This document shows, piece by piece, positions 1-64,000 of a DNA stretch of 64,000 nt. The stretch is from contig NC_092679.1 in assembly GCF_964355755.1 (NCBI RefSeq), forward strand, positions 7,130,001-7,194,000. The letters run 5' to 3'. This DNA comes from Antedon mediterranea. Lineage: Eukaryota; Echinodermata; Crinoidea; Comatulida; Antedonidae. The position numbers and the translations under genes were made by a program. Below the pieces are notes generated by a model. The model was not told the DNA's origin. It did not search any database and saw only the letters and a list, made by a program, of their open reading frames with translations. Each line of letters starts with the position of its first letter. The first letter of the stretch is position 1.

Positions 1-114
1 TCCAATACCAGTGTTTGCCCCTGTAATAATGATGGTTTTGCCGACAAGTTTAGCATCGCTATGACACTTGCCAATAAACGACTGCCGAATATAGTAAAGC
101 AACACAACTGTCAT
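1..114 (-). CDS. Retinol dehydrogenase-like SDR, first coding exon (partial)
   Basis: Read on the minus strand from ATG at 112-114, the 38 codons run open to the window edge. They give a short hydrophobic N-terminus (MTVVLLYYI), a basic and polar linker, then VGKTIIITGANTGIG at residues 24-38. TGANTGIG is the TGxxxGxG dinucleotide-binding turn of classical short-chain dehydrogenases. The N-terminal membrane anchor followed at once by this wording is typical of the retinol dehydrogenase 11/12/13/14 group, NADP(H)-dependent enzymes that interconvert retinol and retinal on ER or mitochondrial membranes. The catalytic Tyr-x-x-x-Lys lies outside the window, so the subfamily and activity cannot be settled. 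The start is the first in-frame ATG, directly before the hydrophobic stretch. Confidence 0.85.
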   Translation of the reverse strand, partial: MTVVLLYYIRQSFIGKCHSDAKLVGKTIIITGANTGIG

Positions 115-1080
115 AAAAAATAATTTTTACAGAAAATTAGTGAATAATAATTGTTAATGGAAATGATTCCAATAATAAATGAATGAATTAATAATAATGA
201 TGTATGTAGGATCTAAAGAATGTTGTTTAGATGCAATGCTGAAAGACCTAAAGGGTGGTCCAAATGTTATGGATGAGACTAGTACGTCAGTTACATTCAA
301 ATCAGTTTTGGATTGAATTTGTTTCAATTTATGACCATAAAAAGAACGGTCGATCGTGACTATAAAACGCTTTTAATTACAGTACACATGCACGGTGGTT
401 GACCGCTCTTCCCCCCACCTCCACCTATCCCTATCCCTATCCCCCTCTCCCTCCCTTCCCCTTTTTTCTTCTTCTTAACCGACCCACCACCAACTACAGT
501 ATAATATATGATAGTGCGTTAACCTTTTTTGTTTACCATTCCTGAGCATGATGATTTGCATATTTATATCATAGATATATATATACTAGTTTTCTTCTAA
601 ATCAGGGTTAAAATCTAACACGTTATGTTAACTTACCAATCAAAGGGATAGTTAATATGATAAGAAGCATGATCATATAAATAATGCGTAGTTTTGAACT
701 CCTTTTCTAGCAATATTCATTCAGCTCTATTTGCAAACTTGCACTTAGTAGACACCGTGTCAAATAATAATGTGTGATCGCCGATGGGTCGATGACCCCC
801 CATGACCCATTGCTCGCACTTTTGGGGACACATCCGCACACACGCACTCTCGACTCTCCGGTTGCGCACACGTGAGCGATAACCAGATCCAGGGGAGTAT
901 TATGCAAGTTCCTTTTCTATCAAAAAGGTATATTGTCCCCCTGAAAAAAAAATGTTTTAAATGTATTTGTTGAATATGCCATTTTATGTCACAAATATAA
1001 TAGGTATTCACTTTGACCTAAATATATTTTCCTGAAAAAACTGTAATCTCTATGCTCTGTAATAATTAAACACAAATTAG
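115..1080. other. 5' flank of the RDH-like gene, no gene seen
   Basis: No coding segment recognised. It holds a strongly pyrimidine-rich plus strand at 403-476, rich in CCCTAT and CCCTC blocks, and a diverged copy (about 955-1050) of an interspersed repeat also seen near 36.8, 44.7 and 55.6 kb. The 0.7-1.0 kb part has short chance ORFs only. Confidence 0.5.
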
Positions 1081-1607
1081 TTTGATTATTATTTATTTTA
1101 TTTATTTATTTATTCGGTATATAAAAATATATTACAAAACGACAGTCAAGGACTGAAATGAAATGTATTACAAATGACTAAAAATTAGTTAAAATTGCTA
1201 TAAAAATAGAAACATCTTAATAAAATTAGATATCGTACCATACAATTAAAAACATACATGAATAAAAAACCTTAAAACATTCACTTATTACATATCTAAA
1301 AAAGAGCTAGTGGTGCCTATTAATTATATCCACCATGGTGGGAACTGGAGACGACCTAAGTCTGCTGGTTTTACAATGAGGTACTTCTAGAAAGCGGTTG
1401 ACTCTGAGAGACCGAGCTGGCTTATGAAGAGGGGGAAGTATTTCTCTAAACAGCTCGGATTTTAATAAGCCTTCCCCGAAAGACAACACAAGTTTGTTTC
1501 TTCTCTCTACAAGAGTAGGTAAACCAGTAACAGACAATGCATGATCATAGCACAAATAGTTGTTACCTAGCATGATACGCAATGCTCTCTTTTGTACCTT
1601 TTTAAAT
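1081..1607 (-). mobile_element. Non-LTR retrotransposon 3' fragment (CR1/jockey-like)
   Basis: On the minus strand, from about 1607 down to 1309, the translation reads as the C-terminal tail of a LINE reverse transcriptase: RALRIMLGNNYLCYDHALS, then GLPTLVERR, then LSFGEGLLKS, ending near PVPTMVDIINRHH. This matches the usual post-RT segment of CR1/jockey-type elements (ILG..Y..AL...GLPTL..RR...L...F). Downstream on the same strand is a short 3' UTR and an A-rich AATAAATAAATA-type tail at 1081-1115, the expected 3' end. The element is heavily 5' truncated, hence dead. Confidence 0.75.
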
Positions 1608-1668
1608 TATTTAATTTATTAAGTCAATTTGGTTGAATTTAACCATTTTTCTTTTTTGTAAGTAATAA

Positions 1669-2508
1669 TATAGGCTTAAGTTTATGTACCGCCAACGTAA
1701 GATACTAAGTTGTAAGAATCGTAAACTATTATGCTCTGCTCTCATCCAATGTGTTTTTGACTATGCTGCATCTTCTTGGTTCTGTGGAACCAGTAAAGCT
1801 ATTCAAAGAAAACTACAAATTGCTCAAAACAAAATGGTTAGACTCATAAAAGGAGTTGAACCCAGAAGACATATAGGTGCTGATCAATTAGACGATTATG
1901 GATTGTTAAATGTAAAATATCGAGTAAAGTTCTTGCAAATTAGCCAAGTTCATAAAATATTTATGGGCAGAAGTGCTTCATACCTAAACGAAAACTTTCG
2001 TAGAGTTAATAACTTACATGGTCACTTCACTCGTGGTAGTAAACTCAATTTCGTTGTACCTGAAGTACAAGGCATAGAATGCAATACATTCTATTTTAAT
2101 GCAATCAGAGAATGGAATAACCTTCCTGACTATATTAAACAAATTTCCAACACATCTAAATTTAAAACTGAATTGAAACAATATTACAAAATTAAACATT
2201 ATAAATTATTATTGTGCCATTATATCAGATGTTTTGCTTATATGCTTATATATTTATGAACCCCGTCTTATAATGTTTGTTTTGTTAAAATTATAATTAC
2301 TATCTTTTTAGGGACCACATTGGAATTAAGTTGTTTTACTTTAAACGAATTTATGTGTTTTCCCGTGCATCGTCAGACTTCATTAATCCCGCCATTTTTA
2401 TTTGCTTTTTTGATGTATTTTAATATTTAAGGTGATTATATATATTATTGATGTATTTTTAATGTTATTGAGATGCCAAATAAATGAAAGAAAAAGAAAG
2501 AAAGAAAG
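1669..2508 (+). mobile_element. Non-LTR retrotransposon 3' fragment with RT C-terminus
   Basis: The open frame up to 2259 (first Met 1684, homology from about 1669) encodes the end of a LINE reverse transcriptase. It contains FDYAASSWFCG, KLQIAQNKMVRLIKG, HIGADQL, LNVKYRVKFLQI, the HFTRGS segment, the NTFYFNAIREWNNLP segment (the W-N-x-L-P mark of these elements) and FKTELKQYY near the end. A 3' UTR follows, closing in a GAAA-rich simple tail at about 2484-2508. The 5' part of the polymerase, the catalytic motifs and any endonuclease are absent, so this is a 5'-truncated insertion. It lies back to back with the minus-strand fragment on its left and is a different subfamily. Confidence 0.8.
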
Positions 2509-2929
2509 TGACATTAAACATTATTTTTAAAAGTTTTTTTCACGGCCTATTAGAAATGGCCTATTCTATTCTATAAGTCTTTTTCTTTTACTATTAATCT
2601 TCATCTTTTTTTCGTGTTTTTTGAGGTACAATCTATCTATCTATAACAGTACTCATACTCATACTATACATACAAACATCAAACTTACCGTACACGGAAT
2701 TCATAATATTTAAACAGTAAATGCAAAATTGCTCAAAATAAAGAGGTTTGGAATTTTTTTTAACAAAATATGTACAATTTAAACAAAATTAATTGCGGAA
2801 AAAAAACGGGATGGAGCATTCGCACTGGTGGTAGTTCGCCCTCTTACAATTTCCTTCTTTTATTTTCGAAAAGTTGAAATTTTTCTTTACTTCTCGCGTT
2901 CGCAATTAACATTTTTGACAAGAACGAAA
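2509..2929. promoter_or_regulatory. 5' flank and presumed promoter/5' UTR of first TMEM179-like gene
   Basis: No coding sequence recognised. The stretch lies between the LINE tail and the TMEM179-like start codon, so it should carry the promoter and 5' UTR. I saw no clear TATA box at a sensible distance. The 2828-2929 part is open in the coding frame but lacks an upstream in-frame ATG. Confidence 0.4.
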
Positions 2930-5900
2930 ATGGATACAGTTTTATTATTTGTTCAAGCTGTTCTTTTAGCTGCAGCTGGGTTTGCTGGATTTGCGGCTGC
3001 TATAACAATAGGTATTTCAAGGGTAAGTGATATTTGGTACTTTATTGAAGTTTATAATCTTATAGGCTAGCTAGGGCTAGGCCCAAGTTTTTCAAGTAAA
3101 TCGCGATCGCGGTAAGACAGGTTGTTTGGCAGGCAGAACGATCACATGTTATTTGGGGGAGTGGCCTCTCTTCTGCTGCTACACTGTGCAAGACAGCCAA
3201 ACAGGCTAGCGTGCTGTATAGTAGAGCAGTTAGTGCCATAAAAATAGCCAAGTTGTGCACTTTATTACCAAAGCATGAAACTTGCCACAAAGTTTCTTTG
3301 ATGTATATAGATTCAAAATATCGGGGGGTGCCAAGTGTCCAACGTCCGGTATGGCGGCCATCTTGATTTCAAAATGGCCACCATAAAAACAAAAAGTCTT
3401 CATATCTTGGCAACTATAAACAGTAGAGACTTGATTCTGGTGTTAAATTGTTCACAAACCACATATTTCTATTTGCTCTAATGAAAAGTTTCGTCAAAAA
3501 ATGACCGGAAATGACGTTTCTCCCAGTTTGACCTTTGACCTCTTATCTGTATATCTCAGTAACTACTGATCATTTTCAATCGATTTTGGTGTCATTTTGT
3601 TCAGAATAGAGACATTTATATTTGTAGTAATGAAACATTTTCACATAAAATGACTGGAAATACAATTTATAACCTTTGACATATATAATATGTGAACATA
3701 CTGTATGTGGTTTACATTGGTATAAATGCACCTAATTTTTTTTAACGAAATAAATGACACTTAAAAAATGAGCAGGAATTATTATTCTGAATTTTTGACT
3801 TTTGATGTGATAGGATAGGCGTAAAGTATGACAGATCACTGAGAAACAGCAATCACTGAGCTCATCTATGCCGACTTGTTTGCTAAACTGTGATGTGTCA
3901 ATCGTTAGATAAAAGTTTTGGTCCTCTCTCCATCATCTTTTTTTTTTGCAATGTATTATACCATATGGACAATTGTCTGAAATAAAAGTTGAATTGAATT
4001 GTTAGATGCCATTTGGAAATATTTTTGATGTAAAGTAGCATTCTTTCGTTGGCCTCTTTGATGTTGCATATGAGACAAGTTCGGAAAGTTTTCATTTTCA
4101 TGAGTTAAGAGAATACCGTCTTTCAAACTTACTACAAACTTATCCTGCATTTGTGCAGTAGACCTACTTTCATTAGTCAGAAACTCAGATAATTCTTGTT
4201 CATTTTCGTTGCATCTAAAAAAATGTACTCCATTTTTATGGTAATGGGCCTTTGATTTTCCTCGATTTTCTCTACTCATTGATTTTTTAGCAAAATCCGA
4301 ACCAAATCAATTCGTAAAAGACATCTCAATATAATTATTCAAGTAATTCTCAAATTAGTGACATGGACCTACAATATACTGTTCTGTACAAGACCTTTTT
4401 AGGCATCCACTTGTGGACTTTCACTTTGAAGGTCTTGGTCTCCTAATCATACAAGAAACAATGTCTGATTTAATCAATCAAAGTAGTGGGTCCAGACAAA
4501 GAAGGGGATGTAAGACCATCCACAGACAAAGAAAGGGGTATAAGACCATCACAGACAAAGAAGGGGGTATAAGACCATCCACAGACAAAGAAGGGGGTAT
4601 AAGACCATCCATACACAAAGAAAGGGGTGTAAGGCCATCCATACACAAAGAAAGGGGTGTAAGGCCATCTACAGACAAAGAAGGGGGTGTAGGACCATCC
4701 ACAGAGAAAGAAGGGGTGTAAGACCATCCACAGACAAAGAAGAGGGTATAAGACCATCCACAGACAAAGAAGGGGGTATAAGACCATCCACAGACAAAGA
4801 AGGGGGTATAAGACCATCACAGACAAAGAAGGGGGTATAAGACCATCCACAGACAAAGAAGGGGGTATAAGACTATCCACAGACAAAGAAGGGGGTGTAA
4901 GACCATCCACAGACAAAGAAGGGGGTGTAAGACCATCCACAGACAAAGAAGGGGGTATAAGACCATCCATACACAAAGAAAGGGGTGTAAGGCCATCCAT
5001 ACACAAAGAAAGGGGTGTAAGGCCATCTACAGACAAAGAAGGGGGTGTAGGACCATCCACAGAGAAAGAAGGGGATGTAAGACCATCCACAGACAAAGAA
5101 GGGGGTATAAGACCATCACAGACAAAGAAGGGGGTATAAGACCATCCACAGACAAAGAAGGGGGTATAAGACTATCCACAGACAAAGAAGGGGGTGTAAG
5201 ACCATCCACAGACAAAGAAGGGGGTGTAAGACCATCCACAGACAAAGAAGGGGGTATAAGACCATCCATACACAAAGAAAGGGGTATAAGACCATCCATA
5301 CACAAAGAAAGGGGTGTAAGGCCATCTACAGACAAAGAAGGGGGTGTAGGACCATCCACAGAGAAAGAAGGGGTGTAAGACCATCCACAGACAAAGAAGA
5401 AAGGGGTGTAGGACCGTCCACAGACAAAGAAAGGGGTGTAATACCATCCACACAGAAAGAAAGGGGTGTAAGACCATCCACACAGAAAGAAAGGGGTATA
5501 AGACCATCCATACACAAAGAAAGGGGTGTAAGGCCATCTACAGACAAAGAAGGGGGTGTAGGACCATCCACAGAGAAAGAAGGGGTGTAAGACCATCCAC
5601 AGACAAAGAAGAAAGGGGTGTAGGACCGTCCACAGACAAAGAAAGGGGTGTAAGACCATCCACACAGAAAGAAAGGGGTGTAAGACCATCCACACACAAA
5701 AAAAGGGGTGTAATACCATCAACAGACAAAGAAAAGGGTGTAATACCATCAACAGACAAAGCAAAGGGGTGTAATACCATCAACAGACAAGGAAGGGGAT
5801 ATAAGACCGTCCACAGGCACAGAAGGGGTGTAAGACCGTCCACAGACAAAGAAAGCGGTGTAAGACCGTCCACAGACAAAGAAGGGGGTGTAGGACCGTC

Positions 5901-8900
5901 CACAGACAAAGAAGGGGGTGTAAGACCACCCACTGACAAAGAAAGGGTATAGGACCACTTACAGACAAAGAAGGGGGTATAAGACCACCCACAGACAAAG
6001 AAGGGGGTGTAAGACCATCCACACACAAAAAAGGGATTATAAGACCATCTACAGACAAAGAAGGGGGTATAAGACCATCCACAGACAAAGAAGGGGGTAT
6101 AAGACCATCCACAGAGAAAGAAGGAGGTGTAAGACCATCCACAGACAAAGAAGGGGTGTAAGACCATCCACACACAAAGAAGGAGGTGTAAGACCACCCA
6201 CAGACAAAGAAGGGGGTATAAGACCATCCACAGAGAAAGAAGGAGGTGTAAGACCATCCACAGACAAAGAAGGGGTGTAAGGCCATCCACAGACAAAGAA
6301 GGAGGTGTAAGACCATCCACAGACAAAGAAGGGGGTGTAAGACCATCCACACACAAAAAAGGGATTATAAGACCATCTACAGACAAAGAAGGGGGTATAA
6401 GACCATCCACAGACAAAGAAGGGGGTATAAGACCATCCACAGAGAAAGAAGGAGGTGTAAGACCATCCACAGACAAAGAAGGGGTGTAAGACCATCCACA
6501 CACAAAGAAAGGGGTGTAATACCACCCACAGACAAAGAAGGGGTATAAGACCATCCATAGAGAAAGAAGGAGGTGTAAGACCATCCACAAACAAAGAAAG
6601 GGGTGTAATACCATCAACAGACAAAAAAGGGGGTATAAGACCGTCCACAGACAAAGAAAGGGGTTCACGACCATCCACAGACAAAGAAGGGGGTATAAGA
6701 CCATCCATAGACAACGAATGGGGTGTAGGACTATCCACAGACAAAGAAGGGGGTGTAGGACCATCCACATACAAAGAAGGGAGTGTAGGACCATCCACAG
6801 ACAAAGAAGGGGTGTAAGACCATCTACATACAAAGAAAGGGGTGTAAGATCATCCACAGACAAAGAAGCGGGTATAAGACCATCCACAGACAAAGAAGGG
6901 GGGTTTAAGACCATCCACGGACAAAGAAGCGGGTATAAGACCATCCACAGACAAAGAAGCGGGTATAAGACTATCCACAGACAAGGAAGGGGGGTATAAG
7001 ACCATCCACAGACAAAGAATGTGGTATAAGACCATCTACAGACAAAGAAGGAGGGGTAGGACCATATTACCGAGGAAGCATAGGCCTACAAAAAGAAGAT
7101 GCAATCAAAATAGGCCTACCAGCCACTTGGAAAACAATAAATTGTAGAATAACTGAGGCTTGATTGTTGAAATATAAAGGGTTCTTTGTAAGGTCATTAA
7201 TAATATATTGATATAAACACGATCATCATACTATTCATTTGACATTCAAATACAGTCTATCTCGAAAAGAAGCTCATACTATCACCTTTTCGAGGTTTGA
7301 CGGTATTCCATAACATGTATGTTATTTCCTCTGTCAAACTATTAAAACTTTTAGCGAATCAGAAGGTGCCAACATCGTTGAACTATTAATGGTACCACCA
7401 AGCACAATATTTACCAATTTTATGTACAATATACAATTTAAGTACATTAATCATTTAATATAATTACGCCTATCAGGTCAAAGTTCAAAATTAGGTGCAT
7501 TTAAGACCACCAAAAACCACATACAGTATATTCACATAATTAAAAATCAATAATTAAATGTCAAAGGTCATAAATTGTATTTCCGGTCATTTTATGTGAA
7601 AATGTTTCATTACTACAAATATAAATGTATTTATTCTGAACAAAATGACACCAAAATCGATTGAAAATGACCAGTAGTTACAGAGATATACAAATACGAG
7701 GTCAAAGGTCAAACTGAAAGAAACGTCATTTCCGGTCATTTTTGGACGAAAATTTTCATTAGAGTAAATAGAAATATATAGTTTGTGAACAATTTGAGAC
7801 CAGCATTAAGTCTCTAATGTGTATAGTTGCCAAGATATGAACATTTTTTGTTTTTATGGTGGCCATTTTGAAATCAAGATGGCCGCCATACCGGACGTTG
7901 GACACTTGGCACCCCCCGATATTTTGAATCTATATACATTATAGAAACTTTGTGCCAAGTTTGATGCTTTGGTAATAAAATGCACAGCTCATGTCATTAA
8001 CTGCTCTACTAGTAGGACAGAACAATACAGTGCCCAAACTATTAGTGGTTGGTTGTATTAGTAATTTAGCTTTTAGATGTTTTAACTTGTAAATTTTCAT
8101 TATTTTTATTTTGGAGATTATCAAAAATAAAATCATTTGATCGAACCAATGAGTGTATGTCGTTTAGGCTATAGGCCTAGCTAGGCTAGTGACCATCTAT
8201 TTACTGTACATACATTATTGAACAAACATATCTATCTTCTATTGATTATTTGGAATTCTAAACAAAATAATAAAAAATATATAATAAATGTATGCCGGCC
8301 AAAACGAATTGAGGTCGATATGCACTGCTGTGACCGTTTCACTGCATTATTTAATATTATTTTACCTATTAATTTTTAAAAAGTTGAGATTTCTTTTAAA
8401 AGAAATTTCTCAACATGTTAGATTAGAATTGTGTTGATTGTTAATCACAAACACCACTAAATAACAAGGAAATGTATAAAAAGTTGTTGCTTAGTCAAGC
8501 AAAACCTATATAATACAGAAAGTATTATTTTTCACCAACTCATTTTTTTATATAGCGGCGATAAATAATCATTCTCACAAAGACGACAATATTCATTTTA
8601 ATGAAAAAAAAAGCTTCTTTGAATAAAAAGGTTTTTAGATGAGATTTTAAACAATGTGTACACCTTTCTATTATATTAAAATGAGCATTGTGTAAAAATT
8701 CATGATAAAGGAAGGATGTGGCTGCTTTGATCTGCCTACTACAGCCTTTTTTTTAAGATACGATGGTTAGGGATTAAACATAGTTTAGTATTCTACAGGC
8801 CTTCTCCGTGTTCAGTACAGACCTACTAATCAGAATTCGAATCACTATTATATCCCTTTTCCAAATCGTTATTGGAGCAAGGGGGGAAAAACAGAAACTC

Positions 8901-11900
8901 TCCCAACTAAACCGTGCCACAAGGTCCCATTTTCTTGTTTACCATAAAAAAAAACACAATTCTGAAAAACAGAATAAAAACTGTTAAAAGGTAAGTAGTC
9001 GGAGGGAAATAAAAGTTTTGCAAAAATGTTTAAACATTTATTGAAAATTCCTTCCGAGCACTAATCAAAAGTCTAACTGTTATAATACTTGTCTTTGCAG
9101 AATAGCTTTGGTGGCAACTGTATCTTGTATGCTGAGACAGCCTGGTTTAATAAAACCACATTATATTTCAAAGACCTGGGCAATAATTCAGCTTGCCATT
9201 TCTGTGTCACTTTACAAGTTATTGCTTCTTTTTATGCACTTATATATTGTGCATACACTGGTTACATATTGTTAAAGAATTCAGAATTGTGAGTATTAAA
9301 CCATTATCTAAAGCTCTGTCTACACTGTCAAACTTTATGGATAAAAAGTGAGCCCATATGGACATAATGATTTCGTATCACTACCATATTTGGGCACATC
9401 ACACTTTTTTTGTCAAATTAGTTTCTGTGTAAACTGGCTCATGTGCCCTTTATAGAACCTGGAAAATCTTTCGAGACGAGTAGGGACTTACCCCGGGTGT
9501 ACTAGTTCACACACAGCCACTGTCACAAACTCAACATATATAAATAACACTGGGTCCGCTGGGAGAACAGTCTTCGACTGAAGAGGCTACCCAGTATAAG
9601 GAATAAATAGAAAAACAAAAGAGAGAGATAAAAGGAGTTTGTGCAAATTCCCATACACATGCTGTATCAATGACCGGAATTACTGGAGTAAGGTTATAAA
9701 CAACTTTACTTATAGTGAATACTCATGTTGTTTTTTATCTTACAGCCGATTTCTTGTACTACCAGCCATCATTGTCAACTGTTGCTTAGCCTGTTGTATA
9801 TTTATTCAAGCCTGCGTTGTTAGTGTAGGTTTCAGGCAATTCTGTAAATCAGTGAGCAGTGGCGACAACGACTTAGAGTAAGTTTAATCAAAGAATTTAA
9901 GACAATTTTTTTATTTTAATATTGTTGTTTCATTTATTCATCAACATTTTCATTCCAAGATCAAAATAAATGCATTTCAAAATACAACTAAGAAGATTAT
10001 TATTATTTTGTTTGTCCTTTTTAGTTGTTCACAAGGTAGTGACATAGATTGGAACACAAAGGCTAAGCCTGATGGTTATGTACAACACGATCCTTTTGAT
10101 GTTGGCAAATACTACCAGTTTCTCACCTCTGGACAGGTAAGAATAAGTAGGCTTAGCATACTGTACTTGACAATGACATTATATCATTTTTTTTCATTTC
10201 ATTTCTTTATATCAGTCCAACAATAATAAACAATACAGAATCACATTATGAAAACCAAATTCTAATCAAAGTTGAGAAAGAGACTGAGAAAAGAAGCAAA
10301 AACTAAATTTTCCACTCATTCTTTATATAAATAAATTGTTTCTATAATATAATTATTATTATTGCCTTACTGTATCACAGGGCTTTAGACATTTATGGAC
10401 CTGAAATATCGCTCTTAAAGTTGTTATTTTCAGGAGCTATGGTTTTTTTGCTTTCACGCTAACCACATTTTGACCAAAATTACTTTTCAAATTTATAGTA
10501 ATAATTTCTATGAGCTTGAAGACTGCTAAGATAAACATTTTCCAAGGGAGTGTTGGCTTTCCTGACAACCTCACCACTTTCATTGACTATAATAATAATA
10601 ATATTTATTTGGTCATCAATGTAAAAATAGCCAGGAATGAGAATACGCCCAAACAGATTCTGCACTTACTCCATACAATACAAACAGTTAAGATAAAACC
10701 ATATACAAGAAAAATACAAATAAACTATACATAACATGAAATATAGTGTTTTGTTAGAGCAGCCTTAACTCTTTCACTGCGTATACCCGGTACTACCGGG
10801 TATAAACAGACGTCGTTGAAATACGTATACCCGGTAATACCGGGTATAGGCAAAACAATGATTTAATCGTATTTGTCTATAATATATAGCACCCTCTGTA
10901 TTTTTTCGATGAACTTGAATATTTTTGCAAGTCATTGAAATGTTTTTCCAGGAAAAAAAACCGCCCTCTATAGTTGTATTATCGTCTTGAAAATAATGCG
11001 CCCTCTATAGTTATATTATATATAGTATAGTATATAGTATTTCTATCTTGGAAAGTTGTTTTGAGTAGCGTAATGGCGGCCATTTTGAAAGTAACAAAAA
11101 TTTACCAGCCCCAATAGGGGAACATAGTGTTTATCACAACATGCAAAAAAAAAATTCTGAAACAAGTTAGTTTTTGTACTATAGTGAATTTTTTTTAAAT
11201 GTCATTATTTTCATGATTTTGCCCTAAAACTTTGATTTGTGCATAATTTTTATAAAACAATAAAAATAATTCAATTTTTTTAAATATTTTTATTTGTTAT
11301 ACGTATCTTCATCAATATCCAGTTGGAAAAACGTATTCCATAAGAATTTCTTATAGAAAATATAGTTTTTATCATTGATTCGATAAAAAACACGAAATCC
11401 AAAATACCTGTAATGACGTCACACGACGTCATCAATATGCAAATTACTTTCTTTTTTTATACCTAACTGTAGACTAACCCTTTGCCCATCACACACCACA
11501 AAAATAATTACACAATTATCTCAATTAGTATTTTTTTCCAATTAATTAAAATATCATATGTTTTTCCTAAATATATATTACGCACAGAGGTGGGAATAAT
11601 GCTCCGCAGTGAAAGGGTTTTAATTAAAATTGTTGTTGTGAATCTTTTAATGTCATTTGTTTTTGGTATTTGTTCCCATAGTCTAGGACAGGAAACAACT
11701 ACAGAATTATGAAAAGTATTGCCTTTCGAATTCCAACGTAAAAGCCTACCCGGACATCTTTCACTAGTTTTAATATACTCATTGAAAGAATGGGAACAGT
11801 AACCTTTCAACACCTTAAATCCTAATGAAAGTCTATGTAATTTAAACAAGTCATCAATAGATAATAATTTAAGCACTTTCAATCTATGAAAATAAGATGT

Positions 11901-14198
11901 GTCCTTCCTTTCTAAACATTTTATTATCCTTGTTGCTTTCCTTGATGTTTTCTCTATTCATTGATCTTTTCATAGATTACTGATAGCCATTGATTCACAA
12001 TACAATTTAAAAAAACCATTATCATTCATTTGCTTGAATTATTGAATGTTGACTATGATACCATAACAATCATCAAAAGCTTACTTGATTAAATGTAGAA
12101 CACTTCCTGGTTATCGGTCCTGTTTTGGGTAGCTATTCTGTGTAGCTCAATCATACGCCGTTGTCATGATAATAAAATAGATGGAGGGCCGAGGTCAGAA
12201 GAGGAAAAACCAATTTTACAGCCTATTTAAATAGAAGGTGGTTCATACACTTAGTTTTAGTTCTAATTCCTAATTTTTGGTTGCATGGTCCCATTTTGTT
12301 TATTATCCAACACAAATAGATTGCATAGAATAGAAACCTAAGACACTAATAATACAATACTATATGTTGGTTATTGTATCATTGATTGAATATAGTTATT
12401 CATGTCATTTTTGTTGATCTACTTTTAAAATGAAATAAGTTTTTAACAGGAAAGATTGCAATTTACATTCTTCTCTGTTTTTTTATCATGAATCATGGGA
12501 AATAAGCAATAATGGGACCCTGCTGAAGGCAAAACTCTGTCTACACTATTAAACTAGTTTGACAAAAAAAGTGTGATGTACTCAAATATGGTGGTGATAT
12601 GCCCAAATATTGTAGTGATATAACATGTCCATATATGGGCACATCACTTTTTTTTGTCACAAAATGTTTGATAGTGTAGACAGGGCTCAATGCATGCACT
12701 AACATGCATTCTGTCTGAATGTGCAATAGCAATCTGCGTACAAAATCTTGTCATGTTCATCTCGATTTTCTTTCATCCAATCTACAATATCAGTAATGTA
12801 CTGGATTTTAGATGGGTATTTTTTTGTGTGAAAGAGAACTACTAATTAAATTCACATCCATCCAAACATTGAGTAGGATTACTAATATTTAAAAAAAAAT
12901 TCTAATAGAATATTGCAGAAAGCATAATACACTGTGTCATGTGCCGATAATTGAATGCATGTCCAAATAGCATGATAATACTTCAGCATCTTGTATAAGA
13001 GCACTCTAAAAGCATGCCAGTATGCTAATAGATAAGGCTGTATTGCAACTCAACTCAATTATCTACTACAGTAGATTCTCAGTAAGAACTGCAATGAGGA
13101 AACTGAAAATTAAATTGAAAAGTAAATTGAAAAGTAAATTGAAAATAGAATGACATGTAAAGTTCAGGTCATTGGATTTAATCTACTTTTAACTGTAATA
13201 AATTATGTTTCTTCATACACTTTTACATTATCTTCTTATGTATTTATTATTATTGATGATTATTTTATGATTTATTATGATGATAATATTAACTTTAAGG
13301 TATTTTTGCTTCATCACACACTGTTATGGTTACTTACAGACAGAGTATGAGACCTATCATTTTGTGTTATCCAATGTATATACAGTGAAAACCCCCAATT
13401 GGGACATAACTATAGTGGACACCTATTAATAAAACATCACTAGTATTCAGGGGAAACCCCTGTTAAGAGGACATGACTATTTAGGGGACACCCCTATTAA
13501 AGGGACATCACTAGTATTCAGGGGACACCCCTATTAAGAGGACATCACTATTTAGGGGACACGCCTATTAATGGAACATCACTAGTATTCAGGGGACACG
13601 CCTATTAAGAGGACATGACTATTTAGGGGACACCCCTATTAAGGGGACATCACTATCCAGAGGACACCCTATTAAAGGGACATCACTATTTAGAGGACAC
13701 GCCTATTAATGGAACATCACTAGTATTCAGGGGACACCTATTAAAGGGACATCACTAATATTCAGGGGACACCCCTATTAAGAGGACATCACTATTCAGA
13801 GGACACCCTATTAATGGGACATCACTATTCAGGGGACACCTCTATTAAGGGGACATCACTTTTCAGGGGACACCCCTATTAAGGGGACATCGAATATTAA
13901 GTGGACATCACTATTCCGGGGACAACCCTATTAATAGGAAATTTGTTGGGGTCCTGGGGGGTTCTGCTTAGCCTGTAATTGAAAAAACATTACCAAACCA
14001 ACCCCTTACACAATTTTCTGACCGATTGTGTGTAGCATTTTAAAAATTATGTTTTATTTGCAGGGTGCATCGTGGGCGTCCTTTTTATTTTGGTTAGCAA
14101 TAGCAATCTTAACAATTGTTCGACGTATTAGAGATACATCTTCTACAACGTTGGATCCGAACTCTGATAAAGCGCCAATTACGGATGTTGTCATCTAG
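2930..14198 (+). CDS. TMEM179-family four-pass membrane protein (copy 1), 5 exons
   Basis: Joined exons: 2930-3022, 9101-9288, 9746-9877, 10025-10136, 14064-14198 (660 nt, 219 aa), all with GT..AG borders and intron phases 0, 2, 2, 0. Exon 1 is an N-terminal membrane segment (residues 5-28). Exon 2 begins NSFGGNCILYAE, like the N-G-H-D-F-R-G-R-C-L-L-F start of the loop in TMEM179, and carries two N-glycosylation sequons (N48, N59), Cys38/Cys63 and a second membrane segment. Exon 3 has the third segment with VVSVGF and FC. Exon 5 has GASWASFFWLAIAILTIV, matching the LWASWLAWLA fourth segment. TMEM179/179B are poorly understood four-pass proteins, with TMEM179 neuronal in vertebrates. Human TMEM179B is about the same length. 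Whether this copy corresponds to TMEM179 or 179B is not resolved. It ends in ITDVVI. Introns 1 and 4 are full of repeats. Confidence 0.87.
3826..4484. other. Inner left spacer of the foldback element
   Basis: Between the left arm and the satellite. At 3940-4003 there is a plus-strand sequence resembling a LINE 3' end (TCTGAAATAAAAG followed by a TTGAATTGAATTG tail). A minus-strand open stretch (about 3956-4279; internal stretch NENEQELSEFLTNE) resembles nothing I recognise; it could be a remnant of element coding sequence or chance. Confidence 0.4.
4485..7065. repeat. 30-bp tandem satellite, about 86 units
   Basis: A near-continuous tandem array of the unit AGACCATCCACAGACAAAGA followed by AGGGGGTGTA (30 bp), with GTGTA/GTATA variants and 29- or 31-bp units from single indels. 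Because 30 is a multiple of three, frames stay open for hundreds of bases; on the minus strand they read as decapeptide repeats such as LSVDGLTPPS or VCGWSYTPFF. These are by-products of the repeat, not genes. Blocks of units are themselves duplicated, see findings. Confidence 0.95.
7066..7463. other. Inner right spacer of the foldback element
   Basis: AT-rich unique-looking sequence between the satellite and the right inverted arm; no ORF, RNA or known repeat recognised. Confidence 0.4.
8016..9100. other. Remainder of TMEM179-like intron 1
   Basis: AT-rich intronic sequence with no recognised gene. Ends with a good pyrimidine tract and TTTGCAG acceptor at 9094-9100. Confidence 0.4.
9310..9436. 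mobile_element. Small palindromic MITE, copy 1
   Basis: Starts AAGCTCTGTCTACACTGTCA and contains CACTACCATATTTGGGCACA followed by TCACACTTTTTTTGTCAAA. The same terminal and inner motifs occur at 12530-12690 and 25134-25313. The right terminus of this copy is degenerate. Lies in intron 2 of the TMEM179-like gene. Confidence 0.7.
9540..9612 (+). mobile_element. Probable non-LTR retroelement 3' end with hairpin
   Basis: Holds CTGGGTCCGCTGGGAGAACA, then GTCTTCGACTGAAGAGGCT and ACCCAGTATAAGGAATAAAT. CTGGGT pairs with ACCCAG and CTTCG.ACTGAAG forms an inner stem, so the RNA would fold into a hairpin just before an A-rich tail. This looks like the conserved 3' terminus of a retroposed element reduced to its last about 70 bp. 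No coding part remains. Confidence 0.45.
10570..11945 (-). mobile_element. Non-LTR retrotransposon 3' fragment, split by a MITE
   Basis: On the minus strand, 11945-11620 encodes the end of a LINE polymerase (RKATRIIKCLERKDTSYFHR, LSIDDLFKLHRL, LKGYCSHSFNEY, TSERCPGRLLR, PRLWEQIP). At 11620 the frame breaks at TTAA. It resumes at the TTAA at 10765-10768, and skipping the 851 bp in between keeps the frame open to a stop shortly after a KHY motif, the usual C-terminal end of such ORFs. A 3' UTR and an AATAATAAT-type tail (about 10589-10604, minus sense) follow. The element is thus an old 5'-truncated LINE later hit by a DNA transposon. Confidence 0.75.
10769..11619. mobile_element. piggyBac-like MITE in TTAA target
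   Basis: Bounded by TTAA at 10765-10768 and 11620-11623. The ends are inverted: CTCTTTCACTGCG on the left, and on the right the reverse of AACCCTTTCACTGCGGAGC. TTAA target duplication with CCYTTNNACTGC-type ends is the mark of piggyBac transposons. No transposase ORF is present in 851 bp, so it is non-autonomous. The left end carries two copies of a TACCCGGTA..TACCGGGTA palindrome. Inside are two CGCCCTCTATAG blocks and a TGACGTCACACGACGTCA block at about 11413-11430. Confidence 0.8.
12530..12692. mobile_element. Small palindromic MITE, copy 2 (best preserved)
   Basis: Left end AAAACTCTGTCTACACTATT, right end GATAGTGTAGACAGGGCT, which is its inverse. Inside, GTGTGATGTACTCAAATATG is mirrored by CATATATGGGCACATCAC. 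About 160 bp, no coding capacity. Lies in intron 4 of the TMEM179-like gene. Confidence 0.75.
13395..13945. repeat. 34-bp tandem satellite, about 16 units
   Basis: Repeats of AGGGGACACCCCTATTAAGG followed by GGACATCACTATTC, 34 bp, with a 37-bp variant carrying ACTAGTATTC. Each unit is itself a diverged pair of GGGGACA half-units. It lies in intron 4 of the TMEM179-like gene, ending about 120 bp before the last exon. Confidence 0.9.
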
Positions 14199-15645
14199 AC
14201 ACAAGTGATTCTACAGTTATTACATACCAATCAAAAACTAAAGCTAAGGTTATGTCAGAGCTATTTATATAAAACTAGAGAGTCAACTCTCAACACAGGT
14301 TTTCTAAGCAAACATTTTAATATGCCTCTGTTAGCCAACTAAGCTTATCTTTAGTTTTTTTATTATATTTCCAAAATCAATGTGCAAAAATGTTCCTCTT
14401 TCAAGTATATTTTTTAAAGCACTTTTGTTATTGATTTAGAATAGTACATTTTAAACCAATGGCTGACGTTGTCTTATGAATGCATAACCAATGGCTGAAG
14501 TTGTCTCTTGTAAAATATCTTTCTCTTATCATTTGTGATGTCATCAATTTGTGTGTAAAACATACTATTTTCCTATAAAGACAATGACATCATCAATTCT
14601 TGTGTAAATATACCCAGTCTAATTAACAATTGAAGATTATCACAATTATATATTTTACAATTTTATATTAAAAGTTATAATATTAATAAATTTTAGTTAT
14701 ATTTACTTAAAAAGTATAAAAAGTGCTAATGATGTTGATTGTAAATTTATTTTTAAAACAATCACTGACAGCAGGAAATATTAAACACAATATTCTTGTA
14801 AATATTATGTCATAATTATGCAATAATATTATAATTTGCAGATTTAGCTTTTGAGATTAGAACGATCATTATGTATTTGTAGAGTAGTTCATAGAAGTAT
14901 ACTGTAGGTGATAGTTGTTATTTGTCATGCCAATTACCTTCCAAATCATTTGTTGCATTGTACATGTATATGCAGGGAATAGTTTCATTTTAAAGTTTTG
15001 AAGATTTTAAAGATTTTTTGCTACAATTCTGTAAATGTGTAGCGTTTGTTTTGTATAGCTATGCTACACTGGCAAAATTATCTCTGATGCATTTTAAAGC
15101 TCTGTAAATTTTTCGATGGCTTAGTTTAAAGAATTATTTTAAATATACATTTCATTACACATGGATAACATTATAGACCTTTCATTTTGCAATTAAATCT
15201 GGGACGTAGAATGTAGACAAATTTGATCCAAAATTTGTAAAACTCAAGTCAACTTTGTTGTATTCCATACTTTATTTGAACAAAGTTAATTGATTAGTTT
15301 ATGCCCGAGTTGACTTGAGAGATGTTTAGGCCTGCTGATTAGACCAGCTTATAATGTTGATAATAGTGCACACAATAATGGATTCCTAAGAGGAGCGAGT
15401 GCCTAATGAACTATGTGTTTCATAGTCACTTGTGCTAATGAATAGGATAACAGTTTATTGTGAAAAGTTCTAGTTTTTTGTAAATGCCAAAAATGTTTTA
15501 TGCTTTTCTATATTTGTAAAATGATTTTAATTTTTTTTTTGTAATTATGTATATTTTTAAAAATATGTTTGTATTATTTAGAACCCATTTTATAGGTTAG
15601 TTGTACTAGTAGTGTTTGTTTCATGGGAAGTGTCTACTTAAAAGA
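14199..15645. other. 3' UTR and downstream of first TMEM179-like gene
   Basis: No further coding sequence. AT-rich; AATAAA-like sites such as near 14686 could end the transcript, but none is clearly better than the others. Two diverged repeats of AACCAATGGCTGACGTTGTC-like sequence occur at about 14455 and 14488. Confidence 0.4.
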
Positions 15646-15828
15646 GGCCAATTTACATAGACAGAATGGTAACAATAAGCGGAAAACCGCATGCTTGTCC
15701 CACATAGAATCTGTATCTATCCTGAGCTGGTTTCTGTTTAACCACCTGTCCACTCCGCATTTTGTGTAAATGGTCATAGATTCTATATTTTCCTTTTACC
15801 ATTACCGCTTGTCAGTGTAAATTGGCCC
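15646..15828. mobile_element. MITE with about 35-bp inverted ends
   Basis: Left GGCCAATTTACATAGACAG then GGTAACAATAAGCGG; right end, read reversed, GGGCCAATTTACACTGACA then AAGCGGTAATGGTAA. A second inner inverted pair uses CATAGAATCT and AGATTCTATA. 183 bp, non-coding. Confidence 0.7.
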
Positions 15829-17063
15829 TAATAATAGGTGATATAAGTGTCCCTAAAGAGGGTTCTACTCTACTTAAAGAATATACTACTTACATTTCAG
15901 TTACCTACTGTCTTATTATATACTACCTTGAAACATGAATCAAAAAATCTGAATAATTTACTTTTACATTTTAACAATGCTAAGCTCAAAACTCCTTCAA
16001 GATTATCTCAATTTTCTGGCAGCAGAAAGAAATGTATTCTAATGTTAATTCAATCTTTTTTAGTAGGAAAACATTTTCTTTATAAAATTATGTTCATTTT
16101 ATATCTTTTTTCAAATTTTTTTATACAAAGATTTTTTTTCCACAAATCAAAGAAAACGTGGAATGCGTATTTTAAAAATATCGTTTTTATTGTGTACCCA
16201 GTTTGAGCTGAGCTCATGGAGATTTTTTAAACAGCTGCTGATATGGCAAATTATAATGATTCTTATCAAGAAAATGTATGAGGGAATACAGTATATATAT
16301 GTTTTGCATTTATTGTGCAAATATAGGCTCTTTTTTTTTTATTAAATAATCAAAAATGAGACTTGAGGATTAAATACAATTTTTGTGTACAAATTCTGTG
16401 GAATTATTATTTGCTATTTGTTGGGAGAACCTTTTAAAGGTTTGCAGAAGCCTTGATAATTGTAACTCACTGTATTACAATGTTACAATGGTTGGTGATT
16501 CATATTCAATTGAGATTTTAACTAATAGTTTTTGTTCTGTATCGTATTTAGAGTATTTTAAGCAATGAGTTAATAGTACTCAACAAACAAGATAACAAAT
16601 GTAATTAACATCTACTATTCGAATGAAAACAGTACTTAGCAGATTGTCTGTTGAGCAGAAGAGGATTTCATAATCAAAAACAAAGATATAATTTTACAGT
16701 GATACTTTAAACAACACACTCGTAATCAACGATTTAAATTTATTTATCAAAATTAATATATACACATAAAATAAAAATGATATTTTATACATTTTGCAAG
16801 TACAGATGCAGGCTGGAACCCATTTATATGAGGCTCATAATCTTGGTTACCAGCTGTACCAACTATGATTGATTGCCAGAATCCTTTAATTTCATCTTTT
16901 TCTTATCATTTCAATATCTGAATAGGTGAAACAATGAAATACTGTATCCTCCAATGAGCATTCAAATTAACCATGTTATCACACACATTGGGTGTTGCAA
17001 TGAGAGTAACTTGTTGGTTCTGTCTATCAAAACGTAAACCTTACATTGTTTGCGTTAAACCTT
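15829..17063. other. Intergenic between first TMEM179-like gene and CRIPT
   Basis: Several short open frames (for example 15847-16206) are low-complexity AT-rich chance ORFs. TTTATT at 16739-16744 is an AATAAA on the minus strand and could end CRIPT, giving a 3' UTR of about 320 nt. Confidence 0.4.
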
Positions 17064-18462
17064 TCACACCGATGTCTGTTTATAGTTCTTGGTATCCAAA
17101 ATCTTTTTACCACACATTGCACAAATACCTGAAAAGAAGGAAACAAAATTGTTAAAAAGAATCCATCAGAGAGAATCCTATAGAAGAAACAGTCAACTCG
17201 CTCAATACCGGAAAGTCTGGTATGTGGAAAGTGTTTTTAATGGTAAAAATTAATTTGGGACCTTTTGGAACTTGAGAAAAGTCCAGTTTGGGAGATTTTA
17301 TCAATTGTATTGTGTACACTGGACCTATGGTTTATTGTCCTTATTCGAGAAGATTTGTTCCACCAACCATAGAGGCTCAAACACTTGCTGGTACAGTATT
17401 ATGGCTATTTATTACAGTTCCACTGTCTTAACCACTCAGCCATTTGTTAAATTAGCAGAAACAGAAGTAGATTGTGATTGGCCACGACTGATTTGTATAG
17501 TTTTTACCTTTTTTATAAGCACATCCTTGGCAGTAGTGAGAACCCACTTGATGGACCGACTGTTTGCATATGCGGCATTTAACGAATGATTTATTGTATG
17601 GAGAATATCTGAAAAAGAACAGTTAAAATGCATAAACACAGTTTTTTTACTACAAATATGTATCTATCGTTTGTTAATATAAAAATAATATCTTACTTTG
17701 ATTTTGAAGCTGTTAAAAGTTTATTCTCTCCAAGCTTCCTGCCACAACTAGCTGAAATATTAGAACCAAAATACCAATTTTAAAATCAACTACAGTATAT
17801 TATTAGCTTTTAATATGTATAATTTAATTAATAATAATTTTTACTTATTATTAAAAGACTGTATTTCTTACTCATCTTTCCGCCACCACTACTACTACTA
17901 GCACCCTTTGCCTTCCACGGATCTGGAGTAGCTATTCTGCCAAGTTTCTTCTGACCTATAATAGTATTATAATATCAAGAGTAATTAATAAACATCAATA
18001 AACATTATTCAATAATATTTAATAATAATCATATTAATTATGCATGGAATTGTATGAAAAATGTTAACAAATATTACCACTCTAGTAACTACTACTGACT
18101 ACTACAACTACAGGCAGTACTTATTATTAAGTTAGTACAGTGTAGTAGGTAGTCTCTTTAAGCTCTAGTCTACTCTACTTAAGCTTGTCTTGCTTAGTAG
18201 ATGTATGAGCTAGCTAGGCCTAGCTTTGCTTGTGCAAAGAGGCAACAGCATCGTTGATAAGGCTCGCCCTCTAGATCTGCTACACGGTAGTAAACCTCTT
18301 CTGGGTAGGCTAGCTAGAAGCTACATTTACGTTTAACTTAAGGTGGCTGTTAATCTAGGCATAGCTAGGCAGATGGTTCACTACTACATTAAATAGATAC
18401 ATTTTGTCCCCGCCCATCGGTATTTTTTAAAGATTTTTAAACTTACATTTTTCACAAACCAT
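17064..18462 (-). CDS. CRIPT: CRIPT, cysteine-rich PDZ-binding protein, 5 exons
   Basis: Exons on the minus strand: 18462-18447, 17955-17872, 17751-17697, 17608-17508, 17128-17064 (321 nt, 106 aa; human is 101). The start is unambiguous: MVCEKC, with Cys6 split across the first intron. Next come KKLGRIATPDPWK, a Gly/Ser linker (about five residues longer than in human), GRKLGENKLL, then the zinc-binding part CRICKQSVHQ, HYCQGCAYKKGICAMCGKK, and the C-terminus KNYKQTSV. The final T-S-V is the class I PDZ ligand that binds PSD-95 in vertebrates. CRIPT is also a component of the activated human minor (U12) spliceosome. All CxxC pairs are intact, so the gene should be functional. It is divergently arranged with the SR-protein gene, start codons 749 bp apart. 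Confidence 0.95.
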
Positions 18463-19203
18463 GATAAAGTGTTGACAATTTTTAAATTATTTTTCCAGAA
18501 ACGATGTTTACGTTTTGTATTACAGTTCAGTGAACACATATTGACATGAAAATACTATTGTTTTATTCTATAAGAAAATAGAATAAAATATAAAAAAATC
18601 GAACATTTATACAATTACATAAATAACAAATTTTAAATATTATTATTTTGATATTTATTTTCAATAATAAGATTTTATTTAAATTGTAAGTAATCTTAAT
18701 CTTGGAAAAAATGTACACAAGTAATGATGCCCAATTTTGTCACGTGATGAATAATTCGCGTTCTTTCTTTATTCTGTGAAAAAGCACGCCCAGGGTTGTA
18801 ACAGTAGGTGCTATTTTGATTCTAAATTTCGCTTTTGTAATAGTCTGGATACATGTAGATTATAGTACATCTTAAATATGATCCTTTTAAGATAACAAAT
18901 ACGATATATTATTTTAAAATAAATAACACTGGGATGAATTTTCATGTGTTATTCTAACTACTCGACTCGCGGACTTATTCAATTGTTGTAGGCTCGGTCT
19001 AGCCCCACCCAGGAGGACACAGAGTTACAGTAGATATAGGCTAGCTCGTACTAGTGTAGGAGATTAGACAGCAAGGTGAGAGTGGTCCCGTCCATATAAT
19101 GAAACACAATACAGTATTACTCTACTTCGTATCCATTCCAGTGATTCTTTAATTAGATATCATTGTCATTGATATTTTCATGATTAATTATTCTCTTTTT
19201 TAG
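18463..19203. promoter_or_regulatory. Shared CRIPT/SRSF bidirectional promoter region
   Basis: Head-to-head genes with only about 0.6 kb between the CRIPT start codon and the first donor of the SR gene. A non-coding SR first exon ends at 19075 (AGCAAG then GTGAGA) and the next exon starts at 19204 after a TTCTCTTTTTTAG acceptor. No TATA box at a clear position. The start of the non-coding exon is not visible, probably near 18.95-19.03 kb. Confidence 0.6.
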
Positions 19204-19211
19204 ATAAAACG

Positions 19212-22159
19212 ATGCCTTCAGAAGCCAGACTGTACATCGGGGACCTAAACCCTAGCGCCACAAAATCTGACGTAGAGCGTGAATTTGGCAAATATGGACA
19301 CTTGCGAGACATTTGGCTTGCACGCAATCCTCCAGGTTTTGCATTCATAGAGTTTGAGGACTCGAGAGATGCTGATGAAGCGTTGCGAAATTTAGACGGC
19401 AATTTAGTTCTCGGAACGCGTATTAAAGTAGAGCGGTCAAGAGGACGCAGTCGAGGTGGACGAGGCGGCGGAGGAAGGGGAGGACGCGGTGGGTTTGGAG
19501 GACGTGGAAGAGACCGGGATGGTCGTGGCGGAGGAAGAGGAAGGCCATCCTATGGTGGTGACTATGGTGGAGGAAATTATCGCCGCAATTACGATGAAGG
19601 TGGAGGCAGATCTCGCTATGGAGATTCATATTCGAACTTTGATTCGCGAGGACCACCAAGTTATCGCAGTCGATCGCCGCCGAGACGAAGGTATTATAAG
19701 CTAGATATAAGCTGTTGGTCTCTATGGCCTGTTTGAAGAAAGCGGGTCAGTTGTAGCGAAGTGTCAATAATGATAAATTGCTATTCAATGAAAGTGTTAA
19801 CAAGAGCGTTAACGTAAAGTGCATTGGTATAGCGAGTAATATTGTAACCCACTTTCATAGCCCCTCCCCAAATTCTCTAATCTAAGATTTTTATTTCAGT
19901 TCAACATCAAAGCAGGTACAGCAATCGCATCGCAGACAAAATAAATACCTTTATGTTTACAGCACGTCAATTCATCGTATTCGTTAAAACTACAGAAACT
20001 CATCGTTTGTCTTAGTGCACATTTTTTTTGTGTAAACTATTTTTTTTGGCCTAATAAAAATGTGTGGGTTGTATATTGATTAAATTCGCTTGCTGCCAAT
20101 GTAGATTGTGAGGAATTTGGTGTAGTAGCGTAATAATTCGCTAGTAAGTACCTGTGTTGCATATTGGAAAACGCAGCGAAGTCTAATTTGTTTTTGTTGA
20201 TTTAACATCGCCCTTCTATTTCAGCGAAAGAAGAAGTGAAGTATGTAGCTCGTGTAACGTAGTTCAATATCATGATTTTATAGCACACATTGTTGCAACA
20301 ACATATTTTAATATTTGAGAGCTGAAAATTAAATTCAATTAATTAAATTGTGTGTAATTGTAAGTCAGAGTGGTTTGCAAGAAGGTTATTAAACTTTCAG
20401 TCAATTTAATATTGGACAAAAACAGTAGTCAAAATGTAAAACGCAAGTGTACACATGCGCAACGCAATTAGATCTAATTACGCTCGGCCCAGCAATTGTA
20501 GCATTATTCAGATCTGGACTTATTAAAAGGTTATCAGAGCCGCTAATACCACCAGCAGCAAAAAGCACATTTTCTTCAAACAGTAGCGATCTAGTGCATT
20601 ACAAATTAAATATTTTAATCTTCGATGTTGAATGTTCATAGTAAGCAAATTGTAAAAATATCCTGTAATAATATTGGAATCATAATGCACTGTATTCTAC
20701 TACATTACGCAATATTCTCTACTGCTAATACACTACGCAATATTCTTACTGTTAATGCATTACGCAATATCTCTACCGCTAATACATTACGCAATATTCT
20801 CTAGCGTCAATACATTACGCAATATTCTCTAGCGTCAATACATTACGCAATACACTCTACCGTTAATACATTATGAAATACACTCTACCGTTAATACATT
20901 ACGCAATACACTCTATCGCAAAAACCATACTCTACAGTTAACAAAACGCAGTACCGTAATAGCTAGTGTAACGCTACAAATTCCTACTGTAAAAACCCAA
21001 AATTTTCCAAATTCCATGATGTTGACACATTTTTTCAACCTCGCATGTGGCATGCATATAAATGAGCAGAATCATTATGCAGAAGCAACTTAATTAATTC
21101 AGAGTTTAAATGACACCTGTAGTAAAGCACATCATTTATGCAATTCATATTTTCTCGCATCACAAATTATCATGCTACCTCAATTTGGAAGCAAAAATGT
21201 CAATGCGTGGTATGTAGTCTTTAATCGCATGAGATCAGAATTCTACACGCACTTAAGTACATGTCACATTGGAAGTTAAGTCTAAGTCATAAGATCGTAT
21301 CGCTAGGTTAGACTTCACTCAAATTGAGTAGCGAACAGCTTAAACAGGCAGTCTGTTAACGTGTGGCAACAATGGGTAAATGTTTATTTTCTTGTAGGAC
21401 AAGTTAACCCATTACTTTTCATTTCAGGTAGTTAAAGACTTCATCACTAGTAAATTGATTAAAACATCAATTTGAATTTACAGTACTATTACTTGAGACC
21501 ATTACACATTAAGTTGATTTTAATGGCACCAAACATAATAAGCTTCATTTATGACACTAACTAATGCTTTCATTTCTTATTGGTCATTTTTTTACAACAT
21601 ATTGAATTTCAAAACAGAGTGTACGTTTCTCCTTAGATTATCATTATTGTTTCCTTATTAAAAGGCTATCCCTCGGTTTAACATTGCTTTCCTATGGTGG
21701 CCCAGTTGAAAATTCATCTTTAATAAGCCCTTCAAAATCTGATAACCTGATGCATTTGATTGGTGGTTAAAAAACACTTCCTGTATTGCTATCATCACAA
21801 TGATCACAATGATATTAAACCAAAAAATGTCATTTTTGAATGCAATTTTTTATAGATCGCCACCACCTCCACCAAGAGGTAGAGACTATTATCCCAGAGA
21901 ATACCAACGAGAATACACTCGTGACTACGCCGCACCACAAGTATCGTAAGTATAAATATGCAGATGTGTAGTTTGCTCTCGAGACGTTTAATGTTTTTTC
22001 AAAAAAACTTTATTTTTAATACATAATTTATTTTTTCGTTTTAGTTCTTCACGTTACGATAGAGCAGCACCGTCCACATACGAACGAGGCTATGATCGCA
22101 GCTATGAACGAACTGCTTATGAAAGACCGGCTTACGATAGACCGCCAGTGCGGCGTTGA
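19212..22159 (+). CDS. SRSF3/7-like RNA-binding protein, 3 coding exons
   Basis: Joined exons 19212-19690, 21856-21945, 22045-22159 (684 nt, 227 aa). One RRM, residues 5-76: RNP2 LYIGDL (7-12), RNP1 GFAFIEFE (42-49), and the WLARNPPGFAF wording characteristic of SRSF3/SRSF7. There is no CCHC zinc knuckle as in SRSF7. The linker (about 75-115) is an RGG-rich box (GGRGGGGRGGRGG), followed by a short SR part (YRSRSPPRRR, RSPPPPPRGR) and an Arg/Tyr-rich tail with YERGYDRSYER-type repeats ending PPVRR. Such proteins bind pre-mRNA exonic enhancers in the nucleus. Start ATG lies 8 nt into the second exon. Reading through the first coding donor would give a 174-aa form ending at 19736. AATAAA at 22638-22643 probably ends the mRNA. 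The assignment to the SRSF3/7 family is firm, to one orthologue less so. Confidence 0.9.
19691..21855 (+). other. Long intron of the SRSF-like gene with possible regulatory exons
   Basis: Contains two micro-exon-like units, each 16 nt with pyrimidine tract plus AG before and GT after (19900-19915; 20225-20240), and an AATAAA at 20053-20058 followed by a GT-rich run (TGTGTGGGTTGTATATTG). Also holds the 28-bp minisatellite at about 20690-20935. The rest is AT-rich and unassigned. Confidence 0.45.
20690..20935. repeat. 28-bp minisatellite
   Basis: About eight diverged units of the type AATACATTACGCAATATTCT plus CTACCGTT. Some units have TACACTCTACCG in place of TATTCTCTAGCG. Intronic, non-coding. 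Confidence 0.85.
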
Positions 22160-22637
22160 ACCAGTCGTTGAATACCATTGACGTACAACGATTATTAATG
22201 CTAGTCATGGTATCCATTAAGAACCATACAAATGGCACTGCTGTAAATATAGAAAGTCGCCAAGTTCAATTGTTTTAAATTTTCTGGTGTTTTTAATGTA
22301 CTTACAGAATTATGTTTTTTTTTAATTTGAGAGGGAGGAGTTGATAAAAAAAGATTGAGTATTCCTAAGCTTCTATTGGCTACTTTTATCCTTCCAGTAT
22401 ACCACTTTTATATCGCCTAGCAGACCTTATGAGTTTAGACACACATGATGTCAACACCAACATTTTCTATGGTGTATGTAAAAATGGAATACAAAGGTGT
22501 TCTCTCCAATAATTTACTATGTTATGCTAGGGATGGGATATTCCGAATTTGTGCTTTTCTGTTCTTTAGACTTTTATAACTTGTAATTATCTGTAAGCTA
22601 CATAATCATTGTGCTGTACATCATGCTGACAGTATGG

Positions 22638-22643
22638 AATAAA
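22638..22643 (+). terminator. Poly(A) signal of the SRSF-like gene
   Basis: AATAAA about 480 nt after the stop codon at 22157-22159, followed within 30 nt by an A-run and a GT-rich stretch (AGTAGTTTGTTTGG). The best-placed signal for this transcript. Confidence 0.6.
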
Positions 22644-22774
22644 TAACTTTTTGTGAATTTGTTATAAAAAAAAAAGTAGTTTGTTTGGTTTATTAGTACC
22701 TGTAGTATGAATTGAATTACTTGAACAGTGCAAACAAGTGCTCTCTATTGGTTTGCTATCGCATTTTTTTTCTC

Positions 22775-22984
22775 GATTGTCGTATTCGATTGGAAACTTT
22801 CGTTGTCAACGTAAAGATTCGTTGAGTACTTTTTGTATTCGAATTGTAAATTTGTGCTCAACAGAAAGTCATTCGAATAGAAAACGTTGACAATCTCAAC
22901 GCACAAAATACTCCGTTAAAGAAGTACTCAACGGAAAAACTGTACTCAATGGTGAAAGTCTAAATCGAATACGACAATTTATTC
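22775..22984. mobile_element. Palindromic MITE-like element
   Basis: TTGTCGTATTCGATTGGAAA at the left is mirrored by TCTAAATCGAATACGACAA at the right. Inner pairs include GTTGAGTACTTTTTGT and GAAGTACTCAACGGAAAAA. About 210 bp, no coding capacity, between the SR gene and the second TMEM179-like gene. Confidence 0.65.
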
Positions 22985-23738
22985 TGTGTAGTGTACGGAG
23001 GACGGGCAAGTGATTATGTCTTGAGAGAATGTCCAAACAAAATCGAAGAATGATAATAAAAATATACAGTATTCTGTTATTGAAATGATTTTTTAAAAGA
23101 TGTATTCCCAAAAACATGAAAAATGAAGATTAATAAAATCCCACTTTTTTAAAAAAAGTTATTCACTTCTGTAAAAAAAAAAATATTTCACATATAAAAA
23201 GACAAAAGAAACCTTTAATTTTTTCAGGTAAATAATTTGTTTTCCAATCCAGTTTTTGTCCATGTGAGCATGGAGGTACCTCCATGATGTGAGTAACTAT
23301 TATATAAAGTGGCATACTAAAAAAACATTATTTTAACAACCCCTTTCTTTGGATCCCGAATGTTAAATAGGACAAAGGTAAAGGTACCACCAAAACCACT
23401 GACTCGTTGCGCTTGAGTGATCACAGAGAAACACTTCCGCTTCCCTTTGTTTAGACAAGTAGAGATGTTATCATTTTCTATGAGCAAAGTCCAAACTGGA
23501 AATGGTTTATTTCCTATGTATATGTATGAGGTGATCAAAAAGTCGTTTTACAACATTCATCATACAGTACTGGTAGGACTAGGCCTACTACTTCACTATA
23601 AACAACAAACAGACTTGTGCTTTGTGTCGTTGGTGTGTGTGGTGGGATCTGGTGATTCATCTTTCACGCATGATTTGACGCTGAATAAGTAAATTCCATC
23701 ATCACCTTATTTTTAATCAGAAGGTCAATAACAACAGA
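22985..23738. promoter_or_regulatory. 5' flank of second TMEM179-like gene
   Basis: No coding sequence recognised; presumed promoter and 5' UTR. A small inverted repeat TGGAGGTACCTCCA lies at about 23270-23283. Confidence 0.4.
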
Positions 23739-26700
23739 ATGGCGGCGAATGCTGTGGAATCCCGGTACTCAATTGTGGAAATTATCCTCCTTATCCTGGC
23801 CTGTGGAGGAAATGTCGCTACTTTGACGTTTCTTGCGATGTCAAGGGTAAGTTATTTGGCAGAGTACATTTTTACAGACAGGATCGGATCGAGGTGGTGT
23901 GGTTTTGGGTCTTTCGATGTAAGAAGAGATGAGTGACATGAGACCGTTTCGTTAGTAGCACTAGCTAGTATAAGTAGTACTACAGTACAGTAGTAGAGTA
24001 TGACTGACGTAGTCTAGGCCTAACAAACTATATCTATCTTTAATATGATTATGATGTTAATAATTAAAACAGTCCTACCTATCTAGTCAGCAAAATCAAA
24101 TCAAATTAGATTAGCTCTGAAACAATTTTTTCCAAAATAAACACTTGTCTAGAGCGGCATGACTAAAACTAAATTATAATATTAATAAAGTACCTGTATG
24201 TGACATAATTGTGATACTTCCTGCTGTGCATATCATATAAGCCAAGGAGATAAATAATATTTTAATAATCTTTTCTTTAAAGCATGACTATGACGGATCG
24301 TGTCTATTGTTTGCTGATATCCAGGTCATGTCAAAGAATGCCGCCATCTTTCACTCCAGTAAATGTCGCTTTCCAGTCAGTGTTCATATCGCCGCATTTT
24401 TCTACGCTGCTTTTTGTATAGCCTACTGGCTGTACAAATTAATACGTGGACGTGAAGGCTCGTATGTATCATTATTTTTGTTTAATAATAAATGTCTGTT
24501 TAATCTTCTTGTGAATAATCTCATCCTCTCCGGCATTGGGTTCATTATGTGTCATCACTACGCTATAATTGTTTAGCAACTTTCCTCTTATTGTTTGGTT
24601 GCCAACTTTTATTTTTGAGCTGTTTCTCTTTTTATTGCCAGGTCTTGGTTTTGATGTCCTATAGGAAATGAGTAATAGTAGCATCCTTAACAAAACCATA
24701 TTGTGTGGAGTTTTCTATAAAACCTTATTTCTAATACATTGCTGAATATTATTCAATTATTCCTTTCACTTCACTAACTTCACTAATTACATTGTGTTTG
24801 CTCTTTAAACCTGTGCAATAATAAGTTTTCTTTTTCTGGAAATCTTGCACATTAATTTGGTCAGGTGACTTCATAATACATTTATTAACATTGGAACAAG
24901 CTATAAATCATACGTACCACAGTAAAAAATTGTGGTTCAGTATATACTTGGAAAAAAAAATGTTTATTATCAGACAAATAAAACTGTGACTAAATTATAT
25001 ATTTTGTATATCAAATTTTAAAAATGATAATTAAATTTGTTTTTGTTTCTATGCCTAACCTTGTATTGCATTGTACATGGCTTGTGTTTTTAAGTATCAG
25101 GAAATGAAATGTCATTTAAATCCTATATTGCTGTCAGACAACAAAGTTATACACTATCAAACGTTATGTGACAAAAAAATGCAATGTGCCAATATATGGA
25201 CATGATAATGTCATATCACTACCATATTTGGGCATATCACTACCATGTTCGGCGGGCACATCACATTTTTTTGTCAAACTAGTTTAATAATGTAGGCCTA
25301 GACAGAGCTTTAGATTGATTGTTTGATAGCTATGCTGATTATTTTCAATTGATTTACTGCTTATGTTTTTGTGAATCAGTTGACAATTATTCTTTCGTTC
25401 AATTGTAATGTTATCTTTATTCATTTTACAGGCAATTTCTTAAAATAGCAAGTATTTTTGCCTATGGCATTTTAAGTGTTTTACTGTTCATTGTTTCTAT
25501 ATTGATAACAATGGGATTGAAGAGTTTGTGCGATGAAATACATGGAGTGGCGCCAATTAGTCTTCCTCAGTAAGTGATCACCAGCATTTCTACATCCTCA
25601 TTTCATTTTTTAGTACAGTACTTAGTTTACTAAGCTAACCATTAAAATTTAGCCTTTGAAATCTAGCCCAGCTCATACCTAGACCTAGTCCAGCTCATAT
25701 CTAGATTATTCAAATCAAATTGATTTCATACGTAATGTAAATATGTAACAGCTTCACATATATAATACTAGTGTCACATGTGATACCAATGTGACATAGA
25801 GAGAATTGGCAAGTGACAATCTGTGTTGTTGAATTTTAAATAAAATTTAATAATATACTGTTAGATTAACAATCATTTTTTCTTTACTATATCTCATGTA
25901 ACTCTAAAAACATAAATTAAACAAACAATTCTATGATTCATATTTACATGACTAATTGTTAGACAAACAGATATGTCTTGTAATTTGATAATACCATTAT
26001 AACTACACAGTGCCAAGTAATTATATTTAATGACCTTTATACTCATTGCCATACAATTACACTGGGTCTGTTTCTGATGCATAACGCAAATTAACTGTTT
26101 ATTATAAAATGGATTAAAAATAACAAGACTGCATTTCTGCTCAATTTGTGCTTTGAAATAACTGGTTAAATCAATGGGTGGTCGTTGACAAAAATTGTTA
26201 AAATTACCCAAAATGCAATTGGTCCTGGCGGTTACTGCCATGTAGTTGAACCATTATTTTGTGTTGCAGCAATAACCGGTTAAATGGGGTTCTAACACCG
26301 AATTAAATTGGTCTTTTTAACCGGTTATTTTGCGCTGCCTTTTAACCGGTTACCACAAATTTGTCCTGTTTCTGCTCCTAAGAAAATGGAGTTAATTTAT
26401 TCACTTTATACAGCAAAACAGCCCCACATTGTAGCAAAAACTATAGCAAGGCAATTTCCATTGACTATATTATAGTTAAACTGTTCATTGTATTATAACT
26501 GCATATTTGTATATAAATGTCTTGAAGTATAAACAAAATTGTATGAATTTTTTTCTGATTTTATTTTGCCTTACAGTTGTAGAGATTATCAGACATTTGG
26601 GGATATTTTTAAAAACCCAGGACTGAAACGCTTTTACGATATTCTGAACGATGCACAGGTACAGTAAAACAATAAACAGACATGCCTGCTTATTATGTAA

Positions 26701-27122
26701 GCACCTACTTAACATAAACATGTCTTCACTATCTATGCCAGTAAATCGTGACCAGCCAGAGCATTTTATCAGTATACTATATAAGAAATCCATATAGTAA
26801 TAATATTGTTTTGTACGTACTTAACATTAAAATATATCTAAAATTTTTCCAAATAATTAGACGTTATAACCACGTCATTATTGCACTATAAAAGCTTGAT
26901 GAAAGTCTTTAGACATCAGTTTAAATTGGTTAATTTGTTGATGCATTATTATTACCTATTAATTGTTTTAATATTTGTTTATCTATTTAGATTGCATCAT
27001 GGGTTGCATTTAGCATTTGGTTTGCCGTTGCCGTGTTGAGTGCCACTCGATGTTACGCCAGAAAAAATGTGCACAGTGATAATAAAAGAAAAGGAGAATA
27101 TAAAAAACCAGTCGATGTATAA
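23739..27122 (+). CDS. TMEM179-family four-pass membrane protein (copy 2), 5 exons
   Basis: Joined exons 23739-23846, 24283-24461, 25432-25569, 26577-26658, 26991-27122 (639 nt, 212 aa), intron phases 0, 2, 2, 0. Exon 1 holds an N-terminal membrane segment ending in MSR. Exon 2 opens HDYDGSCLLFAD, very close to the H-D-F-R-G-R-C-L-L-F of vertebrate TMEM179, with Cys43 and Cys64 as likely disulfide partners, a second membrane segment and GREGS (GHEGS in human). Exon 3 is the third segment, ending in a short C-D-E-I-H loop. Exon 5 begins IASWVAFSIWFAVAVL, the fourth segment with the conserved ASW. The tail is basic and ends KKPVDV. This copy looks closer to vertebrate TMEM179 than copy 1 does. 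Function of the family is not established. Confidence 0.88.
25134..25313. mobile_element. Small palindromic MITE, copy 3
   Basis: Contains TATACACTATCAAACG at the left, CACTACCATATTTGGGCATA in the middle, GGCACATCACATTTTTTTGT and a right end AGACAGAGCTTTA matching the inverse of copy 1's start. Left end degenerate. Intron 2 of the second TMEM179-like gene. Confidence 0.65.
26274..26351. promoter_or_regulatory. Cluster of three AACCGGTT sites
   Basis: Exact AACCGGTT at 26274-26281, 26319-26326 and 26344-26351. This octamer is the consensus of Grainyhead-family factors. It could also be part of an unrecognised repeat, since flanks of the copies are partly alike (TAACCGGTTA). Intron 3 of the second TMEM179-like gene. 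Confidence 0.4.
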
Positions 27123-29384
27123 ACAGAAGCAGGTCTCTGTAAGCAATTATTCTGTGTTCACAGAAGATACATACATTGTAGATACATATTACTGTATAAA
27201 AAACTTAGCTGTAAAATTGGACCACAGACTAGTGCCAAATGATTACCGTTTGATGTTGGTATGTTCAAATAGATCATACAGTACTCAATTGATATGAACA
27301 AAGTGAATGTCTCTTACTGGTGCTTTACCATGAAGTAGGTGTAGTTTTTATACTTCCAAATAGTGTTGACTCCAGAGGGCGGTATAGTAATTTCTACAGC
27401 TGGAGATCAAGAATGAAATACATAATATTTAATTTTCGCCACCATTTTTAATAGGCCATATTATTTTGCTTTTAAGTTGCAATTTTCCATGCCAACTAAG
27501 TACATTTTTAGAAAGTTGACCTTTACTAATAATAGTAGATTTACTGTTCATAAATTGAGAGCTATTAACAGATTTTTAACCTTTTTATTAGTAATTAAAA
27601 ATGATTAAATTATTAATTTACGTAATGAATCATGATGCTTATAAAAATGGTACTTTAACAAAGACGTTAAATACTGCTAATATCCTAGTTACTTAATTTT
27701 ATATGAAATTTATATATACTTTGTGCTAATTAGTGACTTTAGGCAAGTGCTAGATTTTTTACCAATTACTTAAATATTAAAAATAGAGAAATTAGTTGAA
27801 ACTTAGTCTAAACTAATTGCATAATTACTGCTTAACTTTCAGTATTTTAAAATTATTAATATAATGTAAATATTATAAAATTGTAATATATTAGTGTTTT
27901 TCTTCAATTCAGTGTTTGTAATTTGCATATTTTTGTTGATGTAATAATTGATTCTAGGATTTCGAATTCTATGTTGATACTTAATGTTACTGCCATCAAG
28001 TAAAATATAATATATTTGTATCTTGTTCATCCTATACTTTCGTAACAGTGTTTTATTTATGCATTTCGTGCGTTTCATAATTGATTGGTTATCGGCGCGC
28101 CATACACACTTTATATCTCACAAATCGTACGTTGGTGGCGTAGATTTCTCCAAGTTCCTCAGTTCCATTTGGTGCACTTACTGTTGAGTGTATGTTAGCC
28201 AATGCGTAATAATCATTTTTAATTCGACTGACTACAAAATAGAATTATGCTTCACGGACGGAATTTATTAAAATATATAGAAACTCAAAACTAATTTTAA
28301 TTAAAAAATCTAAACAAAGATGTTGCTGCAACAAAACAAAACTTAACATTAACTTGTATACATGTAGCATTAGGCTCTCAATTACAGGTAACATATAACA
28401 TATTATTCAAATTTGTTCTAAAGTATGTTAATACCAAACTGCGAAAAACATGTAATAATCTAATTAGCATATTATAATCAGTAGGGCTATATAATTGGCA
28501 GTCAAAAACCCTAGTATCTGCATTCTTATGAAATCGAAATTATCAAAACGTATTACTGTATATGTGACGTCATTATCAAAATTAATATATTAGCAGTTAC
28601 ATAAATAACATTAACTGTATTATAAGTTGTTTTGTTTTAAATATCGTAACAAATTAAATTAATTAAATACGTTACATGATTACGTCATTATTAAAGTAAT
28701 TTTAATTGCATACTCAAAAGTTGTAAAAGCAGCTGTGCGTTTGGGACGGAATTCAGCAGCTATTCAATAGAAAAAGCACCATTTGTAGTGGTATAGAGGG
28801 TAATGACATCATAAAGTGGAAAAAAGTTTTTGCATAGTTGATATTTCTATCATGTGCGTTGTGACATGTAGCCTATATTCAGGCGTTCTTACTAAGCTAG
28901 TCCTTTTCATTTAGCCGCAAGCTTAGTCTTCATAGGATAGTATCCTTCGTTTTAGAATTGTAAAATATTTGAGGAATTATGGGTACTACGTCACCATTTT
29001 ACCTCTATGCTATATCATGGATTTCTATTCCTTAATCCATGGCTGTATCTAAAACGCTTAACTTACGAATACAAAGCGAAGAACGTTAGGTGAGTAACCC
29101 TGTCAATATATTACTAATTTTAAATCAAATTTCCTGCATGCACTGATCAAGTTTGTTTTATCAGAGAATGGGTATTTACTACATTCTCAAAAATATAAAA
29201 CTTACTCCGACATATTTCTGATGAATAAAAGCTAGAGGTAAACAAAGATATCGGAATGAAAGCAGGTGCCGAATTCAGGCCAATTACTATAACTAAAATG
29301 TGGTAGCTGCGCCCGAAAAAAAAACTAAATTCATAGCAAGCTATGAAGTAGCCTAGCTGCTTTAGATATTTGTAAACTATTTCA
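27123..29384. other. 3' flank of second TMEM179-like gene and intergenic
   Basis: AT-rich, no gene recognised. The first part should be the 3' UTR. A CTCF-core-like CAGAGGGCG lies at 27373-27381. Short ORFs here look random. Confidence 0.4.
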
Positions 29385-29432
29385 CAGTTTCACCGTTAAG
29401 GATCATAAACATCTCTTGAATGGTTTAGTTAG
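29305..29432 (-). pseudogene. Decayed duplicate of the 3' end of the OST-alpha coding region
   Basis: Minus strand reads EMFMILNGETVK then stop at about 29385-29420, against GMFMILNGGETVNV then stop in the real last exon (29597-29640). Flanking sequence is duplicated as well: AGCTGCGCCCGA at 29307 and 29469, and GCAAGC.AT.TGAAG.. before each copy. It lies beyond a minus-strand AATAAA (29505-29510), so it is probably outside the main mRNA. Too short to be an exon by itself; a tandem-duplication relic or alternative 3' end. Confidence 0.6.
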
Positions 29433-29504
29433 GAGGTCAGTTAACGTCGCTTAAGCTAACTATATACAGCTGCGCCCGACACAAACATTAGCCTACAGCA
29501 TTTG

Positions 29505-29510
29505 TTTATT
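29505..29510 (-). terminator. Candidate poly(A) signal of OST-alpha gene
   Basis: TTTATT on the plus strand, AATAAA on the minus strand, about 90 nt after the stop codon. Confidence 0.45.
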
Positions 29511-29596
29511 TTAAACATTTTCGTCTTAGGGGTGGGCTACTTTAAGACGCGGTACATTGGTAGTATTATAGCAAGCCATATGAAGCTGCTTATTTT

Positions 29597-32518
29597 TTAA
29601 ACATTTACAGTTTCCCCGCCGTTAAGGATCATAAACATCCCTTGCTTGTTTAGTAGGTTCTCCTTATCTTCTGGTGAGGTTGCCTCGTCCGCCGTCTGCT
29701 GCCCGTTAATATGACTGATCGTTATACCGTTGACGTCATCAGTTTTATCATTCTGGAAGCCACAGTTTGGACAAGAGTCTGGAAAGTGTTTCTGTGCGTT
29801 CAACATAATTTTGTTTTTCACTTGTTGAAGGCTTTCTTCATTCCCGATTCGCGTTCGGAAATACACTCGGGCCATGATGAAGAAAAAGAACATCTCCGTG
29901 ATAATCAACATGTCATTTACGTCTGTGTAAAGAAAAAACATAAACAGTTAGATATTGTATGGTTTGTAGTCGTTCTCCTGTCTCGACAGTCATCGTTATC
30001 GACAGTCGTCGTTGGCAATCGGGTTTATCGATTAAATGGCTAGCTTTCGTTCTTCGTTTTGGCAAGGTTTTCGGACAGTACGGTAGTTTTGAGATGACGG
30101 TACATAGAAGCAGTCACGGCCTATAAACTACAGTATATTTCGAAACGAAATTTAGAAACGAAAGCTCGTCATTGTAGTTGTTACTTGATTAATCGGATAA
30201 ACTTACAATTTGCTCTTGTTTGTGACTTGAACGGTGGTGTACACGGAATGACGTCAACGAGAACCAAGAGCGCCAAGAAGATCGTCTGCCCATTTGTCAA
30301 GATCAAGGCAATCTGGATGGCTAGAAACTTGGGAGTGATTCTGAAATCCTGCAGAGGTTCCCGTGACGCCCTGAAGATCATGACGATGCCGTATATAGCG
30401 ATGAACGTAGAAGAGAAGGAGATGAGTTGAATGTACAGAAACGCCTCGTCAAACGCCAACTAAAATTAAATGTTAGAATAATTATCAATAAAAACTATTC
30501 TCAAACCTATAGTTTATAAAGTTAGAAGTACATTTGCTATTTAGTTTTAGAGAGAACAGTATGTATGTAATTATCTTTACATATTTTTTTTATATTATTA
30601 AGGTTTTATTTTGAGTGATAAAACAACGTACCTTTGGTCTGTAAGACCCATTCGCCCACAAGACGGACGCGACAAACAGTGCGATAGGTCGTACGAATGC
30701 GACTTGTAACACCAATCGCTTTACCCATCGTAAGTTCTTTCTAGAAAATGAACAAATAGGAATAATTTCGAGTTTCGAGTACTAGTGTGATATGGAACGC
30801 CGTTACTGCCTTCTTCGGGTAAAGAGTGCATAATTCCGAGTTAACGCCATCGACTTAAATTGTGAAATTTGTCCAGTTATTGTCTTAAAAGACACGTGAC
30901 TGATCGATTTATCAATGACAATCTGAACCCGATATTGGTTAACTGATTCATTTATAAACATTTATAATCTATACTTACTCATTGACATCCATCTTTGGTA
31001 GGCATGGGCAGCAACACGTGAGAGGGGGACTTGCTAGCGGTAGCTTTTGATCTTTTAAAACCTCTATTACGTACATCTTTCCGCCGTAAAAGTCGAAAAC
31101 CAGCATCAGAAATTGGAACATCGCCACTGAAAAGAAACTATGCAAAGGAAAATAACAGTAAGCAAAAGTATCAGTATAGTTTTTTTAAAGTCAGAAGTCT
31201 GTCAGTTTTAAAGTCCCGAACGGCGCCCCGTACTTTTGTGAGGGTAAGAGACGGTTAAAATAAGTGCGTACTTACATAGAGCCTGTAAAACTGCACAGCA
31301 AATGAGCGGCTGGAACGTACAGAGCAATTAGTGAGGTACCGGATAAAACCTAAACAGATTTAATTGACCATGTTATAGTATTTATGTCTCAAATTTCTTG
31401 TCTAACATTTAGTCATGCACACACAATGCATACTTAAGTACACCGATATTTTAGTAATGACTGGATTCGAAAGTCGAACACTAATTATATCAAATATATT
31501 TAGAGAGTGAGTATGCCTATTGGTGATACCTAAACAATACAATAATATAGGTACAGTATAATTTAAAATACATTATATTTACTAAACGGTGTACTGGCAG
31601 ACTAATTTCAATGTTTGCGTTTTGAAAACAAATTTTAATTTACTAATTGGTATTATTATTATTGTAAAACTTACAGGATAAATTCCCAGAATACAAAGTA
31701 GACGAACTCTGCGTCGACTACTTGCTATCTTTTGATTAATATACATACTGGACTCCAAGTACAGAAACATAGTGGTAAATGACATTAATGTTAAGGTTAT
31801 TAATGTCAATAATGACCCTGTATCATTAGCAAATTCTAAAAAAAGAACATACAAATATTAATGTACACACTAAATAGCGTTATTTAGTATTATTGTCACT
31901 TTGAACTTTGTGACTTGCAATAAAACAAGAACTATTATGGCTGCTATCGCGTGCACAAATTTGAGACATAGTGAGCTAATACATCAACGGTTATTTTATA
32001 ATGATCGAGATTTACTGTATTTATAATTTGAGTAAATAAGTTATTTATCTTGCATCATCCCAGTTCTTTCTATAATAATTCATAACATAGATTCCATTTT
32101 TTTCAGCAGGGTCAAATTTACGATATCCACCTCTGGGCAAATATCTTGTCGGGTTGCCACGACAACAAAGGTCATTGCTATGGTACGATAATTTTTGCCG
32201 AATTTCTATCATATTTTAATACAATGCATATTTTGTGTGAGACGGTTCTCTTCATCTCTTCTCATCATCTAATCGGCATTAAATTATCCTCCATGTTGTG
32301 GTGTCAATATGCCATAAAACAGACAATAAGGACATCATTATTGTAATGAATTTTTTATGATATCCAATTAGGCGTATTATATTCATCTAAACATAGGCTT
32401 ACATATTATCTCAGGTAGTTGTACAACTCCCTGCATATCTAATCATTATGATATTGAACGTACCTTTAAACATCTCTGAGGTAGTTGGATCTCCTCCGCT
32501 ACAGTTATCATCAGCCAT
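29597..32518 (-). CDS. SLC51A: Organic solute transporter subunit alpha (SLC51A-like), 7 exons
   Basis: Minus-strand exons 32518-32464, 31835-31675, 31349-31276, 31137-30979, 30740-30632, 30459-30207, 29922-29597 (1137 nt, 378 aa). Seven membrane segments are visible: in exon 2 (ending LLCILGIYP), exon 3 (SLIALYVPAAHLLC), exon 4 (FQFLMLVFDFYGG), exon 5, two in exon 6, and exon 7 (IITEMFFFFIMARVYFR). Family marks include the membrane-proximal cysteine cluster CCCPC (138-142), the LAFDEAFLYIQ segment, and CTPPFKSQTR before the last helix. OST-alpha pairs with OST-beta in the plasma membrane for facilitated export of bile acids, steroids and related solutes. For exon 4 I chose the acceptor after TTTGCATAG: the nearer TTTTCAG would break the frame. 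The C-terminal tail (about 75 aa after RVYFR) is longer than in human, whose protein is 340 aa. The partner beta subunit is not in the window. Confidence 0.92.
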
Positions 32519-33960
32519 TTTGTTTCCTTCTTTTTCAATACTTTAGTATAACTAGAATTACCGTGTCTTCTTTCCACAACCACCGACTAACTTTGTAAGA
32601 ACTTTATCAAGCCTGAAATTGCACAAACGGACAAGTTAGTAGATAGAAACAAGATTCACACTCAGTTAGGCCGTTAAAGATGAATAACGTCACGATACAC
32701 GTTCACAGTCGATGAGGAACACTTTAACCCGTGTTAGTACTGAAGTGAAAGTCGTGGTAACAATGCTACCAATTTTATACGATCGTTGAAGGCCACAAAA
32801 TACCCCACGGGACTAGGACATACGACACCAATATGGAGCGTAGTTTATAGGTTATCCTGTCAACAGATACTCAAATTTACAACGTAAGGAGATGAATTGT
32901 ACATCGTTCTAACTTTTGACCAATCCAGGATTTCTATTTGACAATTAAAAAATTATTATAAACGGAAACAGCTCCGAATGAAGCGAGTGTTTATTTTGAT
33001 ATCAAATGATTTGACGTTTTTCTCGGTGGTTGTTTATGACAACGACCACTTATTGAAAACATGTTGCTTCTTGGGTTGGCAACCCTATTGAACGTCACAA
33101 TGTCACTCGATGTGGGAAAAAGTTGGACTCCAAATTATTGTTGATTATAAAAAGTTATATGGAATAAACGCCTTTCGTCTTATTTACTTTTGCAATAGGC
33201 CTATATCGGTTCGACTGGCGTCCTTTCCACCGAAAGAAACTGTATTTAATATATAACCAAGTTAATGTTTACATAATTAAAGCAACAGTTAACATTGATG
33301 TTGTTTTATTATGTTTGATATCTCTTGTTGTTTTCGATATTCAGTGCATCACCTAGGTACCGGTAATTATTATACATTTCTATTGTCGAATCATTACTAT
33401 AAAAAAATCCTTGTTAAATTGCTTTGATATATAATAATAAGATAAAAATCTCACCGTATCAAAAACACTTTCTGATATAACGTTGAGCACCTACACTGCG
33501 TCTTGGCACCTTTTATGCCTTTTTCAATGTATAATGGTAAACTTATCAAGAATGCTGAGTGACTAAACTTTAAAATATAAAAATAAACAACTTGTTTTAA
33601 AGACTGATGAATGATGGAAGTCTTTGCAAAGTTTACTCATAGTAAATCTCACTGTTCAGCTTGTATGCCATCTGAAGGAGATCGTGGCCGTTTATTCAAT
33701 AGCCCTTTATTTCAAACTGTTATGTATATACTTCATATTTGTATTCAGAGACTGGTTCGATGGCGCCTCATAATATTAAGATTGTTCTCTTGTGAAAAGA
33801 CGGTACAGTACCTATTATATACGGTATTTATTGTGCATCTGTGTTTGATTTTAACACATTTTAATAACACTCATCAATCATAAACTGATTTCGAGAGGGT
33901 CTGCGAAAAACCCGATCCCAAAAATATAAAACAAGACGCAATTGCAACATGAACTTGAAT
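32519..33960. promoter_or_regulatory. 5' flank of OST-alpha gene
   Basis: Presumed 5' UTR and promoter on the minus strand, then unassigned intergenic DNA. No gene recognised; the short ORF at 33611-33883 has no family features. Confidence 0.35.
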
Positions 33961-34062
33961 GAATGAATGTTGGACGCAACGCAAGGACGTAAGCGCGCCG
34001 CGAGTAATTTGACCAATCAGAATACGATATATGATCATCTAAACTGATTGGCCAGCAACTCA
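33961..34062. repeat. Interspersed repeat (GACGCAACGCAA family), copy 1
   Basis: Contains GACGCAACGCAAGGACGTAA followed by GCGCGCCGCGAGTAATTTGA. A related copy (GAACGCAACGCAATGACGTA, TGCGCACTGTCATGCAAGTA) lies at about 43031-43090. Probably a non-autonomous DNA transposon family; ends not defined. Confidence 0.5.
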
Positions 34063-37000
34063 ACTCACTCGCGTGAGATATGGTTTTAACTAATGAGTAA
34101 TCCAACTTTTTACGGTATCTGATTTAATAACTCGTTGAAATGTGTAAGCTACGGTACTATTCCCTTTTGACGGTGTGTTAATATTTGGTTAGAGTTGTTA
34201 TGAGATAACATAAACTTTGGGCGGCTGTTAAAACCCAATTAAACGTTGTAAACTTCTTGTCTTGATTGATTGATCGATGGGTGTATTGAAACACCGATTC
34301 GTAATACGGTTTTTTTTTATTCGGTACCGTTCTTGATCGATTAGGGGATGTGTTGCGATATAATAAAATTTGAGTAGCAGTGTTAAAACCCAATTATTGA
34401 AAGTAACTTTGATGCCGAAAGGCACAGCATTGAAATACGGTATCCTTCACCGTTCTTCAAGTTCATTACGATTGTAACCATTCAGAACTGAACTATGAAA
34501 ACCTTCACGTCCCTCCTCCACAATCTTTGCGTCACCATGCTATTCGGTTTCAGACATTTGAAAAAACCATAAAGTAATTTATTATCTGTGTCGTTATGAC
34601 TTCTCTAATGTCTTGAATGCAATATAATCATCACGTAGACATACTTCAAAATGCCTACATCTCGTAACATTTGCCACATAGGCCTAAACTCGTTGCCTTT
34701 TTATGGTCTATTTATTTATTCAAATTTCAGAATGGGCTTTGTTATTTTCAACAGGTTGTACAAATCGAGTAAAATAGCATTAGTGCGCGGTAGAAACAGT
34801 AACACATTATCTAATACTTTACCCCCAGATGCATAAGTCATTTCGCTACTACAGGTTTGATAGTAGACATCGTATTCAGGTCATTGAATAGAGATAACCT
34901 TATACCCGGTGATCACTTAAAGTTTTCAGCAGCTTAGGAAAGTTCCATGATACAGTAACACATATTCGTCATATGTTATCTTTAGATCTTTAGGTATCAA
35001 TATAGTTGTGGTGAACGAAGTGCTAAACAAGTCGATAAATGAAGGAGTAGGCCTATACTAACGACGGACGGACGAGCGGGCTGAGATATTTCTTTACCAA
35101 CTTAAGTCGGGGACCCCTCATGAAACGTCACAACAAGAATATTAGTAGTCTTAGACTGCAAACGTTTTACTTTATAGTGAGAGAGTAATGAAAAGAAAGA
35201 ATGGAAAGAATAGGCCTAAGATGAGTAATTTATTTACTAATTAGCGAGTTTAATAATATTGGGTTTTATTGTTTTAAGCTTTTTAATTTCAACTTTTTCT
35301 ATCCGGATAGCCTTAGGCCTATTTGGTATTCGAAAAAAAAAATAGAAATGATTAAAATGAAATTGTTAAAACGTTTACTTACTTTAAAACAACCGTTGTG
35401 ATCGGCAATCCTACTAACAGTGACATTAAACCGATCGTCATTCATTGTTTGGAGTCTTTATATTGCAATCATAAATTGTGATTGATATCATCCTGTAAAA
35501 TTTCTTATAAATGTTTCGTGAGTTTAAATCAAACACAATTACCACTTCAAAGGCCGTCGGTCGAATAGACGGGCGACATCGAAAGGTGTGTCTGGTGTTG
35601 GCAGACGGGTAACGGAGTACAGCGGCAACTTCTTCATTTTGCTAATCGCTTTACAATTGCAATTACAAACAATTATATAAATACTGAAACATGATAATAA
35701 GGTATGTCTTATATCTTATCTGCGTTATATTGTTACTATTCATGTTTATGACATTGTAAATCGTTTCTTTTGTTCGTTTTAGAGTAGCCCTAATTTAGTG
35801 TGGAATGGTACAGGCGAGCTGTATTGAAAATCAAATATTGCCTCGAACAAAATTCAGTCACAGAATAGTTATGAAGAGGACATATTTGGGACCCCTCAAA
35901 GTGTTCCCTTAATATAGTGGTACCTCCTGAGAGGTTGCCGTTCCTCATTCGTTTCACAAAAAAATGTCCCCTGAATTATAAATATGGCGTTAACAAACAA
36001 ACAGAAAAGGAATAAACATAACAAAAAACTTACCGTAGAGATTAGGCCTTCATGATTCATTGGTGGAAAGGTCATCATTTCCATTTATTATATCATGCAT
36101 ATAAATATATAAAATGGAGTTGCTCTCTGAGACACAAGTATAAAACAGAAAAAAAAGAAACATGATTCGATTGGATAAAATGGAGAAAGCCCCCCCCCCC
36201 CCCCCCTTACCGAACTCTATAGTTTAACATTGATTTATTTTTATCATTATCATAATTCTTAGATATCAGTAATAAAATGTTTTAACACTCTAATACCCCA
36301 GTATTAAAATGAATAGGCCCTAGATGATAACAAAATATATAATTAATTATTCAATTTCGTCAGTACTTTTTGAACGTTACTTTAAGTTAATATATATGAT
36401 GGGCTTATTGAATAAATTACTGCATGGAGGAAATAATAATTATTATTTTTTCCTCCATGATTACTGTAACCATAGACAATTAATAAAAATCACATTGTTT
36501 GACTTATTGTTGCAGGTCCGGTTATAAGCGCCATGCTGGTATGCTGATGAGTTATATGACGTCATTACAAAAATTTTATTACCGTGCCATTTCGTAATAA
36601 TGTTAGTAGTAAAGGAATTTATTGTTTTCACTTGTCACTTTTAAAGTGTAAAATTTCAGTTATAGGTCTAAGACTCGAAGCTGAGTTGTCTAAGATATGG
36701 TAGGCCTACTGTTTTTAAAGATAACTAGGCCATACTATAACTACTAAAATATTGGTGTTTTTGTTAAAAGCCATTTAAATTGATATTCACTTTGACCAAA
36801 AATGTGATCCAAAAAAAAATTATTAACTTTATTAAAACTGCAAAATGGCCTAGAAAGTCTTATTTTAATAATATTAACTTTTCATGTTTTTTTACATCGT
36901 TAACTAAGCCTATTACGTTTTGTAATGTAACAAGATATCCTTTGCCTGAATTATGACAAAAACTATATATCGCCCTCAAACCGTTAACCACTTTTTTAAC

Positions 37001-39627
37001 TGCAGAGGGCGTAAGTTATCATTTCTATTATTCAACACACAATAGTAACGTTTTATTTTCCTAACATAATAAATTCCTCATCCTCGTCTAAATTTGTAAT
37101 ATTACTAAATTATTTAATGTATCTGAAATATTCTAATACAATATTTTAATACAAAAATCGTATTAATGTCAAGTTTTTTTAAAACTCGTTTAAGTAAATT
37201 ACGGCCGATTTATTTAATAATAATATTTATTGAAGGAAGCTACACCTTTACAACTGGCACACATTCATACACGGTGCGTTCTTAAAATAAATATATAGAC
37301 AACAAACAGATACAAAATAAATACAACAAACAGATACAACATAATTATTAGTTAATAATAACTGATATTAATGAGAAACTAATAGTTCATTTCTATAGGC
37401 TTATAAGTGGTAGGTATTCATATTATTTCCAAAGAGCGAAAATGGCGCGACGTATAGGGCTATACCCTGACAACAGTCGGTACACTAAACTTTAGGATGT
37501 CGATATAACAGGGTTATAAAACTAATTGATAAGAACCATAAATGAAATCAAGGGAAAGTGAAATGGTTTACCCAATACAATCACTTTTACATGTATTCTT
37601 TAGACAATGGTCAATAATATTATATATAAATATAAATATGTATAAGCACATAATATTTAGTCATAGTGACTGAAAACCGTTTTAACACAAAAAAATACAA
37701 ACTTTAAATTTTGTTTAATGTCATCATCAAGGAGTTGTTATAGTAGGCTATAATTCTTGCTCAATTAAGCCTAATGTTACATAACTTCATTACTCATATC
37801 TCACACTACAGGGAAGAGTGAAATGTTCCCTGCTCACACTAAAAACAACTTTTTGATCAACAACAAACATCCCGTCCTTGAGGTTGATTGGCCATTGTCT
37901 GCTTTAAAACATCCCCTAACGGCAACATTTTAACAAACCGGAAATAATCCAAGGGGACACTTGCATTTTCCAATTTCTAATATATAAGAATCAAGAGATA
38001 AATGTATCAAATACGATGGCTTAATAAGGTTTCGCATTCACTAGGCCCAATAGTTTTAACAAGGCAAACAATAGGATGAATGCAACAGACGATCGCCGCT
38101 CATTCAAAGCACCAGTTAAGCTGCCTATTTTCACACTTTCTTTAAATGTTCTTAATGTGGCTCTTTTGTTTATTTTAAATCAGATATGGTCGGATTTGTG
38201 CGCCATTTTCACAGATTATCTGTTTTGGACCGCTACTCAAACTCCCCAGCCTACAATCTGTAAAAGGCGCTTAACAACGTCCCGAAGCTACAATTAGCAC
38301 ATGATAAACTAATTGCAATGGTGATAATATAGAATAGAATTGAATTGAATTGAATTTAAATAAAATACAGTAATTGTATATACAGTTTGTTACAATCACG
38401 GTTATCCATACCCGGTGTGTTGGTATTTTGTTCATCAACCATGGGGAAATACATACTGAAAAGATTAGAAATTAAAATTAATATTATTATCTTATTTCCT
38501 CATATCATTTGTTTATTCATTAACAACAGTTTTTTAGTGTTATGATTATGAAACGTGTTAGCAAAACTCACGTATATTTATGGTGTGCTTTTTGTCTCAT
38601 GCTGTTCCGTTGCGCAATATTGGATTTATGTGAATTGTTTACTCTCACTTCTCCAGAGTCCATTGTTACTGAAACAAAATTATTTCACCTAAGCAAATAT
38701 TTTTATTGCACTTGTGATTATGTATAAAACATTATTTATACCTATAGTCCAATTTTGTTATTCAATTTATTTTTCTAAATTTTTTTTGTCTTGTTTTCTC
38801 CTCAATATATTGTTGGAGAAACGAATTAAATTATTGCTCCTATAAATCATATTGTTTTAAAAGTTAAATCTCGTAAAATAGTAAAACTAAAAAAAAAAAC
38901 ACAACAAACTGCACCTTAATTGTGTCGTTCCTGTTATCATCCATTATGGTAGTCAGTCCAAACTTTTATTTTGGCAGCTAAATCTTAAATAATTTACTGT
39001 AATTTATTGTTAATGTTTTCTCTGGTACATTACCGAATTTCGTTATCTGTGAAATGAGGGAGTAATATTCACACCGCTTTGCGATAATCCGCCGTCGTCC
39101 AGTACCGCACACAGACCGGAGGCAGGATAGATAACGTACTTAATATATTGGGCAAATTAATACATTACCAATAAACAATTAAAACATCAAAGCGGCAAGA
39201 TAAGTATTCAAAGTCTTGAGTTAAGTTTATGTATTTTATAATCAGTAACATTTAAATCCAATGAAATTGAGACAAAAACACAATTCGATAAATAGGCCCC
39301 TATATATAATATATATATATATATATATATTTTTAAGATAGCATAACTGCTACTACATGATTTATATTTACTAATTTTTCTGTTAAAATTTTAATTTGTG
39401 TGTCTGATTTTGTCCGGTAATCCTATCAAATGTTCCAATTTTACTCAAACTTAATGCTTGAAAATGAATGTTATTTTACTTTTGAACTGTGAGTTTAATC
39501 AATAGGTTACTGGTAAAAGTATATTTCGTTAGTCTCACTTTAAACAAATTTTAAAGTCAACAGTGTAGGCATATAACCAACATTTCTTTATTTTTACGAA
39601 TTAGACAAATAACATTTCGTGTATTAA
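34063..39627. other. Gene-poor region between OST-alpha and FoxA, part 1
   Basis: No convincing gene. Noted items: a roughly 157-bp tandem duplication at about 34222-34455 sharing TGTTAAAACCCAATTA; two short ATG-plus-donor segments on the minus strand (35445-35383 and 36084-36034); a C18 run near 36189-36206; a copy of the interspersed repeat near 36778-36900; a LINE-tail-like stretch at 37208-37340; a TTGAATTGAATTGAATT microsatellite near 38335-38357; and an (AT)n run at 39303-39330. Confidence 0.45.
37208..37340 (-). mobile_element. Possible non-LTR retroelement 3' tail
   Basis: Minus strand ends in AAT-rich tail (AATAAATATTATTATTAAA on that strand) preceded by GTTGTAAAGGTGTAGC, a layout like the LINE tails at 10.6 kb and 43.95 kb. 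No coding part, so tentative. Confidence 0.35.
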
Positions 39628-40130
39628 TTTATTTGATTTGATTTGATTTATTCAATATCGGCTCAATACAAATACAACAGAAAACATTAAAAAAATAATG
39701 AAACAAAAAGCCAGGATTGTCACAAGCGAACCCAATCACTGTTTAAAGACTTTCCTTTAACATAAATAAAATATAATATAAATATAAAACAAATGACGAG
39801 AAAAAATTTATTAATAAAAATCTAAGACATGATGTAAAAAAATACAGCAGGGACCAGGTAAAATCAAAAGAAATAGTGTTGGCGAAGACTAGTCTCGAAT
39901 TCTCGAAACCTGCCAAGGAGAGCAAGCTCACTTAAATCAGAGGGAAGACCATTCCAAAGTTTACAGAATCTAGAAAAGAGTGAAGATTGAAAACAGACAG
40001 TTCGAGCAAAGGGTGGCCTGAATAGAAGATCAAATTTGTGACGAGAAATAGGAGAAAAAAAAAGAAGAAACATCGAGTATCTTGTATTCATTCGCGGTAC
40101 TATACGTACAATTTATTTGTATCAACAGAA
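39628..40130 (-). mobile_element. Non-LTR retrotransposon 3' fragment
   Basis: On the minus strand 40130-39864 encodes a LINE C-terminus: MNTRYSMFLLFF, HKFDLLFRPPFARTVCFQSS, then FSRFCKLWNGLPSDL (the family's L-W-N-x-L-P mark) and FETSLRQHYFF before the stop. A 3' UTR follows, and a tail of AAATCAAATCAAAT repeats at 39628-39650. 5'-truncated and inactive. Confidence 0.75.
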
Positions 40131-43100
40131 TATATTATTGTAAGAACTATAGGACCGTAATTATATATTTTGAATGACACTTTCAGTGCTAAAGCATTTA
40201 TTTCCAAAGTGTTTCAGTAGAGAACATTAACAATATAATAACATAACAAAGTAATTTGCATTAAGTACACACATTTGAATTACCCCAAACACCGTGCCCA
40301 TCCCCTCCTAACTCTCGGTCTCCTCCAATATAAAACAGACAGAATGTATATATCTCCCCTTCGCGTCAATCAATACTTATTTCGTCAGCAGGGGAGATAT
40401 TAACACTCAATACCCCTCACGATGCAAAGCAGCAGCAAAGCCCTAAATGGTAAATGTTTGTTGTTAGTCTCGAGTACACAAAGAACGATCAAAATGTAGG
40501 TACTTTACTTACTAATATACAAACACATGTAATTTAACTAATATGCTAAATCTGTTGAATTTGCATTGAATTTCTAAATCAGGAATTTATTTTTTGTGTC
40601 AAATATTTATTGTCTGGATTAATGCATGAATTAAAACGACTTCTATTTGGAGACCTGCAAATGACAGACGGTGGATTAAGTCAGTTTCAGACGATATGAT
40701 TTTGGTAGTTTGATTTTAGGCTCTGGAAGGCCTAATCCTGTTATCATCAGCATGGTACGCTTATCGGTATGCAAGTGATTTAATGCAATAATGTTCACCG
40801 GCCTAGAAAACTAGTAAGTGTAATATTAAAAGAAAAATAAGGAAAAACAACAGTAATTATTTATATAGAATTTGTGCACTATCACGTTTAATATTTAATG
40901 ATTATTCAGTTGGTTCAAGTTTTACAAATACTGTTAAAGTATAGTAGTGATTTTACTGTAGTATTATTCTAATATATGCCTTTTTTTGAATTGAATTGAA
41001 TATACCAAACGCGGAGTGAACGGCTGGTTGAGCGAAAAAAAACACAATCAGATAGACCACTGTCTTTACCTGATTCTGGCGTCATAATAATAATTTCTGG
41101 TTTTGAAATAGCACTAAAGAACATAGTCATAAGTGCATATATTCTAATGAGTGAATAATAATTGAATATTGTCGCTTCAGTTTGTGGCTAATTTGCACAT
41201 AAAGCTATCACTTTGAAATAAAATGAGCGTGAGTAACAATATCGATTGTCACTAATAGGCGGTAATTCGACACCAAAGTCAGACTATCTAACGTTTCACT
41301 AATGACATGTGTTATCATACAATTTTATCGGCATATATAGGTTGATTCATTCCTTTTAAATTTATTTTTTCCCTTTTATAGGCCTAATAGTAGTTTTAAA
41401 TATATTTCTGAAATAATTTGTATGATTAATTTTATTTATTTATTTATTTTATTTAGAGTCTGTGAGTTAGGAACTGAAGATTGTAGACTTCTTGCAACAG
41501 ATAGTCAGGAAGTCAACGTACGATTGATCCTATGTGTAAATGTTTAAACGTATATCGAATTTAAACAAAGCTAAAAATTAGCTACTATAATCGTTTTATC
41601 GTAAATATTTCGATAGGCCTGCGTTAAAGAATGTAGGCCTATTTTTATTGCATTGCATAATTAGATATATTTTTGTAATTGGAAAAAATTGTAGAAATAG
41701 CATGTTGGTTATGACTGAGAACTTTACGAATTTCAACTTGAATTGGTCTGCATGTGATTAAGTTAGGCCTACCATTCGAACGATGTAAGCAATATAATAA
41801 TGACTAATAACAGGGAGATCTCCCTGCCATCAACAACCTTATCAGACAACTTGATATTATGAACAATTGGATCAATAATAAAAACAATAATTCATGCAAA
41901 GCTTTTTGAGACCACACACTGGATTTAATCTACTCTTGATTGCGGCTTGTTTATTCTTGGGATTTTGCAGGCCTTGTTCTTTTTGAAAATACATAATCCG
42001 TAAAGTGGTTATTTTATATCCAAAATTGTTGTTCAGACTATTTGCGCGCGCGCGTGTTACCGTATATGTCAATTGAGTACGCGTACTACGTTAATTTAGT
42101 GTGAACGAGACCTAATTTGTGTTTTTACGTAAATTGTAATTTGCTATTTGCTAGGCTTGTATGTCAATTTTGTATCTTATTTTGGGGGAAGGCCTACCGT
42201 ACGTTATGCCGAACAGACACTGCAAGTTACGTGGTTTTTGCTTACATGGGCGCATGGTACATTCAGAGCATGGCCAGTGATTATCATTTTTATTAAGATG
42301 TTAAAATAGCTGTAACACCCGAACTGTCTTTATTTTTAAAGCGAATCATTTTTCTTTTAAAAGTCATTTCAAACTCCCAGAGGCCTGAACGACGTGTGGA
42401 CAACTTAATACTAAGTGGACGGTGGCCTTACATTGAATAATACCTTTAATTGCTATATAATACATCCATTTAAACCTCTATTCATCACCTAAACATCTTA
42501 AGGTGTCATTTGTTGTGACAATTATTAACCAACGGCATTTTAGATTCAACACCTTGAGAACAAAAGCCGACGTGAGATACACGAAACGCCAATTTATCTT
42601 GAATGGGTTCAAAACAATACCTCGTGTAGGCCTAAATGAAAGGCAGCACCTGGGTCTATGCTTCTACATAATTGTAATGTAAAATAGAAATCTCAAGTGT
42701 CACGTGCGAGAGATGTAAGTATTATTATTACGCGTACAGAACGTCATACGCACTATGGACAGCCGTACGAATGTATCGGATTCCGCAATACTCAATCGGC
42801 GTGATTTCTCGAACACTCGACTAAAGTATCTGGTTCATTCGGATCGAATTTTGTGGTTGTTTAGATGCATACATCAATTTCATGGCAATCAATTTATTTG
42901 ATACAAACAGAGTATTCTCATACATACTTGGGATTTATTTTACAACATGCGCGCGTTTTCACACATTATCATAATTCATTAACAAATTAGTGTTTTCTTT
43001 TGTCTTCCGTGAATCTCTCATACTAAAGCTTGGTTCCCATTGAACGCAACGCAATGACGTATGCGCACTGTCATGCAAGTAATTTGTTAGGCGATAATCA

Positions 43101-46100
43101 AATTGATCGAGTTTTTAATATCTCCACATGATTCTGTTTTTAAATGAATCTAAATTTATATTTTCTCTCTAAAATAATCAAAATATACCCTTTATACAAC
43201 AAATAGTTTTTTAACCTAAAATACACGGGTTCAACAAAATGTTAAAGAAAACGAGCTTCCTCCAGTCGTGTTGTTCAATGCGAGGTATTGAATGCGAGGT
43301 AGTAATAAACTTGATAATAATAATGAGTTCAATGACCTCTTATGATTATTGTTTCCGTGGTATTCCAGAAGGTAAAGTGAAAATGAGGAACTAGGCTTAC
43401 CTATTAATTGTTTTAATTGTTCCTCGATCACTTTTTATCATCGAACATTGACTTATGTACATATTAAGATTAAAGTATATATTTAAAAACAAAATAAACA
43501 ATTGTATTCAACAGTTATGTCGTCATCAGGAATGACCTCTCGAATGACCTCTTGTATTATAATAGAATCTCATTTGTTATTACATACCGTAATTACTGTG
43601 TTATTTTTAAAGAACTTTTGTTTTAATATTTCGTTTTTTTTGTTGACAATTTAACTTTTAAGAAAGGCCATTAATTCCCTGGTCACACTTAACTAAAGTT
43701 TCTATTTAACCAAATATTTTGACAATTATACCACTTCCTATTTCGATCGAAACATTGAATTATAATTTACATATCATTTATTGTGTGTATATATACAGTA
43801 TAGTACTTTTGCAACACAAGCAAGCAAAAAGAGAATAGAAATCATTCCAGTAAATACTTACAATGTACCAATGTTAAATAATATCTCTTGCATGGAGGAA
43901 TTCCATGAGTTAATGGTAAAACGTAGCTGTCTTTTTAATGATAATAATAATAATAAATATTTAGATCGAAACTTTTTTTTAAAGTGGCCCATATGCGTAT
44001 GGTGCGTCCATACAATTACAATTATTATTAAAATTTGAACATCAAAATTACTTAAAAACTATACAAAAATATGGAAAATAAAAACTGAAACTAAAACAAG
44101 CAACTTTCAAACACAGCATAAATCTCATGAGAGTGATTTTTTCATGAAATAACGTTTTATGAATATATTGTACTGATGTGCTACAATAATGCCAATGTTT
44201 GCAATTACATACAGTGATTTACTCTTTACTAATTGTTTATGACACACAGGCCAACGGATGCCAACGCTAACCCTTTCAAGTGCCGCTTATTTGTGTTGTT
44301 ATTGTTCAGATTGACGTTCGTTATTTCATGTCATTTCATAATGACAACAGTAATTTAATGTTGCATATGTTCAAGTTCTATGCAGGGAATTATAGTGAAT
44401 GTCACTCTTCCCTGATATTACGCTGATGTTATTTTATATAGGCCTAAACTACGGAAAAACTCCATGTATAGTAACTTATTTCTCCATGATACAAAGAAAC
44501 ATAATTTTACAGAATAAAATGTAAAATAATTGCAGAATCATAACTGTAAGAAAAGTGAAACAATAAAATAGCACTGATAATTAATTCCGACAAAAAATGA
44601 TTTATTTTTTAAATATCTTAAAGATATAATATTTTCCCAATGAAAAAATAATTATTTTTAATTTTTTTGTTGAATATGTCATTTTAATGTCACATAATAG
44701 CTATTTACTTGAAAAAATTAGGGTCCAAAATAAAGTATTTACCTTAGAAAACTGTAATTTAAAGCAAAAATAGTCAAATTTTCTGTAAGACAATTATTTT
44801 TTGGGTTAAATTTAACTGTTTATGTTGTCTTATTATAAGTGAAATCATATTTTTTGTTCGTTTTTTATGGAATAACTTCATTAATGACCTATACAAAGTC
44901 GATTTTATAAATCTTCATTTCTGGGGACAATACATCAAGTGACATAATATACCGTAATCAACAACAATTCTAAATTTGTTCGGTTGCTTTATTGAATTGA
45001 TTAATATAAAGCAGTATAAAATCTAATCCAATATACGTTGTATTTTATGAGTTATTATTTTATTTTCATAAACATTTATAAATCATTAAGTGATTGTTGC
45101 AATAAAGACACAATGGGCCATGCTTCTAATACCCACGCCCTCGATATGTTTACGTAATGCGATCTTCTCGGTTTGGAATGATATGAACTGTTGTTTAAGC
45201 ATGGAGCTATAAACAGCTCCATTTGTTATAGCTCCATGGTTTAAGCAGAGAGTTTCATGTTTTAAGACACCTTTTGCTGTATGTAACACAGCATTTACGA
45301 CACCTGTTCGGTACACCGTTAATTCGTTAACAATGTTTGAAAAGTACTTAAACATGGGAATTAATTAAGTTATTTTGAGTAAAATTCACCTCTAATCGAG
45401 TGACAATAGAAGAACAAAACGGAGTGGTCTAAATCCACTAATTGTGTGAAAAGTTAAGAGTGCTAATATGACGATATTTATACGTGTTTGTGCATAATAT
45501 GGAAGGAAGAGTGGAGATAATCTTCTATGTTAGATAATGAACATCGTGGCATAGGAATTCAATTCAGGTGTTTACAACAGAAAGCTAAAAATATCCCATC
45601 AGATTCTCAATCATTTTTAGTTTTAAATGTCTGAATAGGCCTATAGAGTGGTGAAACAATTTAAAATCATATTTATTTAACATGAAACTCGTTTTATAAT
45701 TTAGTGAGATCTATTAAATTAATACGGTACAATTAAATAATATTTTTCTTGAAAGAAAATATAAAATTCGTTTATTACATAACACAAATGCAATCATGTC
45801 ATGAACAACAGTTTTACTGTAATAGCGAATTTATTTCCATTTATACTGCGAAAAAAAGAGTTTTTATTTTATTTTTTTAATTTAGAACGGTGGTATGATA
45901 ATATCAACAGTAAAAGTAAAGTAATATAAAATGTTAAAATTTAAATCTTTCCAATTTGAATGTAGCCACAGTAAGTTAGTTTTTTAATTTATAATACATT
46001 TATACCGGTAGCCTTATTTTGAACGGTCGTATAAATGTAACGAAATGTAAAAATATATGGTTTTCAGTCTCGTGTTCAAAAGCCAATATTTAATAAACAA

Positions 46101-46380
46101 CTTTAATACACCAATTAATATAGCCTAATTCATGTATTGTATACACAAATTGATGTGATCATTTGGTTGGCTAAGCAAATTGAAAATCACCGCAAATATC
46201 ACCGACATATCTCTTCTATTTTTCCTGTTGCTTTTTGCGGTGTCGTTTGGGGGTTTTCGGTGCCGCTAATTCTTATTATACTACAACAAGATAAGTAAGT
46301 TTAAAACACAGTGACGGACACCTTTAAAAAAGTGACGCGGACACAATACACGCATTGTAATTGGGTGTTGTATGATAAAG
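40131..46380. other. Gene-poor region upstream of FoxA
   Basis: No gene recognised. Contains a (TTTA)n stretch at about 41430-41456, a GCGCGCGCGCG run at about 42044-42055, the second copy of the GACGCAACGCAA repeat (about 43031-43090), a LINE-tail-like stretch at about 43940-44040, a copy of the interspersed repeat at about 44640-44870, and a small perfect hairpin at 45197-45234. Such long non-coding flanks are usual for developmental regulators and may hold FoxA enhancers. Confidence 0.45.
43940..44040 (-). mobile_element. Possible LINE 3' tail
   Basis: AATAATAATAATAA microsatellite next to ATATTTAGATCGAAACTTT and a TGGCCCATATGCGTATGGTG segment, as in the 3' ends of 5'-truncated retroelements. 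No ORF left. Confidence 0.35.
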
Positions 46381-46693
46381 GAGACGTAATTGACGAATGA
46401 GATGGCTCGGTCGGTTGACGTAGCTACAATAGGCGGGGGAGGGACTAATTAATTGCCGGTTATTTACTTACGGGGTCACTTAACAGCGATCATTTGACTG
46501 CAAGTTGTGAGTACACAACGGATTCAAAACGTACTTTGCTCACTATACATAAAACCTGAGTTTGAAAAACTGTTTGGTGTGTAATCATAGAAGTGGCTGC
46601 TTGTGTACAAAGACGAGAAATTCACTTGAATATTGAGTGTTGGGCATCCCCAGGCAAATAGTCAACAACCAGGCCAGGACGACAGAAACAAGT
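46381..46693 (+). promoter_or_regulatory. FoxA promoter and 5' UTR region
   Basis: Just upstream of the FoxA start: a GC box GGCGGGG (46432-46438), AATTAATT homeodomain-type sequence (about 46447-46454), TATTTACTTA at 46461-46470 which fits the forkhead core (TRTTTAC), and TTCACTTGAA at 46621-46630. No TATA box is evident. The transcription start is not known. Confidence 0.55.
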
Positions 46694-47899
46694 ATGATTT
46701 CACCAAAGCCAGGATATCCAAGTGCGTCGCCCGTGAATATGAACAGTATGGGGCATATGAATGCGATGGGAGGCATGAACACTTATGCTAGCAGTACCGG
46801 TCCTCATTCCACAGGAATGGGATCTATGACGATGTCAATGTCCCCCATGAATACCATGGGTACGATGCAAGGAAACATTAATGGAATGACTCCACATGGA
46901 ATGGGAATGAATGCCATGAATACGATGACATCAATGCAGGCGATGAACATGACACAGATGAATCCGATGAACAATTCAATGAGTATGCGTCTTGCACAAG
47001 CGCAGGCGGCAGATCTCAATCGTGCACGCGCCGAAAAAACATACAGACGATCGTACACGCACGCTAAACCACCTTATTCGTACATCTCTCTCATCACGAT
47101 GGCTATCCAGCAATCGCCGCAAAAGATGGTAACATTGAGCGACATTTACCAATTTATTATGGATCTCTTTCCATTCTACCGCCAGAATCAACAAAGATGG
47201 CAAAATTCAATCCGCCATAGTCTTTCTTTCAATGACTGTTTTTTAAAAGTTCCTAGAACACCCGACCGTCCCGGAAAAGGAAGTTTTTGGACACTGCATC
47301 CAGACGCTGGAAACATGTTTGAAAACGGGTGTTACCTTCGCCGTCAGAAGCGTTTCAAATGTATCAAAAAAGAACACAGACAACCAAAGTCATCGTCAAA
47401 CGGAGAAGATATCGCAAATTCTGAAGGTAGCAGGCTTACAGATTCCGTAAGTACCACGACATCACCAACACATCACTTAGATTCAAACAGCGACCCTAAC
47501 ATGCATTCACCTCAGCAGCACCAACAGCAACAGGTCCAACAATTACCAAAAGAGGAACCAGTACAATCGATGACGCCTAATCATATGAACATGCCTTCAA
47601 ACCGTCCACTAGGCCCAAGTCAGATGCCAGCCATGCATTTACCAATGCACCACCCGATGCACTCTGTCATGGGACAGCACCCGTCTTTTACCCATCCATT
47701 CTCTATTAACAGTATCATATCACCTGAACAAAAATACGACGTGAAAGGATACGAAGTTTTGGGGTATCCGTATAATGCTATGGCTGGCATGACAGGATCT
47801 GTACAGATGGCTAAAGCTACTATGGACTATTCCGCGCCAAATGATGTTACATACAGCCAACTCACTACAGCCCAGGCTAACCATCATCAACAAATATAA
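46694..47899 (+). CDS. FoxA: FoxA (HNF3-type forkhead) transcription factor, single exon
   Basis: One uninterrupted frame of 401 aa. The forkhead DNA-binding domain spans residues 124-222: [19 protein letters not shown], then [20 protein letters not shown] as recognition helix region, [11 protein letters not shown], and [10 protein letters not shown]. This wording is specific to FoxA. FoxA-only C-terminal motifs are present: [13 protein letters not shown] (334-346, conserved region II) and [12 protein letters not shown] (347-358, like region III). Residues 1-100 are strikingly Met-rich. A Q-rich stretch ([10 protein letters not shown]) and a KEEP motif lie between. FoxA is a pioneer factor that specifies endoderm and foregut in echinoderm embryos. 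The chosen start is the first in-frame ATG, followed by SPKPGYP; upstream codons are open but without ATG. A one-exon coding region fits sea urchin FoxA. It has no close neighbours. Confidence 0.97.
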
Positions 47900-48780
47900 A
47901 CTGTAGAATTTTTATTGAACATTTTATGTAAAAATGGTGCTAATTGTGATTTTATTCGCCGTTGGTTACCAAATTGTTACCTTGACAATCATTTGTTTAT
48001 TTGTATGAGCGGTTATCTATACAACTTCAGTTGGTAAGCAAAAAGCTCGTGTTTTGTGAATTTTATAAAACGAAGTTGTTCCCTAAAACCCAAAGAAAGC
48101 GAGCTAAAGCTAATGCCAAAGACTTTAAATTTACTTGCATTTAGCTGTGGGGTTTCTTTATATGTGCCAAAGATATTATTTACTTCTAAAACTTAGCTAA
48201 AACTTCAGAAACTCACAAAACTAAATCTTTAGGTAAACACGTCCGAACTCGGTTTTATCGAGTTAGTTTTAGTAAGAATGTTAAATTTAGTAAATTGTAA
48301 AAATATCCGTGTAGAACTTTTTTACTTTTAGTAATCAATTTGTATATGTGCTGCAGAGAATGTTCACTGCTACCTATAGATTTTAACTCGCATAATTGTT
48401 TGCAATATTGAAGATAAATATTAATGAAGTTGTTGAACTTTATTTTTTAGATTTCATTTTAGATGGTATACTTTTGGGAAACATTCCAGTCAATACTTTT
48501 AGTAATTTTGAATCGTAAGTGTGTCTTTTAGACTGATGTAAAATAGTGCCAAAACAAATCACTTGTTGTCATATACCTTGATTTAAATGTGTCTCTCGAA
48601 CCTTGACATCCCATCATTATTCATGATTGTTATCTGTTGATTATTACCATTGTTTATTTAAATCAATTTCTGAATGAATTTCTTGCTGAATTAGTTTAAG
48701 ATAAATAATTATTGATTATTTTAAATAGATCATGCCATTCTTATGAATAAAAGACAAAAAATCTTTCAAAAAAATGTTTA
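47900..48780 (+). other. FoxA 3' UTR
   Basis: AT-rich sequence after the stop codon. AATAAA at 48746-48751, followed by a T-rich and GT-containing stretch (ATTTTGTGTCTTT), is a plausible mRNA end, giving a 3' UTR of about 870 nt. Other AATAAA-like sites exist. Confidence 0.5.
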
Positions 48781-51700
48781 TTTTGTGTCTTTAAAAGTCT
48801 TTTTTTTTTTTTTATTGATTGATCTGATTACAGCACAAAGATTGTTTCTCAACCAGTTTTATCGACGCTTCGAAATTTGTATATAAAAAAGTGATAAACT
48901 CATTACTTCCTGTTTGTAACCGGCAGTGTGGACATGTCTAATGTTCCGAACTATTTGATTACTGTACTTTATTGTTAAAAAACAAACTTCGAAAACAAAA
49001 TTGGCAAACCTTTGCTTCATTAATATAATGTGACTTGCTTCACTTCTTAAATGCCGAAACAGACGACAATATAAAACAGACGATGATATTTAACAAACTA
49101 TGAAAAAGTGGGGCAAGGCATTATAATTGAAAATATTTCAAACTGTATTTGTTATTTTTTGTGTTCATATAGAAATATAATATTCTAATATTTAATATAT
49201 ATTTAAATATATGACTTAATAAGATAATCAATCGACCAATCCTTTTTATACGAACTTTTTATATCTTTTAAATATCAAACCGTATCATAATTTCTCTTAT
49301 CCAAATTGATATTAAATGGTAGTTTGAATATTCTTGTCTGTTCTCGATTGAATTGCGCGCAAAAATATCAGGTCAACAAGTACATCAGACTTTGGCAAAT
49401 TATTCATAGAATAATTGCAAATATTTATTTACGCGATTGAGACAGTGAGCGACCACGAAGAACGAACAAACAATAATAATATTTCTTTTCAAATAACTGT
49501 TTACAAATTTGAAACATAAAAAAACAAATTTAATTACAAAATACTGTATATTCGTGAATTATTGGTTATTATTACTATTACACTTCATTTTTAATTGAAA
49601 AAAAACACCTAATATTATATTATGTATATTGTTGTTCTATTACTGTTTATCATTTACCTGTCTGTATGATAATAAAAGTAAGCTAGCCCTAAAAAATAAA
49701 TGGTTACCGGTACTTTCCTGAATTGTCATTTCTTTTCTTTCTTATTTTTTTACGGTACCACATTATAATACAAATTTGTATACTCTCTTACTATTTTCAT
49801 TACTTTATTATGCAAACATTAAAATGCTTTATCAAGTGATTTATTTTAAGTAGGTGTGCTAACTTTTATAAGTTACCTATTAAATACCGGAAGAGGACAT
49901 TATATACCGTGGTCATCGTGAGATTATCGATAAAGGTCGATCAAGTTGATAACATTAGATAAATGCGACCTCAGTTTATGATAAAACTCAAAATGAATAA
50001 TTATTTTGGCATTTTGATGATTGCAAAGTTGGTCCTGTATCGTTGACCTTGTCGAATCAAAGACATTTTACATGATTAATGTATTTATTATTGGTTATCA
50101 ATAATTTAAACATTTAAAATGAAATCGCATGATAGTGTTAGGCATATTTGCTATTAAGGCCTAAACAGTTTCAAAATATGTAGGCGTGCGAGGCTTGTTT
50201 GAAACGCTTTAAAAATAAAATAATAAAAGAACATAGGCCTAATCAACTATATGTCTAATAATATAATTTAATTATTTAACTTATCTAAAATAACATTTTA
50301 TAGTAGTTTTAGATTGTTTAGGAATGTGTTGATGGTAGGCTTAGGTCTATATTTCTGTTATTTTTCCGAAATTCGTCAACCGATAATCATTAAGGTAAGG
50401 TTACCGAAACAAGTCAGTGTTGAATGATCGCAGGTCATCATGACACAGAATAACAAATATCAACGAATGCATTCACACAAAATTCTTTAAATTGTTCTTG
50501 TTGCTGCAAACAGTTTTTTAAATTTTTTTTAAATTTCAAAAGTCCCTTAAAGATTGTATTTCAAATATCTAATACATATAATATATACCATATGTGTAAT
50601 ACACGTATAGGCCTCTATTTAAAACATGTTAAAAAATTTAGTTATCATGATAATATAAAATATTATTCTATGATAAAATGTATAATATTTTTTATTTTGC
50701 AGTCAATTTAGAATAATACAATTATAATATATTTTAATTTATGATTTGTTATAACCAGCGTAACGAAACCGAGAAAACCGAACGTTGTTTTAAGTTCATT
50801 TTGTTAACATGATATGTAGAATTCATTACAAATTAATTGAATCCAATTCGAAACAACAAAATAATTATTTTTTAGACCTATTTTATTTTTTAATTAGCGC
50901 TATTAGAGGCCTATTTTATAACTAACGATATAGGAACTCGCCATGAGTCTGAAATACACGCGTATAGGCCTAGACAGAAGAAAAGAAAATGGAAGAGTAA
51001 AGTCACACAGATAGATTATCATTACATTATAAAATGGCCGATTAGAAAATGTGTTAATCTATTATATATTGATCTATTAATATACTTTAAATGATTGTCA
51101 CATATTTGTAAATATTTTATTCCAAATGTAAATAGACGACCCTAAAACGAATTACATCTGCGTTTATTCGTCGCCAAAATCAACAACATGCGATACTTTT
51201 GTATACTGACAAACATTTACAGATAAACAAGTATCTCAATCTCAAATTGCTCGGCTCTTCTTTGCTGAGAGTCAACAAATATAACGAAAATCAAATCTTA
51301 TATATCAAAAGCAACATTCATTTACATTGGAGGAGATGTTAAATATTAGTTCATATACTTGTTTGTAATTCGGTCTCAACGGATACAGTTCTTAGCACAA
51401 AGTACAAGTGAAACAGTCCAACTGTAAATATTCACAAAGGACACACGCAATTTACAACCAACTCTCTCGGATTATACTTCCATTTTATTTGGATGATTAG
51501 TAGACTTATTTTTATACCATTTATACATTATATTATTTAAGGTATGTATATTTTATTGTAGTAATTGCTATCACCCGAATTAGTGCTTGAGCATGGTGTA
51601 GGCATGTCTGAAAATATCCCAGTGTCAAATTAAGTTTAAACTTGAGTAGCCTACCGTAGATCAAAACATTTGTAGGCCTATATACAAATGCTGAATTTAG

Positions 51701-54700
51701 TCAAACAATTATTAATAGTAATGTGAATTTGAGAATAACATTTAACTATATGTTGTTGATTAAATCAATAGTATTATTTATAAACCCTGTTTTAAAATAA
51801 TATATTATTCGTTGTGTCTGACCGGTTAGTACTGTAAATACCGTACTGTTGGTGAATAGGCCTATGTTGTTTCTTGCAAACTTCAATCAATCATAATAAC
51901 GATAACCAAATAATGTATAGTACAGTGATTTATACACACAAAAAACTATAATGTAATATTAATAAAATAATATAGAATAGTGATTATAAGTGTAGCTGAT
52001 TAACAATGAAAAATAACACTTGACTTTTAATAGTAATTAGAAAAAAAAATGAAGTACAGAAGTTGAATAATAAAATACTGAATAAATATACAATGTTTCA
52101 TTAGGTCTAAGAATGGAGGTATATATCAATTAATTAAATTAATAATAATTAAAATAAATCATACCTTCATAGTCTAAACTATAGGCCTAAGTAATATTTT
52201 GTGCATCATGTGTAGCTAGTTGTAATAAGCAATGTAATAATAAACAATCAATGGAATATAGAAATAAAAATACCAGTGACCAGGTTTCAAAATATTATTT
52301 TTCATATTGTATACAATTCGAATTCAGTCTACATAATAGTTAATAGTATTTATTATCCTGTAAGATAAAATGAACATTAAGTTGAAGGCATGTTGATAGA
52401 AGGACCTGAAATAATAGGCCGAATACATCGCCATAAAGTTTTGTTTGATACCGTATCATGCATTTCACCTACATATTGATACCATGTGCCATGTTCACAC
52501 GACTATGTCCAAATACCAAGAAACATTAATATGTTTTTAAAGAGAAATTATAACAAATACGAATCAAAGGCATATTAATATGTATTTATAGAAGTTGTAA
52601 CGAAAATAATTAAATGATCTTATAATATCTATTTTTTATAACGGTAATTAATTACTGCTGTTACCACCTACAAAATACGTAGATAAAAATGACTTTAAGT
52701 TGGGTTTTATTTTTCAATTGTTTTCTTTGTAAAAAAAAATACCTTATAAATTATGGATTTTATATTATGAATTGTTGGTAAATTAAGACGCCTTATACGA
52801 TATATTATAATATATAATTAATAATATAAATAAATAAGGCTAATGATTTGTCATTGAAATATTAAAAATAAAGGATAATGATAAATATTTTAATAGTGCA
52901 ATTTTTATAAGAAACAATATTGTAGAAGCCTATTTAAATGAACATTATCATAAATAACTATAAGCTTATACTAATAATTCACTTTGCTGCTTTACACCTA
53001 AATATAGTGTTTGCCTTTAAGCAGTAGATTTTCTATTATTTTATACAAGTTATACTATTTTCCAAAATATAATTAAACGGCTGGATAATTGTTATTATTG
53101 CAACACCTGGTACTTTTGTTTGCCATCTATTCTTAGCGTTTAAATAGATACGGACGCCACAAGCAAAACACAGCCGAATACAAATGAAACTAGCCTCTTC
53201 CCCGAGGGCCTCAATTCAGACTAGAACACCGCAATATGTAGCGGATAATTCTACCGTTTAACTCAACAATTATATATCTAAATAACATAATAATGTGATC
53301 GAAAGATAGCTAAATAGTTTTAATGTTAGAAAGCGTTTAAAATTGGTAAAATATTGCAGATATTCTAGTTAGATTTGTAGTTTGTTTGTGTGTAGTGCAA
53401 TGTGCCTTCTTGAATAAACACACTTTCTGTGTGATTACATTTTTGTGTGTTTAACTGCTCTGTACACAGACATAGTGCGTTTTCTAGCGTTCTATTTCTA
53501 GTCAGTACGTGGCTGAAAGACACACAAGGAACATCATATTAGATTCACAATGTTTAAAAACATGTAAAACATCTTAATTTAACGTATTTGGTAAGTACAT
53601 TGCTTTTATTATCGCTCGCGCGTCACAAAGTAACCATTTCGTTAACGTTTGGTTTTGTTTTCAAATCGACGCATGTCGTATTCGGCTTCCATTTTGTCGT
53701 TATTAATCACTAAATTACTGACTAAATACAAAGGAATTATGTTTTATATTGAAATATAATTTATGTATTTTATTTTAAACTGTATGAGCGTTTAGTCATG
53801 TGTTAAAATACAAACTAGCTAAAATTGTAAAGAGGGCCAGTAAAATCATCGGAATTAGCCTCTAAAATTCTTAAAGCTTAGCCAAACTGGTAGACTGATA
53901 TCAATTTGAAACAAAACAATAAATGCTGCCGACAATCATTTATTTATAATTCAATTCGTATTTAATAGCAAGTTGCTCAAAACTATTTAAAATTACTGGT
54001 TACGACGCTTTTTTTTATTCAACCAACCAAATTTCACTTGTGCTTGTTGTTAAAATGACAATAAATAATATTGTATCGTATCTGTATTGGTTATGAAACA
54101 GCACGTTATAAATTCGTAACCTCGTCATGATGTCATAGAATACACACATTAGGTACTGGTTTTAAGAGCACCCTTTTAGACAATTTATTATTTGATAACT
54201 TCAATATGCCTACAGAAAACAATGCTGTTTCTCTTTCAATGAACTATCAACTATGGCCAGTCCTATGTTTCTTGGTTATGGTATGTAAAATATAAGCCTA
54301 AACGGTGTAATAAAAAAAATATACACTTTTTTATTTTACCTAAAACAATTAATTAATAATTTCATTGAATTATTTAATAATATCTGTTATATTTACGGTA
54401 CTATCTTAAAAAAGAAATTAATATGGCGGCAATAGGAGGTAATTGCTATAGTCTCTTTAAAGAAAAACAACAAACAATTAGTATAAGACAAACAAGTTGT
54501 TTCTTTATGAAACACTGTAGTAGGTCCATGCAAACACATTTTGTAAATAAATGCAGAAATTGCCTATTAGGCCCTACGTGTATAGCTTGATCATGCCAAC
54601 ATAGCAAATCGTCAAATGCGATCGGCTACGTCAACTCGTGAACCGCCTTTAATAAACTGCGTAATATGAAAATGTTTTGATATTAGGCCTATTTACTACC

Positions 54701-55160
54701 GGAACTTTAGAGAAGTCGGTGTCGGCGCGGGTAATACTATAAAATATTAAATAACTATATCCAAAACTTCAATAGGCATGCTCAGTATCAGTTCATTTAA
54801 GGTGAAACCAGCTGCAAATGTTCATAACAAGTTACATAAAAATCTACTTGAGAAGTCATAACCTATTGTGCAAACATTTCGAACTACTAACACCAGCAAT
54901 TGAAATGTTTTATTTTATTTATTACACGAGTTATTGCATTAGTTATATTCTGGCAGTATAAGTGGCGTTAAATTACAGACTAAAAGATTGTTATCGCGTG
55001 TGTGACAAAGAAGTTAAACCTAAACGATACTCAAGCGAATAAACTCAACATAAAGGAACACATGTTAATAATATCTCTGTGTTAATTATCTATTTGGTAT
55101 ATTTAGGAAAAATACGTGTGAATATTCTTTAGACTTTAAATTAATTAGAGTCTAATAATA
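48781..55160. other. Gene-poor region downstream of FoxA, part 1
   Basis: No gene, RNA or intact mobile element recognised. Very AT-rich with many TAGGCCTA palindromes. Slightly less AT-rich islands near 51.2, 53.15 and 53.6 kb could be conserved regulatory DNA, but that cannot be judged from one genome. Confidence 0.4.
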
Positions 55161-55164
55161 ACAA

Positions 55165-55390
55165 TGAAGGAAACTAACAGGAAAGTAAAACGACCCGTAG
55201 GAAGACCAAGAAATAACTGGATGAATCAAATAAAGAAAGACTTACAAGGACTATTAGACACTAATAACTAACTAACACAATAACAAACCATCCTGCCATA
55301 AACAGAAAAAAATGGAAACAAATTGTGGAAAGCGTAATGTCGGAAGACGGAAAACGTTAACAACGTTAACGTTTAATAATAATAATCCTA
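55165..55390 (+). mobile_element. Decayed LINE C-terminal fragment (RTE/L2-like)
   Basis: Plus-strand frame reads KETNRKVKRPVGRPRNNW then IKKDLQGLLDTNN before a stop. GRPRxxWxxxIKxDL followed further on by a W-K-x-x-V-like stretch is a standard C-terminal segment of LINE polyproteins. Several stops and an AATAATAATAAT tail at about 55374-55386 follow. Only the extreme 3' end is left. Confidence 0.65.
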
Positions 55391-55524
55391 AATGTGCGTG
55401 AAACGCGCCCCAGAAACGATCGGATAATATAGGTATGTGAGATCATACTTACGCCTAAATGTTGTTGGATGTTTTTGTCGTAAGCATTATTTAGCTTCGG
55501 CTTTCTGATTCTCAATATGTACCA

Positions 55525-55690
55525 AAATGACAAATTCACTTTGACCAAGGATCGGAAATAAATTTTACCTAAAATACTGTAATTTAAAGCAAAAATATAA
55601 AGTCTGTCGTCTGTCAGACAATGATCTTTAGTTAATTCTTTTTGCTGTGTCTTTATAAGTGAAATGATTATTTTTGATCGTTTTTTCCTA
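55525..55690. repeat. Interspersed repeat, copy shared with 44.7 kb
   Basis: AAATACTGTAATTTAAAGCAAAAATA and CTTTATAAGTGAAATGATTA closely match the sequence at 44740-44870 (AAAACTGTAATTTAAAGCAA, TTATAAGTGAAATCATATTT). The ATTCACTTTGACC part also recurs near 1010 and 36785. Family unknown. Confidence 0.55.
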
Positions 55691-55855
55691 CAGAAGTGGC
55701 TCTGACTTTATTATTAAAACTGCAAATGTGGAGGATATATACATCTTTAACAGAAAAAAAACCAAATACTGACATAGGCCTATTCCTAAATTTATTGTAA
55801 AATAGAAGTCATTAAATATTATAATAAAGTAATATATCGACGATATCGACAAGTA

Positions 55856-56117
55856 TTGGTCCTGATCAATGAAAAACAAGTCTTGGTCCTGATAAATGAA
55901 AAACAAGTCTTGGTCCTGATAAATGAAAAACAAATCTTGGTCCTGATAAATGAAAAACAAGTCTTGGTCCTGATAAATGAAAAACAAGTCTTGGTCCTGA
56001 TAAATGAAAAACAAATCTTGGTCCTGATAAATGAAAAACAAATCTTGGTCCTGATAAATGAAAAACAAATCTTGGTCCTGATAAATGAAAAACAAATCTT
56101 GGTCCTGATAAATGAAA
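55856..56117. repeat. 27-bp tandem repeat, about 9.7 units
   Basis: Units of TTGGTCCTGATAAATGAAAA plus ACAAGTC or ACAAATC, nearly identical. Since 27 is a multiple of three, open frames appear on both strands (plus: VLINEKQ repeats; minus: FIYQDQDLF repeats). These are repeat artefacts rather than genes. Confidence 0.95.
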
Positions 56118-59100
56118 GACACAGAATGTTGAGCTTCCAGTTGAATTACCCAATTTTCCATTTATTTGTTTCTTTTAATTAACAAATTTTATCAGATTAG
56201 ATGTGATTTGATGTTTTATTTTGGGAATCTCATTGCTTCACCATGTCTAGACCTTTTTAAAATCAACGAATTTTTAAATAGAAACCAAAAGAAATTTGTT
56301 CAAACCTCATTCCATATTTTTCCATATTGTTTTGGGTGGTGGTTTGACCTGTAATGACCCCTGTAACCCTTAACACAAAAACATGGAACAGGTTCTGTTA
56401 TGGGTATTGTTGTTCCGGTATTGTGAACCACAATTTCAAGACCTTATTAGAACAATCAAAAATCAAGAAGGTTATTAGCCAGCAGGCCGTCAGGTTATCG
56501 ATATTAGATTGACACCCTGATAAAAACAGTTTGTAACCGAATGTTACTGTACAGTCTGTTTGGTTCTTAATAATTATTCATTAGGTTATAGAGATACATC
56601 CAACGTGCACATATTTTAACGTAAGCATTACGTGCACGTTGCGTTTGCGCGGATCACATATTCATTCTTGTGTTGAGTTCAAATCTTGTTATTGTTTTTT
56701 AATTACAATATGTGACCCAAGGCAACATGAAAATGAAATGCAATAATAAAACAATGTGACAATTTAATAATAATAAAATATAACATTATGTTCAACTCCA
56801 TTTTTATTGCTTATATTAGTATTTCGTTGATATAGTACAGGCCTACTAATTATCAATAGAGATACTAGTTTCCAAGAAAGGAATATTCGGTGCTCTATGC
56901 CTACACATATTGCTCATACCTCATACATAGCAATATCCAAGTATGACAGACATAAATAAATAAATAATAGGCTGCAATATATTATTTGCTGCTACTCTAC
57001 TGTACGGTACAAACATAGACAGCACTAAACAACAAATTTGTTCTTCAGGTCATAATGGCGTAATCTTTTCTGTGCGCCTTTTCTAAAGTACACGTGCACA
57101 TTGCATTTGTTGTTCGGATAACTAAATGGTTAACGTGAAAAGTTTAAATCTAGTTTGTTTCATAGGGTTATAGTCTCCATAAACCTAAATTCATATTATT
57201 TATATTAAGGGTGTTTAGTTTAACCTTGCAAAATAATTTCATAAGCTATCCGTGTTATGCAATATCGTTCACCATCTATCTATCACCATTCAGCCGATTC
57301 TGAATATCAACCGGCTTCTTACTAAACAATATGGCGGCTATTGATTCAGTGTACCAATGGGCAATTGCTGACTCCTGTTCCAAAGTCCAGTTCTGTTGCA
57401 TGAATAAGCGATGGTTCAGTCATTTAACAAATTACGTATGTTTAGAAATATGTTATTAGCATTTTTCATTATACAATCACAGGTAGACTTTGACCCATGT
57501 CGAATAAAAAATAAGTCCGGTCTGAAAAGAAACAAAAAGACAACACAATGTAATGGTTATCTATATTGCTCAAGTATAAAAAGAATATTCTTTTTAAACG
57601 TACCGTTCTATATTTGCATTGTTTTTTGGAAAATAAAAAAGATTTTTTAAAATAGATAAAAGGAATATAAACAAGCATCCATAAGATGGCCGAATTATAA
57701 ATTATTTTAAAATTGCATAACATTATACAATTCTATAATATAATCAAACGATTAGGCGTACAAAATTAACAAAAATGACGAAGCCAGGCCCTCTTGTACA
57801 CTACGATATGTTTCTATTATTAAGTATTTAATTCTAAATAATATGAATTTAGCTTATAAGCCTAGACCATAATATTCATTCTTTTATTTATGATATTATA
57901 TCCATATAAAGAAAATTAAATTAACAAGAAAAACATATTATAATTAAAAACATAATGAAATATTCACGTAGCTATTCAAATGCAATATGAGACATAACCT
58001 ACGGACAAAGAAAACTATTTCGTTTTTTAAAGAATATGTTCAGAGAATCAAAAGACGTATATATACTCGGCGACATCTTCCCTTTGTTTGATTCGATGCG
58101 AAACAACGTAAATTGCTGACTTATATTATTTTGTTAAGCTACGAAATCGACGAAAAATCTCGAATTTAGATATATTAATTAATCTTATTAAATCCAATCT
58201 AAATGTACAGATTATATACTTGTTTATTAAATTATAAACTATTTTCATAAGAGTTTTAAAAACTGTATTTTCGTTCGATTTATATTCGGGTTGTACCGTA
58301 AGTAGATGGTGAGAGATGGATGGACTGAGTACATTATGTATTCAACGCATAATTTGAGCTTCTTAGCTCGCTTTGCATCTTATCTCTACTGGGAATTCGT
58401 GTCGAAAGATACAACAATGGCAAGTAGACAAGCTCTGCTGTAATGTAACGTATTACCGGTACAACACAGGGTTTACTGCTGCTATAACAAGGGAGGGGAC
58501 CCCTTCCTTTTTGGGGATTTAGAGGGCTATACCTGGTACCATACAAAATGATTGTTCGTTTTTATCTGTATTTTTACTCGAATCGAAATAGATCAAATCA
58601 AATTAAACCATTTAATTTAATTTCATTTTATAATCTTATACAATTTTCGTAGAATCGGAGCTAAAAATGGAAAGAGCTTTTGTTTAAATCAAGTTAAACT
58701 TGTGTATAAAAAAACAAATACAATAATATGAACAACACAACTGGGAACATTTAAGAAACAACATATTAAATGTCGATTTTCAAATAATCTTATAAAGGAA
58801 AAATGTATTCGTTCAACATTTACTAAAGGATGAAAACAATAATTGACAAAAATGAAAAAAAAACCAAAGGGCTTCCGCCTATAAGAAAATTTACAAAAGC
58901 TAATAAATACTGTATAAAAAAGATTTAAAAAAAAAAACAAATAAATTTAATTTAAACAAGAAAAATGGTTAACATTACCAAAGAATACACGTTATTTATT
59001 TTTACATTTAAAAAAACTGGAACTGTACAACATTGTCATTTTAAAATTAAATTAGGCTTATAATATTATAAAATGCAATATCAACATTTCCGTTAGGCCT

Positions 59101-62100
59101 ACAATAACAGTAAAGTACAGTATTTCACGCAAATATATTAGTACTAATTTAGAACAGCAACATAGAACATTAAAGGGTGAACGACCTATTCAATTTGAGA
59201 TAACGTTTAGACATTGGTCAACAAATAAACATTATACACAAAATAATGACGAAATGATGACGGAGAATTGTCGATATTAGGGATAATAAACATTGAAAAG
59301 AAATAATAATTCGTTAAATTGGATGTGATTATTCGTCGTAATTGACATAATTGCGATTGTTGTTTTGTTGCTGCTTATTGTTGTTATTTTTGTGTAATTT
59401 CCAGATTTGTTTTCAATTTAGGAAAGGGCTTAAGTCAAAAGTTAAGAAATATTTATTAATTTATGTAAAATGTGATTTTAAAGAAGTTTATTATGAATTA
59501 ACTTATTTCTTTATCTAAGATTTAAGTAATACAAATACAGTATGTTCGTACCGGCTGTTCTGACTTCAGCAAAAATATTTCACTTAATTAACAAGTTTTA
59601 AGTTTTTTTTCTAAGCAAAGTTAAAATTATTCAATACATGGGAGTTTTAAGTTTCTTCCGTTTAAGAAATTCCTCATTTAAACAAAAGAAATATAACAAG
59701 AAATAAAATCGGTAGAAATAAACAATCATAGGCCTACATACAATTTAAAATCGAAAGTAAAAATATGGATTATGTTACAAGAAATAAACATTTTAGATAG
59801 AAAATACATCTAAAAATTGACAAAAATTATGATTAGTATTACATCAATTGCGTGCTATCCTATAATGGTTTTAAATATGATACATACAAGAATATGACTA
59901 AGGCTGATTTGGATATTGAAATACGCTATCCGTCTTTATGTGCACTGCTGTAGGCCTACTGCACGTAATATTACAGACTCTAAACATCGTGTCTGAAATG
60001 TGCATTGGTAAACATGAGCTATTTATAAAAAAAAATTAGTATAGCTAAACTTGAATACCATAATTTTTACCGGTATCGAAAGCCACCAAAAGACAAACAA
60101 TAATACAGGACTTGTTAAAGTTAAAACGGATGTACATCTTTTTTTGCGAAGCCCGAGGGTATACGTAGATGCAAGGGTGTGGAGTAAAATGAATACCTAA
60201 TTATGAGTAGGGTCATTCGGGGTCATTAAGGGCTAAGGGTAAAACGTCATATTTGATTTTTAATTGGATATTTACATAATAAGTAAAAAGGAGGTAATAC
60301 AAAATGAATTGATAGAAAACCGCACTTGAAAAAAACCACCAGAATATATAGTTGTGGTCTGGTGGATTAGGATAAATACTTGCACTCACTTCTAGGGTTG
60401 TTCATGGTTCAACTTATAATGATGACGTCACGGCATGAATGTATGATTTTAGTCTAATTACTTCGCGCCAGAAAAGTTCCCCATTGGTCTTGTGGTATGG
60501 AGTGACTACCCAACTTAATGTGAAAACTCATCACAGTGTGGAAAGTCAAATAACAGACTTATAATGTCTAGGCCTACTACAAAATTTGTATTATTATTAT
60601 TATTAATTTTTTCATTATTTGATAATGATGATCAATAACAAATTGACATTTTGTATTTTCACCTTTGTCCTTATTGCAAATACATGTACGACTGTAAACC
60701 GTGACTGTAGGTCACTACAAAGCTGACTTGACTGATTGATTGATTGTCAATTCTTTCATTATCGATGCAGCCTATCTGTTGCTCTATGTCGAGAGGCAAA
60801 TGTATGGAGCGTCATCATGTGACATAATACACATTCTCATTCGAGTTATTACAAGACACATAGTTTACGCGCGCGTACAATTATCGTTAATACGCGCGAC
60901 AAGTATATAGTTTTCAGTTCAGTGTTGTCGAAATTCAAATAGCATTTTAAAAAAGAATATTGCCTTTGTTAAAAAGTGATACGGAATTTGAGGTCTCAAA
61001 ATCTATTAATAAGTAGGCAATTTTTAATAATTACAATAAATGAAACAGTCGTGGTATTTCTCATGGTGTGACATGATTTGGTCATTCGACGAAACAATAG
61101 AAAGAGCGTCAACCTGACGATAAATATAAAGTGTACGCGCACATACATACATAATGTTTTTGATGATGTTGGAAACAATGATGAAAACAAACCAAAAGTA
61201 CGCCCGCATAATTAACTGAAAAAGAACGCCGAACTCATTACAAAATATTCTTTGAAACAAAACTAAATATTGTTAATAAAAGATAAAAATAACATTATTC
61301 CCTGGTTTTATATATTTTTTTTATAGAGACATAAAATGATACAAATCTGGGAAAATTTATGGTATTATTAATTGACTTATAATTTTCATATTCTCTGTTA
61401 ATTTTCAAATATGAAACTCACTTCACAGAGATAAAACTCGACATTCACTTTTGGTTCCGCTTTGTTTTATTTTAGGAGGTCAGTCACCAGGTTCAAAGCA
61501 GATCAACAAAAGAAAGCATTTTAACTAAATAATGAATATTTAGATTTAAATAATTAATATTTAGATAAACAACATTACAGACATCGAAAACTCTTTGTTA
61601 GTTTGTATATTAGTTTCAATAAAAAGTAATACACTAAGGGATGGGCGAGCATGTGTGTGGCACAGATCAAGATTTTCCCGATAGCGAAATTGTTGTTAAA
61701 TAATAGTAAGCAATATTATAAGTTTTAAGGCACTCGTTTGGTTTTTGCGCATGCTTGATTTAATATTTCATTAAAGTTAAATCCAAAAGCATATCACTCA
61801 AAAATGATAATGCTGTGGATATCAGTGGCTGATCTCAATGGAGATACAAAATAAAATAAGCAAAAAGCTAAATCAAAACGATAAAGTAACAGCCACAAAA
61901 ATGTGCAGAGCATTCAGGCAACACTAACATACAGTACAGCATTAGAGAAACATCTTATAACAGAACACATTATTCAACTTTCTGAAGAAAAAAAACTAAT
62001 AAAAAAAACTAATACACATAATGACGACAGAATGAAGAGCTAATTTATACGTTCTTGCTGTGAAATAATTGTTCAAACTTTGGTTTTATCGATGGGATTT

Positions 62101-64000
62101 AGAAGCTAAATGAAATGCTTAGACTTTGGCAGAATTGTTAAGTCCATTTCGTATGGAGAGACGTTCGTTCAGTTTGGAATATAAGAACATGACAGCTATT
62201 CAGCTTTGAATTTACATAATAAGAACACTTAATTATTTAATTGTATTGAAAACACCGTAATAAAAAACATTATATCCTCTTAAAATCCGTATAATAAATA
62301 AATTCAATTCGCGTTTGTAGAATCGTGCACATGTTTCAATCGATGTCTTTTTTTTAAATCAATTATTTCGCAGTGATTAGAACATAACGTGGGAGCAGAA
62401 ATATGATTTTTTAAATATATTCGAATAATTTTAAACATTGTTTATTTTAACAAATTTAGTTTAAGAAGCTGTACTTGTAATTTTGGTCAATGACGTAACT
62501 GCCCTCATCAGAAAGCGATCTATATCCATTCTGGCATACTTTTGTGAGTCTGCCTGCTGATCCATTTTTTATATTTTGCACTAAAAGGAATACAATAAAA
62601 TATCTGAAATTAAAGAATGAATGAACGAATAACAGACAGATTAAACGCATTTTAAGATACCGTTAATTTGATGCTGTAATATTTATATATGTTCCATAAT
62701 CTGAAGGGGTGGGGTGGGGGAGGGGGAATGTTTTGGATTATGGGAGAAATGGGTCAGATGGCCCTAATTTATTCAGTTTCGCAATGTTAAATTTTACTTC
62801 AAATATTAAAATGTAACATAAACTAGAGACCAGATATTTTGTGGTTGTTATTATTGGGTTTGCATTTACACAGTGATTAAAGTTTCAATTAATGTTCCCG
62901 AAGGCTTGTTATTGATGAGTCGATATGAAAGACTGTGCACTAAGCATCGGCCGTGTTTGCTCGGGGTTCGATTTCTAAGTCAACACCGTAGCTAGAAAAT
63001 TATATTATGGTACAGAGTAGTCGGGGAAACAATGTCTTTGAAAATCCTGTATAATGGATTTCTTTAAGTTTGGGGATATAATTTGAACTGTATACAGCAT
63101 AACCGGGTCACAGTATACACGATGGCTCCTCGAACCTCATTTACGTACAAGATGCAATAATGGTATTCGACGAATAACATCACGTAAACTTATAATTAAA
63201 ATGACCAATCGTGAAAGAGAAGATTATTCTATTAATCAAAATAGATATTGAATCATTACCAAAAGGCTTATTTTTAATTATGAAATCAAAAATCAATAGT
63301 AACTTTGTATTTCAATATAAAATTGGTAAATTAGGCCTGTTTCTGTGGTAACGAATTAATTATCAAAAGGTATGTAATTATGAAAACAAAATTATAAATA
63401 CTTTATAATTATTTCCTTATAAAAATGATAAATAAAAAATTCGAAATCAATTTTATAATATTTTTTCTGTCTCATAATCTAAACTGAACCGTTCTGTATT
63501 CGTTACTCCCTATCATGAAAATCGAAATCGAAAACACGTATTGGTTGAGTACCAAGTTACCGGTACCATGTCTTTTAAACATAATTATTCCAATATGGGG
63601 ATATTGTTTGACGAAATAAATATCAATATTAACACAGTCATGGTATTAATAAATTTGATAATCATTCTCCACCAGTATATGTGATCCTACCTCTGTAAAA
63701 TAAAATAAATATTAACACAGTCAACGAATCATATTGATATTTGTAATAGGCCTAGTTTTACCACCAGTATATGTGATCCGTAGTATACCTTGGGTTTTAG
63801 AAACCCATGCATTAAACTTTAATGTGGAGAAAGTTTGATGGTGAAATTAAAGAAAAAAATAACATTAAATAGTTCAACCGTAAAACATTCACAAAGTTCA
63901 CAGAAAGATTTATTATCGAGAAACTCATTGATAAACATTAACATGAACAAAAGTCGATGTATAATATAATAATAATAATAATAGTGCTGGCCCTACCCTT
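56118..64000. other. Gene-poor region downstream of FoxA, part 2
   Basis: No gene recognised; the longest open frames are 60-85 codons, AT-rich and without family features. It has a G-quadruplex-type run at 62706-62726 and two CGCGCG-containing inverted segments at about 60868-60900. A direct repeat CCAGTATATGTGATCC occurs at about 63672 and 63763. Confidence 0.4.
62706..62726 (+). other. G-quadruplex motif
   Basis: Four G-runs of 4, 4, 5 and 5 separated by single bases (T, T, A), a textbook G4 sequence in otherwise AT-rich DNA. Confidence 0.75.

What the first reader, a model, noticed from the sequence alone, without database searches (positions are those of the whole stretch)
3215..8015. 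4.8 kb foldback element with a satellite core inside a gene intron
Long inverted arms of about 550-600 bp with a 2.6 kb 30-bp satellite between them form a giant potential hairpin within intron 1 of a TMEM179-like gene. The arrangement recalls sea urchin TU foldback elements, but here the tandem repeat is in the core and not in the arms.
Basis: partly seen in the sequence, partly recalled or inferred. Interest (0 to 1): 0.6.

Follow-up and report, generated by a model that had tools for sequence, protein, structure and literature searches.

The report
Transposon whose satellite came from transposase
The 4.8-kb hairpin-like element is one copy of a recently active, non-autonomous DNA transposon, and the repeated 30-letter "satellite" in its core is a ten-codon piece of the parent transposon's own transposase gene that was multiplied in place and then carried around the genome.

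Summary
The structure is real: a transposon at 3219-8011 with 3-bp target duplications, ~500-bp inverted arms (93%) and an 86-copy 30-bp array at 4493-7065. It is one of at least ~100 copies, found on every large contig. TSDs are 3 bp in 21 of 23 copies and 4 bp in 2, two empty sites were found, and arms are up to 100% identical between chromosomes, so transposition was recent. Every sampled array lies inside this element.
The arms are ordinary long TIRs, shared (90%) with one 6.9-kb coding relative (C1:25508126-25515049) whose protein carries an XPG/FEN-like motif. Together with the TSDs this points to the AcademX lineage.
The 30-bp unit is derived from the transposase gene: codons TPPSLSEDGR match it 25/30 (none of 2000 shuffles exceeded 23) at the right place and orientation. 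A decayed copy (C3:28649904-28653111) carries the array inside the transposase gene, with coding sequence on both sides. The satellite therefore arose in situ; later deletion fused it to the 5' region, and transposition spread it. The window copy grew by block duplications.
It is not a TU/foldback element. The closest precedent is Chenopodium CACTA tnp2 and its 40-bp satellite. Novelty lies in the superfamily, the host and the preserved intermediates.

The parts
3216..3218 (.). Left target-site duplication GTA
3219..3743 (+). Left terminal inverted repeat (arm); homologous to the 3' arm of the coding element L042 (467/517 identical)
3858..3902 (-). Remnant of transposase ORF2 (L042 5792-5836, 38/45 identical)
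3993..4472 (-). Remnant of transposase ORF2 downstream of the array's source codons (L042 about 5217-5762), with deletions
4493..7065 (-). 30-bp tandem array, 86 units, derived from transposase codons TPPSLSEDGR (L042 about 5168-5200); unit on this strand ACACCCCCTTCTTTGTCTGTGGATGGTCTT
7066..7541 (-). 5' non-coding region of the parent element (7069-7461 = L068 826-434 at 89.5%; 7306-7541 = L042 700-943)
7515..8011 (-). Right terminal inverted repeat (arm); homologous to the 5' arm of L042 (443/488 identical)
8012..8014 (.). Right target-site duplication GTA
2930..3022 (+). Putative first coding exon of the host gene (MDTVLLFVQAVLLAAAGFAGFAAAITIGISR then GTAAG); the element lies in the following intron
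   Evidence: gene identity not confirmed by Pfam

Best explanation
A non-autonomous DNA transposon, most likely of the AcademX lineage, has about 500-bp TIRs and is moved in trans by the transposase of a coding relative, making 3-bp (sometimes 4-bp) target duplications. SHOWN: its core is colinear, in reverse orientation, with the coding element L042. The 30-bp array stands exactly where ten transposase codons (TPPSLSEDGR) stand in L042. In the decayed copy L068 the array is still flanked on both sides by transposase sequence. Full-length copies share the same order of individually recognisable units, and they differ by duplicated blocks of units. INFERRED: (1) the 30-bp segment was tandemly duplicated in situ in an ancestral transposase gene by slippage or repair synthesis; (2) a deletion removed the coding sequence between the array and the 5' region; (3) this derivative was trans-mobilised repeatedly and recently, the array riding as cargo; (4) arrays then change length by unequal exchange, or by slippage during gap repair, in blocks of several to about 30 units. 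The window copy has 86 units against about 47-50 in its closest relatives, from such duplications. No host function is indicated.
For: Family, ends and TSD. Two empty sites aligned across the junction, 55/58 and 65/70 identical. Coding relative with the same 14-bp ends, a TAA TSD and open frames of 520 and 816 codons. Colinearity. Unit against L042: 25/30; maximum 23 in 1000 dinucleotide shuffles of the element and 23 in 1000 shuffled units; 18-19 in other transposase families; it lies 17 nt from the independently mapped end of homology, on the expected strand. The source motif PPSL..G.L is conserved in related transposases. Array inside the transposase gene with coding sequence on both sides. 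Conserved unit order and block duplications. Arrays only inside the element: 5 of 5 loci picked by array alone carry arms; 46 of 48 checked array hits lie inside exact-end pairs, the other two beside an arm. Arms 99.9-100% identical among copies on C2, C4 and C6.
Against: L042's arms are only about 90% identical to those of the young copies, so L042 itself may not be the helper; no closer coding copy was found. L068 is a single, heavily decayed locus without both ends in hand. Superfamily assignment rests on TSD length plus a motif-level XPG/FEN resemblance (hhalign probability 42%), not on comparison with a reference Academ element. The coding frame is not kept through the arrays.
Confidence: 0.88

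Rival explanations
1. The element captured a pre-existing genomic satellite during gap repair, and the resemblance to the transposase gene is coincidence.
For: Capture of tandem repeats by transposons has been proposed for Xenopus miDNA4 (PMC12628747) and for one array in Chenopodium quinoa CACTA (PMC8978399).
Against: 25/30 match to transposase codons at the colinear position and orientation; array embedded in the transposase gene with coding sequence on both sides in L068; no array found outside the family.
Confidence: 0.04
2. A classical foldback (FB/TU-type) element whose long arms arose by arm expansion and which moves by hairpin-associated events.
For: Long inverted arms, non-coding core, strong hairpin potential.
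Against: The coding relative has equally long arms (480/520 identical); there are no tandem repeats in the arms; TSD is 3 bp in 21 of 23 copies, not the 8-10 bp reported for Tetris.
Confidence: 0.03
3. The array formed at a deletion junction (abortive gap repair) in the same event that created the non-autonomous element, rather than beforehand inside the gene.
For: In the young subfamily the array borders the deletion.
Against: L068 has the array with transposase sequence on both sides, so array and upstream coding sequence coexisted. The order of events could still differ if L068 is a recombinant.
Confidence: 0.08
4. The array is functional for transposition, for example as extra transposase-binding sites that increase mobility.
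For: Extra binding sites in tandem arrays are known for Galileo (cited in PMC4079207); every TIR-flanked copy read in full here carries an array except the coding element.
Against: The unit has no match in the arms above the chance level (16-18 of 30), and array length varies 20-86 units among copies.
Confidence: 0.05

Closest known systems
Chenopodium CACTA-like element Jozin, whose tnp2 transposase fragment gave the 40-bp CficCl-61-40 satellite (PMC7320549)
   Same: A short (about 40 bp) piece of a transposase gene in deletion derivatives became the monomer of a tandem array; the start monomer is the coding fragment.
   Different: Plant and CACTA. There the satellite is the most abundant satellite family of the genome, with arrays attached to transposase fragments. 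Here the arrays were found only inside mobile elements with TIRs, unit order is conserved between copies, and a copy with transposase sequence on both sides of the array exists.
AcademX DNA transposons
   Same: 3- or 4-bp TSD (PMC10045372); nuclease-like domain with E-A-D...DSDV...G-C/A-D...G-x-G-K motifs as in FEN1, XPG and EXO1 of the same genome.
   Different: No reference Academ sequence was available for comparison; the satellite-bearing derivative has no open transposase gene.
Tetris foldback element of Drosophila virilis (PMC4079207)
   Same: Non-autonomous, long inverted arms, carries tandem repeats that vary in number.
   Different: Tandem repeats lie in the TIRs, TSD 8-10 bp, no coding relative known, repeats seeded free satellite arrays.
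Xenopus miDNA4 Tc1/mariner MITE with internal satellite (in PMC12628747 and PMC9659126)
   Same: Tandem array between the TIRs of a non-autonomous element, copy number variable.
   Different: Origin attributed to capture of a pre-existing repeat; different superfamily; short MITE.
Sea urchin TU foldback elements (own knowledge; sea urchin foldbacks are mentioned in PMC4079207)
   Same: Long inverted repeats, hairpin potential.
   Different: In TU the tandem repeats are in the arms; here arms are repeat-free and the array is in the core.

Membership tests
AcademX DNA transposons | 3- or 4-bp target-site duplication | tested here: met
   21 of 23 copies 3 bp, 2 of 23 4 bp
AcademX DNA transposons | XPG-type nuclease domain in the transposase | tested here: inconclusive
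   No Pfam or PDB sequence hit; motif resemblance to the host's FEN1/XPG/EXO1 and hhalign score 27.2 (P 2.6e-4, probability 42%) against a maximum of 15.8 in 100 column shuffles
AcademX DNA transposons | Phylogenetic placement with reference Academ transposases | not testable with these tools
   No Repbase sequences held; the AcademH paper is not in the library
Foldback (FB/TU) elements | Long inverted repeats | tested here: met
Foldback (FB/TU) elements | Arms built of tandem repeats | tested here: not met
   TRF finds none in the arms
Foldback (FB/TU) elements | 8-10-bp TSD as reported for the foldback Tetris | tested here: not met
   3-bp or 4-bp TSD in all 23 copies
Classical satellite DNA | Long free-standing arrays, homogenised by concerted evolution | tested here: not met
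   All sampled arrays lie inside the element; unit order, not homogeneity, is conserved between loci
TE-derived tandem repeat (transposase-gene source) | Monomer homologous to and colinear with a segment of the parent element | tested here: met

The most novel reading that the evidence does not exclude
The array began as an in-frame ten-residue repeat (TPPSLSVDGL)n, 30 bp and so frame-preserving, inside a still working transposase gene. Transposase tandem repeats would then be a birth stage of satellites, and the conserved unit order of these arrays would record the order of transposition and array growth.
Probability: 0.15. Interest if true: 0.65.

Novelty: new variant of a known kind. Interest (0 to 1): 0.47.

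Why it matters
How satellites arise from transposons, by capture of existing repeats or by amplification of the element's own sequence, is debated. Most reported cases use TIRs, LTRs or UTRs, with few coding examples (PMC9659126). Here one genome preserves the series: coding element with a single 30-bp source, decayed copy with the array inside the gene, and deletion derivatives that have spread the array across the chromosomes. Because each unit is recognisable, array growth after transposition can be read unit by unit.

Tried and rejected
Pfam, PDB-sequence and XPG_I-in-genome searches did not classify the transposase. The key Academ paper is not held, and a search for DUF6589 with transposase found no paper. 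TMEM179 identity of the host gene was not confirmed by Pfam. A search for single-copy intermediates found only L042 and L068. I first thought the array was born at the deletion breakpoint; L068 made me revise this to in situ expansion followed by deletion. L058's low arm identity probably reflects a defect in its left arm, not age. L043's joined flanks gave no empty site across the junction. No further genome letters could be cut.

Full report
OBSERVATION. The structure exists as described. Inverted arms lie at 3251-3685 / 7555-7989 (93%) with an outward and inward extension, and a 30-bp tandem array of 85.9 copies lies at 4493-7065. Comparison with other copies fixes the exact element at 3219-8011 (4793 bp), with ends TAGTAGAGCAGTTA...TAACTGCTCTACTA and the duplication GTA on both sides.

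IT IS A TRANSPOSON FAMILY. The window lies in a 354-Mb genome of 18 contigs. The left arm finds 1447 first-look candidates, and the 40 scored are 96-100% identical and spread over all large contigs. The terminal 14-mer occurs 226 times (reversed control 2). Among the first 100 listed places there are 41 convergent pairs and no divergent pair within 15 kb, with a median element length of 3675 bp. Of 23 copies with both ends read, 21 have a 3-bp and 2 a 4-bp target duplication; one of the 21, L025, was read because the automatic end-finder took a false end. Two copies inserted in local tandem repeats could be compared with an unoccupied unit of the same repeat: after joining the flanks, 55/58 and 65/70 bases match across the junction. 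Arms of copies on C2, C4 and C6 are 99.9-100% identical, so the burst is recent; the window copy is 99.0-99.6% identical to the closest copies. Several copies carry other elements nested inside them. None of this fits an assembly artefact.

THE ARMS ARE ORDINARY TIRs. The longest pairs of ends were fetched. One, C1:25508126-25515049 (L042), is a coding element with the same 14-bp ends, a TAA duplication, and open frames of 520 and 816 codons with intervening exon-like stretches. Its own arms are 480/520 identical, so long arms belong to the parent family and did not grow in a foldback process. It is the only near-complete coding copy of this family found; the other protein hits are 24-58% identical and belong to other families.

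WHAT SUPERFAMILY. AcademX elements are reported to make 3- or 4-bp TSDs and to encode a nuclease, whereas AcademH makes 9-10 bp (PMC10045372). The 816-codon frame and its relatives contain EAD...DSDV...G(C/A)DTTS..GxGK, matching motifs in this genome's own FEN1, XPG and EXO1 exons. Profile comparison scores 27.2 (P 2.6e-4, probability 42%), against at most 15.8 for 100 column-shuffled controls. Pfam and PDB sequence searches do not reach it. I therefore regard AcademX as likely but not proven.

WHERE THE SATELLITE COMES FROM. The window element is colinear with L042 in reverse orientation: left arm = L042 3' arm; 3858-3902 and 3993-4472 = ORF2 at L042 5217-5836; 7306-7541 = L042 700-943; right arm = 5' arm. 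The array stands where L042 has ACACCCCCGTCTTTGTCTGAAGATGGTCGA, codons TPPSLSEDGR; the array's unit on that strand is ACACCCCCTTCTTTGTCTGTGGATGGTCTT (TPPSLSVDGL). The match is 25/30. The maximum is 23 in 1000 dinucleotide shuffles of the element and 23 in 1000 shuffled units, and 21 in the rest of the window. Other transposase families give 18-19. It lies 17 nt beyond the independently found end of homology, on the expected strand. The motif PPSL..G.L is conserved in related transposases.

THE INTERMEDIATE. A search for the coding sequence just upstream of the source segment found only L042 and one decayed copy, L068 (C3:28649904-28653111). In L068, transposase sequence matching L042 4595-5198 runs directly into an array of 17.7 units (1688-2219). 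After the array the transposase sequence resumes (L042 5239-5289, 5401-5758 and on to the gene's end), followed by arm sequence. L068 also matches the window's right inner region (7069-7461) at 89.5%. So the array expanded inside the transposase gene; the young subfamily later lost the stretch between the array and the 5' region.

HOW ARRAYS BEHAVE. Arrays of 17 copies were cut into 861 units of 241 kinds. Unlike a homogenised satellite, units keep their individual identity and order: copies on different chromosomes share the order written as LTAMCBAID...EkEQWYH. Changes are block duplications (for example units 38-45 in L030, about 30 units in L034) and deletions. Mapped on the 50-unit array of L029, the window's 86 units are the same order with blocks of units 2-9 and 28-31 repeated. 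Array length among the first fetched full-length copies ranges from 20 to 86 units. Every array checked lies inside this family. The array is thus cargo copied by transposition, with local growth afterwards.

MECHANISM AND ITS LIMITS. Shown: family, ends, TSD, colinearity, source of the unit, array inside the gene in L068, conserved order, block duplications. Inferred: slippage or repair synthesis as the first duplication step; trans-mobilisation by an L042-like protein; unequal exchange or gap-repair slippage for block changes. L042's arms are 10% diverged from the young copies, so the actual helper may be another copy, now lost or absent from the assembly.

COMPARISON AND NOVELTY. The nearest precedent is the Chenopodium CACTA-like element Jozin, where an approximately 40-bp tnp2 transposase fragment started the CficCl-61-40 satellite (PMC7320549). 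The principle is therefore known. The TU/foldback comparison fails on TSD length and on the position of the repeats.

Noticed in passing
L062 (G000:C4:26892400-26902000): Composite of two family members whose arrays meet head to head (2201-3593 and 3600-4894 in opposite orientation), with three intact ends found; arrays seem to mediate rearrangement.
   Followed up: partly
L039 430-2470: A separate element of about 2 kb with short inverted ends (GGTATCCCAATGAAA) is inserted in the 30-bp array.
   Followed up: no
L045 1628-5541; L040 5329-9199: Nested insertions inside family members: gag-pol-type frames (LTR retrotransposon) in L045 and non-LTR retrotransposon frames in L040.
   Followed up: no
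L043 4600-6275: Nested non-family sequence with several short tandem repeats (52, 40 and 20 bp) interrupting the arm.
   Followed up: no
window 13434-13934: Minisatellite of 17/34/71-bp period in the intron of the same host gene; no long inverted repeats around it.
   Followed up: partly
window 55849-56121: 27-bp repeat, 10 copies, 97% identical, with no long inverted repeats around it; looks recently expanded.
   Followed up: partly
window 12099-12227 and 14022-14195: Two similar candidate last exons (SWLSVLFWVAIL.. and SWASFLFWLAIA..) of the host gene, possibly alternative terminal exons.
   Followed up: no
window 23685-25570: Exon-like frames resembling a second, related small membrane-protein gene downstream.
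   Followed up: no
window 1669-2256: A 196-codon frame that reads like the C-terminal end of a non-LTR reverse transcriptase, just upstream of the host gene; no Pfam hit.
   Followed up: no
genome-wide: Many other coding families of the same transposase superfamily (frames of 1000-1555 codons) are present, so this superfamily is diverse in this genome.
   Followed up: no
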